Shown here: in pieces, positions 1 through 64,000 of the stretch
How the letters are laid out: each line of letters opens with the position of its first letter
How positions within the stretch are numbered: position 1 is the first letter of the stretch
Assembly (NCBI RefSeq): GCF_000502835.1
Contig: NZ_AYVL01000006.1
Location: forward strand, 66,146-130,145
Source of the DNA: Mesorhizobium sp. LSJC280B00
Lineage (GTDB): Bacteria > Pseudomonadota > Alphaproteobacteria > Rhizobiales > Rhizobiaceae
Length of the DNA: 64,000 nt
Direction of reading: 5' to 3'
Made by a program: the position numbers and the translations under genes
Notes under the pieces: model-generated
Database searches by the model: none
Told to the model about the DNA's origin: nothing
The model's input: only the letters and a program-made list of their open reading frames with translations

Positions 1-16
1 CCTCAGCGGTCTTCGC

Positions 17-1453
17 GTGCGTTGCATCGATATCTGCGCGCCAATAGCATCCGTGAGCGCCCTCTCCTCGCGAACCGCCGAACTTCTGTCGCGACTTGAG
101 GGTCGGCTGGATCGGTCGGCGATCGTCTCGGCAGATGAGGCCGGGCCGCGTTACAGGGAAGACCCCGACGGCAAGACCGGTGCGCGGCCGGAGGTCGTGC
201 TGCGACCGCGCACTGCCGGCGAGGTGTCGGACATACTGCGCCTGTGCAATGAGGCGGGGCAGAGGCTTGTGGTCCAGGGGGGCCGGACCGGGCTTGCCAG
301 CGGCGCTCGCATCCAACCCGGCGAAGCTGTGCTGTCGCTGGAGCGCATGACTTCCGTTGAAGCTCTCGACCGCGAGGCGGCGACCATCATCGCCGAGGCC
401 GGCGCGCCGCTGCAAGCGGTGCAGGAAGCCGCCGATGCGGCCGGCTTGCTGTTCGGCGTCGACATCGGAGCGCGCGGCACGGCCACCGTCGGTGGCAATG
501 TCGCCACCAATGCCGGCGGCATCCGTGTGCTGCGCTACGGCATGTACCGGGCGCAGGTGCTTGGGCTGGAAGCGGTGCTTGCCGACGGCAGTATTCTGAC
601 CTCGCTCAAGGGTTTGGCGAAGGACAACTCCGGCTACGATCTCAGCCAATTGTTCATCGGCAGCGAAGGCACGCTCGGCGTGGTCACACGCGCATGCCTG
701 CGGCTGCATCCGAAGCCGGCCACCGAGATCAACGCCTTCTGCGCGCTTGCTTCGCTCGACGCGGCGATCACGTTGCTTGCGCTGCTCAGGCGGAAGCTCG
801 GGCCCTTGCTGTCGGCCTATGAGGTGAATTTCGCACCGCTCTATGGCGCCATGATCGCCGGCATGGAGGCGCCGGCGCCGCTGCCCGCCGGCTCGCCCGT
901 CTATGTGCTTGCCGAGATACAGGGCAGCGAGCCCGACCGCGACGGCGAACGTTTTGCCGCGGTGCTGATGCAGGCGGTTGAAGATGGCGTGATCGACGAC
1001 GTGGTCGTCTCGCAATCGCCGCGCGAATTCCGGGCGCTCTGGGCGGTGCGAGAAGAGGCCAACCGTTTCCTGTTTTCGATGGCAGGCCTGATCGGCGTCG
1101 ATATCAGCATCCCACTGGCGAGAATGGCGACTTTCCTGGGCGAAACAGAAGCCGCCATCAGGGCCGTCGACCCTGGCGCCGACATCTACGTCTTCGGCCA
1201 TCTCGGCGATGGCAATCTGCATTATCAGGTCCGCACCGCGGATCCGGCGGCCGCATACGGCATCGTGTACCGCGGTGTTGCCACCGCCGGTGGTGGCGTT
1301 TCGGCCGAACATGGCATCGGCCTCGACAAGAAGGAATGGCTGCACCTTGTGCGCAGCGACGCCGAGATCGCGGCCATGCGCCGCCTGAAAGCAGCCTTCG
1401 ACCCGAACAACATCCTCAATGCCGGGCGCATCTTCGACCTGGCGCCGGGCTGA
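17..1453 (+). CDS. GlcD-like FAD-binding 2-hydroxyacid oxidase/dehydrogenase
   Basis: The 478-residue protein has the two-domain layout of the GlcD/D-lactate/D-2-hydroxyglutarate dehydrogenase family. The N-terminal FAD_binding_4 domain shows GGRTGL (about residues 88-93), GGNVATNAGG (about 159) and GSEGTLG (about 217). The C-terminal FAD-oxidase domain shows GHLGDGNLHY (about 395) and EHGIG (about 432). It should oxidise a D-2-hydroxy acid to the 2-oxo acid, passing electrons to an acceptor that cannot be read here. The start is a GTG at 17 near the window edge, and a GTG at 53 is equally possible because neither has a clear ribosome-binding site. It converges on psuG with a 35 bp gap. Family is secure; substrate is not. 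Confidence 0.88.
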   Translation: MRCIDICAPIASVSALSSRTAELLSRLEGRLDRSAIVSADEAGPRYREDPDGKTGARPEVVLRPRTAGEVSDILRLCNEAGQRLVVQGGRTGLASGARIQPGEAVLSLERMTSVEALDREAATIIAEAGAPLQAVQEAADAAGLLFGVDIGARGTATVGGNVATNAGGIRVLRYGMYRAQVLGLEAVLADGSILTSLKGLAKDNSGYDLSQLFIGSEGTLGVVTRACLRLHPKPATEINAFCALASLDAAITLLALLRRKLGPLLSAYEVNFAPLYGAMIAGMEAPAPLPAGSPVYVLAEIQGSEPDRDGERFAAVLMQAVEDGVIDDVVVSQSPREFRALWAVREEANRFLFSMAGLIGVDISIPLARMATFLGETEAAIRAVDPGADIYVFGHLGDGNLHYQVRTADPAAAYGIVYRGVATAGGGVSAEHGIGLDKKEWLHLVRSDAEIAAMRRLKAAFDPNNILNAGRIFDLAPG

Positions 1454-1488
1454 AATCGAAGGCCGGTAGCGCTGGCCGGATACTGTCT

Positions 1489-2418
1489 CTATCTGGTCGC
1501 GCTCTTCAATTCCGCATGCGCAACCGCAATGCGGGCAGCAAGCGCGGCGTTGTTGCGGACCAGCGCGATGTTGGCCTTCAGGCTGCGGCCTTGCGAAAGC
1601 TCATTGATGCGTGCGAGCAGAAATGGCGTTAGTTCCTTGCGCCCGATGCCGCGCTTCTCGGCCTCAGCCACGGCCGCTGCGATCGTGCCGTCGATGAACG
1701 CCGGATCGAGCGCGTCCGCTTCGGGGATAGGGTTGGCGACGAGAATGCCGGTGCCGGATTCCATCTCGTCATGCAGCAGCATGGCTCGCGCGATCTCGTC
1801 GGGCGTGTCGAGGCGATGATCGGCCTTGAGCCCGCTGGAGCGGGTGTAGAAAGCCGGAAAATCATCGCTCCCATAGGCGATCACCGGCACGCGCTGAGTT
1901 TCCAGATATTCCAGCGTCTTCGCAATATCGAGGATCGACTTAACTCCGGCGCAGACGACGGTCGTGCCGGTTTGGCCGAGTTCGGTCAGGTCGGCGGAGA
2001 TATCGAAAGTGGCTTCGGCGCCGCGATGCACGCCGCCGACACCGCCGGTCGCAAAAATGCCGATCCCGGCTAAAGCGGCGATCCGCATCGTCGCCGAGAC
2101 GGTGGTTCCGGCCGAGCCGCCGCGCACCATGATGGCGGCGAGATCGCGCCCGGAAGCCTTGACCACGCCCTTTGCCGCTGCCAGCTCTTCCAGTTCACGG
2201 TCGTCGAGGCCAACCTTGATCTTGCCGGCGACCACTGCGATCGTGGCGGGCACGGCGCCGTTTTCACGCACTACGGTCTCGACACCACGGGCAGTTTCCA
2301 GATTGGCCGGATATGGCATGCCGTGGGTGATAATCGTCGATTCCAATGCCACCACCGCGCGGCCTTCATCAAGCGCAGCAGCGACTTCATCGTTCAGGTG
2401 GACAAGGAAAGGTTTCAT
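1489..2418 (-). CDS. psuG: Pseudouridine-5'-phosphate glycosidase
   Basis: This enzyme splits pseudouridine 5'-phosphate into uracil and ribose 5-phosphate. At 309 residues it has the normal length for the family. The catalytic features are present: Glu26 within VALESTIITHG and Lys160 within CAGVKSILD, the lysine expected to open the ribose ring. The glycine-rich FATGGVGGVHRGAE segment follows near residue 122. It lies 12 bp downstream of the PfkB kinase gene, which supplies its substrate, so the two form a two-gene operon for pseudouridine salvage. No pseudouridine transporter is adjacent, so the substrate probably comes from internal RNA turnover or is imported elsewhere. Confidence 0.95.
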   Translation of the reverse strand: MKPFLVHLNDEVAAALDEGRAVVALESTIITHGMPYPANLETARGVETVVRENGAVPATIAVVAGKIKVGLDDRELEELAAAKGVVKASGRDLAAIMVRGGSAGTTVSATMRIAALAGIGIFATGGVGGVHRGAEATFDISADLTELGQTGTTVVCAGVKSILDIAKTLEYLETQRVPVIAYGSDDFPAFYTRSSGLKADHRLDTPDEIARAMLLHDEMESGTGILVANPIPEADALDPAFIDGTIAAAVAEAEKRGIGRKELTPFLLARINELSQGRSLKANIALVRNNAALAARIAVAHAELKSATR

Positions 2419-2430
2419 ATCATCTCGCTT

Positions 2431-3540
2431 TCAGGCAGGAATGCGGTACATGCCGGCGGCAAGGAAGCGCGGCGACAGATCGGGATGGACGCTGGATTCG
2501 CTCTCGGTGGTCAGTGTGGCAAGCAGTGCGCCGGTGCGCACGGCATGAGCGACCGGCTCACCCGAAAGCACCTTGTACAGAGTGCCGGCGATCATCGCGT
2601 CACCGGCGCCGGTGATGTCGACGGGCTGGGCCGGGACGGAGTGCATGTTCGTCACACCGCTCTCGGTCGCAACGGCAAATCCATGCGCGCCTACGGTCAC
2701 GATCACCTCTCCGGCGCCGGCCGCGCGCAGCGCTGCCGCTGCTTCCTCCGGCGTCAGCCGCTTGTCGGCATCCGTCATGCCGAGCATCATATTGGCCTCG
2801 TCATGATTGGTGAATAGAAGATCGATGCCCGTCAGGTCCTTCGGCAGGCGCGCTGATTTCGGCGACGAGACCGCGTCGACGGCGAGCTTGAAGCGCGCGG
2901 CCTGCTTGCGCGAGATCAGTGCTGCGAGGGTCGCAGCCGGCAGATTGCAGTCGATGAACACCCATGTCGCCGAAGCCAGATGCGGCCAGAAGCGGTCGAG
3001 ATAGGACGACGAAAACAGATCGAAGATCTCCATGTCGGCAATGCCGAGCACGAGGTCGTTGTTGCGGTCGAGGATGGCCGCGTATTCCGCCGTCGGCCGT
3101 TCCGCGGTGGTGATGACCTGGCTGACATCGGCGCCGAGGTCGCGCAGATGCCGCACCATTGAGCGGCCGGTTTCATCGTCGCCGACGATCGAGACGAAGC
3201 TTATGTCGACGCCGAGGCGGGCAAGGTTTTCGGCGACGTTGCGGGCAACCCCGCCGAAGCTGCGATAGCCGTCGACCGGGTTCGACGTCTCGAAAATCAG
3301 ATCCTTCTTGGCGTGGTATTTGCGGTCGAGCACCGCGCCGCCGACGCAGACCATGCGCTTGGACGTCGGCAAGACGTAACCACGGCCGAGAATGTATCCC
3401 TTGTTGACGAGTTGCACGATGTGAGCCGCGACCGTCGAGCGGGCGATGCCGAGCACCGTTGCTATGTCCTGCTGGCCGGCGAATGGGTTCGCCGCAATGA
3501 GGTCGAGAACCGCTTGTTCCTGTGCTCCAAGGTCGTCCAT
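2431..3540 (-). CDS. psuK: Pseudouridine kinase, PfkB family, with N-terminal helix-turn-helix
   Basis: Residues 1 to about 60 form a winged helix-turn-helix of the Lrp/MarR type (QQDIATVLGIARSTVAAHI). Residues about 62-360 are a ribokinase/PfkB kinase with the substrate glycines GGVARNVAENLARLG and the catalytic DITGAGDAM near residue 310. The kinase should phosphorylate pseudouridine for PsuG, its downstream neighbour. The extra DNA-binding domain is known in some PfkB proteins and suggests that the kinase also regulates its own operon; an 11 bp perfect palindrome lies 51 bp upstream of the start. Substrate is inferred from the neighbour. Confidence 0.9.
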   Translation of the reverse strand: MDDLGAQEQAVLDLIAANPFAGQQDIATVLGIARSTVAAHIVQLVNKGYILGRGYVLPTSKRMVCVGGAVLDRKYHAKKDLIFETSNPVDGYRSFGGVARNVAENLARLGVDISFVSIVGDDETGRSMVRHLRDLGADVSQVITTAERPTAEYAAILDRNNDLVLGIADMEIFDLFSSSYLDRFWPHLASATWVFIDCNLPAATLAALISRKQAARFKLAVDAVSSPKSARLPKDLTGIDLLFTNHDEANMMLGMTDADKRLTPEEAAAALRAAGAGEVIVTVGAHGFAVATESGVTNMHSVPAQPVDITGAGDAMIAGTLYKVLSGEPVAHAVRTGALLATLTTESESSVHPDLSPRFLAAGMYRIPA

Positions 3541-3590
3541 TGTCTCACCCGGCCGTCAAATTCGAGGCTGAACGCTTTCGCAACAACAGA

Positions 3591-3601
3591 TGACATTGTC
3601 A
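3591..3601. promoter_or_regulatory. Candidate operator/promoter upstream of psuK
   Basis: TGACATTGTCA is a perfect odd palindrome (TGACA-T-TGTCA). On the minus strand it overlaps TTGACA, a consensus -35 hexamer (plus-strand 3597-3602). A matching -10 is not convincing. The position fits autoregulation by the PsuK helix-turn-helix domain. The rest of 3541-3782 holds no other gene I can support. Confidence 0.35.
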
Positions 3602-3782
3602 ACATTTGTTTCGACCGGCGGCATTTGACCAATCGGCGCTCCCGCGACTCTCTGCCAGCCGGACGAAGAAAGCGGGTGAGCACATTGAAGAAAGCTATTT
3701 CACCAAGGAGGACGAAAGTTGCTCTTGTCGGCGTGCAGCGCCAGGGAGGAACTGAGGCCTTAACGCGAGACGGCGAAGAGCG

Positions 3783-4631
3783 CTAAGCCTTCAGCACCGA
3801 GACGGCCAATTCGCTGTTGTGGACGTATTCGTTGGCGTCAGGCTGCTTCTGCACGAGCAGGATGAACAGCAGGTCGGTCAGCGTCAGTTGTGCATCACGC
3901 GCAGTTATCGATGACGAGCGCGCGCGCTCTTCATCGGCGATCGTGTGGAGGCGAATGTCGGCAACCCGGCTCAGCGGATTGTCGCGAAGTCCGGTGACGG
4001 CGATAACGGTGGTGCCACGTTTGCGGGCAAGTTCAGCTATCCGCAGGGTTTCGATGCTCGCCCCGGAATAGGAGAGCGCGAACAGCACGTCACCTCGTCC
4101 AAGCGTCGAGACATTGGCCATTTGCACATGGCTGTCGCTGTCGTGCAGCACGTTGCGGCCGAGCTTCATCAGCTTGTAGGAAAAATCGCGCGCCACCAGC
4201 GAGGATGCGCCGACGCCGGCCAAATGAATGCGGCACGCACCGTTCAACGCTTCGAGGGCCTTGCCGATTTCCTGCTCGGTGTTGGCCGCGACGGTCTGTT
4301 GCATCGACAAGAGCTTGCTGCCGATCAGCTTGCGCAAGATGACCAGATAGCTGTCGTCGACCTCGATCGAACCGTGGATCATGCCGGCCGGCACGTGCCA
4401 TTCCTGCGACTTGGCCTCACTGACGGCGAGCTTAAGCTCCTGATAGCTGGAATAGCCGAGCTTCTGGCTGAACTTGACGACGCTCGACTGGCTCCGGCCG
4501 ATCTCGGCGGCAAGCGCCGCCGTCGACAGGCGGAGCATCTGGTCGGGATTATCGACGATATACCGACCGATCTCGCGGTCGCCGGGCGCCATGACTTCGA
4601 GCTTGGCCTCGATCTTCTTCAGGACGGACAT
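3783..4631 (-). CDS. MurR/RpiR-family transcriptional regulator with SIS domain
   Basis: The 282-residue protein has an RpiR-type helix-turn-helix at about residues 1-75 (LSTAALAAEIGRSQSSVVKFSQKLGY) and a sugar-isomerase (SIS) effector domain at about 115-260 (VGASSLVARDFSYKLMKLG, ALSYSGASIETL). Such regulators sense phosphosugars; E. coli MurR senses MurNAc-6-phosphate. I chose the ATG at 4631 because GGAGG lies just before it; the ATG at 4643 would place that site inside the gene. It is divergent from the murA paralogue, and a palindrome at 4671-4685 between them recurs before murQ. It is probably the local repressor of peptidoglycan recycling. Confidence 0.9.
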   Translation of the reverse strand: MSVLKKIEAKLEVMAPGDREIGRYIVDNPDQMLRLSTAALAAEIGRSQSSVVKFSQKLGYSSYQELKLAVSEAKSQEWHVPAGMIHGSIEVDDSYLVILRKLIGSKLLSMQQTVAANTEQEIGKALEALNGACRIHLAGVGASSLVARDFSYKLMKLGRNVLHDSDSHVQMANVSTLGRGDVLFALSYSGASIETLRIAELARKRGTTVIAVTGLRDNPLSRVADIRLHTIADEERARSSSITARDAQLTLTDLLFILLVQKQPDANEYVHNSELAVSVLKA

Positions 4632-4670
4632 GCGTTCCTCCATTGCCTGTCATCGACAATGCCAAGCCAA

Positions 4671-4699
4671 GGAATAAATTATTCCGTCTCTGATTGACA
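4671..4699 (+). promoter_or_regulatory. Candidate RpiR operator 1 plus -35 element before murA
   Basis: GGAATAAATTATTCC at 4671-4685 is a perfect 7-1-7 palindrome, preceded by AA. TTGACA follows at 4694-4699, eight bases later, on the murA strand. The same arrangement occurs at 6977-7006 before murQ. The -10 is not clear. The site sits between the divergent RpiR and murA genes, so it could control both. Confidence 0.65.
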
Positions 4700-4817
4700 G
4701 CCAAGAATGAACCATCAAATCTCGACTGGTGCGGTTGCGGCCCAGCCTTCGGGCATGTCGACGATTCGGACATGAAAGATCGTAGACACGCCGACAGCTC
4801 GGGATTAGGTCAGAGCC

Positions 4818-6074
4818 ATGGACAAATTGCGGATCGTCGGCGGGCACAGGCTTGAGGGCGCGGTGACGATCTCCGGCGCCAAGAACGCGGCCTTGCCGCA
4901 AATAGCGGCGGCGTTGCTCAGCCCCTATCCGCTGCAGCTGACCAACCTGCCTGAGGTGACGGATGTCGACAACATGCTTGGCGTCGTCGGCCTTCATGGG
5001 GCCGAAGTCACCAGATCGGCGCATGCCGCCACAATCGATACCAGTGCTGCCGCTTCCAGGGAGACAAGCTACGATACCGTCAGGCGCATGCGCGCGACGG
5101 TGCTGGTTCTCGGTCCACTGCTTGCCCGCTTCGGCCATGCCCGGGTCTCGCTGCCTGGCGGCTGCGCGATCGGCGCACGGCCGGTCGACATGCATGTCGC
5201 CGCACTTGCCGCACTTGGCGCCGATATCGCGATCGAAAACGGACTGATCGTCGCGTCTGCGCCGGGCAGACTGAAAGGCGCGCGCATCATTTTGAGCTCG
5301 CCATCGGTCGGCGCGACCGAAACGGCGATGATGGCGGCGACGACGGCAAACGGCGAGACCGAGATCCTCAACGCGGCCCGCGAGCCGGAGGTGGCCGATC
5401 TTGCCGCCTGCCTGAACGCCATGGGCGCGCGGATCGAGGGCGCCGGCACGCACCGCATCCTGATCGGGGGCAGCACAGACTGGCGCGCCGCCACGCACGA
5501 CATCATCCCGGACCGGATAGAGGCCGGCACCTATGCCGTCGCAGCGGCCATCACCGGCGGTCAGCTCGAGCTGACCCACGCGCGGCTCGAGCACATGGCA
5601 TCCGTCGTCCAGCTGCTCGAAGCAGCCGGTGTGAAAATATGGCCGGGCGACCGCGGGCTGATCGTATCGAGAGACGGGCCGCTCAAGGCGGTCGACGTGA
5701 CGACGGAGCCCTATCCGGGCTTTCCGACCGATCTCCAGGCGCAGTTCATGGCGTTGATGTGCTGTGCCGAGGGCGCTTCGCTGTTGCGCGAGACGATCTT
5801 CGAGAACCGCTTCATGCATGTGCCTGAACTGATGCGGCTCGGCGCCAATATCAAGCTGCAAGGCACCATGGCGCTGGTGCGCGGAGGCGAGAAGCTGAAG
5901 GGCGCGCAAGTGATGGCGACCGACTTGCGCGCCTCCGTCTCGCTGGTGCTGGCAGCGCTGGTGTCGGAGGGCGAGACGACGATCAATCGCGTCTATCATC
6001 TCGACCGCGGGTACGAGCAGTTGGACCGCAAGCTCCGGCTGTGCGGCGCCCAGATCGAACGAATAAGGCAATGA
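4818..6074 (+). CDS. murA: UDP-N-acetylglucosamine 1-carboxyvinyltransferase (MurA)
   Basis: MurA transfers enolpyruvate from PEP to UDP-GlcNAc, the first committed step to UDP-MurNAc. The 418-residue protein has the full EPSP-synthase-like fold. It keeps Lys22-Asn23 (SGAKNAALP), Cys116 in the flexible PEP loop (LPGGCAIGARPVD) and the usual end YHLDRGYEQLDRKL, so it should be active. Its location is odd: it starts a cluster for breaking down and reusing muramic acid, beside an RpiR repressor. It may be a second, regulated copy; whether another murA exists lies outside this window. The stop overlaps the next start by ATGA. Confidence 0.93.
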   Translation: MDKLRIVGGHRLEGAVTISGAKNAALPQIAAALLSPYPLQLTNLPEVTDVDNMLGVVGLHGAEVTRSAHAATIDTSAAASRETSYDTVRRMRATVLVLGPLLARFGHARVSLPGGCAIGARPVDMHVAALAALGADIAIENGLIVASAPGRLKGARIILSSPSVGATETAMMAATTANGETEILNAAREPEVADLAACLNAMGARIEGAGTHRILIGGSTDWRAATHDIIPDRIEAGTYAVAAAITGGQLELTHARLEHMASVVQLLEAAGVKIWPGDRGLIVSRDGPLKAVDVTTEPYPGFPTDLQAQFMALMCCAEGASLLRETIFENRFMHVPELMRLGANIKLQGTMALVRGGEKLKGAQVMATDLRASVSLVLAALVSEGETTINRVYHLDRGYEQLDRKLRLCGAQIERIRQ

Positions 6075-6961
6075 GTGCCGGTGGGGCGTCTCCGCATTAT
6101 TTCCTGGGCGTCGATGGCGGCGGAACCGGCTGCCGGGCGCGTATCGAAGACGAAGCAGGAACCGTGCTCGGGCAAGGCCTGTCGGGCCCGGCGACAACGC
6201 GACTCGGTATAGAGGTGGCCTGGGCCTCGATTGCCAAAGCCTTTGGCGCGGCGATCGAAGAGGCAGGGTTCGCGGCGGCGGAAATCGCCAGGATCCGCGC
6301 GGGTATCGGTGTTGCCGGCATCGGCCGTAAGGGTGCGCTCGAGGCGTTTCATGCCATCGAACAACCCTTTGCGAGCATCGACTTCGTCAGCGACGGCGTC
6401 GCGGCTTGCCTTGGCGCGCATTCCGGCCAGGACGGCGCCATCGTCATAGCCGGGACCGGTTCGATCGGGCTCGGCTTTGTCGAAGGGCGCGACCTGCGCG
6501 TCGGCGGCTACGGTTTTCCGATTTCCGACGAGGGCAGCGGCGCCGATCTCGGACTGAAGGCAGTGCAGTTCGCCTTGCGAGCCCATGACGGCCGGCATGA
6601 GCGGACGGCGCTGCTGGCCGAGGTGATGCAGCGCTTCAAGGACGATCCGTTCGAGGCGGTGGCCTGGATGGACCGCGCCAGCGCGACGGACTATGCCGCC
6701 ATGGCGCCGATGGTGATCCGCCATGCCGACCAGGGCGATCCGGCCGGTCGGCGGATCGTGCAAGGCGCTGCCGAGCAGATCGACACCTTCGTGCGGGTGC
6801 TGTTCGAAAAAGGCGCGCCGCGGATTACGTTGCTCGGTGGGTTGTCCAGCCCGCTTGAGCCATGGCTCGCTCCCGACGTCCGCCGACGGCTGAAGCCGGC
6901 CGACGGCGATGCGGTTTCGGGAGCCATAATCCTGGCCAGACAATCCCTCTGCCGCCAGTGA
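6071..6961 (+). CDS. BadF/BcrA-type ATPase, N-acetylglucosamine/glucosamine kinase-like
   Basis: The protein begins with the ASKHA phosphate-binding motif FLGVDGGGTGCRARI and contains IAGTGSIGLGF (about residue 120-130) and SDEGSGADLG, typical of the N-acetylglucosamine kinase branch of the BadF/BadG family. At 296 residues it has the usual length. It probably phosphorylates GlcNAc or a related amino sugar released from peptidoglycan. The start at 6071 overlaps the murA stop by ATGA, showing translational coupling; the in-frame ATG at 6041 would overlap murA much more. Exact sugar is inferred from murQ and anmK nearby. Confidence 0.85.
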   Translation: MSAGGASPHYFLGVDGGGTGCRARIEDEAGTVLGQGLSGPATTRLGIEVAWASIAKAFGAAIEEAGFAAAEIARIRAGIGVAGIGRKGALEAFHAIEQPFASIDFVSDGVAACLGAHSGQDGAIVIAGTGSIGLGFVEGRDLRVGGYGFPISDEGSGADLGLKAVQFALRAHDGRHERTALLAEVMQRFKDDPFEAVAWMDRASATDYAAMAPMVIRHADQGDPAGRRIVQGAAEQIDTFVRVLFEKGAPRITLLGGLSSPLEPWLAPDVRRRLKPADGDAVSGAIILARQSLCRQ

Positions 6962-6976
6962 TGCCTTGCTCGGCAA

Positions 6977-7006
6977 GGAATATAATATTCCTACTTTCCG
7001 TTGACA
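6977..7006 (+). promoter_or_regulatory. Candidate RpiR operator 2 plus -35 element before murQ
   Basis: GGAATATAATATTCC at 6977-6991 is a perfect 7-1-7 palindrome with the same outer bases and the same AA before it as the site at 4671. TTGACA follows at 7001-7006, nine bases later. A further half-site GGAATAT lies at 7010-7016. The arrangement argues for a second promoter under the same regulator, serving murQ and the genes after it. Confidence 0.65.
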
Positions 7007-7164
7007 GAGGGAATATCGAATTCTAAAAAGTTAACGAAACAGAACCGGCGCAGCCGGTACGGAGCCGACGGCCAGGTGCAGGCACTGGACGCCGCTTGCC
7101 GCGGGCATCACAGTCCTGCTCGCAGTCGCACTTGAAAGTAAGCGAAGTGGTCGAACAAGGGTTG

Positions 7165-8070
7165 ATGTCGGAGCTGGAGCGGCTGATTTCCGAGGACCGG
7201 AACCCGAAAACCATGGACATCGATCTGTTGCCGACCCTCGAGGTGCTGCGCAAGATCAATGACGAGGACAAAGGCGTTGCGGCAGCCGTCGAGAAGGTCA
7301 TCCCCGATATTGCTGCGGCCGTGGACCGGATCGTGAGCGCGTTCCAGAACGGTGCACGCCTTGTCTATATGGGGGCTGGCACCAGCGGCCGGCTCGGCGT
7401 CCTCGACGCCTCGGAATGTCCGCCGACCTTCGGCGTACCCGAGGACATGGTGGTGGGCCTGATCGCCGGCGGCGTCGACGCGCTGATGCACTCTGCGGAA
7501 GGCGCCGAGGACGATCCGAAACAGGGAATAAAGGCGCTGCAGGACATCAAGCTGACCGCTGGCGACGTGGTGGTCGGCATCGCTGTCAGCGGACGCACAC
7601 CTTATGTCATCGGTGGCCTGACCTATGCCAAGGAAGTGGGAGCCACCACCGTGGCGTTGTCCTGCAATCCTCGATCGACCATTGCCGGCATTGCCGATAT
7701 TGGCATCTCTCCGGTGGTTGGCCCGGAGGTCCTCACCGGCTCGACCCGGCTGAAATCGGGAACCGCGCAAAAGCTGGTGCTCAATATGCTGTCTACCGCC
7801 AGCATGATCCGCATCGGCAAGAGCTATCAGAACCTGATGGTTGACCTCAATCCAAGCAACAAGAAGCTTGTCGCAAGGGCGGTTAGGATCGTGATGCAGA
7901 CGACCGGCTGCGCGGCACAGCAGGCACGACAGGCACTCGACCAGACCGGCAATGATGTAAAACTGGCAATCCTGGTGACGATCACCGGCATGGGTGTCGA
8001 AGAAGCACGTAAGGCGCTTGCCAACGCGGGAGGTTTCCTGCGCAAGGCGATAGGCGAAAAGACGGTGTAA
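7165..8070 (+). CDS. murQ: N-acetylmuramic acid 6-phosphate etherase
   Basis: MurQ cleaves the lactyl ether of MurNAc-6-phosphate to give GlcNAc-6-phosphate and D-lactate. The sequence follows E. coli MurQ along its whole length: [14 protein letters not shown], the SIS-domain [21 protein letters not shown] with its catalytic Glu, [11 protein letters not shown], and [22 protein letters not shown] chose the ATG at 7165 because it gives 301 residues, normal for the family, with AAGG just upstream; the frame is open to 7096 and a GTG at 7147 is possible. A promoter and operator lie 160-190 bp upstream. It joins the AnmK product to amino-sugar metabolism. Confidence 0.95.
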
Positions 8071-8169
8071 GACCGCATGGATACTGGGCCGATGTTCCGG
8101 GGCGTGTGTCCCTTTGAAGCGGTCCGGGGAACTGCAAGGCATCTGGTTTAACAATAATGGGAGACGACA

Positions 8170-9690
8170 ATGGTACGGCACATTGGCAAGAAACTGCTTA
8201 CCGGCATGACGCTCGCGGCAATGGTTGCCATCGCCGCGCTACCGGTGCAGGCGAGTGCGGCGACGCTGCATATGGCGTGGTCGCAGGACGCCACCGGGCT
8301 TGATCCGCACAAGCAGACCGCATTCTCCTCACTGCGGCTGCTGGAGCTGATCTACGAACCGCTGGTGCGGCTCGACGCAAACCTGCAAATCACGCCCGCG
8401 ATTGCCGATTCATGGCAGTTCTCGCCGGACGGCAAGGAGCTGAGCTTCAGGCTCAATCCGAAAGCAAAATTCCAGAACGGCGCCGCCGTGACCTCGGCCG
8501 ACGTCAAGGCATCGTTCGAGCGCATACTCGACGAGAAGACGGGTGCTGCGGCGCGCGCCAACTTTCTCTCGATCGCCAGCATCGACACGCCCGATCCCGC
8601 CAACGTCGTGTTCCACCTCTCGCAGCCGGACGTGCCGATCCTGACGGCGATGAGCGACGTCAACGCGGCGATCGTCCCGGCAAGCGAAATCGCGGCCGGC
8701 TCGATCGGCACGACAACGATCGGCTCGGGTCCGTTCAAGCTCGAAAAATGGGATCCGAATTCCAAGGAAGTGCTTGTCGCCAACAAGGACTGGGCAGGCG
8801 GCGCGACCGGCGTCGACGGCATCGATATCAGCGTGCTGCCGGACGAGACGGCGATTCTGGCGGCGATGCGCACCAAGCAGATCGATTTTGCCCTGCTCAA
8901 CGATCCGCTTGTCGCCACGCTGGTGCCCAAGGAAGCCAGCCTGCAGTTGAACCGCGTGCCGGTGCTTGCCTATCACGTGCTGCAGCTCAATCCCTCCCGC
9001 AAGCCGATGACCGAACTCAAGGTGCGTCAGGCGATTTCCTGCGCCATCGACCGGCAGGAAGTGCTGGACACCGCCTCGCTCGGCGAAGGCAAGGTCACCG
9101 GCCCGCTGACCATCCCGGCACTGGCGACCGATCCGAAGCAGTTGTTCTGCTATAAGCGCGACATTGAGAGGGCCAAGCAGTTGATGGCCCAAGCCGGCTA
9201 TGCCGACGGCTTTTCGGCGACCGTGATCGGCGCCACCGGCGAGCCGCCGACGGCAGCGGCGGAAGCCCAGGTCATCCAGTCGCAACTCGCAGAAATCGGC
9301 GTCAAGCTCGACATCAAGATGATGGAGCTCAACGTCTATGTCGACGCCTGGCTGAAGGGCGATTTCGACATGGCCGTCGCGCTGAACGGCGGCAGGGCCG
9401 ATCCCTACACTATGTACAACCGCTACTGGACCAAGACGGGCAATCTGCAGAAGGTGGCGAACTATATCGACGACACGCTGGACAGTCTTATGCAGAAGGG
9501 CCGCACCGAGACCGACCCGGCAGCGCGCAAAGCGATCTTCGCCGACTTCGAGAAGCACATCACTGAGATGTCGCCCTGGATCTGGCTCTACACGTCCTAC
9601 AGCTACACGGCCCAGCAGAAGAATATCGCAGGATTCGAACCGGTGCCGACAGGTTCGCTGTTCAGCCTCGCCAAGGTGACGATCCAGTAG
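8170..9690 (+). CDS. Family 5 peptide-type ABC transporter substrate-binding protein
   Basis: This 506-residue periplasmic protein starts with a Sec signal peptide ending near VQASA-ATL (about residue 28). It continues with the SBP_bac_5 pattern: DATGLDPHKQTAFSSLRLLELIYEPLV, SWQFSPDGKELSFRLNPKAKFQNG, and VRQAISCAIDRQEVL. Family members bind peptides, nickel or sugars; E. coli MppA and rhizobial YepA bind murein peptides. GGGAG precedes the ATG. It is the first gene of a complete transporter (two permeases and a double ATPase) between murQ and anmK. A peptidoglycan fragment is therefore the best guess for the ligand, but this is inference. Confidence 0.9.
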   Translation: MVRHIGKKLLTGMTLAAMVAIAALPVQASAATLHMAWSQDATGLDPHKQTAFSSLRLLELIYEPLVRLDANLQITPAIADSWQFSPDGKELSFRLNPKAKFQNGAAVTSADVKASFERILDEKTGAAARANFLSIASIDTPDPANVVFHLSQPDVPILTAMSDVNAAIVPASEIAAGSIGTTTIGSGPFKLEKWDPNSKEVLVANKDWAGGATGVDGIDISVLPDETAILAAMRTKQIDFALLNDPLVATLVPKEASLQLNRVPVLAYHVLQLNPSRKPMTELKVRQAISCAIDRQEVLDTASLGEGKVTGPLTIPALATDPKQLFCYKRDIERAKQLMAQAGYADGFSATVIGATGEPPTAAAEAQVIQSQLAEIGVKLDIKMMELNVYVDAWLKGDFDMAVALNGGRADPYTMYNRYWTKTGNLQKVANYIDDTLDSLMQKGRTETDPAARKAIFADFEKHITEMSPWIWLYTSYSYTAQQKNIAGFEPVPTGSLFSLAKVTIQ

Positions 9691-9724
9691 CTGCTTTGAT
9701 GCCGGACGAGAGGATATTCTTCGC

Positions 9725-10684
9725 GTGAACTATCTGATGCGGCGACTGGCGACCTTCCCTCTCGTCCTGCTTGGCGTGTCCATCGTGGTGTTCCTGGCGA
9801 TCCGGATGGTTCCGGGCGATTCGATCACGGCAATGCTGGGGACCGAAGCCGGCCTGCTGACGCCGCAGCAGCGCGATGCGCTTGCAGCTTATTTCGGCAT
9901 CGACCAGCCCTGGTTCATCCAATACTGGCGCTGGCTGCTTGGTCTTTTCCAAGGTAATCTCGGCATTTCGTCCACCTATGGCAGGCCGGTGCTCGACGTC
10001 ATCCTCGAGCATTTCCCGCTAACGTTGGAACTCGCCCTGCTGTCGATGGTCATCGCCCTGCTTGTCGGCATGCCGGCGGGGATCTTTGCCGCCACCCATA
10101 ACGAAAAGCTGTCCGACCTCGGCGTGCGCGTTGTCGCAATGATCGGGCAGTCGACGCCGAACTTCGTCCTTGCCCTGCTGATCATCTACACGCTGTCGGC
10201 GGGGTTTGGCGTTTTGCCGGCGATGGGCGAGTTTTCGCCGCTGTGGCAGGATCCGCTGCGCAATCTCGGCCAGCTGTTGCTTCCTGCGATCACGCTTGGA
10301 TTTGCCTTCGCGGCTTCGGTGACCCGCATATCGCGTTCGGCGATGCTCGATGTGCTCAGCGACGACTATGTCAGGACGGCGCGCAGCAAGGGCGTTTCGG
10401 CGCGCGGCGTCATCTGGCGGCATGCTTTGCCCAACGCGCTCATCCCGGTCGTGACGCTGAGCGGCATAGAGTTCGGCTACCTCCTGGGCGGAGCTGTCAT
10501 CGTCGAGCAGATCTATGCGCTGCCCGGTCTCGGCCGCATGGTGCTGGATGCCATCCTGCAGCGCGACTACGCGCTGGTGCAGGGAAGCGTGCTGTTCATC
10601 GCCTTCAACTTCATGATCGTCAATCTCCTCGTCGACCTCGCCTATGTCGCGCTCGACCCGCGTATCCGGCTAAGCGAGCACTGA
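9725..10684 (+). CDS. Peptide-type ABC transporter permease, DppB-like
   Basis: The 319-residue inner-membrane protein has the DppB/OppB layout. The N-terminal membrane segment MRRLATFPLVLLGVSIVVFLAIRMVPGD is followed by several membrane helices and the permease EAA-type loop near DYVRTARSKGVSARGVIWRHALPNALIPV (about residues 216-245). It begins with GTG, with GAGG about 11 bp upstream, and its stop overlaps the next start as TGATG. It would form the channel together with the DppC-like protein that follows. Confidence 0.92.
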   Translation: MNYLMRRLATFPLVLLGVSIVVFLAIRMVPGDSITAMLGTEAGLLTPQQRDALAAYFGIDQPWFIQYWRWLLGLFQGNLGISSTYGRPVLDVILEHFPLTLELALLSMVIALLVGMPAGIFAATHNEKLSDLGVRVVAMIGQSTPNFVLALLIIYTLSAGFGVLPAMGEFSPLWQDPLRNLGQLLLPAITLGFAFAASVTRISRSAMLDVLSDDYVRTARSKGVSARGVIWRHALPNALIPVVTLSGIEFGYLLGGAVIVEQIYALPGLGRMVLDAILQRDYALVQGSVLFIAFNFMIVNLLVDLAYVALDPRIRLSEH

Positions 10685-11523
10685 TGGCGACATTGCGGGC
10701 TATATTTGCGCATCCCAGCGGCCGCATCGGCGGTGCGATCGTTGCGCTTTATCTGCTGCTTGCCGTGCTTGGCATGCTGGGGCTGACGCCGCACAATCCG
10801 CTGACGCAGCACCGGGTCGAACGGCTGCATGCGCCTGATAGCACCTACTGGATGGGCACGGACCTATTCGGCCGCGATGTCGCAAGCCGGCTGATGACCG
10901 GGATCGGCCAGTCCTTCATCGTGGCCTTCTTTTCGGTCGCCGTCGCGACACTGGCCGGCACCGTGCTCGGGCTGGCGGCAGCCTGGTTCGGGCGCCGCTG
11001 GGACGGCCTAGTGATGCGCATCATGGACGTTGTGCTGGCGTTCCCGGCGATCCTGCTGGCGCTGCTGATCGTCGCGGTTGCGGGACCGGGAACCTCGACC
11101 AGCGTCATTGCCATCGCCATCGTCTACACACCGATCTTCACGCGCGTCGTACGAGGTCCGGCTCTGTCGCTCAAGGCGCGCGAGTTCGTCGACGCGGCCC
11201 GCACGTTCGGCAGCAGTGCGGGCTATATCGTAACACGGCATCTGCTGCTCAATCTGGTGGCGCCACTGACGGTTCAGGTGACGCTGGCGCTGGCCTGGGC
11301 ACTGCTGACCGAAGCCGGCTTAAGCTTCCTCGGGCTCGGCACGCAGCCGCCCGCCGCGTCGCTCGGCCTGATGCTGAGCGACAGCCGCAATCTGATGGAG
11401 ACAGCTCCCTGGCTGATGATCTTCCCGGGCGTGGCGATCATGATCGGCATCCTCGGTTTCAACCTGCTCGGCGATGCGTTGCGCGATGTCCTCGACCCGA
11501 AGATGCGGAGATCGATCGCATGA
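10684..11523 (+). CDS. Peptide-type ABC transporter permease, DppC-like
   Basis: The 279-residue membrane protein is the second permease of the peptide-type transporter. It has the OppC N-terminal segment (GGAIVALYLLLAVLGMLGL), the conserved WMGTDLFGRDVASRLMTGIGQSF, and the coupling loop AREFVDAARTFGSSAGYIVTRHLLLN. The ATG at 10684 shares bases with the DppB-like stop and fits the family's usual start; the frame is open further upstream but that part matches nothing. The gene ends in ATGA, overlapping the ATPase start. Confidence 0.92.
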   Translation: MATLRAIFAHPSGRIGGAIVALYLLLAVLGMLGLTPHNPLTQHRVERLHAPDSTYWMGTDLFGRDVASRLMTGIGQSFIVAFFSVAVATLAGTVLGLAAAWFGRRWDGLVMRIMDVVLAFPAILLALLIVAVAGPGTSTSVIAIAIVYTPIFTRVVRGPALSLKAREFVDAARTFGSSAGYIVTRHLLLNLVAPLTVQVTLALAWALLTEAGLSFLGLGTQPPAASLGLMLSDSRNLMETAPWLMIFPGVAIMIGILGFNLLGDALRDVLDPKMRRSIA

Positions 11524-13268
11524 TCTCGCTGCTGTCCGTCAGCGGATTGCGCGTCGGCTTCGGTCGCAACCCGCAAGCCAATGAGGTCGTGCGCGGCGTC
11601 AGCTTCGATCTCGCCGACGGCGAAACGCTGGCCATCGTCGGCGAAAGCGGTTCGGGCAAATCGGTTACGGCGCTGTCGATCAATCGCCTTGTCGATTATG
11701 GCGGCGGCCGCATCACCGGCGGGTCGATCAAGCTGAGGCGGGCCGACGGCAGCACCTTCGACCTGACAGCCGCAGCCGAGCCGCAATTGACGAAGATCCG
11801 CGGGGGCGAAATCGGCATGATCTTCCAGGAGCCGATGACCTCGCTCAATCCGGTGCTGACCATTGGCTGGCAGATCGAGGAATCATTTCGCCTGCATCGC
11901 GGCCTGACCGGCCGGCGAGCGACGGCGGCGGCCAAGGACGCGCTCGACCGCGTGCGTATTCCGGACGCAGCGAGGCGGTTGAAATATACGCCCAACCAGC
12001 TGTCGGGCGGCATGCTGCAGCGGGTGATGATCGCCATGGCGATTGCGTGCAACCCGCGCCTGCTCATTGCCGACGAGCCAACGACGGCGCTGGATGTTAC
12101 GGTGCAGGCGCAGATCATGGCGCTGCTCGCCGAGTTGAAGCAGGAAACCGGGATGTCGATGATCTTCATCACCCACGACATCGGTCTGGTTGCAGGCATC
12201 GCCGACAAGGTGATGGTGATGCAAGGCGGAGAAGCTGTCGAGCAGGGCGCATTGAACCAGATATTGGACGATCCGCAGCATCCCTATACGCGGCATCTGC
12301 TGCATGCGGTGCCGCATTTCGCCGGCGGCGGTGCGACACGCAGGGACGCGCAACGCGAAAAGCAAAAAGCTGCCGAGCCGGCGCTGAAGGTCGATGGCCT
12401 CGTGGTGCGATTTCCGGTCAAGGGTGGTTTTCTCAGCCGTACCAGCGGTGCCGTCCATGCCGTGGACGGTGTGGATTTCGAGCTAATGCCGGGCGAGACA
12501 TTGGCGGTCGTCGGCGAGAGCGGTTCCGGAAAGTCCACCACCGCCCGCGCGATTCTGGGGCTGGTGCGCTCGACGCGCGGCACAATCTCGGCCAGCGCGC
12601 GCAAGGCCGCCGCCGGGCAGAGCGCCCTTCCCGTGCAGATGGTGTTCCAGAATCCCTATGGCTCGCTCAATCCCAGACTCACCGTCGAAAACCTCCTCGC
12701 AGAGCCGGTGATCGCTACCGGCGGACGGATAACTGCTGAAACGCGGGCGAAAATGGCAGCGCTGCTGAAACGCGTCGGCCTGCCGGAAAACAGCCTGCAG
12801 CGCTATCCGCACGAATTCTCCGGCGGCCAGCGGCAACGCCTGTGCATCGCTCGCGCGCTGATGCTCAATCCTTCGGTTATCGTCCTCGACGAAGCGGTTT
12901 CGGCGCTCGATGTGTCGGTGCAGGCCAGGGTGTTGAAGCTTTTGATCGAGCTGCAGCGTGAATTCGGGCTGGCCTATCTGTTCATCTCGCATGACATGGC
13001 TGTCGTCGAGCGGATCGCCCATCGCATCGCGGTCATCTATGCCGGCCAGATTGTCGAGATCGGCGATGCCAGATCGGTGCTCTCGGAGCCGAAGCACTCC
13101 TATACCAAACAGCTTATCGCGGCCGTTCCTACTATAGACCGGCGGCATGAACGTTTCGAGCTGGACACGCGCCAGGTCCCCTCGCTCGTGCGTCCGCTGG
13201 GGTTTGAGCCGGGCCCGGCCAATTGGCAGCAATTCGGGCCGGATCATAGAGCACGGGTGGAAGTGTGA
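11520..13268 (+). CDS. Fused double ATP-binding subunit of peptide-type ABC transporter (DppD-DppF)
   Basis: One 582-residue chain carries two complete nucleotide-binding domains. The first has Walker A GESGSGKS (about residue 43), signature LSGGMLQRVMIAMA and Walker B LLIADEPTTALD. The second has GESGSGKSTT (about 328), FSGGQRQRLCIARAL and VIVLDEAVSALD. Each is followed by the oligopeptide-transporter C-terminal motif (HPYTRHLLHAVP, HSYTKQLIAAVP). It powers the DppBC-like permeases and overlaps the upstream gene by ATGA. Fused DppDF ATPases are common in rhizobia. Confidence 0.94.
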   Translation: MISLLSVSGLRVGFGRNPQANEVVRGVSFDLADGETLAIVGESGSGKSVTALSINRLVDYGGGRITGGSIKLRRADGSTFDLTAAAEPQLTKIRGGEIGMIFQEPMTSLNPVLTIGWQIEESFRLHRGLTGRRATAAAKDALDRVRIPDAARRLKYTPNQLSGGMLQRVMIAMAIACNPRLLIADEPTTALDVTVQAQIMALLAELKQETGMSMIFITHDIGLVAGIADKVMVMQGGEAVEQGALNQILDDPQHPYTRHLLHAVPHFAGGGATRRDAQREKQKAAEPALKVDGLVVRFPVKGGFLSRTSGAVHAVDGVDFELMPGETLAVVGESGSGKSTTARAILGLVRSTRGTISASARKAAAGQSALPVQMVFQNPYGSLNPRLTVENLLAEPVIATGGRITAETRAKMAALLKRVGLPENSLQRYPHEFSGGQRQRLCIARALMLNPSVIVLDEAVSALDVSVQARVLKLLIELQREFGLAYLFISHDMAVVERIAHRIAVIYAGQIVEIGDARSVLSEPKHSYTKQLIAAVPTIDRRHERFELDTRQVPSLVRPLGFEPGPANWQQFGPDHRARVEV

Positions 13269-13337
13269 TGATTGTCGCCCAAGGATATGAAAGGCCGGAG
13301 GGACAGCCCCATCGCTGCCTTCCAAACGGAGGCGTAG

Positions 13338-14339
13338 TTGATCGACCATGATCTCTTCTCCCGCGCATTCGCCCCGCTCGAAGCGGCCGTGACCGCATCG
13401 CGCATTCCGGGCGGCGTGCTCGGCATAGTTGACGGGGACGGCGAACGCATCGTCCGGGCAATCGGCTCAGCCCAAGTCGTGCCCAAGATACGGCCGATGC
13501 ATGTCGGGACATGGTTCGACCTGGCATCCCTGACCAAAGTCATCTTCACCACGTCGCGTATCCTGGCGCTGGCGGAAGAAGGCGTCGTCGACCTCGACGC
13601 GCCGCTGATTTCCGTCCTGCCCGACCTTCGCCAATATGACGAAAAAGCCTGGGAACGGAACGTAACGTTTCGCCAGTGTCTCGGCCATCAGACACCGTTT
13701 CCCGCCGTCGCGCCAATCTACACCTATGGGCGTGACCCCGAGCTGCTGCGCGCGTTCATCCTGCAGCGCGAATGGCAGGCTGGCGAGCCGGTCTATTCCG
13801 ATATCAACTTCATCCTGCTCGGCTTCGTCCTGGAACGCCTGTCTGGCAAGACCATTCGCGACATAGATCCCGGTCCGGGCTTCGCGTTCTCCGCCGAACC
13901 GGATCAAGCGGCGGCGACCGAAGACTGCACATGGCGCCATCGCGTGCTCTGCGGCGAAGTCCACGACGACAATTGCTCGGCCTTGCAAGGTGCCGGTCAC
14001 GCCGGCCTGTTCGGAACGGCGGCTTCGGTCCTCGACTTTGCGCAAGGGCTGCTGGACGGGACCGGCGCGTCGCAGCGTTCGATCGCGCTGATGCGCACGC
14101 CCTTGTCGGCAACCCGCACCCATGGCTGGGAGCGACCCTACGAAGGCTGGTCCGGCGGCCGGTTATGCAGCCCCGAAACCATCGGGCATACCGGCTTTAC
14201 CGGTGTCGGGCTGTGGGTCGACTTCGACAAAGGCAGAGCCTGGACCTTGCTCACCAACCGGATCCATCCGACACGTCATTTCAACAGCGGGATCGCAGCG
14301 CTTCGCCAAGCGGTCGGCGATCTCGTCAACGGAGCCTGA
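13338..14339 (+). CDS. Serine hydrolase, class C beta-lactamase/esterase fold
   Basis: The 333-residue protein has the penicillin-recognising serine hydrolase motifs: Ser64-x-x-Lys67 in [13 protein letters not shown] in YSDINF near residue 154, and HTG in place of KTG near residue 278. No signal peptide is visible, so it is probably cytoplasmic. It starts with TTG, supported by GGAGG six bases upstream; no in-frame ATG fits better. Lying between the peptide-type transporter and anmK, it may act on imported muropeptides (for example as a peptidase or amidase), but its substrate cannot be read from sequence. Confidence 0.85.
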
Positions 14340-14344
14340 CAACC

Positions 14345-15475
14345 ATGAATCCGAAAAATGGCGAACCCATGTGGGCCGTCGGCCTGATGACCGGCACCGT
14401 GCTGGACGGCAATATCGATGTCGCGCTGATCAAGACCGACGGCGAACGGATTGACGACTTCGGCATCTACACGCTGGCCCCCTACCCGCAGTCGATCCGG
14501 ACCTTGCTGGAAGAGACGCTGCGGCAGGCAAGGAGCTGGAATTTCACAGGGCCGGAACCGGCAATCTTCCACGAGGCAGAGGAAGCGCTGACGCGCGCCC
14601 AGTCCGCGGCGGTCAAGGATCTTGTCGAAAGCCACGGGCTGACGATGGCCGATATAGGGGTCGTCGGCTTCCACGGCCAGACCGTGCTGCACCGTGCCCC
14701 GCAAGTGGGCCGACTGGGCCAGACCCGCCAGCTTGGCGACGGCGAGCTGATGCATGCCATCCTTGGCACCAGGGTCGCCTATGACTTCCGCTCGGCCGAC
14801 ATGCGCGCCGGCGGCCAGGGCGCGCCGCTGTCGGCCGCCTATCACGCCGCGCTGCTGCGCGAAGCCGACGCCACCGGCGACACGGCGGTGCTCAATCTCG
14901 GCGGCGTCGCCAACATCACCTGGTGGGACGGCACGGACAATGTTGTTGCCTTCGACACCGGGCCCGCCAACGCACCGCTGAACGATTTCATCAAATCGAA
15001 GGGGCTCGGCGAAATGGACCGCGACGGCGCCCTTGCCCGCGCCGGCACGGTCGACGAGGCACGGCTGGCCAAGCTCCTGCAGCATCCGTATTTGACCAAA
15101 CCCTATCCGAAATCGCTGGACCGTTTCGATTTCGGCGCCTCGATGGCGGACGGAATGAACGCCGAGGATGGCGCAGCCCTGCTGACGGCCTTCACCGCGG
15201 CCGCCGTCGGCAAGGCGCTCGATCTTCTGCCGCGCCGGCCGAAGCGGCTGGTGGTCAGCGGTGGCGGTCGACACAACCCAACGATCATGGCCATGCTTGC
15301 CAGCCGCGCTGGCGTCGAAGCGGTTCCGGCCGAGGCGCTTGGCTGGAAGGGCGATGCGGTGGAGGCGGAGTGTTTTGCGTTCCTGGCAGTGCGCGTGCTC
15401 AGAGGCTTGCCGATCAGCTTCCCCAGTACGACCGGCGTGCCCCAGCCGATGCGCGGCGGACGCCTTGCCAGCTAA
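14345..15475 (+). CDS. anmK: 1,6-anhydro-N-acetylmuramic acid kinase
   Basis: AnmK cleaves the 1,6-anhydro ring and phosphorylates anhydroMurNAc to MurNAc-6-phosphate, the MurQ substrate. At 376 residues it matches the family. It has [19 protein letters not shown] at the N terminus (most homologues have MSGTSLDG, so the Ser-to-Thr and Ser-to-Val changes are notable), [27 protein letters not shown] with the catalytic-region Asp, and NLGGVANIT. It begins 5 bp after the serine hydrolase. Together with murQ and the kinase it gives a complete route from anhydroMurNAc to amino-sugar phosphate. Confidence 0.94.
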
Positions 15476-15904
15476 CTAAGCCAACAATTTCTTCTGCAGG
15501 AAGATACGGCTGCGGCCAATGGGGAAATCGGCAAGCACGCCGAAGGGCAAATAGCCCTGGCGCTCATAGGCCTTGGCGGCCTTGGGATTGAACGTGTCGA
15601 TCCAGGCGCCGTGACAGTCGCGCGCGATCGCCTCCCTCTCGGCCGCTTCGAGCATCCTGCCAGCCATGCGGTGACCGCGCAGTTTTTCATCGACCCAGAG
15701 CCATTGCACATAGAGCCAGCCCCAGGCTGTATATCCCGAGATGCCGGCGACAATAGCGCCGTGCTCATCGCGCACGAACACGGCCAATGCCTTCCTGCAG
15801 GAGGCGCCGACATCACTGTCGTTGAACGCCGCAAGCCGCTCTCCGAGAAAAGCCAGCTCGTGCGGCAAGGGATCGGCGGTTGTCTCGAGCGTTGTATTGT
15901 CCAT
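15476..15904 (-). CDS. GNAT-family N-acetyltransferase
   Basis: The 142-residue protein has the single GNAT domain of small acetyltransferases. A central strand GAIVAGISGYTAWGWLYVQWLWVDEKLRGHRMAGRMLEAAE contains the acetyl-CoA pyrophosphate loop (R-G-H-R-M-A-G). The tail holds NPKAAKAYERQGYLPFGVLADFP, as in many unassigned family members. It lies 49 bp downstream of the MFS gene on the same strand and may be co-transcribed with it. It ends back to back with anmK (stops adjacent at 15475/15476). Substrate unknown. Confidence 0.85.
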   Translation of the reverse strand: MDNTTLETTADPLPHELAFLGERLAAFNDSDVGASCRKALAVFVRDEHGAIVAGISGYTAWGWLYVQWLWVDEKLRGHRMAGRMLEAAEREAIARDCHGAWIDTFNPKAAKAYERQGYLPFGVLADFPIGRSRIFLQKKLLA

Positions 15905-15953
15905 CCACCAAGCATCTATCGAAGGACGGGACCGAGAAGCAAGCCTTGCTGCG

Positions 15954-17135
15954 CTATAGCTTCGGCGAACGCCACGCCGCTGCCGCAGCAGCGATTAGCA
16001 TGAGCAAAGCTGCAATCACCGCCGATGCTGCAAAACCGAACGTGGAATAGAGCGGTCCGAACGCCGTGGTGCCGACGAACACCGCAAGATAGGTCACCGC
16101 GCTGTTCAAACCCATGATCGTGCCGCGACGCGCAGGGTCGAGCGCCGACAGGCGCATCACCAGGACGTTCAGCCCGAAATGATTGGCAAGGCCCCAGACG
16201 GCTATCACCGCTATGGTCAGATGAAAACTACTGCTTGCCGCGGCAATCACGACATAGACGACCGCGACAAGCAGATAGGCAAATGGCATGACACGCCGCG
16301 CGCCCAGGCGGTCGATAACGCCGTCAAGAAGTGCCGCCGCACCAAATCCGGCGCCATAAGCGAGCGCGGCCAGCCCGTTGGCGCTGACCGGCCGTCCCAA
16401 GCCATTGTGAAGGTGATCGCCAAGATAGCCATAGACACCGTAGAACGCGGTCATGAATGCGGCGCAGGCAACCAGAAGCGGCACTATGCCAGGGACGCTC
16501 AAGGCGCCCAGCGGCGTCGGCGCCGGGCCGCTCTTCCTGACATCGCTCAGCGACGTCAGCGCCAGGCTTGCCAATGCGAGTGCTGCGAGCACCGCGACCG
16601 CCGCGAAAACGGCGCGCCAATGCACCAGGTCGGCAAGTACGGCCGACAGCGAAACCCCGGCGACCATGCTCAGCGTCCAGCCGGTCAGCACGACGCCTAT
16701 GGTGCCGCTTTCGCGGCCGGGCGGTGCAATCGCGGCTGAGCTGGCGTAGATTGCCGGCATGGCGACACCTGCAGCGATGCCGGCGAGAAGCTGGGCCGCG
16801 ACCAGCGCCGTCACCGTCGGCGCAGCAGCGCTGGCGACGAGCGCTATCGCCAGCAGCAGCAACGCTCCTTGCAGCATGCGGCGGGCACCAAGCCGGTCGA
16901 TATAGCGCGCCAGGAACAAGGCGCTTGCCGACGTCCCGAGCCCGAACGCGGCCGACGCGATCATAACCGCCGGCACGCTTGTGCCGAAGGACGCGGCCAC
17001 CGCCGGCGCGATCGGACCGAGCACCAGCGAGTTCGAGCCGATCACGGCAATGCACCCCGTCAGCAGGTAAGCGAGTGCCGGGATTGGCGGCTTGGGGGCC
17101 GCTGCGAATGTAGCGACTTGATCAGTGTTCGACAT
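15954..17135 (-). CDS. Major facilitator superfamily transporter
   Basis: The 393-residue membrane protein has about twelve hydrophobic segments and the MFS loop motif FLARYIDRLGARRMLQGALL after the second segment, with a weaker repeat GVIDRLGARRVMPFAYLL in the second half. This is the pattern of DHA1-type drug or metabolite exporters (AraJ/PbuE-like). It is divergent from an Lrp/AsnC regulator across only 48 bp, and that pairing often marks amino-acid or metabolite exporters controlled by the neighbouring regulator. The GNAT gene follows it. Confidence 0.88.
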   Translation of the reverse strand: MSNTDQVATFAAAPKPPIPALAYLLTGCIAVIGSNSLVLGPIAPAVAASFGTSVPAVMIASAAFGLGTSASALFLARYIDRLGARRMLQGALLLLAIALVASAAAPTVTALVAAQLLAGIAAGVAMPAIYASSAAIAPPGRESGTIGVVLTGWTLSMVAGVSLSAVLADLVHWRAVFAAVAVLAALALASLALTSLSDVRKSGPAPTPLGALSVPGIVPLLVACAAFMTAFYGVYGYLGDHLHNGLGRPVSANGLAALAYGAGFGAAALLDGVIDRLGARRVMPFAYLLVAVVYVVIAAASSSFHLTIAVIAVWGLANHFGLNVLVMRLSALDPARRGTIMGLNSAVTYLAVFVGTTAFGPLYSTFGFAASAVIAALLMLIAAAAAAWRSPKL

Positions 17136-17183
17136 ATGGCAATAATGGCCGTATTAAATTCTGCATCAATCGGGAATTTTAAT
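17136..17183. promoter_or_regulatory. Divergent control region, MFS and Lrp/AsnC genes
   Basis: Only 48 bp separate the two starts. The stretch is much more AT-rich than its surroundings (for example GTATTAAATTCTG and GAATTTTAATATG). AT-rich sites are typical for Lrp-family proteins, so this is where the adjacent regulator probably binds. The Lrp gene has only a weak ribosome-binding site (GGGA at 17172-17175). Confidence 0.4.
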
Positions 17184-17723
17184 ATGGATGAAGAAACAGA
17201 TGGCATTCCGCAGAACAGGCCTGCCGCCCGCGATATCGATGCAACCGACCGAAAAATATTAGGCGTTCTGGTCGACGACGCCACGATCAGCTATGCCGAG
17301 CTCGGCGACCGCGTCGGCCTTTCACCGCCGGCAGCCCATGAACGCGTCAAGCGCCTCCGGCGCAGCGGCACCATCCGCAACACCGCGGCCATCATCGACC
17401 CCAAGGCGGTGCGCAAGCCGCTGCTCGCCTTCGTCCATATCGATACCAAGGGGTGGGGAAAGACGCCGGAGCTGATGGCGATCTCCGAGCACCCCGAAGT
17501 CGAGGAGATCCATTCGGTGGCCGGCGACACATGCATGCTGATCAAGGTCCGCACCGAGGACACGCGGGCACTCGAAGGCCTGCTGTCGCGCCTCTACGAA
17601 ACGCCTGGCGTCACCTCGACCCGAAGCTATGTGGTCCTGTCGACCTATCTCGAGCGGCCAGTGCAGCCCGGGATAACGACGGAATGGCCGACCCCCCGGC
17701 ATATGGCCAAGCCGCTTTATTAG
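17184..17723 (+). CDS. Lrp/AsnC-family transcriptional regulator
   Basis: The 179-residue protein has an N-terminal Lrp helix-turn-helix (DATDRKILGVLVDDATISYAELGDRVGLSPPAAHERVKRLRRSG, about residues 18-65) and a C-terminal RAM effector domain (VEEIHSVAGDTCMLIKVRTEDTRALEGLLSRLY), with a longer tail than usual. The ATG at 17184 begins MDEETDG and sits 48 bp from the divergent MFS start; the open frame upstream runs inside the MFS gene and is not used. It probably senses an amino acid and controls the MFS-GNAT pair. Confidence 0.9.
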   Translation: MDEETDGIPQNRPAARDIDATDRKILGVLVDDATISYAELGDRVGLSPPAAHERVKRLRRSGTIRNTAAIIDPKAVRKPLLAFVHIDTKGWGKTPELMAISEHPEVEEIHSVAGDTCMLIKVRTEDTRALEGLLSRLYETPGVTSTRSYVVLSTYLERPVQPGITTEWPTPRHMAKPLY

Positions 17724-17862
17724 CTCAAACGATTCTCACGCGTATCCAAAGTCGAACCGGAAACGTCTTAGGCACTGCATCCTGTGGTCATCCGTCGGGC
17801 CGGTTCGTTTGCGCCGGTTCTTGGATCCGACGGGATGCCTGTTGCGCAACCGGAGACACGCG

Positions 17863-18402
17863 ATGAGAAAATTAATCGTAGGCAGCTTCATTTCGCTGGA
17901 CGGCGTCATCGAAGCACCAATGGAATGGGCGTCACCGTTCTTCGACGAAGAGATGAAGGAACACTCCTATGAAAAGGCCGGCGAGGCGGATTTTTTCCTG
18001 CTCGGCCGCGTCACCTACGAAATGTTTTCGGCGCGTTGGCCGCAGGTCAAAGGCAGCAAGTACATGGATCGCATGAACGGGCTGAAGAAGCTCGTCGCGT
18101 CGCGCAGCCTCAAGGAAGTGAGCTGGAACGCGTCGCTGATCGAAGGCGACATCGCTGCCGAAATTGCCAGGATCAAGCAGCAGGCCGGCGGCAACATTTT
18201 GAAGTACGGAGTGAGCAATCTCGACCAGACGCTGCTCGCCAACAGGCTTGTCGACGAGTATCAGCTCTCGATCGTGCCGACCCGCGTCGGACATGGCAAA
18301 CGCGCTTTCCAGGATGTCGACCCGTCCCTGGTCAGACTGGAGCTTATAGATACCCACCGTTTCAAGAACGGCGTCATTACGTTGACCTATGTCCCGCTAT
18401 GA
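17863..18402 (+). CDS. RibD C-terminal/dihydrofolate reductase-like protein
   Basis: The 179-residue protein matches the RibD_C/YyaP-type family: MRKLIVGSFISLDGVIEAP at the N terminus, FLLGRVTYEMFSARWP in the middle and DEYQLSIVPTRVGHGKRAF near the end. These proteins share the dihydrofolate reductase fold and probably bind NADPH, but most have no proven reaction. GGAG at 17852 supports the ATG at 17863. Its last 14 bp overlap the sigma factor gene, so the two are probably translated together. Confidence 0.85.
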   Translation: MRKLIVGSFISLDGVIEAPMEWASPFFDEEMKEHSYEKAGEADFFLLGRVTYEMFSARWPQVKGSKYMDRMNGLKKLVASRSLKEVSWNASLIEGDIAAEIARIKQQAGGNILKYGVSNLDQTLLANRLVDEYQLSIVPTRVGHGKRAFQDVDPSLVRLELIDTHRFKNGVITLTYVPL

Positions 18403-19330
18403 TCCGTATGCCATGAAGATGCAGCCAAGACTTGACCCGACCGGGCTTTTCGACGTCCGCTACGCCGGTTTTCTGGAGACAGTCGCGCATTTGCGTGGAC
18501 GGCTGCACCGCTACTGTGCACGCATGACCGGTTCAACGCTCGACGCCGAAGACGTGATGCAAGAGGCGCTGTTCGAGGCCTATCGGAAGATCGAGAAGCT
18601 GGACGATGCGAGTGCTCTTCGCCCCTGGCTTTTTCGCATTGCACATAATCGCTGCATCGATTTTCTGCGAAGCCGGCAGGTGCGTCAGCATGCGGAGGCC
18701 AATTTCGCCGAAGACGAGATCATCCTGCCGGTCGAGCCGGCGGGCCAGGGCGCGGATCGCGCGATCGAACGGCTGGTGATCCACCTGCCGCCCAAAGAAC
18801 GCGCCTGCGTCCTGCTCAAGGACGTCTTCGACTATTCGCTGGAAGAGATCGCCGACCTCGTCGGCTCGACCGTGGGCGGCGTCAAGGCTGCGTTGAGCCG
18901 TGGCCGTTCGAAATTGGCCGCCTTGTCAGGCGACCCAATCGTCCGTTCGGAGCCCCAACGCGATCCGGAATTCCTGGAATTGCTCAGCCGCTATGTCGAA
19001 CTGTTCAACCGCCGCGATTGGGATGGGGTACGGGCGTTGACCAGCGCCGACGCACAATTGCGTGTCGCGGATTGCTTCAAGGGCAGGCTGTCGGAATCAC
19101 CTTACTTCGTTGAATATGAAAGAGCCTCGACGACCTGGAAAATGGCGGTTGGCGAGATCGATGGCCAGGCGGTGCTGCTAGTGCTCCACCATGGCGAAAA
19201 CGGTTGGAAGCCGGCCCATCCGGTTCGGATCGAAGCCGCCGGCGGGACCATAAATCGCATCGCCGATTACTATGCCTGCCCTTGGATCATGCCGGCGGCA
19301 GGTGCGGTGGTCGTTTCCAGGCCGGCCTAA
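18389..19330 (+). CDS. ECF-type sigma-70 factor with C-terminal SnoaL-like domain
   Basis: Residues about 20-95 form sigma region 2 (LDAEDVMQEALFEAYRKIEKL, PWLFRIAHNRCIDFLRSRQ). Residues about 125-175 form region 4 (LPPKERACVLLKDVFDYSLEEIADLVGSTVGGVKAALSRGRSKL). Residues about 195-300 resemble a SnoaL/NTF2 fold (LLSRYVELFNRRDWDGVRALTS). Such fused tails replace an anti-sigma factor in several ECF groups, and no anti-sigma gene is adjacent. It overlaps the DHFR-like gene by 14 bp; an ATG at 18413 is an alternative start that would remove the overlap. Confidence 0.87.
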   Translation: MSRYDPYAMKMQPRLDPTGLFDVRYAGFLETVAHLRGRLHRYCARMTGSTLDAEDVMQEALFEAYRKIEKLDDASALRPWLFRIAHNRCIDFLRSRQVRQHAEANFAEDEIILPVEPAGQGADRAIERLVIHLPPKERACVLLKDVFDYSLEEIADLVGSTVGGVKAALSRGRSKLAALSGDPIVRSEPQRDPEFLELLSRYVELFNRRDWDGVRALTSADAQLRVADCFKGRLSESPYFVEYERASTTWKMAVGEIDGQAVLLVLHHGENGWKPAHPVRIEAAGGTINRIADYYACPWIMPAAGAVVVSRPA

Positions 19331-19405
19331 CCAGCGGCAGGACATGCAAGTGGCCGGCATCAACCTCATTGAAATGGGATCGACGCCGGACAAGACATAG
19401 GCGGC

Positions 19406-20665
19406 TTACTGAAGCTTCGCCTGCAGGGCGTTGACGTCATCCGTCGTCATTTCGCCGTCGGTCGTCACCTTGCCATCGACGATCTTCCAGAGGCGGAACG
19501 GGCCGGTGATGTCGCCGTATTTGTCGAAGGCGACCGGGCCGATGACGCCTTTGTAGCGGATCGGCTTGCCATCCTTGATCAGGCCGAGCGCCTTGGCGAA
19601 CTCGTCCTTGCCGGCATAGATCGGCGTGCCGGCCGGGTCGACCGCCTTGTACATCGCGTCCTTGATCTTGGCCGGATCCTCGGAGCCGGCAATGGCGATG
19701 GCCAAGCCGACGATGGCGCCGGCATCATACGACCGGTCGGCCGCCGGGTTCGACGGTTCGATGCCCGAAAATTCCTTGTAGTTCTTGGTGAAATACTCGG
19801 TCGATGCGGTCGGACTGGTGCCGGAGGAAGTGCCGTACGCATCCTTCAGGTAATCCGCGCCAACGGATTCGATGAAGTCCGGGCTGTTCATGCCGTCATT
19901 GAGCAGGAATTTCTGGACACCGCCCTGCGAAATCCAGGTGCGGGCGATGGTTGCGCCGTCGACAGGCGTGCTGACGAGATAAAGCCCGTCGGGCTCGCCA
20001 GCCATCGCCGCCGTCACTTCCGAGGCATAGCTCGACTGCTTTTCATTGTAGGGCGTGTCGGAGACAATGGTGCCGCCGAGTGCCTTATAGGCGCGCGAAA
20101 ATTCCGCCACCATGTTGACGCCGAAGTCGTTGTTGACGTGGATGACCGACAGCTTCTTGAAGCCTTTGTCGATGGCATATTTGGCGGCAGCGACGCCCTG
20201 CAGCGCATCAGATGTGATGGTGCGGAAGAAGATGCCGTTGGTCTTGCCGTCGCGCCCGAGCGCCGTCAGCGTCGGCGACGAGGAAGCAGGCGACACCTGG
20301 ACTATCTTGGCCGGAGCGGTGACCGAGGTCAGGATCGGGATCGACACCGAGGAGATGATGCCGCCGATGATCACCGGCACCTTCTTGACCTGCACGAGCT
20401 GCGTCGCGGCGTCGACCGCAATGTTGCCCTGGCTCTGGCTGTCGCGCGTGTCGGTCGCGAGATCGCAGCCGCGGACGCCGCCCGCATCGTTGATGTCGCG
20501 GAAGGCCATCTCGACCGATTTGGCGCCGGCCTGGCCGTACTCGCCGGCCGGGCCTGTCAGTTCCATGACGAGGCCGACGGTGATCTTGCAATCGGCGGCT
20601 TGCGCTGCGCCGGCCGCTGTCAGCAGTGCGAGCGCGGTGGTGATCTGAAGTATGGTCTTTTTCAT
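19406..20665 (-). CDS. Branched-chain amino acid-type ABC transporter substrate-binding protein
   Basis: The 419-residue protein has a Sec signal peptide (MKKTILQITTALALLTAAG, cleavage after AQA near residue 23). It has the Peripla_BP_6/LivJ fold: ITVGLVMELTGPAGEYGQAGAKSVEMA, the VIIGGIISSVSIPI loop and DAYGTSSGTSP. It is the last gene of the minus-strand operon that begins with the GntR regulator. The matching ATPases and permeases lie on the opposite strand at 23912-27334. Its ligand is unknown; Liv-type binding proteins in rhizobia accept amino acids, amides and aromatic acids. Confidence 0.9.
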   Translation of the reverse strand: MKKTILQITTALALLTAAGAAQAADCKITVGLVMELTGPAGEYGQAGAKSVEMAFRDINDAGGVRGCDLATDTRDSQSQGNIAVDAATQLVQVKKVPVIIGGIISSVSIPILTSVTAPAKIVQVSPASSSPTLTALGRDGKTNGIFFRTITSDALQGVAAAKYAIDKGFKKLSVIHVNNDFGVNMVAEFSRAYKALGGTIVSDTPYNEKQSSYASEVTAAMAGEPDGLYLVSTPVDGATIARTWISQGGVQKFLLNDGMNSPDFIESVGADYLKDAYGTSSGTSPTASTEYFTKNYKEFSGIEPSNPAADRSYDAGAIVGLAIAIAGSEDPAKIKDAMYKAVDPAGTPIYAGKDEFAKALGLIKDGKPIRYKGVIGPVAFDKYGDITGPFRLWKIVDGKVTTDGEMTTDDVNALQAKLQ

Positions 20666-20713
20666 TGTTGTTCCCCTTTCGTTACACGACTCTCATTGAT
20701 GTCTTGAGCCTGT

Positions 20714-21154
20714 TCAGCCTTCCGGCATCTGCAGCCAGGTTTCATGCAGATGTCGCCATTCGACGCCGTTGGGCGCCGATGAACTGGTGGTGAAAACGGC
20801 ACTCGAGCGGCGGCGGCTATGTTTGCCGGCGCGCTGCTGCGCTTCGATGTAGCTGACGACGATCGTGTCGCCTTGTTGCCAGCCGGCCCGGATTTCCTCG
20901 ATCGAGATGGTGAAATCGCCGTCACAAGTGGCGCGGCTTGCCCTGACATGGTCGAGCACCGCGTCACGATCGAGGACCTGGCCATCCGGCACAACCATGC
21001 AGAAGCCTTCGCCCATGACGCGTTCGAAGCGCCTGAAATCTGCATTGTCCGCACTCGCCGCATTGAACCAGTCGACGAAGAAGCGGTGGAGATCGACCAC
21101 CTCGGCGCTGGCGCGGGAAAGCAAGGAGGGCTTTTCGTCCATGGCCGCGTTCAT
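20714..21154 (-). CDS. DUF4440/SnoaL-like (NTF2-fold) protein
   Basis: The 146-residue protein looks like a single NTF2-fold domain: EVVDLHRFFVDWFNAASADNADF, RFERVMGEGFCMVVPDGQVLDRDAVLDHVRAS, and a C-terminal strand pair VEWRHLHETWLQMPEG. Family members are small binding or catalytic barrels with varied roles. It overlaps the aldo/keto reductase stop by 4 bp and is followed by the binding-protein gene, so it belongs to this operon's unknown pathway. Confidence 0.75.
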   Translation of the reverse strand: MNAAMDEKPSLLSRASAEVVDLHRFFVDWFNAASADNADFRRFERVMGEGFCMVVPDGQVLDRDAVLDHVRASRATCDGDFTISIEEIRAGWQQGDTIVVSYIEAQQRAGKHSRRRSSAVFTTSSSAPNGVEWRHLHETWLQMPEG

Positions 21155-22206
21155 TTCCTGCCTGCATTCAAATTGTAATGCATGATCGAGCCGTGGCGGC
21201 CGTGACGGTCGCGTTCCAATGTGTAGACGTCGCCCAGCGGCCCACGGCTTTGCGCGATCACGGCAGCGATCCTCGCCCGGTCGTCGGCATCGAGCGCGAC
21301 GTCCATGATTCTGGCATTGGCAAGGGCGTGCGCCTGGTTGCGGGCGCCGACGATGACGGCCGCCACTTGCGGCTGCTCCAGCACCCAGGCGCTGGCGATG
21401 GTGGCGATATCGACGCCGTGGCGGTCGGCGACGGCCTTCAGTGTGCGAAGCAACTCCTGGAAAAGCTCCCAGCCACCAAAGTCGTCAATGATCAGCTTGT
21501 ATTTGACCAGCGATCGGTTTTCGAGCGGCGTCTGCGGCTCGGCAGCGCTAAGCCATTTTTCGCTGAGGAAGCCGCCCGCCACCGAACCGTAGCAGAGGAA
21601 ACTGACGCCGTGCCGGCTGGCGAGCGCTGCAAGTCTGTTGGCTGGCCGCTGGTCGAGCACCGAGTATTGCAATTGCTGGCTGACCAGCGGCACACCGGCG
21701 GCCAGGATCTCGGCCAACCGCGGCGTGTCGAAGTTCGTGGTGCCGATGTTGCGCACCTTGCCTTCCCTGCGGATTTCGTTGAGCCAGCCCATCGCTTCGA
21801 CGTAGCCGGGCAGCGCATAGTCCCACCAGTGGAACTGCACGAGATCGAGCCGCTCGGTCTTCAGCCGCCGCAGCGACTGCTCGACGATGCCTCTGATGTA
21901 GTCGCGGCTGATATTGGAAAGCCTTTCCAGGTCAGGCACCAGCTTGGTGTGCACCTTCATTTTGGTGGCAGCGTCGAGGCCACGCTCATTGGCAAGGCGC
22001 AGGCGCGCCGCGCCGATCAGCTCTTCGACACCGGTATAGATATCGGCGCAATCATAGGTCCTGATGCCGGCGTCGAAGGTGGCGATCAGGTCAGTTACCG
22101 CCTGTTGGCGGTCGATCGCGCCGTGCCCGCCGGCAAGCTGCCAGCCGCCGCGAATAACGCGCGAGATCGTGTAGCCGGGGCTGAGCTCGAAAGCCTTGGC
22201 GGTCAT
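21151..22206 (-). CDS. Aldo/keto reductase
   Basis: The 351-residue protein is a TIM-barrel aldo/keto reductase. The catalytic tetrad is visible: Asp and Tyr in TYDCADIYTGVEELIG (about residues 50-65), Lys in DAATKMKVHTK and His in LVQFHWWDYALPG. The NADPH-binding end reads VAAVIVGARNQAHALANA. It overlaps both neighbours by 4 bp, as part of the GntR-DUF3830-TIGR04076-AKR-DUF4440-binding protein operon. It probably reduces or oxidises a sugar-like or cyclic carbonyl compound imported by the Liv-type transporter. Confidence 0.92.
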   Translation of the reverse strand: MTAKAFELSPGYTISRVIRGGWQLAGGHGAIDRQQAVTDLIATFDAGIRTYDCADIYTGVEELIGAARLRLANERGLDAATKMKVHTKLVPDLERLSNISRDYIRGIVEQSLRRLKTERLDLVQFHWWDYALPGYVEAMGWLNEIRREGKVRNIGTTNFDTPRLAEILAAGVPLVSQQLQYSVLDQRPANRLAALASRHGVSFLCYGSVAGGFLSEKWLSAAEPQTPLENRSLVKYKLIIDDFGGWELFQELLRTLKAVADRHGVDIATIASAWVLEQPQVAAVIVGARNQAHALANARIMDVALDADDRARIAAVIAQSRGPLGDVYTLERDRHGRHGSIMHYNLNAGRK

Positions 22207-22562
22207 CTCCGGTCATTCTCCTTCGGCAGCGGCACCGCCGTCGTTTCGGCATGGCTGAACCGCCGCTTGCCGGTCCTGACGATCCGGAGCCGGCTGGCAC
22301 AATTGGGATCCGGACAAGCGATCTCGGCGTCCGACGTCATCCAGTCGTTCCTGTGGGTCGGGCGCTGCTTTGCGGCCAGAAGCGGCAACACTGCCGCAAT
22401 GGAATAGATCGAGAAACCTTGCCCCGCCGGCATCGACAGCATCTCGCCGTTCAACTCGAAATAGTCGCCGGGCTTGGCGCCGCAATAGATCGGCTTGCCC
22501 TCGGGGATAACCGCCTCGACGCGAAGGTCGAAGAGTTCGAAACTGTCGTCGGTCTCAGCCAT
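22203..22562 (-). CDS. TIGR04076-type small protein
   Basis: The 119-residue protein shows the pattern of the TIGR04076 family: a first strand FELFDLRVEAVI, the GAKPGDYFELNG turn, a central FSIYSIAAVLPLLAA helix, and the closing IACPDPNCASRLRIVRTGKR. The cysteine pair CPDPNC could bind metal. Function is not established. Members are often found beside oxidoreductases, as here next to an aldo/keto reductase, which it overlaps by 4 bp. Confidence 0.7.
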   Translation of the reverse strand: MAETDDSFELFDLRVEAVIPEGKPIYCGAKPGDYFELNGEMLSMPAGQGFSIYSIAAVLPLLAAKQRPTHRNDWMTSDAEIACPDPNCASRLRIVRTGKRRFSHAETTAVPLPKENDRR

Positions 22563-23051
22563 TCAGATCTCCACCCGGGTGAAGGTGATGTCGCAGGCAC
22601 CGTTGCGGCGGATCACGCCACAAGCGGCTGCGAATTTATCGCGATCCTCAGGCACCACCTGCGCGACGACGCTTCCGGCAAGCCAGCCGATCGGGAACAG
22701 CAGGCGTGCACCCGCTCCGTAGAACAGGCCGACGTCAAAGATGGCATTCGGGTTGCCGCCCCACATGCGCGGCGGCACGTAGGACAACACGATGTCGCCC
22801 GGCTGCGGCGTCAGCGTTGCGTTCTCCGCTGGCAAGGGCCTGGCATAGGTTTGGCCCTCAAGTTCGGCTGATGGAACCGGGCAGGAGATTTCCGGCCCCG
22901 TCCACATAGCATGGATGCCGGCAACGACGCGCGGCTGCTCGAGATACGCCAGCAGGAAGGCAGCGTTGTCGGGCGCCTTTTCAGGCAACAGCAGCGCGGT
23001 CACGGAAAGCATCGAGTGTGGCTCGGTGATGTTGATGCCAGGCACCGTCAT
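22563..23051 (-). CDS. DUF3830-like protein
   Basis: The 162-residue protein resembles DUF3830 proteins, small cyclophilin-like barrels. It has LLPEKAPDNAAFLLAYL (compare the family's EKAPNTV-type segment), ATLTPQPGDIVLSY, and LLFPIGWLAGSVVAQVV near the end. No enzymatic function is established for the family. I chose the ATG at 23051 because AGAGGG precedes it; upstream the frame runs inside the GntR gene. It follows GntR by 5 bp and directly abuts the TIGR04076 gene. Confidence 0.65.
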   Translation of the reverse strand: MTVPGINITEPHSMLSVTALLLPEKAPDNAAFLLAYLEQPRVVAGIHAMWTGPEISCPVPSAELEGQTYARPLPAENATLTPQPGDIVLSYVPPRMWGGNPNAIFDVGLFYGAGARLLFPIGWLAGSVVAQVVPEDRDKFAAACGVIRRNGACDITFTRVEI

Positions 23052-23056
23052 GCCCT

Positions 23057-23785
23057 CTATCCTTCTTTGCTTGTGGATTGGAGCTTGTCGCGCAGAAAGG
23101 CGAAGGGCCGGCTGATGTCGGCCACCAGCGCCTCGCGCGCCGCTTGCGCATCCTGCCTGGAAAGCGCTGCGACGATGCTGCGGTGGTAGTGGGCCGTATC
23201 GACCTCGCCGGCGTCGGAGAAGGCGTAAATGGCAACGCGGATGCAAGGCCCGGATTGCAACCACAGGCTCTCGATCATCGGGATCAGCACGGCGGAACCG
23301 CAGCAACGGTAGATCTCGAAATGGAAGCTCTGGTTGAGCGTGGCCTCGCGGTCGATATCCTTCTTGTGCTTCAGCGCCCGCATCTCGTCCCACTCGCCGA
23401 GCATGGCTTCGACCGAAGCGATCTGGCGCGGGTTCATGCGCGTGGCGGCCAGGGCGATCGCTTCGCCCTCGATCAGGGAGCGGGCCCGCAAGAGGTCGTC
23501 GATGCGCTCCAGCGTGATCGGCGGCACGCGCACTGAGCGGTTGGGAAGCGCCTCCAGCGCCTTCTCGGTGATCAGCCGTCCGAGCGCCTCGCGCACCGGC
23601 ATGGTGCTGGTGACCAGCGCGTCGGCGAGGCCGCGGATGGTCAGAACCTGGCTCGGCTCGAAAAGACCGCCGATCAAGGCGCGGCGCAGCTCCGAATAGA
23701 CGCGATCCTGCACGGTCTCGCGGCCGACCGGCGTAAGCTGGGCTGCGATCATCTCATTGTTCTTTTCGATGGCGGCCTTCTGCAT
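23057..23785 (-). CDS. GntR-family transcriptional regulator, FCD (FadR) subfamily
   Basis: The 242-residue protein has a GntR winged helix at about residues 20-85 (VYSELRRALIGGLFEPSQVLTIRGLADALVTSTMPVREALGRL) and an all-helical FCD effector domain (LLRARSLIEGEAIALAATRMNP, NQSFHFEIYRCCGS with metal-site histidines). The ATG at 23785 was preferred to the TTG at 23791. It heads the minus-strand operon and is divergent from the Liv-type ABC genes. Direct repeats at 23840-23863 between them are a likely operator. Confidence 0.9.
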   Translation of the reverse strand: MQKAAIEKNNEMIAAQLTPVGRETVQDRVYSELRRALIGGLFEPSQVLTIRGLADALVTSTMPVREALGRLITEKALEALPNRSVRVPPITLERIDDLLRARSLIEGEAIALAATRMNPRQIASVEAMLGEWDEMRALKHKKDIDREATLNQSFHFEIYRCCGSAVLIPMIESLWLQSGPCIRVAIYAFSDAGEVDTAHYHRSIVAALSRQDAQAAREALVADISRPFAFLRDKLQSTSKEG

Positions 23786-23839
23786 AGGCAATCCCGGTCT
23801 TGGCCGTTTTCGGCTTGCGGAAGAAATTAAAGCCGAATA

Positions 23840-23863
23840 GCGTGATCAAAGCAAGCGTGATCA
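23840..23863. promoter_or_regulatory. Direct repeats, candidate GntR operator
   Basis: GCGTGATCA occurs at 23840-23848 and again at 23855-23863 (AGCGTGATCA counting one base more), spaced 15 bp start to start. Each contains the palindrome TGATCA. They sit in the 126 bp between the divergent GntR and LivG-type genes, as expected for a local FadR-type operator. Confidence 0.5.
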
Positions 23864-23911
23864 CAAATCAAATCATAGGCGACGAAGATCGCTTTTCGGC
23901 CAGAGGAATTG

Positions 23912-24709
23912 ATGAGCGACACGACGGAACGGCAGGAGGAGATCCGTACGCCGGTCCTCACGGCCAGGAACGTCCTCAGACGCTTCGGCGGCCTGGTCGC
24001 GGTCAACAATGTCTCGTTCGACGTCCGGCCGGGCGAAATACTTGGCCTTATCGGCCCGAACGGCGCCGGCAAGACCACGATGTTCGACCTGCTCGCCGGC
24101 AGCATTCTGCCGACCAGCGGCGAAATCCTCCTCAACGGCGTATCGGTGTCGGGGGAAGCTGCCCATCGCCGCATTGGCCGCGGCCTTGGCCGCACGTTCC
24201 AGATCCCCCGGCCCTTGCCTAACCTGACGCTGATCGAAAACGTTATGCTGGCCGCGCAAGGGCAGGCCGGAGAAAAACTGCTCGCCAATTTCCTGACGCC
24301 CCGGCGGGTCGCTGCCGAAGAAAGGGCTGCCGAGACAAGAGCCGTCGAACTGCTCGAGCTCGTCACGATCGCTCACCTCGCGCGCGAACCTGCGCGCGTG
24401 CTTTCAGGCGGCCAGCGCAAGCTGCTCGAACTGGCCCGCGTGATGATGGCCGACCCGGCGATCATCCTGCTCGACGAGCCGGCGGCCGGGGTCAACGCAA
24501 CCCTGCTCGAGATCATTATCGACCGCATCCGCGACATCAATGCGCGCGGCATCACCTTCCTGCTGATCGAGCACAATATCGACATGGTGACGCGGCTTTG
24601 CCACCGCGTGCTGGTCATGGCGAGCGGGCAGCTTCTGTGCGAAGGCACCCCGGAGGAGGTGGCGCGCGACCCGCGCGTCATCGAGGCCTACCTCGGAGGC
24701 ACGGCATGA
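23912..24709 (+). CDS. Branched-chain amino acid-type ABC transporter ATPase, LivG-like
   Basis: The 265-residue ATPase has Walker A GPNGAGKTTM (about residue 48), the LivG-type FQIPRPLPNLTLIENV Q-loop, signature LSGGQRKLLELARVM and Walker B IILLDEPAAGVN. The C-terminal VIEAYLGG is typical for LivG. The ATG at 23912 has AGAGGA upstream; an in-frame TTG lies directly before it. It forms an ATPase pair with the LivF-like protein, which it overlaps by ATGA. Confidence 0.93.
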   Translation: MSDTTERQEEIRTPVLTARNVLRRFGGLVAVNNVSFDVRPGEILGLIGPNGAGKTTMFDLLAGSILPTSGEILLNGVSVSGEAAHRRIGRGLGRTFQIPRPLPNLTLIENVMLAAQGQAGEKLLANFLTPRRVAAEERAAETRAVELLELVTIAHLAREPARVLSGGQRKLLELARVMMADPAIILLDEPAAGVNATLLEIIIDRIRDINARGITFLLIEHNIDMVTRLCHRVLVMASGQLLCEGTPEEVARDPRVIEAYLGGTA

Positions 24710-25455
24710 GCCAAAAGGTACTCGATGTCCGCGATCTCGAAGCCGGCTACGAGCCTGGCGTTCCGATCGTGCGCGGCGCTTCGATCACCGTCGACCAGGG
24801 CGAGATCGTCGTCGTTCTCGGTCCCAACGGCGCCGGCAAGTCGAGCCTTATCAAGGCCATCGCCGGCCTTGTCCCGATCACCGGCGGCACGGTGCTGCTG
24901 GACGGCAAGAATATCACGGCGTCGCCCGCTCACATCATGGTCCGCCTTGGCCTTGCCTTCGTGCCACAGACAGAGAACATCTTCCCGCTGATGTCGGTCG
25001 AGGACAATCTCAGGGTCGCCTGCGGCATCCTGAGGCCGCGCGAGGTCCCAGCCCGCATCGAGGAAATGTATGCGGCCTTTCCCGATCTTGCCCGTCAGCG
25101 CAGAACGGCCGCGGGCAATCTGTCGGGTGGACAGCGGCAGATGCTGGCCGTCGCCCGGGCGTTGATCGTCCATCCCAAGGTGCTGGTGCTCGACGAGCCG
25201 TCGGCCGGCCTGTCGCCGAAATTCGTGGCGATGGTGCTCGAGATGCTGGCCGGCATCCGAAAGTCCGGCGTCACCATTCTGCTGGTCGAACAGAACGCCA
25301 AGGCAGCGCTTGCCATTGGAGACCGCGCCTATGTGCTGGTCGAGGGCAAGGAGCGGCACCAGGGCGTCGCCTCCGAGCTCTGGAACGACCCGGTCGTCGC
25401 TGAACTCTATCTTGGCCAGCGCCGCCTCGACCTTGGACAAGGAAGCGCGGCATGA
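24706..25455 (+). CDS. Branched-chain amino acid-type ABC transporter ATPase, LivF-like
   Basis: The 249-residue ATPase has GPNGAGKSSLIK (about residue 40), FVPQTENIFPLMSVEDNL, signature LSGGQRQMLAVARAL and Walker B VLVLDEPSAGLSPK, the last being characteristic of LivF. The end PVVAELYLGQ is also typical. It starts in the LivG ATGA overlap and ends in an ATGA overlap with the LivH-like permease, so the transporter genes are tightly coupled. Confidence 0.93.
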   Translation: MSQKVLDVRDLEAGYEPGVPIVRGASITVDQGEIVVVLGPNGAGKSSLIKAIAGLVPITGGTVLLDGKNITASPAHIMVRLGLAFVPQTENIFPLMSVEDNLRVACGILRPREVPARIEEMYAAFPDLARQRRTAAGNLSGGQRQMLAVARALIVHPKVLVLDEPSAGLSPKFVAMVLEMLAGIRKSGVTILLVEQNAKAALAIGDRAYVLVEGKERHQGVASELWNDPVVAELYLGQRRLDLGQGSAA

Positions 25456-26360
25456 ACCTGCAATTCGTCGTCGACGGACTGCTGGCAGGGTCGATGATCG
25501 GCCTCGGCGCCATCGGCGTGACACTCACCTATTCGATCCTGCGCTTCTCGAACTTCGCCCATGGCGACTTCATGGCCTGGGGCGCCTATGCGACGCTCGC
25601 CGTGGTTGGCGCCATTGGCGCGATTTTCGGCAAGATCGCGCCGATCGCGCCCCTCTCCTTCGGTTGGCCGCTGATCGTCGCGCTCATCATCGGCATGGCG
25701 GCCACCGGCCTGCTGGCGCTGGCGCTCGACATGGTGCTGTTCGCGCGGCTGCGGGCCAAGGGCCAGGCGATCATCGTGGTGATGGCGAGCTTCGGCGCCT
25801 CGATGGCGCTGAGAAGCCTGCTCGAATTCATCTTCACCTCGCGTCCGACCTATTTCAGCCGGGCGATCCAGATCGCCATGCCGATAGGTTTCGGCATCCG
25901 CATCACCCCGGACCAGATCGCGCTGCTGCTGCTGACCGCCGTGCTGGTGCTCGGCGTGCATCTCCTGATGACGCGGACCCAGACCGGCCGCTCGATGCAG
26001 GCATTGAGCCAGAACGCGGCACTTGCCCGCATCGTCGGCATCGACGTCGCCAGGGTGGTGCGCGTCACCTGGATCATCGGCGGCGCGCTGGCCTGCGTCG
26101 CCGGCGTCATGATCGGCATTCTCATCCAGATCCGCCCGTTCATGGGTTTCGAGATGCTGCTGCCGATGTTCGCGGCCGCCATCCTCGGCGGCATCGGCAG
26201 CGTGCCCGGCGCCGTTCTCGGCGGCCTGATCATCGGCATGGCCGAAGCGGCTGCCGTGCAATTGATCGGCGCCGAATGGCGGGCAGCCGTCTCGTTCATC
26301 ATCCTGATGGCGGTGCTGTTCGTGCGGCCCATCGGCCTTTTCGGAGTGAGGGAACGCTGA
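25452..26360 (+). CDS. Branched-chain amino acid-type ABC transporter permease, LivH-like
   Basis: The 302-residue membrane protein has the LivH N terminus (FVVDGLLAGSMIGLGAIGVTLTYSILRFSNFAHGDFMAWG) and, near the end, the GGIGSVPGAVLGGLIIGMAEA loop that contacts the ATPase. About eight hydrophobic segments are visible. It is joined to the genes on both sides by overlapping stop and start codons. Confidence 0.93.
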   Translation: MNLQFVVDGLLAGSMIGLGAIGVTLTYSILRFSNFAHGDFMAWGAYATLAVVGAIGAIFGKIAPIAPLSFGWPLIVALIIGMAATGLLALALDMVLFARLRAKGQAIIVVMASFGASMALRSLLEFIFTSRPTYFSRAIQIAMPIGFGIRITPDQIALLLLTAVLVLGVHLLMTRTQTGRSMQALSQNAALARIVGIDVARVVRVTWIIGGALACVAGVMIGILIQIRPFMGFEMLLPMFAAAILGGIGSVPGAVLGGLIIGMAEAAAVQLIGAEWRAAVSFIILMAVLFVRPIGLFGVRER

Positions 26361-27334
26361 TGGATCTGCTCGGCTACGGCGCCTTCTTCCTGACCACCGC
26401 GCTGATCTTTTCGCTCATCACGCTCGGGCTCAATCTGCAATGGGGGCTGACCGGGCTTTTCAATGTCGGGGTCGCCGGCTTCGTTGCCATCGGCGCCTAC
26501 ACCTCGGCGCTGCTGACCACGCCCGACGATGCCGCGCGCCTGGGCGGCTTCGACCTGCCGATCCTTATCGGCTGGCTTGGCGCCATGCTGTTGGGCGGCG
26601 TCGCCGCCGCCATCACCGGCATTGCCACGCTACGTCTGAGATCGGACTATCTGGCGATCACTACTTTCGGCGTCGCCGTCGTCGTGCAACTGGTAGCGCT
26701 CAACGCCCAGAAGCTGACCGGCGGGCCGTTCGGCATCGGCTTCATTCCGCGTCCGTTCGGCGGTCTTGCCGAAACGCCTTTGCTGTTCAACCTTTCGAAC
26801 CTTGCGATCGTCTCGGTGGTGACGCTGATCGTCTATCTCGCGCTGGAGCATCTGTCGCGCAGCCCGTGGGGGCGCGTGTTGAAGGCGCTTCGCGAGGATG
26901 AGCGGGCCGCCATATCCCTAGGCAAAAGCGCACGGTTCTACCGCGTTCAGGCCTTTGCCGTCGGTGGCGCCATCATGGCGCTTGCCGGTGCGCTGCAGGC
27001 GCATTTCACCGGCTTCATCGCCCCGGACAATTATTTGCCGGCGCTGACTTTCCAGGTCTGGGTGATGCTGATCGTCGGTGGCTCGGGCAGCAACATCGGC
27101 GCCGTCATCGGCAGCATCCTGGTCTGGGCGATATGGGCCGGATCGGGAGCCTTGACCAGTATGTTGTTCTCGCCCGAACAACAGGCCCGCGCCGCTTCGC
27201 TGCAGATCGTCGCCATCGGCGTGATGCTGTGCGTCATCCTTCTGGTCAGGCCGAACGGCCTGTTTGGCGACAGGCCGCGGCGCCCAAGGTTCGGCAAGCG
27301 TGCACGCGTGGCCCCGAGCGAGAGCGGCTCATGA
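26360..27334 (+). CDS. Branched-chain amino acid-type ABC transporter permease, LivM-like
   Basis: The 324-residue membrane protein has the LivM signature LNLQWGLTGLFNVGVAGFVAIGAYTSALLT, the coupling loop WGRVLKALREDERAAISLGKSARFYRVQAFAVGG and the closing VGGSGSNIGAVIGSILVW. The ATG at 26360 overlaps the LivH stop, and the frame upstream lies inside LivH. The gene ends in ATGA, coupling it to the FAD oxidoreductase. Confidence 0.93.
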   Translation: MDLLGYGAFFLTTALIFSLITLGLNLQWGLTGLFNVGVAGFVAIGAYTSALLTTPDDAARLGGFDLPILIGWLGAMLLGGVAAAITGIATLRLRSDYLAITTFGVAVVVQLVALNAQKLTGGPFGIGFIPRPFGGLAETPLLFNLSNLAIVSVVTLIVYLALEHLSRSPWGRVLKALREDERAAISLGKSARFYRVQAFAVGGAIMALAGALQAHFTGFIAPDNYLPALTFQVWVMLIVGGSGSNIGAVIGSILVWAIWAGSGALTSMLFSPEQQARAASLQIVAIGVMLCVILLVRPNGLFGDRPRRPRFGKRARVAPSESGS

Positions 27335-28629
27335 ACGCTGTGACCCGGCCGCACGGCGTTTCCCTTTGGCATGCCGTCAGCCGCAGTCGCCGCCACCGGC
27401 CCGCCCTCGAAGGCGCACTCGATGTCGATCTGGCAATTGTCGGCGGCGGGTTTTCAGGCCTTTCCACCGCGCTGCACAGTGCCGAGAAAGGCATCTCGGT
27501 TGCCGTCCTCGAGGCGGAAATCATCGCCTGGGGGGCAACCGGCAGGAATGCCGGCTTCGTCGTGCCGAATTTCGCGAAAAGAGACCCCGACGATATCATT
27601 GCCCAGCTCGGGCCCGAACGCGGCGAACGCCTTGTCGATTTCGCCGCCGGCAGCGCCGACCTCGTCTTCGACCTGATCAGGCGGCATGCCATCGAATGCG
27701 ATGCCGTCCAGAGCGGCTGGATACAACCAGCCCATTCACCGGCCGCTTTGCAAAAGACCAGATCGCGCGCCGAACAATGGGCACCACGCGGAAGGCCGGC
27801 CGTTGCGCTGGATAGACAGGCGGTCGAAGAGCTGACCGGCGTTCGCGGTTATCTCGGCGGCTGGATCGACAGATCGGGTGGCGTCCTCAATCCGGTCGAA
27901 TATGCGCGCGGATTGGCCGACGCGGCGGAAAAGGCCGGAGCGCGCATCTTCGAGCATACGCGTGTCGCGTCGATCGATCACATAGGCGATGGTTGGGCTT
28001 TGAAGACGGCCTCCGGTTCGGTACGCGCAGGAAAGGTGCTGGTCGCCACCAACGCCTATGGCGGAGCGCTGGATCGCACGTTGCAGCGAACCTATTTCCC
28101 GCTGAAAATCTTCCAGATCGCGACAGCGCCGCTGCCGCGCGAAATACGCACTCGCCTGCTTCCTGGCGGGCAAGGCGTCGGCGACACAAGACGCAATCTC
28201 TTCACCTTCCGCTTCGACGGCGAAAACAGGCTGATCACCGGCGGCATGCATGTTTTTGGCCCCGGTGCCGACACGCGGGTGCCGCGGGCGATCTGGCGGC
28301 GGCTGGCGAAGCATCTCGATCTCCCGGACATCCCGCCGCTTGAATACAGCTGGTCGGGGATGGCTGCCGTCGAGCCCGACTTCCTGCCGCACCTCGTCGA
28401 TCTCGGCCCCGGCCTGATTGCGGGCTTTGCCTGCAATGGGCGCGGCATCGCCATGACGACTGCCATGGGCAAGGTGCTTGCCGACTGGGCGAGCGGAACA
28501 AAGCCTCAGGATTTGCCGCTGCCGTTTGGACCGCCGTCGCCGATCCCGCTCCACAGTCTGATGCGGCATGCGCCAAACATGCTGCTCCCCTGGAGCATGC
28601 TGCGCGACCGGCTGGATGGGGTAGGCTAG
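27331..28629 (+). CDS. DadA-like FAD-dependent oxidoreductase
   Basis: The 432-residue protein is a DAO-family flavoenzyme. The FAD-binding Rossmann motif VDLAIVGGGFSGLSTALHSAEKG lies at about residues 31-53, followed by WGATGRNAGFVVPNF, and the C-terminal FAD contact reads ACNGRGIAMTTAMGKVLADW. Relatives oxidise amines such as gamma-glutamylputrescine, sarcosine or D-amino acids. Its start overlaps the LivM stop by ATGA, so the imported compound is probably its substrate or a precursor. This suggests an amine or amino-acid derivative, in line with the Liv-type transporter. Confidence 0.88.
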   Translation: MNAVTRPHGVSLWHAVSRSRRHRPALEGALDVDLAIVGGGFSGLSTALHSAEKGISVAVLEAEIIAWGATGRNAGFVVPNFAKRDPDDIIAQLGPERGERLVDFAAGSADLVFDLIRRHAIECDAVQSGWIQPAHSPAALQKTRSRAEQWAPRGRPAVALDRQAVEELTGVRGYLGGWIDRSGGVLNPVEYARGLADAAEKAGARIFEHTRVASIDHIGDGWALKTASGSVRAGKVLVATNAYGGALDRTLQRTYFPLKIFQIATAPLPREIRTRLLPGGQGVGDTRRNLFTFRFDGENRLITGGMHVFGPGADTRVPRAIWRRLAKHLDLPDIPPLEYSWSGMAAVEPDFLPHLVDLGPGLIAGFACNGRGIAMTTAMGKVLADWASGTKPQDLPLPFGPPSPIPLHSLMRHAPNMLLPWSMLRDRLDGVG

Positions 28630-28741
28630 CTCGCCCTCGCTGCGCGCGTAGGATACCAAGGCTGATCGACGGCGCGTGTCCGTCCGCCGTCCTGATACCG
28701 AACCGCTAGACTCGCTCAAATCATGTTGTTAACGACAGCGG

Positions 28742-28888
28742 ATGAAGCAGAACTATCTTTATCTCATCATCGGCGCTTTGGCCGTCGCCGTTATTGCGTT
28801 GGGGATTTACGTTTATCGCGAGGAGACTAGGCCGAAAGGCGTGGAACTTCGCATCGACGATTCCGGCATTTCAGTTCAGGAAAGATAG
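28742..28888 (+). CDS. Small single-membrane-segment protein
   Basis: A 48-residue open frame encodes one hydrophobic segment (about residues 4-23, LYLIIGALAVAVIALGIYVY) followed by a charged tail REETRPKGVELRIDDSGISV. The sharp split between membrane segment and soluble tail suggests a real protein, and similar small proteins are, from memory, common in Mesorhizobium. Function is unknown. It stands alone, 112 bp after the FAD oxidoreductase and convergent with the GNAT gene. Confidence 0.6.
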   Translation: MKQNYLYLIIGALAVAVIALGIYVYREETRPKGVELRIDDSGISVQER

Positions 28889-28939
28889 ACCGCGTAGTCC
28901 TGTTGCCCGGCTTTGCACTGGAAGTCGGCTTGTACCGCC

Positions 28940-29776
28940 TCACCCCAACTCCAACGTCGTTATCGCAAAAACTCCGGACTGCTTGAGCTGCGGCGCCTTT
29001 CCCTTGTACATCCGAGCCGTCTCGAAGCCCGGTTGAAGGCCTGCGGACGACAGCAAGTCTGCAAATTGCCGGCTGGTTTCGGGAACGTCGAGATGGACGT
29101 TTCCGGGACCGGACATGTGCGCGAGCGCGGCGAAGAGATGGCTTGCCGCGTCCAGGCTGTCGGCAAAGAGCGGGCCGATCTTGCAGCCGTCCCGGCATTG
29201 GCGCGCGACGCCGTATCCCGCAATGGCGCCGTGCTTGAGGATGGCAAGCGCCATATGCGGCGGGCGCAGCCAGTGTTCCAGGAAGGATCGCCTCGGGCCG
29301 GGAAAGAAGCAGCGGTCATAGTCCAGTATGTCCGGCACGAGTTCCGGCCCTATGGCGCGAATGTCGTTGCCGACGGCTGCCGGGACATTCGGTGACCCCA
29401 TGAACCGGATCGTCCGGTAGGCCGGTGCAAAACCCATGCTGCGGTAGTTGGCCTGCTGTTCGACGACACCGTCGAGGCCGATCGTGCGCTTGCCGAGCCG
29501 CGCCGTGCCGGCATCCCAAACGACCTTGCCATGGCCTTGGCCACGCCTGTCCGGCCGGCAGATGTAGAGGCCGATGAAGCCGAAACCGTCGCCATAGGCG
29601 ACGGCCGAAATGCCGGCCGCCATCTCGCCATCGATAAAGGCGCCGATGAAGCCCTGCGGGTCGGCTGCCTGAAACAGCGCGGCATCGTTAAGGCCGGGAT
29701 TCCAGCCTTCCGCCGCCGCCCAATCGACAAAGGTTTGCACTTCTTCACGTGCGAGCGTTCGGATCGTTCGGGGCAT
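28940..29776 (-). CDS. GNAT-family acetyltransferase with YitH-type C-terminal domain
   Basis: The 278-residue protein has an N-terminal GNAT domain (FGFIGLYICRPDRRGQGHGKVVWDAG with the acetyl-CoA loop RRGQGHG near residue 78). A second half resembles the acetyltransferase_18/YitH domain (HMALAILKHGAIAGYGVARQCRDGCKIGPLFADS). The ATG at 29776 gives the usual MPRTIR start. It is the last gene of the polyamine-type ABC operon, 5 bp after the racemase. The acceptor is unknown; an amine or amino acid related to the transported compound is plausible. Confidence 0.83.
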   Translation of the reverse strand: MPRTIRTLAREEVQTFVDWAAAEGWNPGLNDAALFQAADPQGFIGAFIDGEMAAGISAVAYGDGFGFIGLYICRPDRRGQGHGKVVWDAGTARLGKRTIGLDGVVEQQANYRSMGFAPAYRTIRFMGSPNVPAAVGNDIRAIGPELVPDILDYDRCFFPGPRRSFLEHWLRPPHMALAILKHGAIAGYGVARQCRDGCKIGPLFADSLDAASHLFAALAHMSGPGNVHLDVPETSRQFADLLSSAGLQPGFETARMYKGKAPQLKQSGVFAITTLELG

Positions 29777-29781
29777 TGCGA

Positions 29782-30522
29782 TCACTCGGCGGCGCCAGGC
29801 GCGAAGGATTTCAACGCGCCATGATAGGACTTTGCCAACGGGCTTGCATAGGCGCCGCGCTTGGATGTCGTCAGGCCAAGGGCGATCAATGCCTCGGCCT
29901 GTTTCACGGCAGCGCCCACGCCGTCGATGACCGGAAGCCCGAATTCCCGCTGCAGCGCCGCCGCCAGATCGGCCATGCCGGCACAGCCGAGCACGATCGC
30001 CTCGGCGCGATCCTCGTCGATGGCGCGCGCAATCTCGTTGCGCAGCCTGAGCAGTGCGTCGGACGCCGGATCTTCGAGGGCAAGAACCGGGATGTCGGCG
30101 GCGCGCACACGCGCGCGCCCTGCCATGCCATAGCGCTGCACCAACCCTTCGACCGGCACGCGCGAACGTCCGGTGGTGGTGACGACGGTGAAGCGCTGGG
30201 CGATGAACGAGGCCGTGCTGAGCGATGCCTCGCAAATGCCGATGACCGGAATGTTGGCCATGGCGCGCGCGGCATCGAGGCCGGTGTCGTCGAAACAGGC
30301 AATGATCGCGGCTTGCGCGCCCGAGCGTTCGCCGGCGGCGATCTCGACCAGCAGGCCGGGCACGGCAAGTGCTTCATCGTAATAGCCTTCGATCGATACA
30401 GGTCCCATCGACGAGGTGACGGCAACGATCTTCGTCGATTGAGCAGCGACCGATCGGGCGGCGACCGCGATAGTATCGGTCATGCTGGCGGTGGTGTTTG
30501 GATTGACGACGAGGATCTGCAC
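29782..30522 (-). CDS. Asp/Glu/hydantoin racemase family protein
   Basis: The 246-residue protein matches the hydantoin/allantoin racemase branch. It begins ILVVNPNTTASMT and carries both catalytic-type cysteines, one in AIIACFDDTGLDAARA (about residue 82) and one in IVLGCAGMADLAAAL (about 192). Such enzymes interconvert stereoisomers of hydantoins, allantoin or amino-acid derivatives by two-base cysteine chemistry. It lies 2 bp after the second permease of the transporter operon, so the imported compound may be a chiral amide or hydantoin rather than a polyamine. Confidence 0.87.
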   Translation of the reverse strand: MQILVVNPNTTASMTDTIAVAARSVAAQSTKIVAVTSSMGPVSIEGYYDEALAVPGLLVEIAAGERSGAQAAIIACFDDTGLDAARAMANIPVIGICEASLSTASFIAQRFTVVTTTGRSRVPVEGLVQRYGMAGRARVRAADIPVLALEDPASDALLRLRNEIARAIDEDRAEAIVLGCAGMADLAAALQREFGLPVIDGVGAAVKQAEALIALGLTTSKRGAYASPLAKSYHGALKSFAPGAAE

Positions 30523-30524
30523 TG

Positions 30525-31343
30525 TCAGGCACGCTCGCGGCGGCGGCCGACATAGACGATTGCGCCGAGCGTCAGCAGGATCACCAGGAAGGAAAACACG
30601 GTCGTCACGGTGCCCAGCGCATAGAGCACCGGCGTCGTGACATTCGTCGTCATGCCGTATATTTCGAGCGGCAACGTGTTGAACGTGCCCGAGGTCATCA
30701 GCGTGCGGGCGAACTCGTCATATGACAGAGTAAAACCGAACAGGCCGACGCCGATCAGGCTGGGCGCGATCATCGGCAGCACGACATGGGCAAAGGTCTG
30801 CCACGACGACGCTCCGAGATCGCGCGCGGCTTCCTCATAGGCTGGCGAGAACCGGTTGAAGACAGCAAACATAATCAGCACGCCGAAAGGCAAGGTCCAG
30901 GTCAGATGGGCGCCGAAAGCGGAGGTGTACCAGGCGGGGCGGAAGCCGATCTGCTGGAAGACGACGCCGATGCCGAGACTGATGATGATCGACGGCACGA
31001 CCAGGCTGGCGACGGCCAGATAGAACAGTGCGGTTGCGCAGCGAAATTTCTGCCGGAAGGCCAGGCCGGCGAGCAGCGACACGGCGACAGTGACGACCAT
31101 CACCATCAGGCCAAGGACGAGCGAGCGTTTGAAGCTGCCGCCGAAGTCGCCGACCGCCTGGCGCTCGAACAAATTGGCGAACCAGTGCAGCGACACGCCG
31201 TTCAGCGGAAATGTCAGACCGCCGTTCTCGCCCTGGAAAGAGAGGATCAGGATCGCCGAAAGCGGGCCGTAGAGGAACAACACGAAAAGACCGAAGAACG
31301 CCGCCAACACATAGAATTCGAGGGTGCGCTTGTCCTGGCTCAT
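30525..31343 (-). CDS. Polyamine-type ABC transporter permease, PotC-like
   Basis: The 272-residue membrane protein has about six hydrophobic segments and the PotC-like coupling loop PAYEEAARDLGASSWQTFAHVVLPMIAPSLIG (about residues 160-190). The N-terminal FYVLAAFFGLFVLFLYGPLSAILILSF and a late VLYALGTVTTVFSFLVILLTL segment also fit. It pairs with the PotB-like gene, which ends 4 bp before it. Confidence 0.9.
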   Translation of the reverse strand: MSQDKRTLEFYVLAAFFGLFVLFLYGPLSAILILSFQGENGGLTFPLNGVSLHWFANLFERQAVGDFGGSFKRSLVLGLMVMVVTVAVSLLAGLAFRQKFRCATALFYLAVASLVVPSIIISLGIGVVFQQIGFRPAWYTSAFGAHLTWTLPFGVLIMFAVFNRFSPAYEEAARDLGASSWQTFAHVVLPMIAPSLIGVGLFGFTLSYDEFARTLMTSGTFNTLPLEIYGMTTNVTTPVLYALGTVTTVFSFLVILLTLGAIVYVGRRRERA

Positions 31344-31347
31344 CGCC

Positions 31348-32259
31348 TCACAGCTCCTTGCGGATGTCGACGATGCGCAGGATGCCCGCGACCATCAGCA
31401 GCACCAGCACCAAGAGCACGACGGCGTTGGCGGCGGCTGCCGGATATTGCAGCAGCGACATCTGGTTCTTCATCATCAGCGCGACGGAGGCGCTCTGCCC
31501 GCCGGACATCACCTGCACCGTCGAGAAGTCGGCCATCACCAGGGTGACGACGAAAATGGTGCCGATCGCCATGCCGGGCTTGGCGAGCGGAATGACGACG
31601 TTCCACAGAACCTGCCAGCCGGAAGCGCCGGCGTCGCGCGCGGCTTCTATCAACGACTTGTCGATGCGCATCAGCGTATTGAAGATCGGCGTCACCATGA
31701 ACAGCGTATAGAGATGCACCATGGCCAGCACCACGGCGAATTCGGAATAGAGCAGCCATTCGATCGGCTTCGGGATCAGCCCCATTTGCACCAGCGTCGA
31801 GTTGACCAGGCCATTGCGGCCAAGCACCGGAATCCACGAGATCATGCGGATGATGTTGGAGGTCAGGAACGGCACCGTGCAGACAAGGAACAGCACCATC
31901 TGCATGGCCGTGGTCCTGATATGGAAGGCAAGGAAATAGGCGACCCAGAAACCGATGAACAGCGTCAGCGCCCAGACGATGGCGGCGTATTTCAGCGTAT
32001 TCAGGTAGGTTTTCCAGGTGACCCAGGAGCCGAGCGTGTCGGAATAATTGGTGGTCAGGAAATCCGGATACATCGCTGCGAAATCGTAATCCCAGAATGA
32101 GACCACGGCGATCATCAGAATTGGCAGCAGGAGGAACGCGCCGAGGATCAGGGCAAGTGGTGTTGCCTGGAGATAGGGGACGAGGGCGCCGATCGAGAGC
32201 CGGCGGCGTCTGGCGGGTTTGGCGGCGGCGGTGGCGGGGCGTTCGAGCGCGGCTGTCAT
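31348..32259 (-). CDS. Polyamine-type ABC transporter permease, PotB-like
   Basis: The 303-residue membrane protein has the PotB-type N-terminal segment (TPLALILGAFLLLPILMIAVVSFWDYD) and coupling loop LIEAARDAGASGWQVLWNVVIPLAKPG. I start it at the ATG at 32259 (MTAALERP), which keeps it clear of the upstream repeat; an ATG at 32265 is equally possible. The frame stays open back into the repeat, but that part is not protein-like. The repeat at 32302-32449 separates it from the binding-protein gene. Confidence 0.9.
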   Translation of the reverse strand: MTAALERPATAAAKPARRRRLSIGALVPYLQATPLALILGAFLLLPILMIAVVSFWDYDFAAMYPDFLTTNYSDTLGSWVTWKTYLNTLKYAAIVWALTLFIGFWVAYFLAFHIRTTAMQMVLFLVCTVPFLTSNIIRMISWIPVLGRNGLVNSTLVQMGLIPKPIEWLLYSEFAVVLAMVHLYTLFMVTPIFNTLMRIDKSLIEAARDAGASGWQVLWNVVIPLAKPGMAIGTIFVVTLVMADFSTVQVMSGGQSASVALMMKNQMSLLQYPAAAANAVVLLVLVLLMVAGILRIVDIRKEL

Positions 32260-32301
32260 GAACATCTCGGTATAAGTCAGCGATGCGGCGAAGCCGCCTT
32301 T

Positions 32302-32449
32302 CCTTCTCCCCCTTGTGGGAGAAGGTGGCCGAGCGAAGCTCGGTCGGATGAGGGGTGTTCCAGCTTGGCACCAACAGCGCTCCGGCCGGCACCCCTCAAC
32401 CGTCTTGGCGCTGCGCGCCAATCCACCTTCTCCCACAAGGGGAGAAGGG
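32302..32449. repeat. Rhizobial intergenic palindromic repeat (RIME-like)
   Basis: The element is bounded by inverted arms at 32302-32328 and 32423-32449 that match over about 26 of 27 bases. Each arm is itself a small palindrome (CTTCTCCC...GGGAGAAGG). The middle includes AGCGAAGCT, GGATGAGGGGTG and its rough complement CACCCCTCA. This is the layout of the mosaic intergenic elements known from rhizobial genomes. It lies between the binding-protein gene and the first permease gene, so it is transcribed and should fold strongly in the mRNA. The remaining bases of the 203 bp gap hold only the PotB start region. Confidence 0.8.
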
Positions 32450-32462
32450 GAAGACGTTGTAC

Positions 32463-33752
32463 CTACGCAGCGATGAACTCGTTCCAGCGCTTCACCATGT
32501 AGCGGTCTTCGTCCATGACCGAGTTCCAGCAGGCGACCTTGCCCATGCGCTCTTCGAAAGAGCCGCCGTCACGCACGGCGCCAGCCTTTTCCATGACCTT
32601 GCCGTCCGGCGACAGGATATCGCCCTTTGCCGGCTTGCCTTCGATCCAGTAGCCCCACTCGTCCTCGGACATGAACTTCTTGGCCGACACCATGTTGGCC
32701 GAGTAATAGCCCTGGCGGTTGAGATAGCCGCCAACCCAGCCGGACGTGTACCAGTTGATGTATTCATAGGCGGCATCGAGTTCGGCGCCGGAGAGATGGG
32801 CTGCCAGGCCAAGCCCGCCACCCCAGGACCGGTAGCCTTCCTTGAGCGGCTGGAACCGGCACGCGATGCCCTTGGAGCGGACTGCGGCCACGGCCGGCGA
32901 CCACATTGACTGGATCACCACTTCGCCTGAAGCCATCAGGTTGACGCTCTCGTCGAAGGATTTCCAGAAGGCGCGGAACTGGCCGGCTTGCTTGGCCTTG
33001 ATCAGGAAGTCGATCGTCTTGTCGATCTCCTCCTTGGTCATGTTGCCCTTGTCGGCGTATTTGATGTTGCCGGTGGCTTCCATGATCATCGCCGCATCCA
33101 TGATGCCGATCGACGGGATGTTGAGGATGGCGGTCTTGCCCTTGAAGGCCGGATCCATGATGTCGGCCCAGGTGGTGATATCGCGGCCGACGAGGTCGGG
33201 GCGGATGCCGAGCGTATCGGCATTGTAGATCGTCGGCACCATGGTGAACCAGTTGGTCGGCGCCTTGGCGAAGACCTTGCTGTCCTGCGCCTCGACGTAA
33301 CCGACCGTGTGCGGCGCGGTGCCCTGGGCGATAACGCTGTCCGGCGCCAGCTTGCCGGTTTTGAACAGCGGCACCAGCTCGTCGTAATATTTCAGCTTGG
33401 TGACATCCATCGGCTGCAGGACGCCTGTCGGGAACACCTTCTTGCAGATCCAGTATTCGATGTCGGCGATGTCGTAGCTGTCGGGCTGCGTCACGGCGCG
33501 CTGTGCGGCGGCGTCGGAATCGGTTGCTGTCATCTCCAGCGTGATGCCGAGATCGGCCTTGCACTTGTCGGCGATGGCATTGAGGTTGGATACGCCGGTG
33601 CCGAACTGGCGCAGCGTGATGTTCGATTGCGCCCAGATGGTCGGAAAGCCAGATATGGCGCCGGAACCGGCGGCGAAACCGACGGCGGCGGCACCTGTCT
33701 TGAGCAGCGAACGTCGCGATATTCCAGTCTTCTTGTCGGTGGTGTTGGTCAT
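32463..33752 (-). CDS. Polyamine-type ABC transporter substrate-binding protein with Tat signal
   Basis: The 429-residue protein starts with a twin-arginine signal (ISRRSLLKTGAAAVGFAAG, about residues 11-30) and is an extracellular solute-binding protein of the PotD/PotF type (family 8/13-like): TWADIMDPAFKGKTAILNIPSIGIM and SFDESVNLMASGEVVIQSMWSPAVAAVRSKG. Tat export implies folding before export. It follows the PotA-like ATPase by 36 bp. The linked racemase suggests a ligand other than putrescine; the ligand cannot be read here. Confidence 0.9.
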   Translation of the reverse strand: MTNTTDKKTGISRRSLLKTGAAAVGFAAGSGAISGFPTIWAQSNITLRQFGTGVSNLNAIADKCKADLGITLEMTATDSDAAAQRAVTQPDSYDIADIEYWICKKVFPTGVLQPMDVTKLKYYDELVPLFKTGKLAPDSVIAQGTAPHTVGYVEAQDSKVFAKAPTNWFTMVPTIYNADTLGIRPDLVGRDITTWADIMDPAFKGKTAILNIPSIGIMDAAMIMEATGNIKYADKGNMTKEEIDKTIDFLIKAKQAGQFRAFWKSFDESVNLMASGEVVIQSMWSPAVAAVRSKGIACRFQPLKEGYRSWGGGLGLAAHLSGAELDAAYEYINWYTSGWVGGYLNRQGYYSANMVSAKKFMSEDEWGYWIEGKPAKGDILSPDGKVMEKAGAVRDGGSFEERMGKVACWNSVMDEDRYMVKRWNEFIAA

Positions 33753-33788
33753 GTTCAGTTCCCCTGTTTCGATTGGTTATGCTGGATT

Positions 33789-34877
33789 TCAGGAATCGAG
33801 ACGACCAAGGACGATCGCGTCCTCGGCGTCCCAGGCGATCGGCACTGCGTCGCCGACGGCAACCGGGCTGGCGAAGAAGCTGGTGTCGTCGACGATCACC
33901 GTGAACTCCTCGATGCCGGCGCCATTGACCGAGAGCTTCACGGTCGAACCGCGGTACTCGACGTTTGCAATAATGCCGGTGAAGCCGAGCCCGGCTGCCG
34001 GCGGCTCGCCGATGCGCACGTGGTCGGTGCGAATGGCGATGTCGATGGGTTCCCCGGTCTCCCTGCCCTGCCCGCTGGCCGCGAGCGTGACGCCGCCGGG
34101 CACATCGAAAACGACCATGCCGTCGCGACTGCCGGCGACGCGCCCGGAGATGACATTGTGGTCGCCCATGAAACGAGCGACGAAGGCCGTGGCCGGCCGC
34201 TCGAACACCGTGCGAGGGTGCGCCGCCTGCTCGATACGGCCGTCGTTCATCACCACGATCAGGTCGGCCAGCGCCATCGCCTCTTCCTGGCTGTGGGTGA
34301 CGTGGACGAAAGTGATGCCGAGCGACGTCTGCAGCTTCTTCAGTTCGGCTCGCATGCGGATCTTCAGGAAAGGATCGAGCGCCGAAAGCGGTTCGTCGAG
34401 CAACAGCGCCTCGGGATCGGTGATCAATGCGCGCGCAAGAGCAACGCGCTGCTGCTGCCCGCCGGAAAGCTGCGCCGGGCGGCGGCTGGCATAGGCCTCC
34501 ATCTGCATCAGCTTCAGCATGTCGAGTGCCTTGACGCGGCGTTCCTCCTTGCCGACGCCTTTCATCTTCAGGCTGAAGGCGACATTGTCGATCAGGTCGA
34601 GATGCGGAAACAGTGCGTAGGACTGGAACATCATGGCAGTGCCGCGCCTGGCCGGCGGCAGGTCGGTGACCACTGTGTTGCCGAGACGCACGTCGCCACT
34701 CGATATGCTCTCGTGCCCGGCGATCATGCGCAGCGTCGAGGTCTTGCCACAGCCGGACGGACCGAGCAGGCAGCAATAGGTTCCCGCAGGGATTTTCAGG
34801 CTGATGCCTTCGACGGCAGTCGTCGCGCCATAGACTTTCGAAACGGACACAATGTCGATTTCGGCGGCTTTGGACAT
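33789..34877 (-). CDS. Polyamine-type ABC transporter ATPase, PotA-like
   Basis: The 362-residue ATPase has Walker A GPSGCGKTSTLR (about residue 39), signature LSGGQQQRVALARAL, Walker B ALLLDEPLSALD and a C-terminal TOBE region (about 280-350). It is the first gene of the operon running PotA, binding protein, PotB, PotC, racemase, GNAT. AAAGGGG precedes its start. A GntR gene is divergent from it. Confidence 0.93.
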   Translation of the reverse strand: MSKAAEIDIVSVSKVYGATTAVEGISLKIPAGTYCCLLGPSGCGKTSTLRMIAGHESISSGDVRLGNTVVTDLPPARRGTAMMFQSYALFPHLDLIDNVAFSLKMKGVGKEERRVKALDMLKLMQMEAYASRRPAQLSGGQQQRVALARALITDPEALLLDEPLSALDPFLKIRMRAELKKLQTSLGITFVHVTHSQEEAMALADLIVVMNDGRIEQAAHPRTVFERPATAFVARFMGDHNVISGRVAGSRDGMVVFDVPGGVTLAASGQGRETGEPIDIAIRTDHVRIGEPPAAGLGFTGIIANVEYRGSTVKLSVNGAGIEEFTVIVDDTSFFASPVAVGDAVPIAWDAEDAIVLGRLDS

Positions 34878-35000
34878 CCAGCTTCCCCTTTGGTCGGATT
34901 AGCCAAAGCATCATGCGTGCCAGTTGCGCGCCGCCGCACCAACCGACTGAATCCTCGAAGAAATCAGGGCCGCCTCTATTTAGCTGCCGATACGTCGCCC

Positions 35001-35050
35001 TTGTGCAATGCACAAATTATAGGCGATTGCCGCCGATCTTCGCAAAGATC
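35001..35050. promoter_or_regulatory. Palindromes in the PotA/GntR divergent region
   Basis: TTGTGCAATGCACAA at 35001-35015 is a perfect 7-1-7 palindrome of the kind bound by FadR-type GntR proteins. GATCTT-CGCA-AAGATC at 35035-35050 is a second inverted repeat. Both lie in the 258 bp between the PotA-like and GntR starts (34878-35135). No gene is seen in this gap. Confidence 0.55.
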
Positions 35051-35135
35051 GTATGCAATCTTTTTCATCTCTGTATTCACTTTGTCTCTCGTCCAAGCGA
35101 TGCGATTCAGGGTAGAAGAACGCAGGACCACTGCC

Positions 35136-35849
35136 ATGAACATTGCCGACCAGACCTTCCCTGCTATCGAGGCCGCCAACGAGGATCGCGCGCAGGCGAT
35201 CCGCGACCAGTTGCGCGACGCGATCGTCGATCGCCGGCTGGCGCCGGGAACAAAGCTTTCCGAAGGCGAAGTCGGCACGCTGTTCGATGTCAGCCGCACC
35301 GTGGCGCGTGCGGCACTGCAGATGCTTTCCTTCGAGGGATTGGTGCGCACCGAGCGCAATCGCGGCGCCTTCGTCGCCAATCCGTCGCCGGAGGAAGCGC
35401 GGCAGGTTTTTGCTTCGCGCCGGCTCATCGAACCAGGCATCGCGATTGCCGCCGCCGGACGGATGACGCCGGCGCATGTCGCCGCGTTCAAGGCCCAGCT
35501 CGACGAAGAAGGCCGTTTCATCGCCGAACGCGGACCGAACGCAAGGCGATCGGAGATCAAGGCGTCGGGGGATTTTCACCTGCTTCTGGCGTCGGTCGCG
35601 GGAAACGTCATCCTGCAGCGCTTCATGGAGGAATTGGTCGCTCGTTCATCGCTGGTGATCGCACTCTATGGCCGCTCGGGCATCTCGAGCTGCGGCCACA
35701 ACGAACACACGCAGATCCTCGAGGCGCTGGAAAATGGCAATGCCGAACGCGCCAGCGCGCTGATGCTGCACCACATCGACCATATCGAGGCCGACCTCGA
35801 TCTGCGCGTCAGGAGCGGCCCGGCACTCAGGCAGGCGCTCGAGTTCTGA
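35136..35849 (+). CDS. GntR-family transcriptional regulator, FCD subfamily
   Basis: The 237-residue protein has a GntR winged helix (IRDQLRDAIVDRRLAPGTKLSEGEVGTLFDVSRTVARAALQML, about residues 20-62) and an FCD helical effector domain (VFASRRLIEPGIAIAAAGRM, SGDFHLLLASVAGN). The ATG at 35136 is preferred; an ATG at 35100 would add 12 residues that look unlike the family. The open frame further upstream is antisense to the PotA-like and binding-protein genes. It probably regulates the divergent polyamine-type operon. Its stop is 8 bp from the convergent lactonase stop. Confidence 0.9.
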   Translation: MNIADQTFPAIEAANEDRAQAIRDQLRDAIVDRRLAPGTKLSEGEVGTLFDVSRTVARAALQMLSFEGLVRTERNRGAFVANPSPEEARQVFASRRLIEPGIAIAAAGRMTPAHVAAFKAQLDEEGRFIAERGPNARRSEIKASGDFHLLLASVAGNVILQRFMEELVARSSLVIALYGRSGISSCGHNEHTQILEALENGNAERASALMLHHIDHIEADLDLRVRSGPALRQALEF

Positions 35850-35856
35850 GATCGCG

Positions 35857-36954
35857 TCAACGCACGATCCTCACACACATCGGCGTGCCAATATCGATGG
35901 ATCGGCCGGCGTCGGTCAGCCGGCCGGTTGCGACATCACGGGCGAAAATCGAGATGCGGTCGGCATTCTGGTTGGCCGAGAACAGATGGCCGCCCGAGGG
36001 CGTCAGTGCCAGATTGCGCGGCGTGGCGCCGCCGCAAGGCGTATAGCCGACAAGGGCAAGCCTGCCGGTTTGCTGGTCGATCGAAAACACCACGATGCTG
36101 TCATGGCCGCGGTTGGAGCCGTAGAGAAAGCGGCCGTCAGGCGAGATCTGGATGTCGGCGCAGTGATTGCCGTCGCGCGCCTCGGGCGGCACGGCCGGCT
36201 TGCTGTCGATCACCGGAAGCTTGCCTGATGCTTCGTCCAGCGCCAGCGAGACAACCGTCGAATCCAGCTCGTTCATGACGAACACGAAGCGACCGCCCGG
36301 ATGCAGTGCGAGATGGCGCGGACCCGCGCCTGGCGCAAGCGCCGACTCGGCGAGCTTCGTCAGGCTGCCGTCTGAGCCGATGCGATAGGACACCAGCCGG
36401 TCGATGCCGAGGTCAGCGACGATCGCCATGCCGCCGGCAACCGTCTCGGTTACGCTATGGGCATGCGGCCGCTCCTGGCGGGCAGGATCTGGTCCGGTCC
36501 CGCTATGGGCAACGCTCGACAACGGCGCTGTCAGGCCGCCATTCTCACCCAACCCATAGACCACGACCGAGCGATCGGGGCCGCCCTCGCCCATGCCGTA
36601 ATTGGCGACCAGCAGCTTCGTCCGGTCGCGCGTGATGGCGTTGTGCGCCGTGATGCTGCCCAGCGTCGGCTGCTTGTTGATGTAGGACGGCGTGGCGGTC
36701 TGCCTGTCGAAACGGTAGGCCGAGACCACCCCTTCGCGCCAGGTGAACACTTCTGAGTTGGCATAGATGTGGGAGCCGTCCGGCGTCACCGACAGGAAGG
36801 TGGGATTGTCGATGTCTCCCGTCTCGGCCAGTTTCTTCGTCCGCAGCGTCCCTTCGTCGAAACTGTAGACACCCAGCCCGATGCCGCGCGCGCCCTGAAA
36901 ATACGGGGCGTCGCGATTGAGGCTGCCGACGAAAACCAGACAGGCATTCTGCAT
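35857..36954 (-). CDS. Lactonase-family beta-propeller protein
   Basis: The 365-residue protein resembles the YbhE/Pgl lactonase_10 family of seven-bladed propellers: DNPTFLSVTPDGSHIYANSE, GPRHLALHPGGRFVFVMNELDSTV, HCADIQISPDGRFLYGSNRGHDSIVVFSID and GATPRNLALTPSGGHLFSANQNAD give the repeated blade pattern. It may hydrolyse a sugar lactone. GGGAGG precedes the ATG at 36954. It is divergent from the MaoC operon and may act on related sugar-acid intermediates, though this link is only positional. Confidence 0.85.
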   Translation of the reverse strand: MQNACLVFVGSLNRDAPYFQGARGIGLGVYSFDEGTLRTKKLAETGDIDNPTFLSVTPDGSHIYANSEVFTWREGVVSAYRFDRQTATPSYINKQPTLGSITAHNAITRDRTKLLVANYGMGEGGPDRSVVVYGLGENGGLTAPLSSVAHSGTGPDPARQERPHAHSVTETVAGGMAIVADLGIDRLVSYRIGSDGSLTKLAESALAPGAGPRHLALHPGGRFVFVMNELDSTVVSLALDEASGKLPVIDSKPAVPPEARDGNHCADIQISPDGRFLYGSNRGHDSIVVFSIDQQTGRLALVGYTPCGGATPRNLALTPSGGHLFSANQNADRISIFARDVATGRLTDAGRSIDIGTPMCVRIVR

Positions 36955-37036
36955 CACTTCCTCCCTTGTCCGCCGGCATTGGCCCCGACGGAGCAGGCAA
37001 AATTTCGCCTGTTCACGCTTGCAACACAACCCCATA

Positions 37037-37055
37037 TGTGAAAATACTATTCACA
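37037..37055. promoter_or_regulatory. Inverted repeat in the lactonase/MaoC divergent region
   Basis: TGTGAA at 37037-37042 and TTCACA at 37050-37055 form an inverted repeat with a 7-base AT-rich centre. It lies in the 189 bp between the lactonase and MaoC starts and is a plausible operator for an unlinked regulator. Confidence 0.4.
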
Positions 37056-37081
37056 AAAGAAGATTGACGGGAGGATCGATC

Positions 37082-37147
37082 ATGCATTTCGCTGGTCTGC
37101 GGCGCGCCCTGATGGACGATTCCCGCTCCCAGAGGAAGTCGTCATGA
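37082..37147 (+). CDS. Possible 21-residue leader peptide
   Basis: A short frame, [21 protein letters not shown], starts at 37082 after GGGAGG at 37069-37074. It ends in the TGA that overlaps the MaoC ATG (ATGA at 37144). Its good ribosome-binding site and coupled stop suggest it is translated and feeds ribosomes into the MaoC gene. It could equally be chance; no family is recognised. Confidence 0.35.
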
Positions 37148-37695
37148 GCGGTTTCGCGCCAACCGTGGGCGTGGCATCGACACACCCCGCCAACATGCCT
37201 AGGAATCACGCCGACCTTCCCGTCTGGAACGCGGAGAACTGGTTCTACGAAGACTGGCCGGTCGGCCAGAAGATCCGCTCGCTGCGCCGGACCATTGCCG
37301 AGGGCGACAGCCATCTCTTCAACACGCTGGTGCTCGACATCCATCCATACGTGCAGGACCAGATGTTCGCCGAGACGCAAGGCATTTTCGGCAAGCGGCT
37401 GGTGGCAGGGGCCTTCGTGTTCTCAGCCGGGCTCGGTCTCGTCGCCACCAATTGCATCAACGCCTTTTCGTATGGCTACGACAAATTGCGCTTCATCAAG
37501 CCGGTGTTCATAGGCGACACGATCTATTCGATCCGCTCCAACCTCGACAAGAAGCCAAAATACAAGGAAATGGGGCTGATCCGCGCCAGCTATGAAGTCT
37601 TCAAGGGTGAAGGCGAGCTCGTGCTTTATTGCGAGCACCTGCAGACGGTGAAGTACCGCAATCCGGCCGATTTCGCCGGCAAGACGGAGAAATAG
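37144..37695 (+). CDS. MaoC-like (hotdog-fold) dehydratase
   Basis: The 183-residue protein is a MaoC-type hydratase/dehydratase. It has [23 protein letters not shown] near the start and the hotdog core [23 protein letters not shown] near residue 115. Family members add or remove water on acyl-CoA esters. A near copy of the core occurs in the second MaoC at 53447-53926. It is followed after 3 bp by a CoA-transferase, so the two probably activate and dehydrate a carboxylic acid. Confidence 0.88.
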
Positions 37696-37698
37696 GCA

Positions 37699-38859
37699 AT
37701 GGCTGCCATTGCCGAACTGCCGCTGACCGGGCTCATCGTTGTCGATATGAGCCAGTTCTTGTCCGGGCCCTACTGCTCGCTCAGACTGCTCGACCTCGGC
37801 GCTCGCGTCATCAAGATCGAACGGCCGGATGGCGGCGACCTGTCGCGCCGGCTTTATCTCAGCGACACCGAGATCGGCGGCGATTCCACCATTTTCCATG
37901 CGATCAACCGCGCCAAGGAAAGCCTTTCCATCGACTTGAAGGACGAGGCCGACCTTGCGGCGCTGCGCGGCCTGCTGGCCAAGGCCGACGTGCTGATCCA
38001 GAATTTCAGGCCCGGCGTCATCGAACGCCTGGGCTTCGATTACGAGGCGGTGCGCAAGATCAATCCGCACCTGGTCTATGCCTCGATCAGCGGCTATGGC
38101 GACGAAGGCCCGTGGGTCAAGCGGCCCGGGCAGGATCTGCTGGCGCAGGCCCGCTCCGGCGTGATGTGGCTGAACGGCGACGAGGACCAAGGGCCGGTGC
38201 CCTTCGGCCTGGCGATCGCCGACATGCTGGCGGGTTCCGCCGCCGCGCAAGGCATCCTCGCCGCACTGGTGCGGCGCGGCGTGACCGGCAAGGGCAGCCA
38301 TGTCGAGACCAGCCTGCTCGAAGCGCTGGTCGACTTCCAGTTCGAGGTGCTGACCACGCACCTCAATGACGGGCGCCGGCTGCCGCGGCGGTCGAGCTTC
38401 CGCAGCGCGCACGCCTATCTCTCGGCGCCCTACGGCGTCTATCCGGCCAAGGACGGCTATCTGGCGATCGCCATGACGCCGATCTCGAAACTCGCCGATC
38501 TCCTCGGGCTCGAGGAGCTTGCGCCCTATCGCGACCAGCCGTCGACCTGGTTCACCGCCCGCGACGAGATCAAGGCGATCATCGCGCAAAAGATCGCAAC
38601 GAAGACGGTCGACGAATGGCTTGCCATTCTCGAGCCTGCCGACATCTGGTGCGCCAAGGTTTTGACCTGGCCGGAGATGATGGCCAGCGAAGGCTTCCAG
38701 GTCCTCGACATGCTGCAGACGGTGACGCGCGAGGATGACGTTTCGATCCTCACCACGCGCTCGCCGCTCAGGGTAGACGGCATCCGCGCGAAGGTCGAGC
38801 GGGCCGCGCCACGCATCGGCGAGCACAGCGCAAAAATCCGCGCGGAGTTCGGGCTGTGA
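37699..38859 (+). CDS. CaiB/BaiF-family (class III) CoA-transferase
   Basis: The 386-residue protein shows the family pattern: LIVVDMSQFLSGPYCSLRLLDLGARVIKIERPDGGD, KADVLIQNFRPGVIERLGFDYEAV and YASISGYGDEGPW. The catalytic Asp is expected in RPGQDLLAQARSG (about residue 150). The C-terminal half is shorter and less typical than in formyl-CoA transferase. It moves CoA between carboxylic acids and probably supplies the MaoC substrate. Its stop overlaps the next GTG start. Confidence 0.9.
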   Translation: MAAIAELPLTGLIVVDMSQFLSGPYCSLRLLDLGARVIKIERPDGGDLSRRLYLSDTEIGGDSTIFHAINRAKESLSIDLKDEADLAALRGLLAKADVLIQNFRPGVIERLGFDYEAVRKINPHLVYASISGYGDEGPWVKRPGQDLLAQARSGVMWLNGDEDQGPVPFGLAIADMLAGSAAAQGILAALVRRGVTGKGSHVETSLLEALVDFQFEVLTTHLNDGRRLPRRSSFRSAHAYLSAPYGVYPAKDGYLAIAMTPISKLADLLGLEELAPYRDQPSTWFTARDEIKAIIAQKIATKTVDEWLAILEPADIWCAKVLTWPEMMASEGFQVLDMLQTVTREDDVSILTTRSPLRVDGIRAKVERAAPRIGEHSAKIRAEFGL

Positions 38860-40022
38860 GCGACGTCACGCTCAAAGGCATGACCTGGAGCCATCCGCGC
38901 GGCTATGACCCGATGGTCGCCTGTTCGAGACTGTGGAAGCAACAAACTGGCATCGCCGTTGAATGGGACAAGCGCTCGCTGCAGGATTTCGAATCCTTCC
39001 CGGTCGAGGAACTGGCCCGTGCCTACGACCTGATCGTCGTCGACCATCCGCATGTCGGCCAGATCACCGCCGAGAACTGCCTGACGCCGCTCGATGTCGC
39101 CGGCCGGGAAGGCGAGCGTGCAGCACTTGCGGCGGGCAGCGTCGGCCGGTCCTTTCCGAGCTACAACTGGCAAGGCCGGCAGTGGGCGTTTCCGATCGAC
39201 GCGGCCAGCCAGGTGCAGGCATGGCGGCCCGACATGCTTTCGGCTGCGCCGGCGAGCTGGGCCGATGCCCTCGATCTGGCCCGGCAAGGCCACGTGCTGT
39301 TGCCGCTCAGGCCGCCGCATTCGCTGATGGTGTTCTACACGCTTGCCGGCAATCTCGGCCGACCCGCCGGTGAAGGCCCTGGCGACCATGTGGATCCGGC
39401 AGCGGGCAAGCAGGTCTTCGAGATGATGCGCGAGATCGCAGCCCTCGTCGACCCGGCCTGTCTTGGCATGGATCCGATCGCGGTTCTGGAGCAAATGGCC
39501 GGATCCGGCTCGCGGATCGCCTGCGCGCCGCTGATCTATGGCTATGTCTCCTATGCCATCGCCGGGTTTCGACCCAACCGCCTGGCTTTCGCGGATATTC
39601 CGGCCGCTGGCAATGCCGGCCCCAAAGGCTCGGCGCTCGGCGGCACCGGCATCGCCGTGTCGGCCTTCTCGAAGGCCGGACAGGAAGCAATCGACTTCGC
39701 CTACTGGATCGCCAGCGGTGACGTGCAGCGCGGCCCTTACGCCTCGGCCGGCGGCCAGCCCGGCCATGCGGCAGCCTGGGCGGATGCCGCCGTCAACGCC
39801 GCCGCCGGCAATTTCTACAAGGACACGCGGGCCACGCTCGAAGGTGCCTGGGTCAGGCCGCGGCACGACGGCTACATGGCGTTCCAGCAGGCGGCGTCCG
39901 ATCGCATCAATCTCGGCCTGAGCGAAAGGCACAATGCCGCTCGCGTCGTTGCCGATCTCAATCGCCTGTTTCGGGAGAGCCTTTCGACGCAGGTGTCCGG
40001 CGTTGCCGGCGGAGGAGCCTGA
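38856..40022 (+). CDS. Extracellular solute-binding-like protein lacking a signal peptide
   Basis: The 388-residue protein resembles family 1 solute-binding proteins (YDPMVACSRLWKQQTGIAVEWDKRSLQDF, AYDLIVVDHPHVGQI, GTGIAVSAFSKAGQEAIDFAYWIASGDVQRG). However, no signal peptide or hydrophobic N terminus is visible in MSDVTLKGMTWSHPRG. It starts with GTG inside the CoA-transferase stop (GTGA), which argues for this start. It may be a cytoplasmic ligand-binding protein. A separate exported binding protein follows, so this one is not simply the transporter's own. Confidence 0.75.
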   Translation: MSDVTLKGMTWSHPRGYDPMVACSRLWKQQTGIAVEWDKRSLQDFESFPVEELARAYDLIVVDHPHVGQITAENCLTPLDVAGREGERAALAAGSVGRSFPSYNWQGRQWAFPIDAASQVQAWRPDMLSAAPASWADALDLARQGHVLLPLRPPHSLMVFYTLAGNLGRPAGEGPGDHVDPAAGKQVFEMMREIAALVDPACLGMDPIAVLEQMAGSGSRIACAPLIYGYVSYAIAGFRPNRLAFADIPAAGNAGPKGSALGGTGIAVSAFSKAGQEAIDFAYWIASGDVQRGPYASAGGQPGHAAAWADAAVNAAAGNFYKDTRATLEGAWVRPRHDGYMAFQQAASDRINLGLSERHNAARVVADLNRLFRESLSTQVSGVAGGGA

Positions 40023-40042
40023 ACAACCGAACGGAGGAGAAC

Positions 40043-41230
40043 ATGAACAGCCTGATCCGCGGCCTTATGGCCGCAACCGCACTTGCATCGGTCACGACCA
40101 TAGCCTGCGCTCAAGACGTTTCGGGCGTGATTGCTGGATTGCCGACCGAACTGAAGGCGCAATATGACGGCGCGCCGCAAAAGGTGCTGCCGTCGGCCTG
40201 GGATAATTTCACGCCGCCGCCAAAGCCATGGAAATGGTGCCACTCCGAGTCCTACCAGGGCAATCCGTGGCGCGTCACCGTCACCAAGGAGTTGAAGCGG
40301 CTGGTCGACGGCCTGATCGCCGACGGCACCGTGGCGAGCTTCGAGGTGTCGGATTCCAACAACGACGCCAGTCAGCAGATCAACCAGATCCGCGCCTTCA
40401 TCGACAAGAAATGCTCGATCATCACCTCGATCCCCGGCTCGGCGACGGCGCTGGACGATGCCATCGATGCCGCAGCCAAAGCCGGCATCCCCTTCATCAC
40501 GGCAGCTGGGTCGGTGACCAGCCCGAATGCGATCAATGTCGATTCCAACTATGCGCGCTGGGGCTATGACATGATGACGGCGATCGGCAAAGCAATGCCG
40601 GACGGCGGCAGCGTGCTTCTGGTCGAAGGCATTGCCGGTCACCCGATCGTCGTGCAGGAGCGCCAGGGTGCCGACAAGGCGCTGGCCGAAAATTCAAAGC
40701 TCAAGGTCTCGCGCAGCGTCAACGGCAATTGGACGGCCAACGTTACCAAGACGGCGGTGCTGCAGGCAATCGCCACCAATCCGGCGCCGATCGATGCAGT
40801 GTGGACGACGGGCAGCGAAAGCCGCGTCGTCGCCGAGGCCTTTGCCGAGGCCGGCCGCCCTGCCCCGCTGATCACCGGCTCGATCACCGGCGATGCGCTC
40901 GGCTACTGGAAGGCCAATCCCGACAAATACCGCTTCGAAGGCCATGCGGTTCTGCCGCACTGGACGGCCGAGACGCTGTTTCGTGTCGGGGCGCGCATGC
41001 TGGATGGGCAGAAGCCCAAGCTCAACACGCTGCTGATCCCGATTCCGCCGGTGCACAATGCCGACCTCGGCGCCTGGTACAAGGACTGCATGACGCCGGA
41101 CGCCGTCTCGATCTTCCCGGTCCCGCCGAAGGATCCGATGCCGGAGGAATGGCTCGATGCCTATTTCGCCAATCCGGCACCGACCAAGGGCTGGGACTAT
41201 TCGAAGGTGCCGGACGCCTGCGCCAAGTAG
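40043..41230 (+). CDS. Ribose-type (Peripla_BP_4) ABC transporter substrate-binding protein
   Basis: The 395-residue protein has a signal peptide (LIRGLMAATALASVTTIACA, cleavage near residue 24). It has an RbsB-like fold: VASFEVSDSNNDASQQINQIRAFIDKKCSIITSIPGS, AGIPFITAAGSV and DAVWTTGSESRVVAEAFAEAG. GGAGG precedes the ATG. It is the exported binding protein of the split-ATPase transporter that follows. A strong hairpin sits directly after its stop, before the ATPase gene. Confidence 0.9.
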   Translation: MNSLIRGLMAATALASVTTIACAQDVSGVIAGLPTELKAQYDGAPQKVLPSAWDNFTPPPKPWKWCHSESYQGNPWRVTVTKELKRLVDGLIADGTVASFEVSDSNNDASQQINQIRAFIDKKCSIITSIPGSATALDDAIDAAAKAGIPFITAAGSVTSPNAINVDSNYARWGYDMMTAIGKAMPDGGSVLLVEGIAGHPIVVQERQGADKALAENSKLKVSRSVNGNWTANVTKTAVLQAIATNPAPIDAVWTTGSESRVVAEAFAEAGRPAPLITGSITGDALGYWKANPDKYRFEGHAVLPHWTAETLFRVGARMLDGQKPKLNTLLIPIPPVHNADLGAWYKDCMTPDAVSIFPVPPKDPMPEEWLDAYFANPAPTKGWDYSKVPDACAK

Positions 41231-41241
41231 CATTTATGAGG

Positions 41242-41270
41242 GCCGGCTCCGCACCAGCGGTGCCGGCTTT
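41242..41270 (+). terminator. Hairpin after the binding-protein gene (attenuator-like)
   Basis: GCCGGC-T-CCGC-ACCA-GCGG-T-GCCGGC (41242-41267) forms a strong stem with one mismatch, followed by TTTCT. It begins 12 bp after the stop of the RbsB-like gene and ends 18 bp before the ATPase start. It probably reduces read-through, or protects the upstream mRNA so that more binding protein is made. Confidence 0.6.
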
Positions 41271-41287
41271 CTACATCAGGATTGCTC

Positions 41288-42025
41288 ATGCTGGAAGTCC
41301 AGGCCATCTCGAAACGCTACGGCGAAACGATTGCGCTGGCCAATGCCTCCATCGCATTCCGCGCCGGCACGATCCACACCATCCTGGGCGAGAACGGTTC
41401 GGGCAAGAGCACCCTGGTCAAGCTGCTGTCGGGGATCGTGCAGCAGGACAGCGGCGCGATCCTGCTCGACGGAGCGCCCTTTACCGGCCTCTCGCCGGCG
41501 GCGTTCCAGACCGCCGGGTTGGCCACCGTGTTCCAGGAAGTGCTGATCGCGCCTGACCGTTCGGTGACGGACAACATCCTGCTCGGCCTCGACGGCCTGC
41601 TGACGCGCACCGTGCCGCGCGCCGAGCGGCGGCAACGCGCGCAAGCGGTGCTGAAGCGCTTCGCGGTGACCGAGATCCCGCTCGACCAGTTGGCCGGGCA
41701 AGTGCCGCTTGCGGTTCAGCAATTGGTAGTGCTCGCCCGCGCCGTGGTGCGCAGCCCGCGCATTCTCATCCTTGACGAGGTTACAGCGGCGCTCGACTTT
41801 GCCGATCGCGAGGCGGTCTTTGCCATGATGCGCAAGCTTGCCTCCGAAGGCTGCCTGATCCTGTTCATCACCCATCGCATGGACGAGGTGATGTCGCTTT
41901 CGGACCGGATTTCCGTGCTGCGCGGCGGCAGCGTGGTGACGACTGAGGAACGCGGCACGTCCACCGCATCCGAACTTCTCAGAGCGATGGCGCCACGCAC
42001 GGCGGCGGAGCTGGCGCATGGCTGA
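41288..42025 (+). CDS. Ribose-type ABC transporter ATPase, N-terminal half as a separate gene
   Basis: The 245-residue protein corresponds to the first nucleotide-binding domain of RbsA/MglA. It has Walker [14 protein letters not shown] (about residue 36), a degenerate signature [13 protein letters not shown] instead of LSxGxQQ, and Walker [13 protein letters not shown]. It stops at 42025 in the region that is the interdomain linker in RbsA. The second half follows as an independent frame overlapping by 8 bp. The ATG at 41288 is preferred over the TTG at 41282. Confidence 0.88.
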
Positions 42026-42761
42026 TCGCGCCAGCCTTTCGGTGCGTGGCCTGGTGATCGCGCCGGGCGCAAGCCCCATGACGCAAACCATTGCGCCGGG
42101 CGAGATCGTCGGCCTTGCCGGCCTCGACGGCCACGGACAGGAGCGGTTCCTGAAAGTGCTGGCCGGCCTGGAACGCCCGGCCGGCGGCGAGGTGACCGTC
42201 GAGGCGCCAACCGGAGCGCGCGCGATCACCAATTTCCGCAAGGCGGTCGCCGGCGGCATCGCCTATTTGCCGCGCGACCGGCGCACCACCGGCATTTTTC
42301 CGACCCAATCGGTGCTCGACAATTTTGCCGTCTCGACGCTGTCGCGCGATATGCGTTTCGGCCTGCTCAGCTTCGCCGCGCGGCGGCAGCGCTATGAGAG
42401 CTACCGGGACAGACTGTCGATCATCGCGCCACGGCCGGACGCCCCGATCACCACGCTTTCCGGCGGCAACCAGCAGAAGGTGCTGCTGGCCCGCGCATTG
42501 GCGCTGGAACCGGCGATCCTGCTCCTCAATGATCCGACGCGCGGTGTCGACGTGGCGACGCGCCATGTCCTCTACGATGTGTTTCGTGGACTGGCGGCGG
42601 ACGGCATGGCTCTGGTCATCCTGTCGAGCGAGATCGAGGAGATCCTGCTGCTTTGCCATCGCGTGCTGGTATTTCGCGAACAGCAGGTCGCGGCCGAAAT
42701 CACCGGAGACGCGATGAAAAGCGATACGGTGATCGCCGCCATGTTCGGACGCGCCGCATGA
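42018..42761 (+). CDS. Ribose-type ABC transporter ATPase, C-terminal half as a separate gene
   Basis: The 247-residue protein matches the second domain of RbsA/MglA. Its degenerate Walker [16 protein letters not shown] lacks GK[ST], as is normal for this half. [18 protein letters not shown], signature [15 protein letters not shown] and Walker [13 protein letters not shown] are present. Glu of DEPTRGVD is replaced by Asn in LLNDP. It overlaps the first half by 8 bp in another frame and ends in ATGA with the permease. Together the halves should make one working ATPase. Confidence 0.88.
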
Positions 42762-43708
42762 GCGGGTTGCGGCGCATGGCGGCGCGATGGCGCGGCGCTG
42801 GCTTTGCGGCAGTGCTGCTGGCCATCCTGATCGCGGTCAATCTGCTGCTCAATCCGGCGCGCTTCCATCCTGCCGCCTGGGGCGCGCTGATCGGGCTCGC
42901 CGCGCCGCTGATCGGCGCAGCGGTCGCCTCGGCTCCGGTGATCCTCGCCGGGCGCGGCGGCATCGACATTTCCGTCGGGCCGCTGATGGGCTTCGTCAAT
43001 GCGATGGTGATCCAGGTGCTGTTTCTCAGGCTTGGCATGTCTTCGCCGCTGTTCATCGTGCCGGCGGCGCTTCTGATCGGCGCGATCGTCGGCGCCGCCA
43101 ACGGCTTTCTGGCGACCATCGTCCGCATCCAGCCGATCGTCGCAACGCTCGGCACCTATCTGATCCTCACCGGCATGACGCTGACCATCCTGCCGGCGCC
43201 GATCGGGCCGGCGCCGGGCTGGCTGAAGGCAATGGCCGGACCCTGGTCGGCGCTGCCGCTGGCGCTGATCTTCCTGTTCTGGTGGCTGGTGCGGCAGACG
43301 CCTTATTACGACCAGCTGATGGCGGTGGGCAGCGACGATCGCGCCGCCTACACGGCCGGCGTTCCAGTCACCAAAGTCCGTTTCATCGCCTATGTCATGA
43401 CCGGCATACTTGCCGCCTGTGCCGGCCTGATGCTGACCGCGCTGATCGGTTCGGCCGACCCTAATATCGGGCCAAGCTACACGCTGATCGCGATTGCCGC
43501 GGTGGCGCTCGGCGGCGTCAGCCTTGCCGGCGGGCGCGGCGGGCTCGCCGGGGCCGCGATCGGCGCTGTCGACATCTTCCTGCTGCAGAGCGTGCTGACC
43601 GCCTTCAACGTCTCCACCTATGTGCTGCAGATCGCCTATGGCGCGATCCTGGTTGTGGCCGTGATCATGACGGCGCTGCAGGAGCGGCTATCAGGGCGGA
43701 AAGGCTGA
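42758..43708 (+). CDS. Ribose-type ABC transporter permease (first)
   Basis: The 316-residue membrane protein is a BPD_transp_2 permease. It has [53 protein letters not shown] (the RbsC-type PFIVTLGT region) and [17 protein letters not shown] (the GGxSxxGGxG region). About eight to ten hydrophobic segments are visible. The ATG at 42758 overlaps the ATPase stop; the frame upstream of it lies inside that gene. Confidence 0.9.
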
Positions 43709-43713
43709 GAAGC

Positions 43714-44679
43714 ATGAGCCGGAACTGGTTCCAATCCACCAATGCCCGCGTCGCCGGTGCCTTTGCCGTCGCTGTCGCCTTGCATGTCCTTGGCACCTTG
43801 CTCATCCCGGGCTACTCCCAGCCCTTCGCCATCCGGGCGCTGCTGGTGATCGCCTCGCTGCTGGCGGTGGCATCGATCGGCCAGACCCTCGTCGTCATTC
43901 TCGGCGGTATCGATCTGTCGATCCCCTTCATCATCGGCTTTGCCAATGTCGTTGCCGCACAGCTCTACGGCGACGGCTGGAATTTTGTTTTTGTCTGCGC
44001 GGCCGTCGTCGCGCTCGCCATACTGATCGGGGCGCTGAACGGCCTGATCTCGCGCGGGCTCGACATCCACCCGCTGATCGTCACGCTCGGCACCGGCATG
44101 ATCGTGCAAGGTGCCGTCCTGTTGTGGACCGGTGGCTTTCCGTCCGGATCGGCGCCTGCAGCGGTTTCCGCCTTCGTTTCGATCGGCGGTTCGGTCGGAC
44201 CGCTGCCGGTGCCGGGGCTGGTGCCATGCGTCGCGGTGCTGACCTTGCTGGTGGCGCTGGTGCTGGCGCGCACGCCCTACGGCCGCCGCCTCTATGCCCT
44301 CGGCAGCAATCCAGGTGCTGCGCCGCTGGCGCTGATCGATCCGGTCCGCATGTGGACCGTGACCTATGCCGCGAGCGCCTTCTTCGCCGCCGCGGCCGGC
44401 GTGCTGCTGCTCGGCTTCACCGGTTCGGCCTATGGCGATGTCGGCCAGCCCTATCTGTTCCAGACGATCGCAGCCGTGGTGGTCGGCGGCGCCGCCCTTG
44501 TCGGCGGCCGCGGCAGCTATTTCGGCACCATTGCCGGCGTCCTGGTGCTGACGGAAATCAACACGCTGCTGATCGGGCTCGGCTTCCGGCCCTCGACCGT
44601 GCAGGCGGCACTTGGCCTGGTCATCGTGCTCCTGGTTTCGCTCTACGGTCGCGAGCGGCACGTGTCGGCGACGATCTGA
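43714..44679 (+). CDS. Ribose-type ABC transporter permease (second)
   Basis: The 321-residue protein is a second RbsC-like permease: QTLVVILGGIDLSIPFIIGFANVVAAQLYG, LDIHPLIVTLGTGMIVQG, and AAVVVGGAALVGGRGSYFGTIAGVLVL. It starts 5 bp after the first permease, so the channel is probably a heterodimer, unlike the RbsC homodimer. It ends the operon and converges with the amidohydrolase. An inverted repeat GCCAAG/CTTGGC at 44714-44733 in the 65 bp between them may end transcription, but it lacks a clear T-run. Confidence 0.9.
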   Translation: MSRNWFQSTNARVAGAFAVAVALHVLGTLLIPGYSQPFAIRALLVIASLLAVASIGQTLVVILGGIDLSIPFIIGFANVVAAQLYGDGWNFVFVCAAVVALAILIGALNGLISRGLDIHPLIVTLGTGMIVQGAVLLWTGGFPSGSAPAAVSAFVSIGGSVGPLPVPGLVPCVAVLTLLVALVLARTPYGRRLYALGSNPGAAPLALIDPVRMWTVTYAASAFFAAAAGVLLLGFTGSAYGDVGQPYLFQTIAAVVVGGAALVGGRGSYFGTIAGVLVLTEINTLLIGLGFRPSTVQAALGLVIVLLVSLYGRERHVSATI

Positions 44680-44744
44680 GGCCACCTATTCGTTTGAGCC
44701 GCATTTGTGCGACGCCAAGGGATTCCACTTGGCTGCAAAATGCT

Positions 44745-45581
44745 CTACAAACTCCACAGCCGCTTGGCGTTGCCGGACAGCAGTTGTTGCCGTTCATCGG
44801 CGCTGGTGCCGGCAAGCAGCGCGTGCGTTGCCGCAATCCAGGTCGCAAGCCCGCCGCCGAGCGTGCAGACCGGCCAGTCGCTGCCCCAGACGACGCGGTC
44901 CCAGCCGAAGCATTCGATGGTGTGCTCGACATAGGGAAGCAGCGTTTCGACAGTCCAGGATCCGGCATCCGCATATGCGACCACACCGGAAATTTTGCCG
45001 ACGACGTTCGGGCGCCGCGCGATTTCCGCCATGTGCTCGCGCCAAGGGTGCTCGGCACCCCCCTTGATGTCCGGCACGCCGCAATGGTCGAGCACGAACT
45101 GCATGTCCGGCGCCAGGTCGGCGAGTGCCGTCGCCTTGGGGATCTGGTGCGGCAGAACGACAAGGTCGAAGGTCAGGCCGCTGCCGCCTAGCCGCTTGAT
45201 GTTTTCACGAAACAGCGCGCCCTCCGAAAGCTCGTCCGGCATGACGTGCAGCACGCGGCGAAAGCCCTTGACGAAAGGATCGGCGCGCTGGCGCTCGAGA
45301 TAGGCGGCAAAGCCTGGCTCTTCCGGACGGCAGGAGGCAATCGCTCCCCTCAGCAAACTGCCCTTTTGCTGCGAGAGCGCTTTGACATGGCCGGTTTCGG
45401 CCTCGATGTCGGCTGGATCGACATCGACTTCCATGTGCAACGCGCCCTCGATGCCAGCCCGGCGCGCCTGGAGTGCATATTCGTCGTAGGAGAAATCGCG
45501 GTTGAGTGCCGGCACGCCGGCCAGCCAGGGATAGCGTAGCGCGGACTGGTCGATCAGGTGCAGATGGGTGTCGAAGATCAT
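44745..45581 (-). CDS. Amidohydrolase-family lactone hydrolase (COG3618-like)
   Basis: The 278-residue TIM-barrel protein has the metal motif DTHLHLID at the start, GFRRVLHVMPDE, LDHCGVPDIKGG and the closing WGSDWPVC, as in L-fuconolactonase, L-rhamnono-lactonase and 2-pyrone-4,6-dicarboxylate hydrolase. It probably opens a sugar lactone to the acid. That fits the enolase-type dehydratase and rhamnose mutarotase on the other side of the IclR gene. AGGAG precedes the start. It is on the same strand as iclR, 67 bp downstream of it. Confidence 0.87.
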   Translation of the reverse strand: MIFDTHLHLIDQSALRYPWLAGVPALNRDFSYDEYALQARRAGIEGALHMEVDVDPADIEAETGHVKALSQQKGSLLRGAIASCRPEEPGFAAYLERQRADPFVKGFRRVLHVMPDELSEGALFRENIKRLGGSGLTFDLVVLPHQIPKATALADLAPDMQFVLDHCGVPDIKGGAEHPWREHMAEIARRPNVVGKISGVVAYADAGSWTVETLLPYVEHTIECFGWDRVVWGSDWPVCTLGGGLATWIAATHALLAGTSADERQQLLSGNAKRLWSL

Positions 45582-45648
45582 GGTGGCGCGCTCCTCCTTG
45601 GCGACTTCGAGATCATCTCACGGAGAAAATCTTCATTCAAATAAGAAT

Positions 45649-46437
45649 TCATCGCGATTGCTTGACGGTCGACCCCGCCAGTTGCGACAGCTTTTCGGTC
45701 GCTGCCAGCAGCAGCTCTATCGTCCTGGTGATGTCGGGCGCCTTGGGTGCGTTGACCAGGGTTATGTAGGGGATCGACAGTGCGGCGATCGCCTTGCCGT
45801 CCGAGCCGAGAACGGGTGTCGACAGGTTGAACACGCCTGCCGTCTGCATCGACGCCATCATCTCGTAGCCGCGTTCCCGGATCTGGTCGAGGCGGGCGAA
45901 GAATTCCGGCGATTGCGGTGGCTTGTCGGTGCTGCGCAGATGTTCTGAGATCATCATCTGGCGCTCGTCCGGCGGGCGGAACGCCAGCAACACATGGCCG
46001 GAGCCGGTGTCGAACAGGCTGATATGCGAGCCGACGCGGATGGAGATGCCCCAGTAATCCGGCGCCTCCTGCTGTGCGATCACCACCGCGGAACCGCGGT
46101 CGAAGACGACGAGCTGATTTGCCTGCTGTGTGGTTTCGGCCAGTTCGCGCATCAGCGGCGTCGCATAGGAAACCAGCCGGCGCACCGGCGCGTGCAGCTG
46201 CGCCAGGCCAAACAGCTTGAGCGTCAGCGAATAACGGTCGCCATCCGGCCGCGTGACATAGCCGCGCCGCACCAGCCGGTCCAGCATGCGGTAGAACTCG
46301 TTCGGGCTGCGGTCGAGCTTCTTGGCGATTTCCGCCTGCGTCAGGCCGCCGTCGACGCCGGCCAGCAGCTCGAGAATGTCGAGCCCCTTGTCCAACGCCG
46401 GGGCTCGATAGCGGTCATCTTCCTCGTCCTCTGCCAT
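45649..46437 (-). CDS. IclR-family transcriptional regulator
   Basis: The 262-residue protein has an IclR winged helix (LDILELLAGVDGGLTQAEIAKKLDRSPNEFYRMLDRLVRRGYV, about residues 20-65) and an IclR effector domain (YWGISIRVGSHISLFDTGSGHVLLAF, GVFNLSTPVLGSDGKAIAALSIPY). The ATG at 46437 is chosen because GGAG lies just upstream; an ATG at 46467 would add ten residues that cover the site. It is divergent from the CUT1 sugar ABC operon and probably controls it and the lactone hydrolase. Confidence 0.9.
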   Translation of the reverse strand: MAEDEEDDRYRAPALDKGLDILELLAGVDGGLTQAEIAKKLDRSPNEFYRMLDRLVRRGYVTRPDGDRYSLTLKLFGLAQLHAPVRRLVSYATPLMRELAETTQQANQLVVFDRGSAVVIAQQEAPDYWGISIRVGSHISLFDTGSGHVLLAFRPPDERQMMISEHLRSTDKPPQSPEFFARLDQIRERGYEMMASMQTAGVFNLSTPVLGSDGKAIAALSIPYITLVNAPKAPDITRTIELLLAATEKLSQLAGSTVKQSR

Positions 46438-46462
46438 TGGGCTTCTCCAGTGAATTTCACCT

Positions 46463-46540
46463 TTCATATACGCATAACGGCATTGCTTCCGGAAGAACTT
46501 TCGGCTTGACGATCCTATAAATGTTTTGTTTGTATATGAA
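46463..46540. promoter_or_regulatory. Inverted repeat arms in the IclR/ABC divergent region
   Basis: TTCATATAC at 46463-46471 and GTATATGAA at 46532-46540 are perfect inverse copies, 60 bp apart, one near each divergent start. TTGACG at 46506-46511 may be a -35 for the plus-strand operon, but no convincing -10 is seen at the right spacing. The arms may be two operator sites for IclR. Confidence 0.4.
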
Positions 46541-46596
46541 TGAAGCTGCCGATCCGCCCTCGCTATGGATCGACGCAGACTCTTGGGAGGATACCA

Positions 46597-47913
46597 ATGA
46601 CGAAACTGTTTTGCGGCCTGTCGGCCGGCGTAACGCTGCTCGCACTGGGTGCGAGTGCCCTTGCTGCCGACCTGCCCGGCAAATTCGACGGCGTCACCAT
46701 CGACGCCAAGCTGATCGGCGGCCAGCAATATGAAGGGCTGTACGCACGCATCGGCGAATGGGAAAAACTGACCGGCGCCAAGGTCAACGTGATCTCGAAG
46801 AAAAACCACTTCGAGCTCGACAAGGAAATCAAGTCGGACATCGCCTCCGGCAGCATCAACTGGTGCGTTGGGTCGAACCATTCGTCCTTCGCGCCGCAAT
46901 ATCCTGATATCTACACCGACCTCAACAAGCTGCTGCCGAAGGAGGAGATCGACGCCTTCGTGCCGTCGACGATCAAGGCCTCGACGCTCGACGACAAGCT
47001 GGTGATGCTGCCGCGCGCGCAGTTCGACGTCTCGGCGCTCTACTACCAGAAGAGCCTCTACCAGGACGAAGCCAAGAAGGCCGCCTACAAGGCCAAGTAC
47101 GGCAAGGAACTGACACCGCCCGACACCTGGGACGAGGTCGCCCAGCAGGCGGAATTCTTCGCCAGCCCGCCCGATTTCTACGGTACCCAGTTCGCCGGCA
47201 AGGAAGAGGCGATCAACGGCCGCTTTTACGAGATGCTCATCGCCGACGGCGGCGAATACCTCGACAAGGATGGCAAGCCGGCCTTCAACTCGGAAGCCGG
47301 CGTGCACGCGCTCGACTGGTTCGTCAATCTCTACAAGGCCAAGGCGGTGCCGGCCGGCACCACCAACTATCTGTGGGACGATCTCGGCCAGGGCTTTGCC
47401 TCGGGCACCGTCGCCATCAACCTCGACTGGCCGGGCTGGGCAGGCTTCTTCAACGATCCGAAGTCGTCGAAGGTCGCCGGCAATGTCGGCGTGAAGGTGG
47501 CGCCGAAGGGATCGGCAGGCATTCGCACCGGCTGGTCGGGGCACCACGGATTTTCGGTCACCGAAAACTGCGCCAGCAAGGAAGCCGCGGCGTCGCTGGT
47601 CTGGTTCCTGACCAATGAGGACAGCCAGAAGCTCGAGGCGACAAGCGGCCCACTGCCGACCCGCACGGCGGTGTGGGACTGGGACATCCAGCAGGCGGCC
47701 AACGATCCTTACAAGAAGGAAGTGCTGGCGGCTTTCCAGGAAGAGGCAAAGCACGCTTTTGCCGTGCCGCAGACACCTGAATGGATCGAAATCTCCAACG
47801 CCGTCTATCCCGAATTGCAGGCCGCCATCCTTGGCGACAAGACCTCCAAGCAGGCGCTGGACGACGCTGCCGCCAAGGCCACGCAAATCCTCGAGGACGC
47901 CGGCAAGCTTTGA
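46597..47913 (+). CDS. CUT1-type sugar ABC transporter substrate-binding protein
   Basis: The 438-residue protein has a signal peptide (LFCGLSAGVTLLALGASALA, cleavage near residue 23). It has the family 1 solute-binding layout: GGQQYEGLYARIGEWEKLTGAKVNVISK at the N terminus, SALYYQKSLYQDEAKK and TWDEVAQQAEFFA in the middle, and a DLGQGFASGTVAINLDWPGW segment in the C-terminal lobe. GGGAGG precedes the ATG at 46597; the frame upstream is not protein-like. It begins the operon that also encodes acid-sugar enzymes. A hairpin follows its stop. Confidence 0.9.
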   Translation: MTKLFCGLSAGVTLLALGASALAADLPGKFDGVTIDAKLIGGQQYEGLYARIGEWEKLTGAKVNVISKKNHFELDKEIKSDIASGSINWCVGSNHSSFAPQYPDIYTDLNKLLPKEEIDAFVPSTIKASTLDDKLVMLPRAQFDVSALYYQKSLYQDEAKKAAYKAKYGKELTPPDTWDEVAQQAEFFASPPDFYGTQFAGKEEAINGRFYEMLIADGGEYLDKDGKPAFNSEAGVHALDWFVNLYKAKAVPAGTTNYLWDDLGQGFASGTVAINLDWPGWAGFFNDPKSSKVAGNVGVKVAPKGSAGIRTGWSGHHGFSVTENCASKEAAASLVWFLTNEDSQKLEATSGPLPTRTAVWDWDIQQAANDPYKKEVLAAFQEEAKHAFAVPQTPEWIEISNAVYPELQAAILGDKTSKQALDDAAAKATQILEDAGKL

Positions 47914-47925
47914 CCATTCTCCCAA

Positions 47926-47968
47926 GGGGGCGCCGCGCTCATCGAAGAGCGGCGTCCCCGAACTTTTT
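47926..47968 (+). terminator. Hairpin with T-run after the binding-protein gene
   Basis: A GC-rich stem at 47926-47959 (left arm GGGGGCGCCGCGCTC, right arm GAGCGGCGTCCCC, loop ATCGAA) is followed by GAAC and five T at 47964-47968. It has the form of an intrinsic terminator. It sits between the binding-protein gene and the permeases, which start 88 bp later, so it probably terminates only part of the transcripts. Confidence 0.7.
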
Positions 47969-48055
47969 ACGAACCATGCGCAACACGCTTTGTCTTGATC
48001 CCAGCTCGCCGATGGCGGCCTTCGGTGTCCGGGCACCAACCAGAACCGGATCGCC

Positions 48056-48952
48056 ATGAAAGGCTGGAGACCTTCGCCGCCATTGCTGCTCCTGCTGCCG
48101 GCGGTGATCGTTCTGGCGGCGGTGGTGGTGGTGCCGCTGCTGCTTTCGCTCTATTCCAGCTTCACGCCGTTCCGGCTGACCAGGCCGGAGACGTTCTGGG
48201 TCTTCATCGGCGCGCGCAACTACGTCACCATCCTGACCAGCCGCGCTTTCTGGGTCGCCTTTGCCCGCACCGTGGTGCTGCTGACGGTGGCGCTCAACCT
48301 GGAAATGCTGATCGGGCTCGGGCTGGCCCTGCTGGTGGAGAAGGCATCGCGCGGCCAGCGGATCCTGCGCACCATCATGATGTTTCCGATGATGTTTTCG
48401 CCGATCCTCGTCGGCTTCCAGTTCAAATTCATGTTCAATGACAATATCGGCCTGGTGAACAATGCCCTGCAGGGGCTCGGCCTGACCGATCGCGCCATCC
48501 CGTGGCTGATCGACGGCAATCTCGCCTTCATCGCCATCCTGATCGCCGAGATCTGGTCGTCGACCTCGGTGTTCGCGATCCTGATCCTGGCCGGGCTGCT
48601 GGCGATGCCGCGCGAACCGGTCGAGGCGGCCCGCGTCGACGGCTGCACGCCGTGGCAGACATTCCGCTATGTCACCTGGCCGTTCATCATGCCGTTTGCC
48701 TTTATCGCCATGACCATCCGCTCACTCGACGTCGCGCGCGCCTATGACATCGTAAAGATCATGACCGACGGCGGCCCCGCCGGCCGCACCGAACTGGTCT
48801 GGACGCTGGTCGCCCGCACCGCCTACAGCGACGCCAGGATGGGAATGGCCAATGCCATGGCCTATTTCTCGATCCTGCTGTCGATCCTGTTCACCGTCTA
48901 TTTCTACCGCAAGCTCGCCGCAGCGCGCACGCAGATCGCGGCGGAGTGGTGA
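48056..48952 (+). CDS. CUT1-type sugar ABC transporter permease, MalF/UgpA-like
   Basis: The 298-residue membrane protein has six hydrophobic segments and the coupling loop LAMPREPVEAARVDGCTPWQTFRYVTWPFIMPF (about residues 180-212) typical of CUT1 permeases. The N terminus PLLLLLPAVIVLAAVVVVPLLLSLYSSFTPF is the usual first membrane segment. The second permease begins 2 bp after it. Confidence 0.92.
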   Translation: MKGWRPSPPLLLLLPAVIVLAAVVVVPLLLSLYSSFTPFRLTRPETFWVFIGARNYVTILTSRAFWVAFARTVVLLTVALNLEMLIGLGLALLVEKASRGQRILRTIMMFPMMFSPILVGFQFKFMFNDNIGLVNNALQGLGLTDRAIPWLIDGNLAFIAILIAEIWSSTSVFAILILAGLLAMPREPVEAARVDGCTPWQTFRYVTWPFIMPFAFIAMTIRSLDVARAYDIVKIMTDGGPAGRTELVWTLVARTAYSDARMGMANAMAYFSILLSILFTVYFYRKLAAARTQIAAEW

Positions 48953-48954
48953 GG

Positions 48955-49821
48955 ATGGACCAGAACAGCCTGCATCGCGTCGGCAACAAAGCGCTCGGAA
49001 TCGTTCACGGCATCGGACTGTTCCTGGCCATGCTGGTCATCTGCCTGCCCGGCATCTGGATCGTGCTGTCTTCGCTGCGGCCGACCGTCGAAATCATGGC
49101 CAAGCCGCCGGTGTGGATCCCGCAGCAACTCTCGCTCGACGCCTACGTCGCCATGTTCAGCGGCGTCGGCCAGGGCGGCATTCCGGTGCTCGATTACTTC
49201 CGCAATTCGCTGATCATCTCGGTGACCTCGACGGTGATCGCCATCGTCATCGGCATGGCCGGCGGCTACGCCTTTGCGCGCTACCGCTTTCGCGCCAAGT
49301 CGGCGATGTTCCTCGGCCTGATGCTGACGCGCACGGTGCCCGGCATCGCGCTGTCGCTGCCGCTGTTCTTTGTCTTTGCGCGGCTCGGCATCATCGACAC
49401 GCATTTCGGGCTGATCCTGGTCTATGTCGCGCTCAACGTGCCGTTCACCGTCTGGCTGATCGACGGCTTTTTCCGCCAGGTGCCGAAAGATCTCGCCGAA
49501 GCCGCGCAGATCGACGGCTGCACGCGCTGGCAGGCCTTCTGGCAGGTCGAGTTTCCACTCGCCGGGCCCGGCATCGCCTCGGCCGGCATCTTTGCCTTCC
49601 TCACCTCCTGGAACGAGTTCGCGCTCGCCTCGCAGCTGACGCGCTCGATCAACTCCAAGACCCTGCCGGTCGGCCTGCTCGACTATACGGCCGAATTCAC
49701 CATCGACTGGCGCGGCATGTGCGCGCTCGCCGTGGTCATGGTCATACCGGCGCTCACGCTTACCTTCATCGTCCAGAAACACCTCGTCGGCGGCCTCACT
49801 TCCGGCGCGGTGAAAGGCTGA
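48955..49821 (+). CDS. CUT1-type sugar ABC transporter permease, MalG/UgpE-like
   Basis: The 288-residue membrane protein has the MalG-type coupling loop VPKDLAEAAQIDGCTRWQAFWQVEFPLAGPG (about residues 177-207) and ends in the usual KHLVGGLTSGAVKG. The ATG at 48955 follows GGTGAGG; two in-frame GTG codons directly upstream are less likely. The ATPase gene starts immediately after its stop. Confidence 0.92.
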   Translation: MDQNSLHRVGNKALGIVHGIGLFLAMLVICLPGIWIVLSSLRPTVEIMAKPPVWIPQQLSLDAYVAMFSGVGQGGIPVLDYFRNSLIISVTSTVIAIVIGMAGGYAFARYRFRAKSAMFLGLMLTRTVPGIALSLPLFFVFARLGIIDTHFGLILVYVALNVPFTVWLIDGFFRQVPKDLAEAAQIDGCTRWQAFWQVEFPLAGPGIASAGIFAFLTSWNEFALASQLTRSINSKTLPVGLLDYTAEFTIDWRGMCALAVVMVIPALTLTFIVQKHLVGGLTSGAVKG

Positions 49822-49822
49822 C

Positions 49823-50920
49823 ATGGCAACCGTATCGCTCAAGAACCTCACCAAAAGCTACGGCCCGGTGGCGGTGGTGCACGGCATCGACCTCGAGGTC
49901 GCCGACCGCGAGTTCATCGCGCTGGTCGGGCCGTCCGGTTGCGGCAAGTCGACAACCCTGCGCATGATCGCCGGCCTCGAGGCGATCAGCGACGGGATCA
50001 TCGAGATCGGCGGCCGCATGGTCAACGACCTGCCGCCGCGCTCGCGCAACATCTCGATGGTGTTCCAGTCCTATGCGCTCTATCCGCATATGACCGTGCG
50101 CGAAAACCTCGGCTTCTCGCTCAAGATAGCCGGCGCCGCGAAGGAAGAAATGGACCGTCGCGTCGCCGAAGCGTCCGGCATTCTCGGCCTCGACCAATTG
50201 CTCGACCGCCGGCCGTCGCAGCTGTCCGGCGGACAGCGCCAGCGCGTCGCCATGGGCCGCGCCATCGTGCGCGATCCCGACGTCTTCCTGTTCGACGAGC
50301 CGCTTTCCAATCTCGACGCCAAGCTTCGGACGCAGATGCGCACCGAGATCAAGAAACTGCATGCCAAGGTCCGGTCGACGGTGATCTACGTCACCCATGA
50401 CCAGGTCGAAGCGATGACATTGGCGGACCGTATCGTCATCATGCGTGACGGTTTCATCGAGCAGGTCGGCACACCCGACGAGGTCTTCCGCCGGCCGCAG
50501 ACACGCTTCGTCGCCGGCTTCATCGGCTCGCCGCCGATGAACCTGCATGAGGCGGTTGTCGACGACGGACAGTTGCTGTTCGCCAGCGGCGAGAGATTGC
50601 CTCTGCCCAGCCAGTTCAAGGCCAATGTCGGAACCGGCGACAAAGTCGTGTTCGGCCTCAGGCCCGACGACATCTATCCGACCGGGCATGGCATCAGCTC
50701 CGGCGAAGACGTCGACGTCCACCAGGTGGAGTTGCCGGTGACCGTCACCGAGCCGCTCGGCAACGAGACGCTGGTGTTCGCCGAATTCAACGGCAGCGAC
50801 TGGGTATCGCGGATGCTCAATCCAAAGCCGCTGAAAGCCGGCGACCGGGTCAAGATGAGCCTGGACCTGTCGCAGGCCCATCTGTTTTCCGCCGAAACAG
50901 GCAGGACATTGCGAGGTTAA
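49823..50920 (+). CDS. CUT1-type sugar ABC transporter ATPase, MalK/UgpC-like
   Basis: The 365-residue ATPase has Walker A GPSGCGKSTTLR (about residue 37), signature LSGGQRQRVAMGRAI, Walker B VFLFDEPLSNLD and a C-terminal regulatory OB region from about residue 240 (FIGSPPMNLHEAVV, KVVFGLRPDDIYP). It powers the two permeases upstream. The enolase gene begins 4 bp later. Confidence 0.94.
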   Translation: MATVSLKNLTKSYGPVAVVHGIDLEVADREFIALVGPSGCGKSTTLRMIAGLEAISDGIIEIGGRMVNDLPPRSRNISMVFQSYALYPHMTVRENLGFSLKIAGAAKEEMDRRVAEASGILGLDQLLDRRPSQLSGGQRQRVAMGRAIVRDPDVFLFDEPLSNLDAKLRTQMRTEIKKLHAKVRSTVIYVTHDQVEAMTLADRIVIMRDGFIEQVGTPDEVFRRPQTRFVAGFIGSPPMNLHEAVVDDGQLLFASGERLPLPSQFKANVGTGDKVVFGLRPDDIYPTGHGISSGEDVDVHQVELPVTVTEPLGNETLVFAEFNGSDWVSRMLNPKPLKAGDRVKMSLDLSQAHLFSAETGRTLRG

Positions 50921-50924
50921 AATC

Positions 50925-52037
50925 ATGGCAAAGATCGAGAAAATCGAACTGCGGATGGTCGACCTGGTGCCGAAGGTCAAGCGCACCGATGCCATCCAGA
51001 GTTTTGTCAGCCAGGAAACACCGATCGTCACCATCACCGACGCCGACGGCGCGGTCGGCACCGGCTACAGCTATACGATCGGCACGGGCGGCTCTTCGGT
51101 GATGCGGCTGCTGGCCGACCACCTTGCGCCGCGGCTGATCGGCCGCGATGCCGACATGATCGAGGCGATCTGGCACGAGCTGGAGTTCGCCACCCATGCC
51201 ACGACGATCGGCGCGATCACGGCAATCGCGCTGGCGGCCATCGACACTGCCCTTTGGGACCTGCGGGCCAAGAAACAGAGGCTGCCGCTGTGGAAGCTGG
51301 CCGGCGGCGCCAAGGACCGCTGCCCGCTCTACACGACCGAAGGCGGTTGGCTGCATATCGAAACCGAGGCGCTGGTCGCGGATGCGCTGGCCGCCAAGGG
51401 CAAGGGCTTTCGCGGCTCGAAGGTCAAGATCGGCAAGCCGCACGGCTCCGAGGATCTTGTCCGGCTGACGGCGGTGCGCCGGGCGGTTGGAGACTCCTAC
51501 GAAATCATGACCGACTGCAACCAGGGCTTCTCGGTCGACGAGGCAGTCCGCCGGGCCGAGCGCTTGCGTGAACTCGATCTCGCCTGGATCGAGGAACCGT
51601 TGCCGGCCGACGACATAGACGGCCATATCCGCCTGTCGAATGCGACGTCGACGCCGATCGCCGTCGGCGAGTCGCTCTACTCGATCCGGCATTTCCGCGA
51701 ATATATGCAGAAGGGCGCGTGCTCGATCGTGCAGGTCGATGTCGGCCGCATCGGCGGCATCACGCCGTGGCTGAAGGTGGCGCATGCAGCCGAGGCGTTC
51801 GACATACCGGTCTGCCCGCATTTCCTGATGGAACTGCATGTCAGCCTGACATGCGCCGTTCAGAACGGCAGATATGTCGAGTATATTCCCCAGCTCGACC
51901 AGCTGACCGGCAAGAAAATGCGTATCGAGGACGGGCACGCATTGGCACCGGACGAACCCGGCATCGGCATCGACTGGGACTGGGATGCGATCAAGGCGAA
52001 GAGCATCGCGGAATTCACCATGGCGATAGAAAAATAG
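50925..52037 (+). CDS. Enolase-superfamily sugar-acid dehydratase (mandelate racemase subgroup)
   Basis: The 370-residue protein has all the catalytic features of the mandelate racemase subgroup: KxK in SKVKIG (about residues 168-170), metal ligands Asp in IMTDCNQ (about 197), Glu in WIEEPL and Glu in AVGESL, the Asp-His pair (VQVDVGRIGG and VCPHFLMELH) and Glu in VEYIPQ. Most relatives dehydrate sugar acids (fuconate, rhamnonate, galactonate). With the mutarotase, lactone hydrolase and Gfo/Idh enzyme this suggests a nonphosphorylating route for a deoxy or acid sugar. The exact sugar cannot be assigned. Confidence 0.9.
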   Translation: MAKIEKIELRMVDLVPKVKRTDAIQSFVSQETPIVTITDADGAVGTGYSYTIGTGGSSVMRLLADHLAPRLIGRDADMIEAIWHELEFATHATTIGAITAIALAAIDTALWDLRAKKQRLPLWKLAGGAKDRCPLYTTEGGWLHIETEALVADALAAKGKGFRGSKVKIGKPHGSEDLVRLTAVRRAVGDSYEIMTDCNQGFSVDEAVRRAERLRELDLAWIEEPLPADDIDGHIRLSNATSTPIAVGESLYSIRHFREYMQKGACSIVQVDVGRIGGITPWLKVAHAAEAFDIPVCPHFLMELHVSLTCAVQNGRYVEYIPQLDQLTGKKMRIEDGHALAPDEPGIGIDWDWDAIKAKSIAEFTMAIEK

Positions 52038-52046
52038 GAGGCGGAC

Positions 52047-52376
52047 ATGCAGCGAATGGGAATGGTGCTCGGCCTCAAGCCGGAGAAAGTCGCCGAGTAT
52101 GTGCGGCTTCACGCTGCTGTGTGGCCGGACGTCCTCAAGATGATTTCCGCCTGCAACATCAAGAATTATTCGATTTATCTGAGGGAGCCGGAGCACCTTT
52201 TGTTCAGCACCTTCGAGTACCACGGCACCGACTATGCCGCCGACATGGCGAAGATGGCCGCCGATCCCACGACGCAGGAATGGTGGGCGCTCTGCATGCC
52301 GTGCCAGGAGCCGCTGCCGACCCGCAAGGAGGGCGAGTGGTGGGCGTCGATGGACGAAGTCTTCCATTATGACTGA
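52047..52376 (+). CDS. rhaM: L-rhamnose mutarotase
   Basis: The 109-residue protein has the RhaM pattern: RMGMVLGLKPEKVAEYVRLHAAVWPDVLKMISACNIKNYSIYL with the active-site His in RLHAAVWP (about residue 24), and WWALCMPCQEPLP near the end. It interconverts the anomers of L-rhamnose or a similar sugar. It overlaps the next gene by 8 bp. Its presence points to a 6-deoxyhexose or similar sugar as the substrate of this operon. Confidence 0.92.
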   Translation: MQRMGMVLGLKPEKVAEYVRLHAAVWPDVLKMISACNIKNYSIYLREPEHLLFSTFEYHGTDYAADMAKMAADPTTQEWWALCMPCQEPLPTRKEGEWWASMDEVFHYD

Positions 52377-53445
52377 TGACATTTTCGATCCTGCCTCGCT
52401 CTCCCAGGCCTGGGCACAGCCGTCAAAGCCCAGGCCGATCGTGATCTTCGGCGCCGGCTCGATCGTCGGCGATGCGCATTTCCCGGCCTATGGGAAAGCC
52501 GGTTTCCCGGTTGCCGGGCTTTTCGACCCCGACCTGGCCAAGGCGGAAAGACTGGCGCAGAAATGGGGCGTCACCGCTTACCGGTCGGTCGAGGAAGCTG
52601 CGTCAATCAAGGACGCCGTCTTCGATCTGGCGACGCCGCCGGCCTATCATGCCGGGGTGCTCAGGGCGCTGCCCGATGGTGCGGTGGCGCTGATCCAGAA
52701 GCCGATGGGCAGCAATCTCATCGAGGCGACCGACATCCTCGAAATCTGCCGCTCCAAAGGCCTGAAGGCGGCGGTGAATTTCCAGCTGCGCTTCGCGCCG
52801 ATGATGCTGGCGCTCAGGGATGCGATCGCCAAGGGCTGGCTCGGCGACGTGGTCGATTTCGACGCATGGCTGGCGCTGGCGACACCCTGGCAGCTCTGGG
52901 AATTCCTGTTGCAGGCGCCGCGCGTCGAGATCACCATGCATTCCATCCATTATCTCGACCTGATCCGGCAATTGCTCGGCGACCCCAAGGGGGTTCATGC
53001 CAAGACACTCGGCCACCCCGGCCATAAGGTTGCGCAAACGCGCACCAGCGCGATCCTCGACTATGGCGACACCGTGCGCTGTGCACTGTCGATCAATCAC
53101 GATCACAAATTCGGTCGAAAACATCAGGCCTGCGAATTCCGCATCTGCGGCACCGAAGGCGCCGCTTACCTCAAACTGGGCGTCAACCTCGACTATCCGC
53201 GCGGCGAGCCGGACATTCTCGAAATCTACCCCAAAGGCGGCACGGACTGGGTTGCGGTTCCACTCGTCGGCGCATGGTTTCCGGACGCCTTTGCCGGCCG
53301 CATGGCCAATGTCCAGCGCTACGCGTCGGGCGAGGACGCCGAGCTTGTCAGTTCCGTCGAAGACGGCTGGAACACGATGGCGCTGGTCGAAGCCGCCTAC
53401 CGATCGAGCGCGGCGCCGGCAACACCGATCGCGGCGAGGCCCTGA
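52369..53445 (+). CDS. Gfo/Idh/MocA-family oxidoreductase
   Basis: The 358-residue protein has an N-terminal NAD(P) Rossmann fold ([33 protein letters not shown], about residues 22-55) and the family's [15 protein letters not shown], in the place of the usual EKP motif. The C-terminal half contains [25 protein letters not shown]. It probably oxidises the sugar taken up by the CUT1 transporter to its lactone. It starts at 52369 within the rhaM end; the frame further upstream belongs to rhaM antisense-like sequence. Confidence 0.9.
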
Positions 53446-53446
53446 C

Positions 53447-53926
53447 ATGGAGCAGACTGTCTATTTCGAGGACTACCGGATCGGCTCGTCGCGCATGACC
53501 AGCGGGCGCACCATCACCGAGACCGATTTCGTCGTCCATGCCGGCCATACCGGCGATTTCTTTCCCCACCACATGGACGCCGAGTTCATGAAGACGACGC
53601 CGTTCGGCCAGCGCATCGCCCACGGCACGCTGGTGTTTTCGGTCGGCGTCGGGCTGACGGCCAGCGTCGTCAACCCGGTTGCCTTCTCCTATGGCTACGA
53701 CCGGCTGCGCTTCATCAAGCCGGTGTTCATCGGCGATACGATCAGGACCCGCACCACCATCTCGGCTAGGGAAGACGACCCGAAGCGACCCGATTCAGGC
53801 CGGGTCGTCGAGCGCTGCGAGGTGATCAACCAGCATGGCGACGTGGTGCTGGTCGCCGATCACATCTACATCGTCGAGCGTCGCGACAAGCCGAGCAGAG
53901 CCTCGACGGATGGCGCTGAAACCTAA
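53447..53926 (+). CDS. MaoC-like (hotdog-fold) dehydratase, second copy
   Basis: The 159-residue protein has the MaoC hydratase motif [41 protein letters not shown], and [20 protein letters not shown], the last nearly identical to the MaoC at 37144-37695. It should hydrate or dehydrate an acyl-CoA or similar thioester. A CoA ligase or transferase is not in this operon, so its partner is unclear. It is the last gene of the plus-strand operon. Confidence 0.88.
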
Positions 53927-53929
53927 AGA

Positions 53930-53952
53930 CAAAAAAACCGCCTTGCGGCGGG
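53930..53952 (-). terminator. Intrinsic terminator for the minus-strand operon
   Basis: Read on the minus strand, CCGCC-GCAA-GGCGG is followed by seven T (plus-strand A-run 53931-53937). It lies 189 bp beyond the stop of the 2-hydroxyacid dehydrogenase and fits as the end of the nine-gene operon. A second inverted repeat GGTGC/GCACC lies at 53958-53973. The rest of the 214 bp gap (53927-54140) shows no gene I can support. Confidence 0.7.
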
Positions 53953-54140
53953 TCCTCGGTGCGAATCAGCACCATACGCAAATTAGTAGCATAGCTGCCG
54001 GCACAAAGCAAGAACAAAATGTGGCAAACCGGACAACCGCGACAGGTTGCGCTGCCCCTTATCGCCCTGCGAACGCCGACTTGCAGGACTTGGGTTCCGC
54101 GGAGCAGGCGGATAGAGGTGGTGCAGACATCGGGAATTGG

Positions 54141-55097
54141 TCATATCCGGTTGACCGGATATACCGGCTTGCCGCCGCGCAGGACCGATGCGACATCGGC
54201 AAACACCTTGTTGCGAACCTCCGCGTAAGACTGGGTCGAGTAGTGCGCCGCGTGTGGACTGACCAGGACGGTGTCCAGCGCCAGCAGCGGATTGTCGGGC
54301 GAAGGCGGCTCCCGCTCGAACGTGTCGATGCCGGCGCCTGCCAGATGGCTGCGCCGGATCGCGTCCGCCAATGCGACCTCGTCGACCAGGCCGCCGCGGG
54401 CCACGTTGATGAGTATCGCCCCTTCCTTCATCCGCGACAGGGCTTGCGCCGACATGATGTTTCTGGTCTCCGGTGTCGCTGGAACGTGCAGCGAGACGAT
54501 ATCGGCCCTGGCCAGCAGATCGTCGAAGCCGACCGGTTCGGCACCACTGGCCGCGATGCGCTCGGCCGGCATATGCGGGTCGTAGGCGATGATGTGGTAG
54601 CCGAAGACCCGCGCCCGCTCGGCAGTCAGCCGCCCGATCTGGCCGAAGCCGATCAGGCCGAGGATCTGCCTGTCGGGCCGCGTGATGCCGGCGCCGTCGG
54701 TCATTGCAGCCCAGCGGCCGGCGCGCACCGCGCTGTCGAACTGTTTCAGCCTGCGCGTCAAGGCCAGGATCAGGGCTATGGCGTGGGTGCTGACTTCAAC
54801 CAGATTGGCGTCCGGCACGTAGGTTACCTGAACACCGGCACGGCTGGCGGCCTCGACGTCGATCGAATCGAGCCCTACGCCGAACCGCCCGATGACCTTG
54901 AGCCTCTTCAGTTCCGCCAAAACGCGAGCCGTGATCGGCTCCCGCAATACCATCAATGCGTCGGCGTCGCGGCAGTGTTCGATCAGGGCATCTTCCGTGA
55001 GCAGCGTCTTTTCGACAAACTCGGCGCTCAAGCCGTCGAGGTAGCGCAGCTGCTCTTCCTCGACTGACAACACGCCGTCGGTCTTGATGATCTTCAT
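54141..55097 (-). CDS. D-isomer-specific 2-hydroxyacid dehydrogenase
   Basis: The 318-residue protein has the NAD-binding GLIGFGQIGRLTAE (about residues 148-160) and the catalytic Arg (NVARGGLVDE), Glu (DTFEREPP) and His (SPHAAHYS). It reduces a 2-oxo acid to a D-2-hydroxy acid, or the reverse. It is the last gene of the operon, 12 bp after the aldolase gene, and may act on the aldolase's 2-oxo acid product or substrate. An 8 bp inverted repeat at 54143-54162 overlaps its last codons and stop. Confidence 0.92.
   Translation of the reverse strand: MKIIKTDGVLSVEEEQLRYLDGLSAEFVEKTLLTEDALIEHCRDADALMVLREPITARVLAELKRLKVIGRFGVGLDSIDVEAASRAGVQVTYVPDANLVEVSTHAIALILALTRRLKQFDSAVRAGRWAAMTDGAGITRPDRQILGLIGFGQIGRLTAERARVFGYHIIAYDPHMPAERIAASGAEPVGFDDLLARADIVSLHVPATPETRNIMSAQALSRMKEGAILINVARGGLVDEVALADAIRRSHLAGAGIDTFEREPPSPDNPLLALDTVLVSPHAAHYSTQSYAEVRNKVFADVASVLRGGKPVYPVNRI
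54143..54162. repeat. Inverted repeat across the 3' end of the dehydrogenase gene
   Basis: ATATCCGG-TTGA-CCGGATAT is a perfect 8 bp stem with a 4 base loop. It covers the last six codons (VYPVNRI) and part of the stop codon. In RNA it would form a hairpin at the ribosome's termination site. Function unknown. Confidence 0.5.
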
Positions 55098-55109
55098 GGC
55101 AAACTCTTG

Positions 55110-55868
55110 CTATGAGGCGCTGCGCGCCGAGGCGACGCCGGCGGCAAGGCCGGCCCCGAGAAACATCGTATCGCTGGCCAGCATGTAGAAGCTGATGCCG
55201 TGCCGCGACCATTTGCCGACATCATCCGCCGAAGGGCGAAAGATGCCGACGGCCTTGCGCGCCGTGCGCGCCGCGGCCGCGATCCTCATAATCGCGGCAT
55301 TGAGCTTGTCCTGGCCGGCCGGCCCCATCGCGTCGATCGAGACCGACAGGTCGCCGGGGCCAATGAAGACCACGTCGACGCCGTCGACCTGGACGATGTC
55401 GTCGATGTTGGCGAGCCCTTCGGCCGTCTCGACCTGGATGGCGACCGTCAGGACCTCGTTGGCCGATTTGAGGTAGTCCGGAATCCTGTAGCCATAACCG
55501 GCGGCGCGGCCCGGGCCGACACCGCGGGCGCCGACCGGCGGGTACCGGCAGGCCATGACCGCCATGCGCGCTTGCTCGGCCGTGGAGACGCGGGGTACCA
55601 GGACACCCGACGCGCCGGCGTCGAGCGCGGCCGCCATCCACTCCGGCGTGTGGCCGGGAACGCGCACCATCGCGGGAATCCTGTGGACATCGGCGGCGCG
55701 GATCAGATCCTCGAGCCGTTCGCGGCCGATCTGCGAATGCTCCCAGTCGATGCACAGGAAATCGACCCCGCTGGCGGCGGCCACTTCGACCGCCACAGGG
55801 TGCGGGATGGCACAGAAGGTACCGATGAGGCGATCGAGAGAGACACATTTCTTGCGAAAGTCGTACAT
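55110..55868 (-). CDS. HpcH/HpaI-family class II aldolase
   Basis: The 252-residue protein has the family's metal and substrate motifs: CIDWEHSQIG, VPGHTPEWMAAALDAGASGVLVPRVST with the catalytic Arg region, GARGVGPGRAAGYGY, QVETAEGL and VFIGPGDLS. Members cleave or form 2-oxo-3-deoxy or 4-hydroxy-2-oxo acids, releasing pyruvate, oxaloacetate or glyoxylate. Within this operon it probably breaks down the oxygenated product of the monooxygenase. The substrate cannot be assigned. Confidence 0.9.
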   Translation of the reverse strand: MYDFRKKCVSLDRLIGTFCAIPHPVAVEVAAASGVDFLCIDWEHSQIGRERLEDLIRAADVHRIPAMVRVPGHTPEWMAAALDAGASGVLVPRVSTAEQARMAVMACRYPPVGARGVGPGRAAGYGYRIPDYLKSANEVLTVAIQVETAEGLANIDDIVQVDGVDVVFIGPGDLSVSIDAMGPAGQDKLNAAIMRIAAAARTARKAVGIFRPSADDVGKWSRHGISFYMLASDTMFLGAGLAAGVASARSAS

Positions 55869-55910
55869 GAAATCTCCAGAAATTTTCGGCGTCGGCGAAA
55901 ACTGTTCGCG

Positions 55911-56630
55911 CTAGGTTGCGGTGGTCCGCGACAAAGGAGGCATGGCTTCCGTCGACATCGGGAAATGCCGGCTGCCGCCTGAAAACGGCGGGAAGGTCTT
56001 GTAGTCGGCGCGCATCTCCAGCCGCGCCGGCGATTGCAGCGCGTGCGTCAATGCCGCGGGACTGTCGAACATGACCCGATTGCGCTGCATATGGTCGACC
56101 CGCGGCCAGGGAAGCGAACCGCACCAATCCAGTCGCGACAGAACCTCGATGTGGCGAATACCGGGGAAGCCCCGCATCAATTGCGGATGATGCGTCACAT
56201 AGTGGTAGAGCCAGGCATTCATGTCTTCGGCCGGCCCGGGATAGTGGACAAGATAGCTGCAGGGGAGCCCGGATGTCTTGACGCCAGCGTCGTCGACGGG
56301 AAACGGACGCACGCACATTGCCTGTTGCGTCGGCCTCGAACCGGCGATGCTCGACAGCATACCAGGTGCGGCAAGCGTCTGCAGATGGCCGGACGGCGCC
56401 AGCGCCGCCTCCATGTCCGCCAGTTCGTCGAAATAGAGCTGGAAGCCAAAGACCGGCGGTGGACCATCGTTGTTGAACATGTCCGTCGCCACTTCGGGTA
56501 GATAGATGTTTGCAAGCGCAAGGCCCGGCGTTGAAGCAATCACACGCCGCACGGCGTCAACATCTTCGCCGGCGATGGCCAAATTTGCCTCGCGGTCATC
56601 ATGGAAGAAAGCAAGATAGGCAAAGCGCAT
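55911..56630 (-). CDS. Unknown protein with two EthD-like (dimeric alpha-beta barrel) halves
   Basis: The 239-residue protein appears to contain two ferredoxin-like halves. The first (about 1-100) has AVRRVIASTPGLALANIYLPE and FQLYFDELADMEAAL. The second (about 120-215) has SYLVHYPGPAEDMNAWLYHYVTHHPQLMRGFPGIRHIEVL and VMFDSPAALTHALQSP, which is the EthD pattern. EthD-type domains occur in monooxygenases, decarboxylases and helper proteins. No signal peptide is visible. I start it at the ATG at 56630; the frame further upstream runs antisense to dctM. It sits between the TRAP permease and the aldolase, so it probably belongs to the pathway. Confidence 0.7.
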   Translation of the reverse strand: MRFAYLAFFHDDREANLAIAGEDVDAVRRVIASTPGLALANIYLPEVATDMFNNDGPPPVFGFQLYFDELADMEAALAPSGHLQTLAAPGMLSSIAGSRPTQQAMCVRPFPVDDAGVKTSGLPCSYLVHYPGPAEDMNAWLYHYVTHHPQLMRGFPGIRHIEVLSRLDWCGSLPWPRVDHMQRNRVMFDSPAALTHALQSPARLEMRADYKTFPPFSGGSRHFPMSTEAMPPLSRTTAT

Positions 56631-56656
56631 GTGGACACCTGCTGGATCGAGTTCGA

Positions 56657-57967
56657 CTAGATCAAATTCGGAAGAAAGAGAGCGATCTGCGGAAAGAGGA
56701 CAATCAGCAGGATCAGCAGAAGCGTCAGCGCGATGTAAGGCGCCGCAGCCATGGCAACCGTCTTGAGCGATGTGCCTTTCGGCGCAACGCCGATCATGAT
56801 GAACAGCAGCAGACCAAACGGCGGCGTGGTGAAGCCGACCTCGTAGGCGAGCAGCAGGATCAGCCCGAACCATACCGGCTCGTAGCCGAATTGCTGGGCG
56901 ATCGGTAGGAAGATCGGCAGCGTGATCAGCATCATCGAGACCTGATCCATGAACATGCCGAGCAACAGGATGACGAGCACCATCATGAGCAGCATGGGAT
57001 ACGGTCCAAGATCGTAGCCGACGATGAACTGGATAAAGCCGTTGGAGGCGCCGGAGAAGGCGAATATCTGCGAGAACGTCGTCGAAGCCGAGATGATCAG
57101 GAAGGTCATGCCGGTGACCTTCATCGCATCGTCCAGCGACTTCCAGACAACCGACCAGCTGAACCGTCGGTAGACAAACAACAAGGCGAAGACGGCGGCA
57201 CAGCCGAGTCCGGCCGATTCCGTCGGCGTCGCTATCCCAAGGATGATCGTGCCGACCACCATGAACACGATGACGCTCATCGGAATGATGTTGACGGCGA
57301 CCGCCCTCACCTTCTCGGCCGCGGGAACGGCGGGTACCGGATAGTGCGGAGCGGCGTCCGGATCGATCTTCGTCTGCGCGAAGATCAGGGCCGCGTACAT
57401 GACAACGAGCAGCAGTCCAGGCAGAGCCCCCGCTATGAGCAGCGCGCCGACGTCGATCTGGGCAAGCGAGCCGAGCAAGACGGCCAGCGAGGATGGCGGG
57501 ATGATGACGGCAAGGCTTCCGGCGCCAAGCACCGGGCCGTAGGCCATATGAGGCTTGTAGCCTCGCTTCAGCATCTCGGGCACCATCAGCGAGCCCATCA
57601 TGCCGGTATTGGCGAGGCTGGAACCTGACAGCGCGGAAAAGATCGTGCCGGCGGCGAGGACGACATAAGCGAGGCGTCCGCGCAGATTGCCGATGCACAG
57701 GTCGAGCGCGTAGATGACCTTCTCGCCGAGGCCGGAGCGGAAAAACAGGCTGCCCATGACGAGAAACATCGGCAGCGGAGCAAGCGCATAGGTCGAGACA
57801 GCGTCGGAGAAGTTGGCGACCATCTGCGTCACGCCGATCGAACCGCCGAAGAACAGGTACAGCCCGATCACATTGGTGACGAAGAACGCGAAGGCGACCG
57901 GCAGCCCAAGCCCCATCAACACTAGGATGGTGCCGACGAGCACGGCGAATGGAAACAGCCAGGCCAC
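56657..57967 (-). CDS. TRAP transporter large permease, DctM-like
   Basis: The 436-residue membrane protein shows the DctM pattern: LVLMGLGLPVAFAFFVTNVIGLYLFFGG at the start, LFFRSGLGEKVIYALDLCIGNLRGRLAYVVLAAGTIFSALSGSS, IPPSSLAVLLGSL and, near the end, YEPVWFGLILLLAYEVGFTTPPFGLLLFIM. About twelve hydrophobic segments are visible. It uses a sodium or proton gradient to import an organic acid, working with DctQ and DctP just upstream. Confidence 0.93.
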   Translation of the reverse strand: MAWLFPFAVLVGTILVLMGLGLPVAFAFFVTNVIGLYLFFGGSIGVTQMVANFSDAVSTYALAPLPMFLVMGSLFFRSGLGEKVIYALDLCIGNLRGRLAYVVLAAGTIFSALSGSSLANTGMMGSLMVPEMLKRGYKPHMAYGPVLGAGSLAVIIPPSSLAVLLGSLAQIDVGALLIAGALPGLLLVVMYAALIFAQTKIDPDAAPHYPVPAVPAAEKVRAVAVNIIPMSVIVFMVVGTIILGIATPTESAGLGCAAVFALLFVYRRFSWSVVWKSLDDAMKVTGMTFLIISASTTFSQIFAFSGASNGFIQFIVGYDLGPYPMLLMMVLVILLLGMFMDQVSMMLITLPIFLPIAQQFGYEPVWFGLILLLAYEVGFTTPPFGLLLFIMIGVAPKGTSLKTVAMAAAPYIALTLLLILLIVLFPQIALFLPNLI

Positions 57968-57970
57968 CGG

Positions 57971-58483
57971 TCAGAGCCCTTCCATTTCCAGCGGATCGAG
58001 CGTGTACAGCGTGTCACGGCCGAGCAGATATCTGAGCCATTCCAGCGCCGAGAGATAGAAGGCGAGCATGATGGGCAGAAAGACCAGCCATTTCGGCATA
58101 TCGAAACTGCGCGTTTCGTATTCGCCGCCCGCCACAGCACTTGTCAGCGAAGACAGAGCGACGCTGCCAAGGTAGAGGCTGACGGCAATGCAGGCGAGAT
58201 AGACCAGCTTTTCAAGCACCGCCCGTGCCCGCACCGGCAGCGCCTGGCGCAGGAACTCGACGAAGACATGGCCCTTGCTGTGGACCAGCCAGGGCATCGG
58301 CAGAAATGCCGCATAGAGCAGACCGTATTCCGTCGCCGATACTGCCCAGGCAAGCGGCCTCAGGCCCAGATTGCGGACGCACACATCAGCAACCACCGCG
58401 ACGATGATGAGGCCAAGCACCACTTTTGCCGCCGCCGCCAACGCAAGGCTCAGCTTCCCAATCGCTGCAAACGATCTGTCCAT
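57971..58483 (-). CDS. TRAP transporter small permease, DctQ-like
   Basis: The 170-residue protein has four hydrophobic segments and the DctQ pattern VVLGLIIVAVVADVCVRNLG, SATEYGLLYAAFLPMPWLVHSKGHVFVEFL. It ends 3 bp before the large permease gene and follows the binding-protein gene by 57 bp; that gap contains a hairpin (58515-58530). Confidence 0.9.
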   Translation of the reverse strand: MDRSFAAIGKLSLALAAAAKVVLGLIIVAVVADVCVRNLGLRPLAWAVSATEYGLLYAAFLPMPWLVHSKGHVFVEFLRQALPVRARAVLEKLVYLACIAVSLYLGSVALSSLTSAVAGGEYETRSFDMPKWLVFLPIMLAFYLSALEWLRYLLGRDTLYTLDPLEMEGL

Positions 58484-58514
58484 TCCCGACGACCCTCATG
58501 TCCACCTTGATGAA

Positions 58515-58530
58515 GGGCGCACCAGCGCCC
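58515..58530 (-). terminator. Hairpin after the TRAP binding-protein gene
   Basis: GGGCGC-ACCA-GCGCCC is a perfect 6 bp stem with a 4 base loop, beginning 10 bp after the dctP stop (transcription leftward) and 31 bp before the dctQ start. No T-run follows. It matches the position of hairpins after the other binding-protein genes in this window and may set the ratio of binding protein to permease. Confidence 0.5.
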
Positions 58531-58540
58531 TCCGCTCGGG

Positions 58541-59518
58541 CTACTGGAAGAATTTCTTCAACTGATCGATGTTGGTAGGATCGCGTTTGGCCATTCTCGC
58601 CCAGCTCGCCTGCGTGGCAGCCGCCAGGAATTTGTCGCGGCCGGCGCCGGTCAAGCTGATCACCTTCTGCCCGCCGCCGATCATTGCCTGTGCCTGCTTT
58701 TCGGACTCGGCGAGATTGGCGTCATAGCTCACGCGCTCGTATTCGACGGCCGTGTCGGCAAGCAGCTTCTGCGCCTCGGGTGACAGCGTGTCCCATTTCG
58801 CCTTGTTGATCGAGATCAGCACATCGGTTTTGAAGAATTGCGGGTCGACACGGTATTTGGTGAATTTGTCCCAGCCGAACGACGCATAGCCAAACACGGT
58901 ATACGCGTTGGCATTAACGACGCCGCGCTCGAGCGAGGTGTAGACATCCCCCGGCGCTTGGACGATGACCGTTGCGCCCAAGGATTCAAGGAAATCGCGG
59001 TAGAGCGGCGACGAGCGCATCTTCAGACTGCTCCACTCGATGCTGCCTTCATCGTTGAGCTTAGGTTCGTCGACGGTGAAGACGTTGAAGCCCGAACCCG
59101 CGTCGACATGCGCCAGCAGATGGGCATTGGCCTTCTTCTCGAAAATTCCGTTGATGAAATCCCAGCCGCCATTGTCGCGGACCTCCCACGGCGTCTTCGT
59201 CGATGCGGAGAAAACTTCGCCTTCGGGCACGAGCTCCAGGAACTGCCCTGCCGGTGTGTCGATCACGTCGATCAGGCCGCTCCTGAGCGCCGCGCCCTGC
59301 TGGATCGGCGGAATGACCTCCGGCCCGCCACGCACGTTGATCTGGACCACGCCCTTGCCCTTTTCGTTCACCTTCTGAACGAATTTCAAGAAGCTCTGGG
59401 CGTAGCCGTTCTGCGTCGGCGTAAAATGCACGGCGTTGAGGACGACCTCTTCGGCCGTGGCGCTACCCGCCAAGCCCGACATGAGTGCAGCCAGAACAAG
59501 GGATTTCCAAATGCGCAT
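58541..59518 (-). CDS. TRAP transporter substrate-binding protein, DctP-like
   Basis: The 325-residue protein has a signal peptide (MRIWKSLVLAALMSGLAGSA, cleavage near TAEE). It has the DctP pattern: FLKFVQKVNEKGKGVVQINVRGGPEVIPPIQQGAALRSGLIDV, PLYRDFLESLGATVIVQAPGDVYTSLERGVVNAN and YRVDPQFFKTDVLISINKAKWDTLSPEAQKLL. The Arg in NVRGGPE is the usual carboxylate contact region, so the ligand is probably an organic acid. GGGAG precedes the ATG at 59518, which is preferred to an upstream ATG at 59611. Confidence 0.92.
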   Translation of the reverse strand: MRIWKSLVLAALMSGLAGSATAEEVVLNAVHFTPTQNGYAQSFLKFVQKVNEKGKGVVQINVRGGPEVIPPIQQGAALRSGLIDVIDTPAGQFLELVPEGEVFSASTKTPWEVRDNGGWDFINGIFEKKANAHLLAHVDAGSGFNVFTVDEPKLNDEGSIEWSSLKMRSSPLYRDFLESLGATVIVQAPGDVYTSLERGVVNANAYTVFGYASFGWDKFTKYRVDPQFFKTDVLISINKAKWDTLSPEAQKLLADTAVEYERVSYDANLAESEKQAQAMIGGGQKVISLTGAGRDKFLAAATQASWARMAKRDPTNIDQLKKFFQ

Positions 59519-59597
59519 TGCCGTACTCCCTCTGATAGTTCGCCCATGATCGGGTCGATCTAAAATTGCAATCGCTGCGCCGCCGCGTGAACGGCGA

Positions 59598-60146
59598 TTA
59601 GTTGGCATCATCTCCTACTGTCAGGAACCGCCCATGCGCGTAGAAGACCGGCGATCGGTCAGCGCGATCCAGCGCGACGCCTGAGACGATGCCGATAACG
59701 ATCATGTGCGACGCCCGCACAATGATTTCGGCCACCCGGCATTCGAACATTGCCCGCGCGCCGACAAGCAAGGGCGCGCCGGTTTCGCCACGCACCCATG
59801 ATCCGGACGAGAACCGCGCGGCGCCCTTGGCTTTGGTCATGCCGCCAAAGGCACGCACAACGTTCTCTTGGTCGCCGGCGGGAAGATTGACCGAAAACGG
59901 CAAGTCTTCGCGAATGGCCGAGGCAAAGGTGCTGCCGCGGTTGACGCAGGCCAGCAGCGACGGCGGCTCGGCGCTGAACGAGCAGAGAGCCGTCGCCGTG
60001 ATGCCGCAAAAGCCGATCTCGTGATGTTCCGAGGCAAGGATGGCGACCGAGCCCGCCACCGCCCGCATCGCCTGCTTGAAGGCGCGCGGATTGATGGCGT
60101 CGTGCCCATCCACCCACGGGGTCGGAATGGCGGCCGCCGGCATCAA
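59598..60146 (-). CDS. Flavin reductase-like protein
   Basis: The 182-residue protein matches the flavin reductase domain of two-component monooxygenases: FKQAMRAVAGSVAILASEHHEIGFCGITATALCSFSAEPPSLLACVN at the N terminus, GDQENVVRAFGG and GARAMFECRVAEIIVRASHMIVIG near the end. It should reduce FMN with NAD(P)H and hand it to the LLM monooxygenase, whose gene overlaps it by 4 bp. It is the electron-supply half of a two-component oxygenase. Confidence 0.92.
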   Translation of the reverse strand: MMPAAAIPTPWVDGHDAINPRAFKQAMRAVAGSVAILASEHHEIGFCGITATALCSFSAEPPSLLACVNRGSTFASAIREDLPFSVNLPAGDQENVVRAFGGMTKAKGAARFSSGSWVRGETGAPLLVGARAMFECRVAEIIVRASHMIVIGIVSGVALDRADRSPVFYAHGRFLTVGDDAN

Positions 60147-61240
60147 TTGACTCGAAGCCCGGCCTGGCGCATCAGCGGCAGCACGCGGTCGCAGAAGAAG
60201 GGCAATTCGTAGGTGTAGTTGACGAATGTAAGGGCGGCGCCGGAATAGCCCTGGTCCATGATCTCAGTGAGATCGTCGACGATCTTTTCCGGCGTGCCGA
60301 TGAGCGGGAACGTTCCGGCACCGCCGGCGAACCTTTGCCGATATTCGGTGAAAGCCTTCGCGTCGTGCGAGTTCGCGAATTCCTTCTTCTTGCGCATGTG
60401 CTCGTCGACCGCACCCTCGTCCGCGCATTCCAGCGCGTAATGCCGGTAGTAGTCCTCGGCTTCCTGCTGGGTCTCCCGGCAGACGACGTGACAGACCGTA
60501 TAGACGCCGACTTCGCGTCCGACTTCGGCCGCTCGGTTGGTGATGTCGACCACATGCGCACGGCCGTCGGCGATTTCGGAAAAAGTCGAAAACAAATAGT
60601 CGCAGTGGCGCGCTGCATAGTTGCGCCCTGGCGCGCCGAAGGCGGCGTTCATGGTCACCGGTCGTGGCGCCTGCAGACTTGGTGGGCGGCTGACGACCCC
60701 CTTCAGATCATAGAACTCGCCGCCGAAATCGAACGGCTCCCTCGATTGATAGGCACGCACGATGATGTTGATCCATTCCTCGGCTTGATCGTAGGTTCGA
60801 TCGCCGACCGTCTGCCCGAACATGGCGAACTCGTCGGGGTTCCAGCCGCAGACAATGTTCAAGCCGGCCCGCCCATTGGAGATGTGGTCGACCGTCGCCA
60901 GCGCTTTTGCAGCCTGCAGCGGATGAACCAGCGGCACATGCACCGTCATGAACAGGCCGATGTTTTCCGTGGCGACAGCAAGGCCCGCCGCCCAGGTGAA
61001 AGTCTCGAACGACCATTCCCGCACATGCGTCAAACCGCCGAAGCCGCGCCAGCGGGCGATCGGCAGCAGAAACTCGAGGCCGGCGCGATCGGCGATGCAG
61101 GCGGAGTTGAGGTTGTCTTCCCAGCGGGCATGCCAGCGCTCGAGAACGGTGGTCATTGCCAGGCCGCCATCGGCGTTCATGGAAAAGACGCCGAGCTTGA
61201 ACCTGTTCGGCCCTTTCAGCGGGTGCTGCTTCCTGATCAT
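60143..61240 (-). CDS. LLM-class flavin-dependent monooxygenase
   Basis: The 365-residue protein has the luciferase-like TIM barrel seen in RutA, SfnG and SsuD: FLLPIARWRGFGGLTHVREWSFETFTWAAGLAVATENIGLF, LATVDHISNGRAGLNIVCGWNPDEFAMFG and APGRNYAARHCDYLF. Relatives add oxygen to pyrimidines, sulfones or sulfonates, using reduced FMN. It overlaps the flavin reductase by 4 bp and the GntR gene by 4 bp, so it is the second gene of the operon. The substrate is unknown; it is most likely the organic acid brought in by the TRAP transporter. Confidence 0.92.
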   Translation of the reverse strand: MIRKQHPLKGPNRFKLGVFSMNADGGLAMTTVLERWHARWEDNLNSACIADRAGLEFLLPIARWRGFGGLTHVREWSFETFTWAAGLAVATENIGLFMTVHVPLVHPLQAAKALATVDHISNGRAGLNIVCGWNPDEFAMFGQTVGDRTYDQAEEWINIIVRAYQSREPFDFGGEFYDLKGVVSRPPSLQAPRPVTMNAAFGAPGRNYAARHCDYLFSTFSEIADGRAHVVDITNRAAEVGREVGVYTVCHVVCRETQQEAEDYYRHYALECADEGAVDEHMRKKKEFANSHDAKAFTEYRQRFAGGAGTFPLIGTPEKIVDDLTEIMDQGYSGAALTFVNYTYELPFFCDRVLPLMRQAGLRVN

Positions 61241-61953
61241 GCTTTCCCCTGCCGCGACATGCCCTCACCTTCACCGTTGGAGTCTTGAAACGGTGGGCTA
61301 AGCTTCATGAAACGCTCCTCGGCGTTCTGAATGAAGCGGGTCATGCGGTCGTAAGCGGCGACGGCGTCGCGCTTGACGAATGCCTCATAGATTGCGCGCA
61401 TGCCGGCAACGATAACGGCCTGCGTCGGCTGGTGCGACAGCGTCCTTAAGCGGACGACGAGCACGTGGTCGGCGAACCTTGCAATCGTTTGGGAAAGGCG
61501 CTCGTTCTCGACGGCGCCGAGCCAACAATTCCTGAATGCCGAATTGGCCTGGAAAAAGCGGTCGGCATCGCCGGCGGCGGCCGCAGCCTCGGCCTCCCGA
61601 AGCGCGGCTGCCAGGGTCTTGAGGCCAGCGGCGTCAAGTGTCCGTGCGGCGTGCGCGGCGGCCCGTGGCTCAAGCAGGCGGCGGACCTCGAAGATGTCGG
61701 CGACATCCGTCGCGGTAAGCGTGGGCAGGGTGAAGCCGCGTGTGGTGCCGACGAGATAGCCCTCATGCACCAACTGCATCAAGGCGTCGCGGACAGGCAT
61801 TCTGGAAATGCCGAGCTGGGCGGCAATATCGACGTCGACGAGCTTCTGGCCAGGCGCCAATTCGCCATGCTGTATCGTCAGCCGGATTTGTTGATAGACC
61901 TGGGCACGCAGATTGCCATCGCCAACCCGTTTGAGCTCTATCGTTTCCGTCAT
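61237..61953 (-). CDS. GntR-family transcriptional regulator, FCD subfamily
   Basis: The 238-residue protein has a GntR winged helix (VYQQIRLTIQHGELAPGQKLVDVDIAAQLGISRMPVRDALMQL, about residues 16-60) and an FCD effector domain (IFEVRRLLEPRAAAHAAR, FFQANSAFRNCWLG). I start it at the ATG at 61953; the ATG-less region upstream is open but not protein-like. It is the first gene of the nine-gene operon and overlaps the LLM gene by 4 bp, so it probably controls that operon itself. Repeats at 61979-61992 and 62121-62134 may be its operators. Confidence 0.9.
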   Translation of the reverse strand: MTETIELKRVGDGNLRAQVYQQIRLTIQHGELAPGQKLVDVDIAAQLGISRMPVRDALMQLVHEGYLVGTTRGFTLPTLTATDVADIFEVRRLLEPRAAAHAARTLDAAGLKTLAAALREAEAAAAAGDADRFFQANSAFRNCWLGAVENERLSQTIARFADHVLVVRLRTLSHQPTQAVIVAGMRAIYEAFVKRDAVAAYDRMTRFIQNAEERFMKLSPPFQDSNGEGEGMSRQGKA

Positions 61954-61978
61954 CCACGCCTTCCCATGCGAAGATTTC

Positions 61979-62134
61979 GTATATCGTTTGAGGCTGTGTT
62001 CTCGCAGTCGTGCCGTTTGAAATGCAGCCACGTGTCGGCAGAAATCGACCTATCAGCCATGTTCCCGGCTCAAGTGGAGCATAGGCTGGATCACCTGGCA
62101 AGATGTTTTAAGTTTATAATGTATACTGTTTGAG
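61979..62134. promoter_or_regulatory. Direct repeats and -10 element upstream of the GntR operon
   Basis: GTATATCGTTTGAG (61979-61992) and GTATACTGTTTGAG (62121-62134) agree at 12 of 14 positions, 142 bp apart. A consensus TATAAT lies at 62115-62120 just before the second copy, on the plus strand, but no clear -35 is seen. They may be operators of the adjacent GntR protein, with the second controlling a rightward transcript. Confidence 0.45.
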
Positions 62135-62152
62135 TTCGCTGTCCGGAGGGCA

Positions 62153-62203
62153 ATGGATCGCGCCATCCGTGCTGCCGCGCCGCGCGACGGCGGGGACAGC
62201 TAA
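62153..62203 (+). CDS. Possible 16-residue peptide in the leader region
   Basis: A short frame, MDRAIRAAAPRDGGDS, starts at 62153 after GGAGGG (62145-62150) and 33 bp after a TATAAT. It ends before the hairpin at 62223. The ribosome-binding site is good, but the frame is too short to judge; it may be a leader peptide or chance. Confidence 0.25.
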   Translation: MDRAIRAAAPRDGGDS

Positions 62204-62222
62204 CGATCCGCGCGGTTCGGTA

Positions 62223-62242
62223 AAAAACGTACAGACGTTTTT
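62223..62242. terminator. A/T-flanked hairpin, possible bidirectional terminator
   Basis: AAAAACGT-ACAG-ACGTTTTT is a perfect 8 bp stem with a 4 base loop that ends in five T on the plus strand and five T on the minus strand. The stem is AT-rich, so it is weaker than a usual terminator. It follows the 16-residue frame by 19 bp. Confidence 0.45.
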
Positions 62243-62343
62243 CCGTGACACATCGAAGTTGACGGATTTAACTAAAATTACTTGCGATCTGCGCGCGCCG
62301 GCACGCCCACCCCGATCCCCTCGCCGGTACGCATTACTGGATC

Positions 62344-62375
62344 GCCCGCCGTATCGAAAGGTGCGGCGGGCTTTT
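62344..62375 (+). terminator. Intrinsic terminator-like hairpin before the 86-residue gene
   Basis: GCCCGCC (62344-62350) pairs with GGCGGGC (62365-62371), with a 14 base loop, followed by TTTTC. It lies 25 bp before the start of the next gene. It could end a short RNA transcribed across 62130-62370 or act as an attenuator for the 86-residue gene. Apart from these elements the 447 bp stretch 61954-62400 shows no larger gene. Confidence 0.55.
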
Positions 62376-62400
62376 CGTTTCGTTTGGCGGGGAGGCGCTT

Positions 62401-62661
62401 ATGCGAGACTTGCCCAGGAATATCGACGCCGACGTCGTGATCGAAATCAGCAAGCTGCTCGACGACCGGGCGAAGTCCGTGCCGGTGCCGGTGCACAAGC
62501 TGGCGGCGATGATCCGGCTGGGCGTCGAGACCCGTCTGACCGATCACTCGATCGAGGAGCTGATCGTGGAAATGGCCGCGACGCGGGGGCTTCCGATGCT
62601 GTTCGACTTGCCGGTGGTCGACAACGTCGTGCCGTTTGCCTTGGCGCGCCGTTCCCGCTGA
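62401..62661 (+). CDS. Hypothetical 86-residue protein
   Basis: The protein is small, acidic at its start and probably helical: DADVVIEISKLLDDRAKSVPVPVHKLAAMIRLG followed by TDHSIEELIVEMAATRGLPMLFDL. There is no signal peptide or membrane segment. GGGGAGG six to ten bases upstream supports the ATG at 62401. The pattern of charged and hydrophobic residues suggests a genuine folded protein, but I recognise no family. Its leader holds two hairpins. Confidence 0.6.
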   Translation: MRDLPRNIDADVVIEISKLLDDRAKSVPVPVHKLAAMIRLGVETRLTDHSIEELIVEMAATRGLPMLFDLPVVDNVVPFALARRSR

Positions 62662-62704
62662 CACTTCGCTCGAACCTCACCGATCGTCGCGTCGCCGCCC
62701 GATT

Positions 62705-62923
62705 TCACTTGTCCTGATGCGCGGGCCGAGTGTCGCCTTTCTTTTCGGGGTCGTGGGTATGGTGGCTGTCGCGTTCGCCGCCGCCGCCGGAGACTTTGCT
62801 GTGGCTGCGACGGTCGGAGTCGGCCGGCGGCTTTTCGACGCTCAGCGGCTTCTTGGCGTTTTCGTGCGCGGCGCCGGGACCGCCCTGGCGGATGCTGGCA
62901 GGAGTCTTCTTCGACGTGGACAT
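62705..62923 (-). CDS. Hypothetical 72-residue disordered hydrophilic protein
   Basis: The sequence (MSTSKKTPASIRQGGPGAAH..., then VSGGGGERDSHHTHDPEKKGD) is rich in Lys, Gly, Ser, His and Pro with no hydrophobic core, so it is predicted to be unfolded. It starts 3 bp after the stop of a similar small gene, and both begin with MST. Such pairs are sometimes stress proteins, but this is a guess. Function unknown. Confidence 0.5.
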   Translation of the reverse strand: MSTSKKTPASIRQGGPGAAHENAKKPLSVEKPPADSDRRSHSKVSGGGGERDSHHTHDPEKKGDTRPAHQDK

Positions 62924-62926
62924 GAC

Positions 62927-63106
62927 CTAGCGATCCTGGACGTTGCCTTGATGGGTGGTGTTGACCTTCGTATTGCCTTGCTGGCCCTGCTTGTCGGGAT
63001 CCGGAACGGCTGATTGCGGTCCCTGTTCGGCTGCTACCGATTTTTTGTCACCGGCGCCCTTTGGGCTCAGATTCTTCGGCGGCACAGGGGGAGGTTTTGT
63101 GCTCAT
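62927..63106 (-). CDS. Hypothetical 59-residue disordered hydrophilic protein
   Basis: The sequence (MSTKPPPVPPKNLSPKGAGD..., ending KVNTTHQGNVQDR) is rich in Pro, Lys, Gly and Gln. It has no hydrophobic segment. GGAAGGAGA precedes the ATG at 63106; the frame is open to 63187 but starts there only with TTG. It is the first gene of a two-gene unit with the 72-residue protein. The 127 bp before it (63107-63233) show no gene. Confidence 0.55.
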   Translation of the reverse strand: MSTKPPPVPPKNLSPKGAGDKKSVAAEQGPQSAVPDPDKQGQQGNTKVNTTHQGNVQDR

Positions 63107-63233
63107 GGCGTTTCTCCTTCCGCCACCCAAACAAGCGGCTCGGGAGAAAGGTTCCCGAGGGTCCGACATTAACGGTGATTGCCGCAACGAGCCGGGTCCA
63201 CAGGCCGTGGCTTGGGGCCGGCGGGATCCAGGA

Positions 63234-63446
63234 TTATTTCTTGATAATGTTTCCGTTGTTCAGATCGAAGGCCTGGGCACCGAACGCCTGCCTGAAGAAA
63301 TCCTCCTGCAGATCGCCCCATTCGCCGAGATAGGCGCCGCAATTGCTGCAATGGATCGGCGTCGAATCCTTCGGATTGTCGGGAATCTCCATCAGGATCG
63401 TCCCGCACGCCTTGCAATCGAGCTTGTCATCCAAACGGCGGCCCAT
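63234..63446 (-). CDS. Small zinc-ribbon-type protein
   Basis: The 70-residue protein has two CxxC pairs, LDCKACGTIL and IHCSNCGAYLG, separated by about 20 residues, the usual layout of a zinc ribbon. The C-terminal part (WGDLQEDFFRQAFGAQAFDL) looks helical. I start it at the ATG at 63446, which places the first CxxC near residue 11; an ATG at 63521 would add 25 basic residues. Such proteins bind zinc and may act in nucleic-acid or protein contacts; the target is unknown. Confidence 0.65.
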   Translation of the reverse strand: MGRRLDDKLDCKACGTILMEIPDNPKDSTPIHCSNCGAYLGEWGDLQEDFFRQAFGAQAFDLNNGNIIKK

Positions 63447-63539
63447 TGGCACATGATCGCGCGTTTTCAGCCGTGCGCCAATTGTCGTTTTCGTACGGGG
63501 CTGCGAACGGTACGTTTCCACCTGCAGGCGGGCAGTAGG

Positions 63540-63998
63540 CTATCGGTCTGCCGGATTTCCGAACGCCGGATCGCGCCGCCTCGAATACGTCCCCACCCGC
63601 GGCAGCTCGTCTGGAAAGTCGACCCAGGGAAGCCTCATGTCCCAATATGCGTGGGCCCGCGGCGGAAACCGTTCGGGATGATCGAGGAAGCCGATCGCCA
63701 GATAGAGTTCGTCGGGCAGGCCCTGGTCGACATAGCTGATCGATGTTCCACAATCCGCACAGAAGGACCGGAGCACGCCTGGGGTTTTCGAAAATATCTT
63801 CGGTGTGCCGGTGAGCAATGTGAATTCGGAAGGCCGATAACCGACCCACACCGACAGAGGGCTTCCTATCGCCTTGCGGCAGTCGTCATCGTGATCGGAG
63901 CAAATCCAGAAAGGCTCGCCGCGCATCTCCGCCGTTATGGCGCCGCAAAAACAGGAACCCGTTTCAGTTCGTGGCATTGCCTTGCTGCTGAATTTCAT
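63540..63998 (-). CDS. GFA (Gfa-like) family zinc protein
   Basis: The 152-residue protein has the GFA domain's zinc-binding cysteines: CFCGAI (about residue 16), a single Cys in WICSDH and one in DDCRKA, and CADCG (about residue 80). The pattern GTPKIFSKTPGVLRSFCADCGTSISY is typical. GFA proteins are related to a glutathione-dependent formaldehyde-activating enzyme, but most have no proven activity. The start at 63998 is the last usable one in the window; an ATG at 63977 (MPRTETGS) is equally plausible, and the true start may lie there. Confidence 0.85.
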   Translation of the reverse strand: MKFSSKAMPRTETGSCFCGAITAEMRGEPFWICSDHDDDCRKAIGSPLSVWVGYRPSEFTLLTGTPKIFSKTPGVLRSFCADCGTSISYVDQGLPDELYLAIGFLDHPERFPPRAHAYWDMRLPWVDFPDELPRVGTYSRRRDPAFGNPADR

Positions 63999-64000
63999 TG

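Follow-up and report, generated by a model that had tools for sequence, protein, structure and literature searches.

ATPases of the CUT2 importers, among them RbsA, MglA, XylG, AraG, YtfR and LsrA, carry two nucleotide-binding domains (NBDs) on a single chain of about 500 aa. Related systems make use of single-NBD ATPases: FrcA-type proteins are single-NBD CUT2 ATPases that act as homodimers, and LivG/LivF-type systems have a binding protein alongside two genes each for NBDs and permeases. Table rows of one published source (PMC2821768) classify Brucella RbsA-type proteins as fused 'ABC2' proteins; for one ribose importer they give a single 'ABC'. Among the open-access papers that our literature searches listed, a scope outside which most subscription journals lie, no title or abstract opening describes a split RbsA/MglA-type ATPase.

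The 64,000-nucleotide stretch of Mesorhizobium sp. LSJC280B00 DNA analysed here (the window) encodes an ATPase of this kind in two pieces. NBD1, the first half of a CUT2 (RbsA/YtfR-type) ATPase, occupies positions 41288–42025 (+ strand, ATG start, 245 aa) and NBD2, the second half of the same ATPase, positions 42018–42761 (+ strand, ATG start, 247 aa). From the sequence evidence presented below, we consider it highly probable that this pair represents a single, old and inherited fission at the linker, whose two products would be translated in a coupled manner, associate as an NBD1–NBD2 heterodimer, hydrolyze ATP at one site and drive import.

Two halves of a CUT2 ATPase in overlapping frames

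The reading frames of NBD1 and NBD2 differ and have eight bases in common, ATGGCTGA (42018–42025, + strand), which hold both the NBD2 start and the NBD1 stop; a TTG at 41282, six bases 5' of the NBD1 ATG, is an alternative start. A preliminary description of this DNA had reported two ABC halves in different frames with an 8-bp overlap, and both open reading frames were found as described. It had also placed the split in the linker, in agreement with our alignment to fused relatives, where the NBD1/NBD2 junction maps to the inter-domain linker.

Both halves contain an ABC_tran domain (Pfam; E 1.1e-25 for NBD1 and 5.4e-18 for NBD2), and each aligns with its own half of the CUT2 models, the N-half for NBD1 and the C-half for NBD2. 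On the YtfR model (NCBIfam, 492 positions), NBD1 covers positions 1–238 and NBD2 positions 269–490, and other CUT2 models (LsrA, AraG, XylG and RbsA) are among the best NCBIfam matches of both halves. The best NCBIfam scores, 190.9 bits for NBD1 and 172.3 for NBD2, do not reach the cut-offs curated for full-length proteins (YtfR 850, AraG 689, LsrA 586). The locus thus resembles the double-NBD systems in its domains, in its uneven motifs and in its Peripla_BP_4 and BPD_transp_2 partners, but differs from them in that two chains encoded by overlapping genes take the place of one polypeptide of about 500 aa.

With regard to the motifs, NBD1 has an intact Walker A, a Walker B with its glutamate (LDE) and the H-loop histidine, together with a degenerate signature. 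NBD2 has an intact signature (LSGGNQQ) together with a degenerate Walker A (GLDGHGQ), an H-loop serine and a Walker B in which LNDP replaces the LDEP found in many fused members. An intact Walker A in the first domain, with a degenerate Walker A and an LSGG-type signature in the second, is the CUT2 pattern. Our motif table comprises 46 split and 24 fused rows. The complementary motifs are nearly invariant, and the fused relatives L139–L144, L154 and L211–L213 have most of the same asymmetry, LNDP included. The asymmetry therefore predates the split, and the fission would have altered packaging, not chemistry. In this regard, the full Walker A of the first half and the full signature of the second, to which the preliminary description drew attention, are indeed present but are not special to the split, since they are ordinary in the fused family; they are evidence of intact halves and not of a specialness brought about by the split.

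The motif pattern suggests a heterodimer of NBD1 and NBD2 in which one ATP site is canonical and the other degenerate. In such an arrangement, the hydrolytic composite site would be built from the Walker A, Walker B, glutamate and histidine of NBD1 together with the LSGGNQQ of NBD2, and a non-hydrolytic composite site from the Walker A and LNDP of NBD2 facing the degenerate signature of NBD1. This obligate heterodimer would sit on a heteromeric permease pair and be fed by a CUT2-type binding protein. AlphaFold2 single-chain models are of high confidence, with a mean pLDDT of 92.6 for NBD1 and 90.7 for NBD2, and fold and sequence searches of solved structures with both halves matched general ABC ATPases. 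A search of solved structures with the fused member L187 at E 1e-30 returned no chain named as an RbsA-type ATPase among the matches listed.

The split pair shares with FrcA-type ATPases the presence of one NBD per chain, and one gene of that type (L167) is found in its own genome. L167, however, retains its own LSGG signature, whereas the split pair, in which each half is incomplete in place of one NBD with all motifs, apparently needs two different and complementary NBDs. The gene complement of the locus (two NBDs, two permeases and a binding protein) is that of LivG/LivF-type systems, but the halves match CUT2 models better than the related models listed (NBD1 scores 190.9 bits with YtfR and 111.6 with UrtE) and each is without motifs that its partner keeps. 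The closest fused sequences found in our tree are the LNDP relatives L211, L212, L213 and their kin. The L211–L213 proteins have the NBD1 Walker A, LNDP and GLxGxGQ in common with the split pair, and a binding protein and two permeases are likewise encoded near them; they and their kin differ in being one continuous frame of about 500 aa. What appears to be new is the two-gene architecture, the motif chemistry being that of the known fused family, and the step beyond what is known is modest to that extent.

Conservation, distribution and ancestry of the split

The split gene is present in all 80 named loci, which are the best 80 of 129 relatives chosen on NBD1 alone (52–97% identical in NBD1) and include records of Mesorhizobium, Rhizobium, Shinella, Kaistia, Devosia, Paracoccus and Tabrizicola. 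The closest of them, L031 from Mesorhizobium sp. LSHC420B00, is 97% identical in NBD1 and has an identical 8-bp overlap. Across the 80 loci the overlap measures 8 bp in 70, 11 bp in seven and 4 bp in three. A larger parse of 172 loci comprised 146 split, 25 fused (34–44% identical to NBD1) and one single-NBD locus. The 146 split loci represent 108 distinct nucleotide sequences, many unnamed loci sharing assemblies with named ones; their overlaps measure 8 bp in 119, 11 bp in 19 and 4 bp in eight, and NBD1 and NBD2 are neighbors in every one of them. Parsing of another 48 loci, which include repeats, added 13 split and 35 fused cases. In the 172 and 48 loci together, all those with an NBD1 at least 47% identical are split, and both architectures are present between 42 and 46% (split L220 at 42% and L138 at 44%; fused L211 at 46%). 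Since the identity ranges of split and fused loci overlap in this interval, the boundary of the clade depends on the tree.

The dN/dS values of the window sequence against eight relatives are 0.09–0.18 for NBD1 and 0.06–0.22 for NBD2, and the identity matrices of the two halves are correlated (r 0.93 for 1035 pairs; at most 0.25 after permutation). Purifying selection acts on NBD1 and NBD2 alike; they have been maintained and have diverged in step.

The first tree, of 46 non-redundant split and 24 fused proteins, placed all split proteins on one side of a branch with support of 100/100. Its split rows were drawn from the 146 loci, the omitted ones being at least 88% identical to a kept row, and its fused rows were 24 of 25, L171 (read as 807 aa) falling outside the length filter. 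The nearest fused groups (L211, L212, L213 and kin) came from a later profile search, and the first tree, built without them, has a bare stem of 2.06. For the second tree, we removed nine fused rows, which were near copies or sat on long branches, along with 12 close split rows, and added 17 rows. Here, 38 split proteins form one clade (100/98) against 28 fused rows, seven of which lie on the split side of the midpoint root. This placement is to be read with the midpoint rooting itself, with several long fused branches (1.62 for L211) and with a weak fork (84/29) among the nearest fused groups. As the split proteins make up one clade and share their side of the midpoint root with fused relatives, a single fission is the likeliest and shortest history, in which an ancestral double-NBD CUT2 (RbsA/YtfR-type) ATPase would have been broken once, at the linker. 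Since neither tree divides the split proteins into more than one clade, independent origins of the split were rejected.

Taken together, the split is an old and stable variant common to many rhizobia and their relatives. The preliminary description had favored a stable fission over decay, a view that fused homologues in related strains would have refuted. It is upheld, the reverse having been found: all 80 named loci are split, none of the parsed loci is fused at an NBD1 identity of at least 47%, dN/dS stays between 0.06 and 0.22, and the split proteins make up the single 100/98 clade.

The distribution of the operon is patchy even inside the genus, with matches in 54 of 146 genomes at E 1e-60; all 34 of the 56 genus matches that were parsed are split. 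At the level of the family, a sample of 394 genomes gave matches at 1e-55 in 42, some fused genes being among them. A class-wide search with a single protein, under even genome sampling and a strict cut-off of 1e-58, recovered the own genome only (1/385), from which the split family is to be regarded as rare, not absent. A profile search of the phylum, in which few candidates per genome were scored, matched 40 of 398 genomes at 1e-62; among the matches listed, six belong to the split family (408–415 bits), and the remaining ones have an open frame of at least 504 aa, the 14 that were parsed (L179–L192) all being fused. The corresponding order search matched 102 of 297 genomes at 1e-62, and six more split (L193–L198) and 12 fused loci (L199–L210) were parsed among the matches listed.

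Plasmids carry homologues as well: matches at 1e-50 come from five plasmid records, of which one is typed as conjugative. Three of the five were examined, one being unannotated; in the two annotated records the overlapping ATPase gene pair is visible, each half being named 'ATP-binding cassette domain-containing protein'. On one Mesorhizobium sp. B2-1-8 plasmid (L221, 1539–2440), two short annotated genes, for a hypothetical protein and a substrate-binding domain protein, overlap 5' of the split pair. The own genome of the window holds fused, split and single-NBD forms together, the last being L167, a single-NBD CUT2-like ATPase gene followed, by eye, by a permease-like frame. Genome G1299 has both the fused close relative L211 and the split member L197, a natural pair for a comparison of architectures.

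Translation of NBD2 and alternative explanations

The NBD1 stop codon is TGA in 142 of the 146 split loci, and the NBD2 start codon (140 ATG, six GTG) overlaps the end of NBD1 in all of them. Within the 3' end of NBD1 lies a Shine-Dalgarno-like GGCGGAG (42004–42010, + strand), seven bases 5' of the NBD2 ATG. Over 46 loci, the energy of the 16S-tail duplex 5' of the NBD2 start averages -7.12 kcal/mol versus -2.94 at random in-gene sites, and it is -6 or lower at 30 of 46 NBD2 starts versus 193 of 1380 random in-gene sites. The NBD1 start, at -3.18, does not stand out from the control. Synonymous recoding of the stretch upstream of NBD2 yielded a mean of -4.99, with the observed mean reached in none of 40 replicates, so that the signal comes partly from the amino acids and is partly, it appears, selected. 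It is weak in some members (-3.5 in L050 and -3.0 in L082, among 20 listed). Overlapping stop and start codons with an internal Shine-Dalgarno-like site are sequence signs expected of a coupled pair. In line with this notion, ribosomes would finish NBD1 at its TGA and restart at the overlapping NBD2 ATG, aided by the nearby upstream GGAG, and both halves would be produced from one operon in similar amounts.

Alternatively, programmed ribosomal frameshifting could join the two frames into one double-NBD protein, an idea that suits both the tight overlap and the nearly end-to-end fit of the halves to one model. The frame relation, however, is not conserved, NBD2 lying in +1 relative to NBD1 in the 8- and 11-bp classes and in +2 in the 4-bp class. 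In addition, a scan of the last 60 nt of NBD1 across 46 non-redundant loci turned up no -1 slippery heptamer, in two of these loci the open NBD2 frame extends no more than 3 nt 5' of the start codon, and NBD2 retains a start codon in 146 of 146 split loci. The evidence that bears on +1 frameshifting comes from the varying frame relation and from how far the NBD2 frame stays open. We have rejected programmed frameshifting as highly unlikely on the varying frame relation and on 0/46 loci with a -1 heptamer in those 60 nt; the Shine-Dalgarno-like site of NBD2 and the variable frame relation favor reinitiation or coupled initiation instead. As for a sequencing error or a recent frameshift decay of a formerly fused gene, a one-base mistake could in principle make such an overlap, but an overlapping junction in 80 of 80 named records and dN/dS far below 1 in both halves bring the probability of this explanation close to nil, and it was rejected on the conservation of the split and the selection on both halves.

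The opposite history, in which the genes were never one, the halves having separate single-NBD origins and the fused relatives being later fusions, finds a precedent in the single-NBD ATPases of related systems (LivG/LivF and FrcA) and in the single-NBD L167 of the own genome. Nevertheless, each half best matches its own half of the fused CUT2 models (YtfR, AraG and LsrA), and the fused proteins L211, L212 and L213 have LNDP and further family motifs in common with the split pair and fall with it on one side of the midpoint root. Fission is thereby the shorter history, and separate origins are very unlikely. That each half models as a complete ABC ATPase alone could be taken to mean that they act as separate homodimers or in different transporters. 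Against this stand the degenerate signature of NBD1, the absence from NBD2 of both the Walker A lysine and the H-loop histidine, the adjacency of the genes in all 146 split loci and their divergence in step, on which such independent action is exceedingly improbable.

Whether the locus defines a distinct CUT2-derived importer class, with four different core subunits (two permeases and two NBDs) in a fixed 1:1:1:1 ratio and a single catalytic ATP site, is to our mind an evenly balanced matter. On this reading it would amount to a natural dissection of RbsA, in which the NBDs need no covalent link and each transporter is served by one RbsA equivalent; the two halves may also be open to separate regulation or replacement. 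In a long-lived natural split each NBD can be mutated, tagged and counted alone, so that one could test directly how many ATPase chains a transporter contains and what the degenerate site does. For annotators, the locus is a caution that such gene pairs are not necessarily pseudogenes.

Gene neighborhood and putative substrate

The ATPase genes are flanked by the partners of a CUT2 importer. A periplasmic substrate-binding protein (Peripla_BP_4; 40043–41230, + strand) precedes NBD1 and has a homologue in 80 of 80 named loci. Its best match among solved structures is 4pe6, a 'Putative ABC transporter' chain that names no substrate, and it is without a match in L150–L152. Downstream, permease 1 (BPD_transp_2; 42758–43708, + strand, 79 of 80 named loci) shares 4 bp with NBD2 and is followed by permease 2 (BPD_transp_2; 43714–44679, + strand, 77 of 80). 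A 4-bp overlap also joins the CoA-transferase and 388-aa genes described below. The presence of two permease genes is not a consequence of the split, since 14 of 15 fused loci compared also match both permeases.

Upstream on the + strand lie genes for a MaoC-like dehydratase (37144–37695; homologue in 49 of 80 named loci, in flanks of at most about 4 kb), a family III CoA-transferase of the CaiB/BaiF type (37699–38859; 68 of 80) and a 388-aa protein resembling family-1 extracellular solute-binding proteins (38856–40022; 63 of 80). On the - strand, beyond the permeases, are an amidohydrolase (Amidohydro_2; 44745–45581; 47 of 80) and an IclR-type regulator, a candidate regulator of the locus (45649–46470; 50 of 80). 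The counts for the binding protein, both permeases, the CoA-transferase and the 388-aa protein accept homologues on either strand, and the absences include loci truncated by contig ends. The CoA-transferase and MaoC-like neighbors suggest that the putative substrate is a compound handled as a CoA ester; adding the amidohydrolase, our guess would be an acid or lactone used via its CoA ester.

The 388-aa protein has no Pfam match, shows weak similarity to sugar-binding proteins and, by eye, has no evident signal peptide; a binding-protein-like protein of this kind may be cytoplasmic, which would be unusual. In the Shinella/Rhizobium group L105–L109, the homologues of this protein and of the CoA-transferase are divergently oriented upstream of the split operon. 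Likewise divergent are the annotated extracellular solute-binding protein and CoA transferase of L223 (538–5977). In these loci the neighbors are kept and their order is changed. The window also contains a second importer operon (48056–50920) with two BPD_transp_1 permeases and a MalK-like ATPase, followed by enolase-family and GFO/IDH-type genes.
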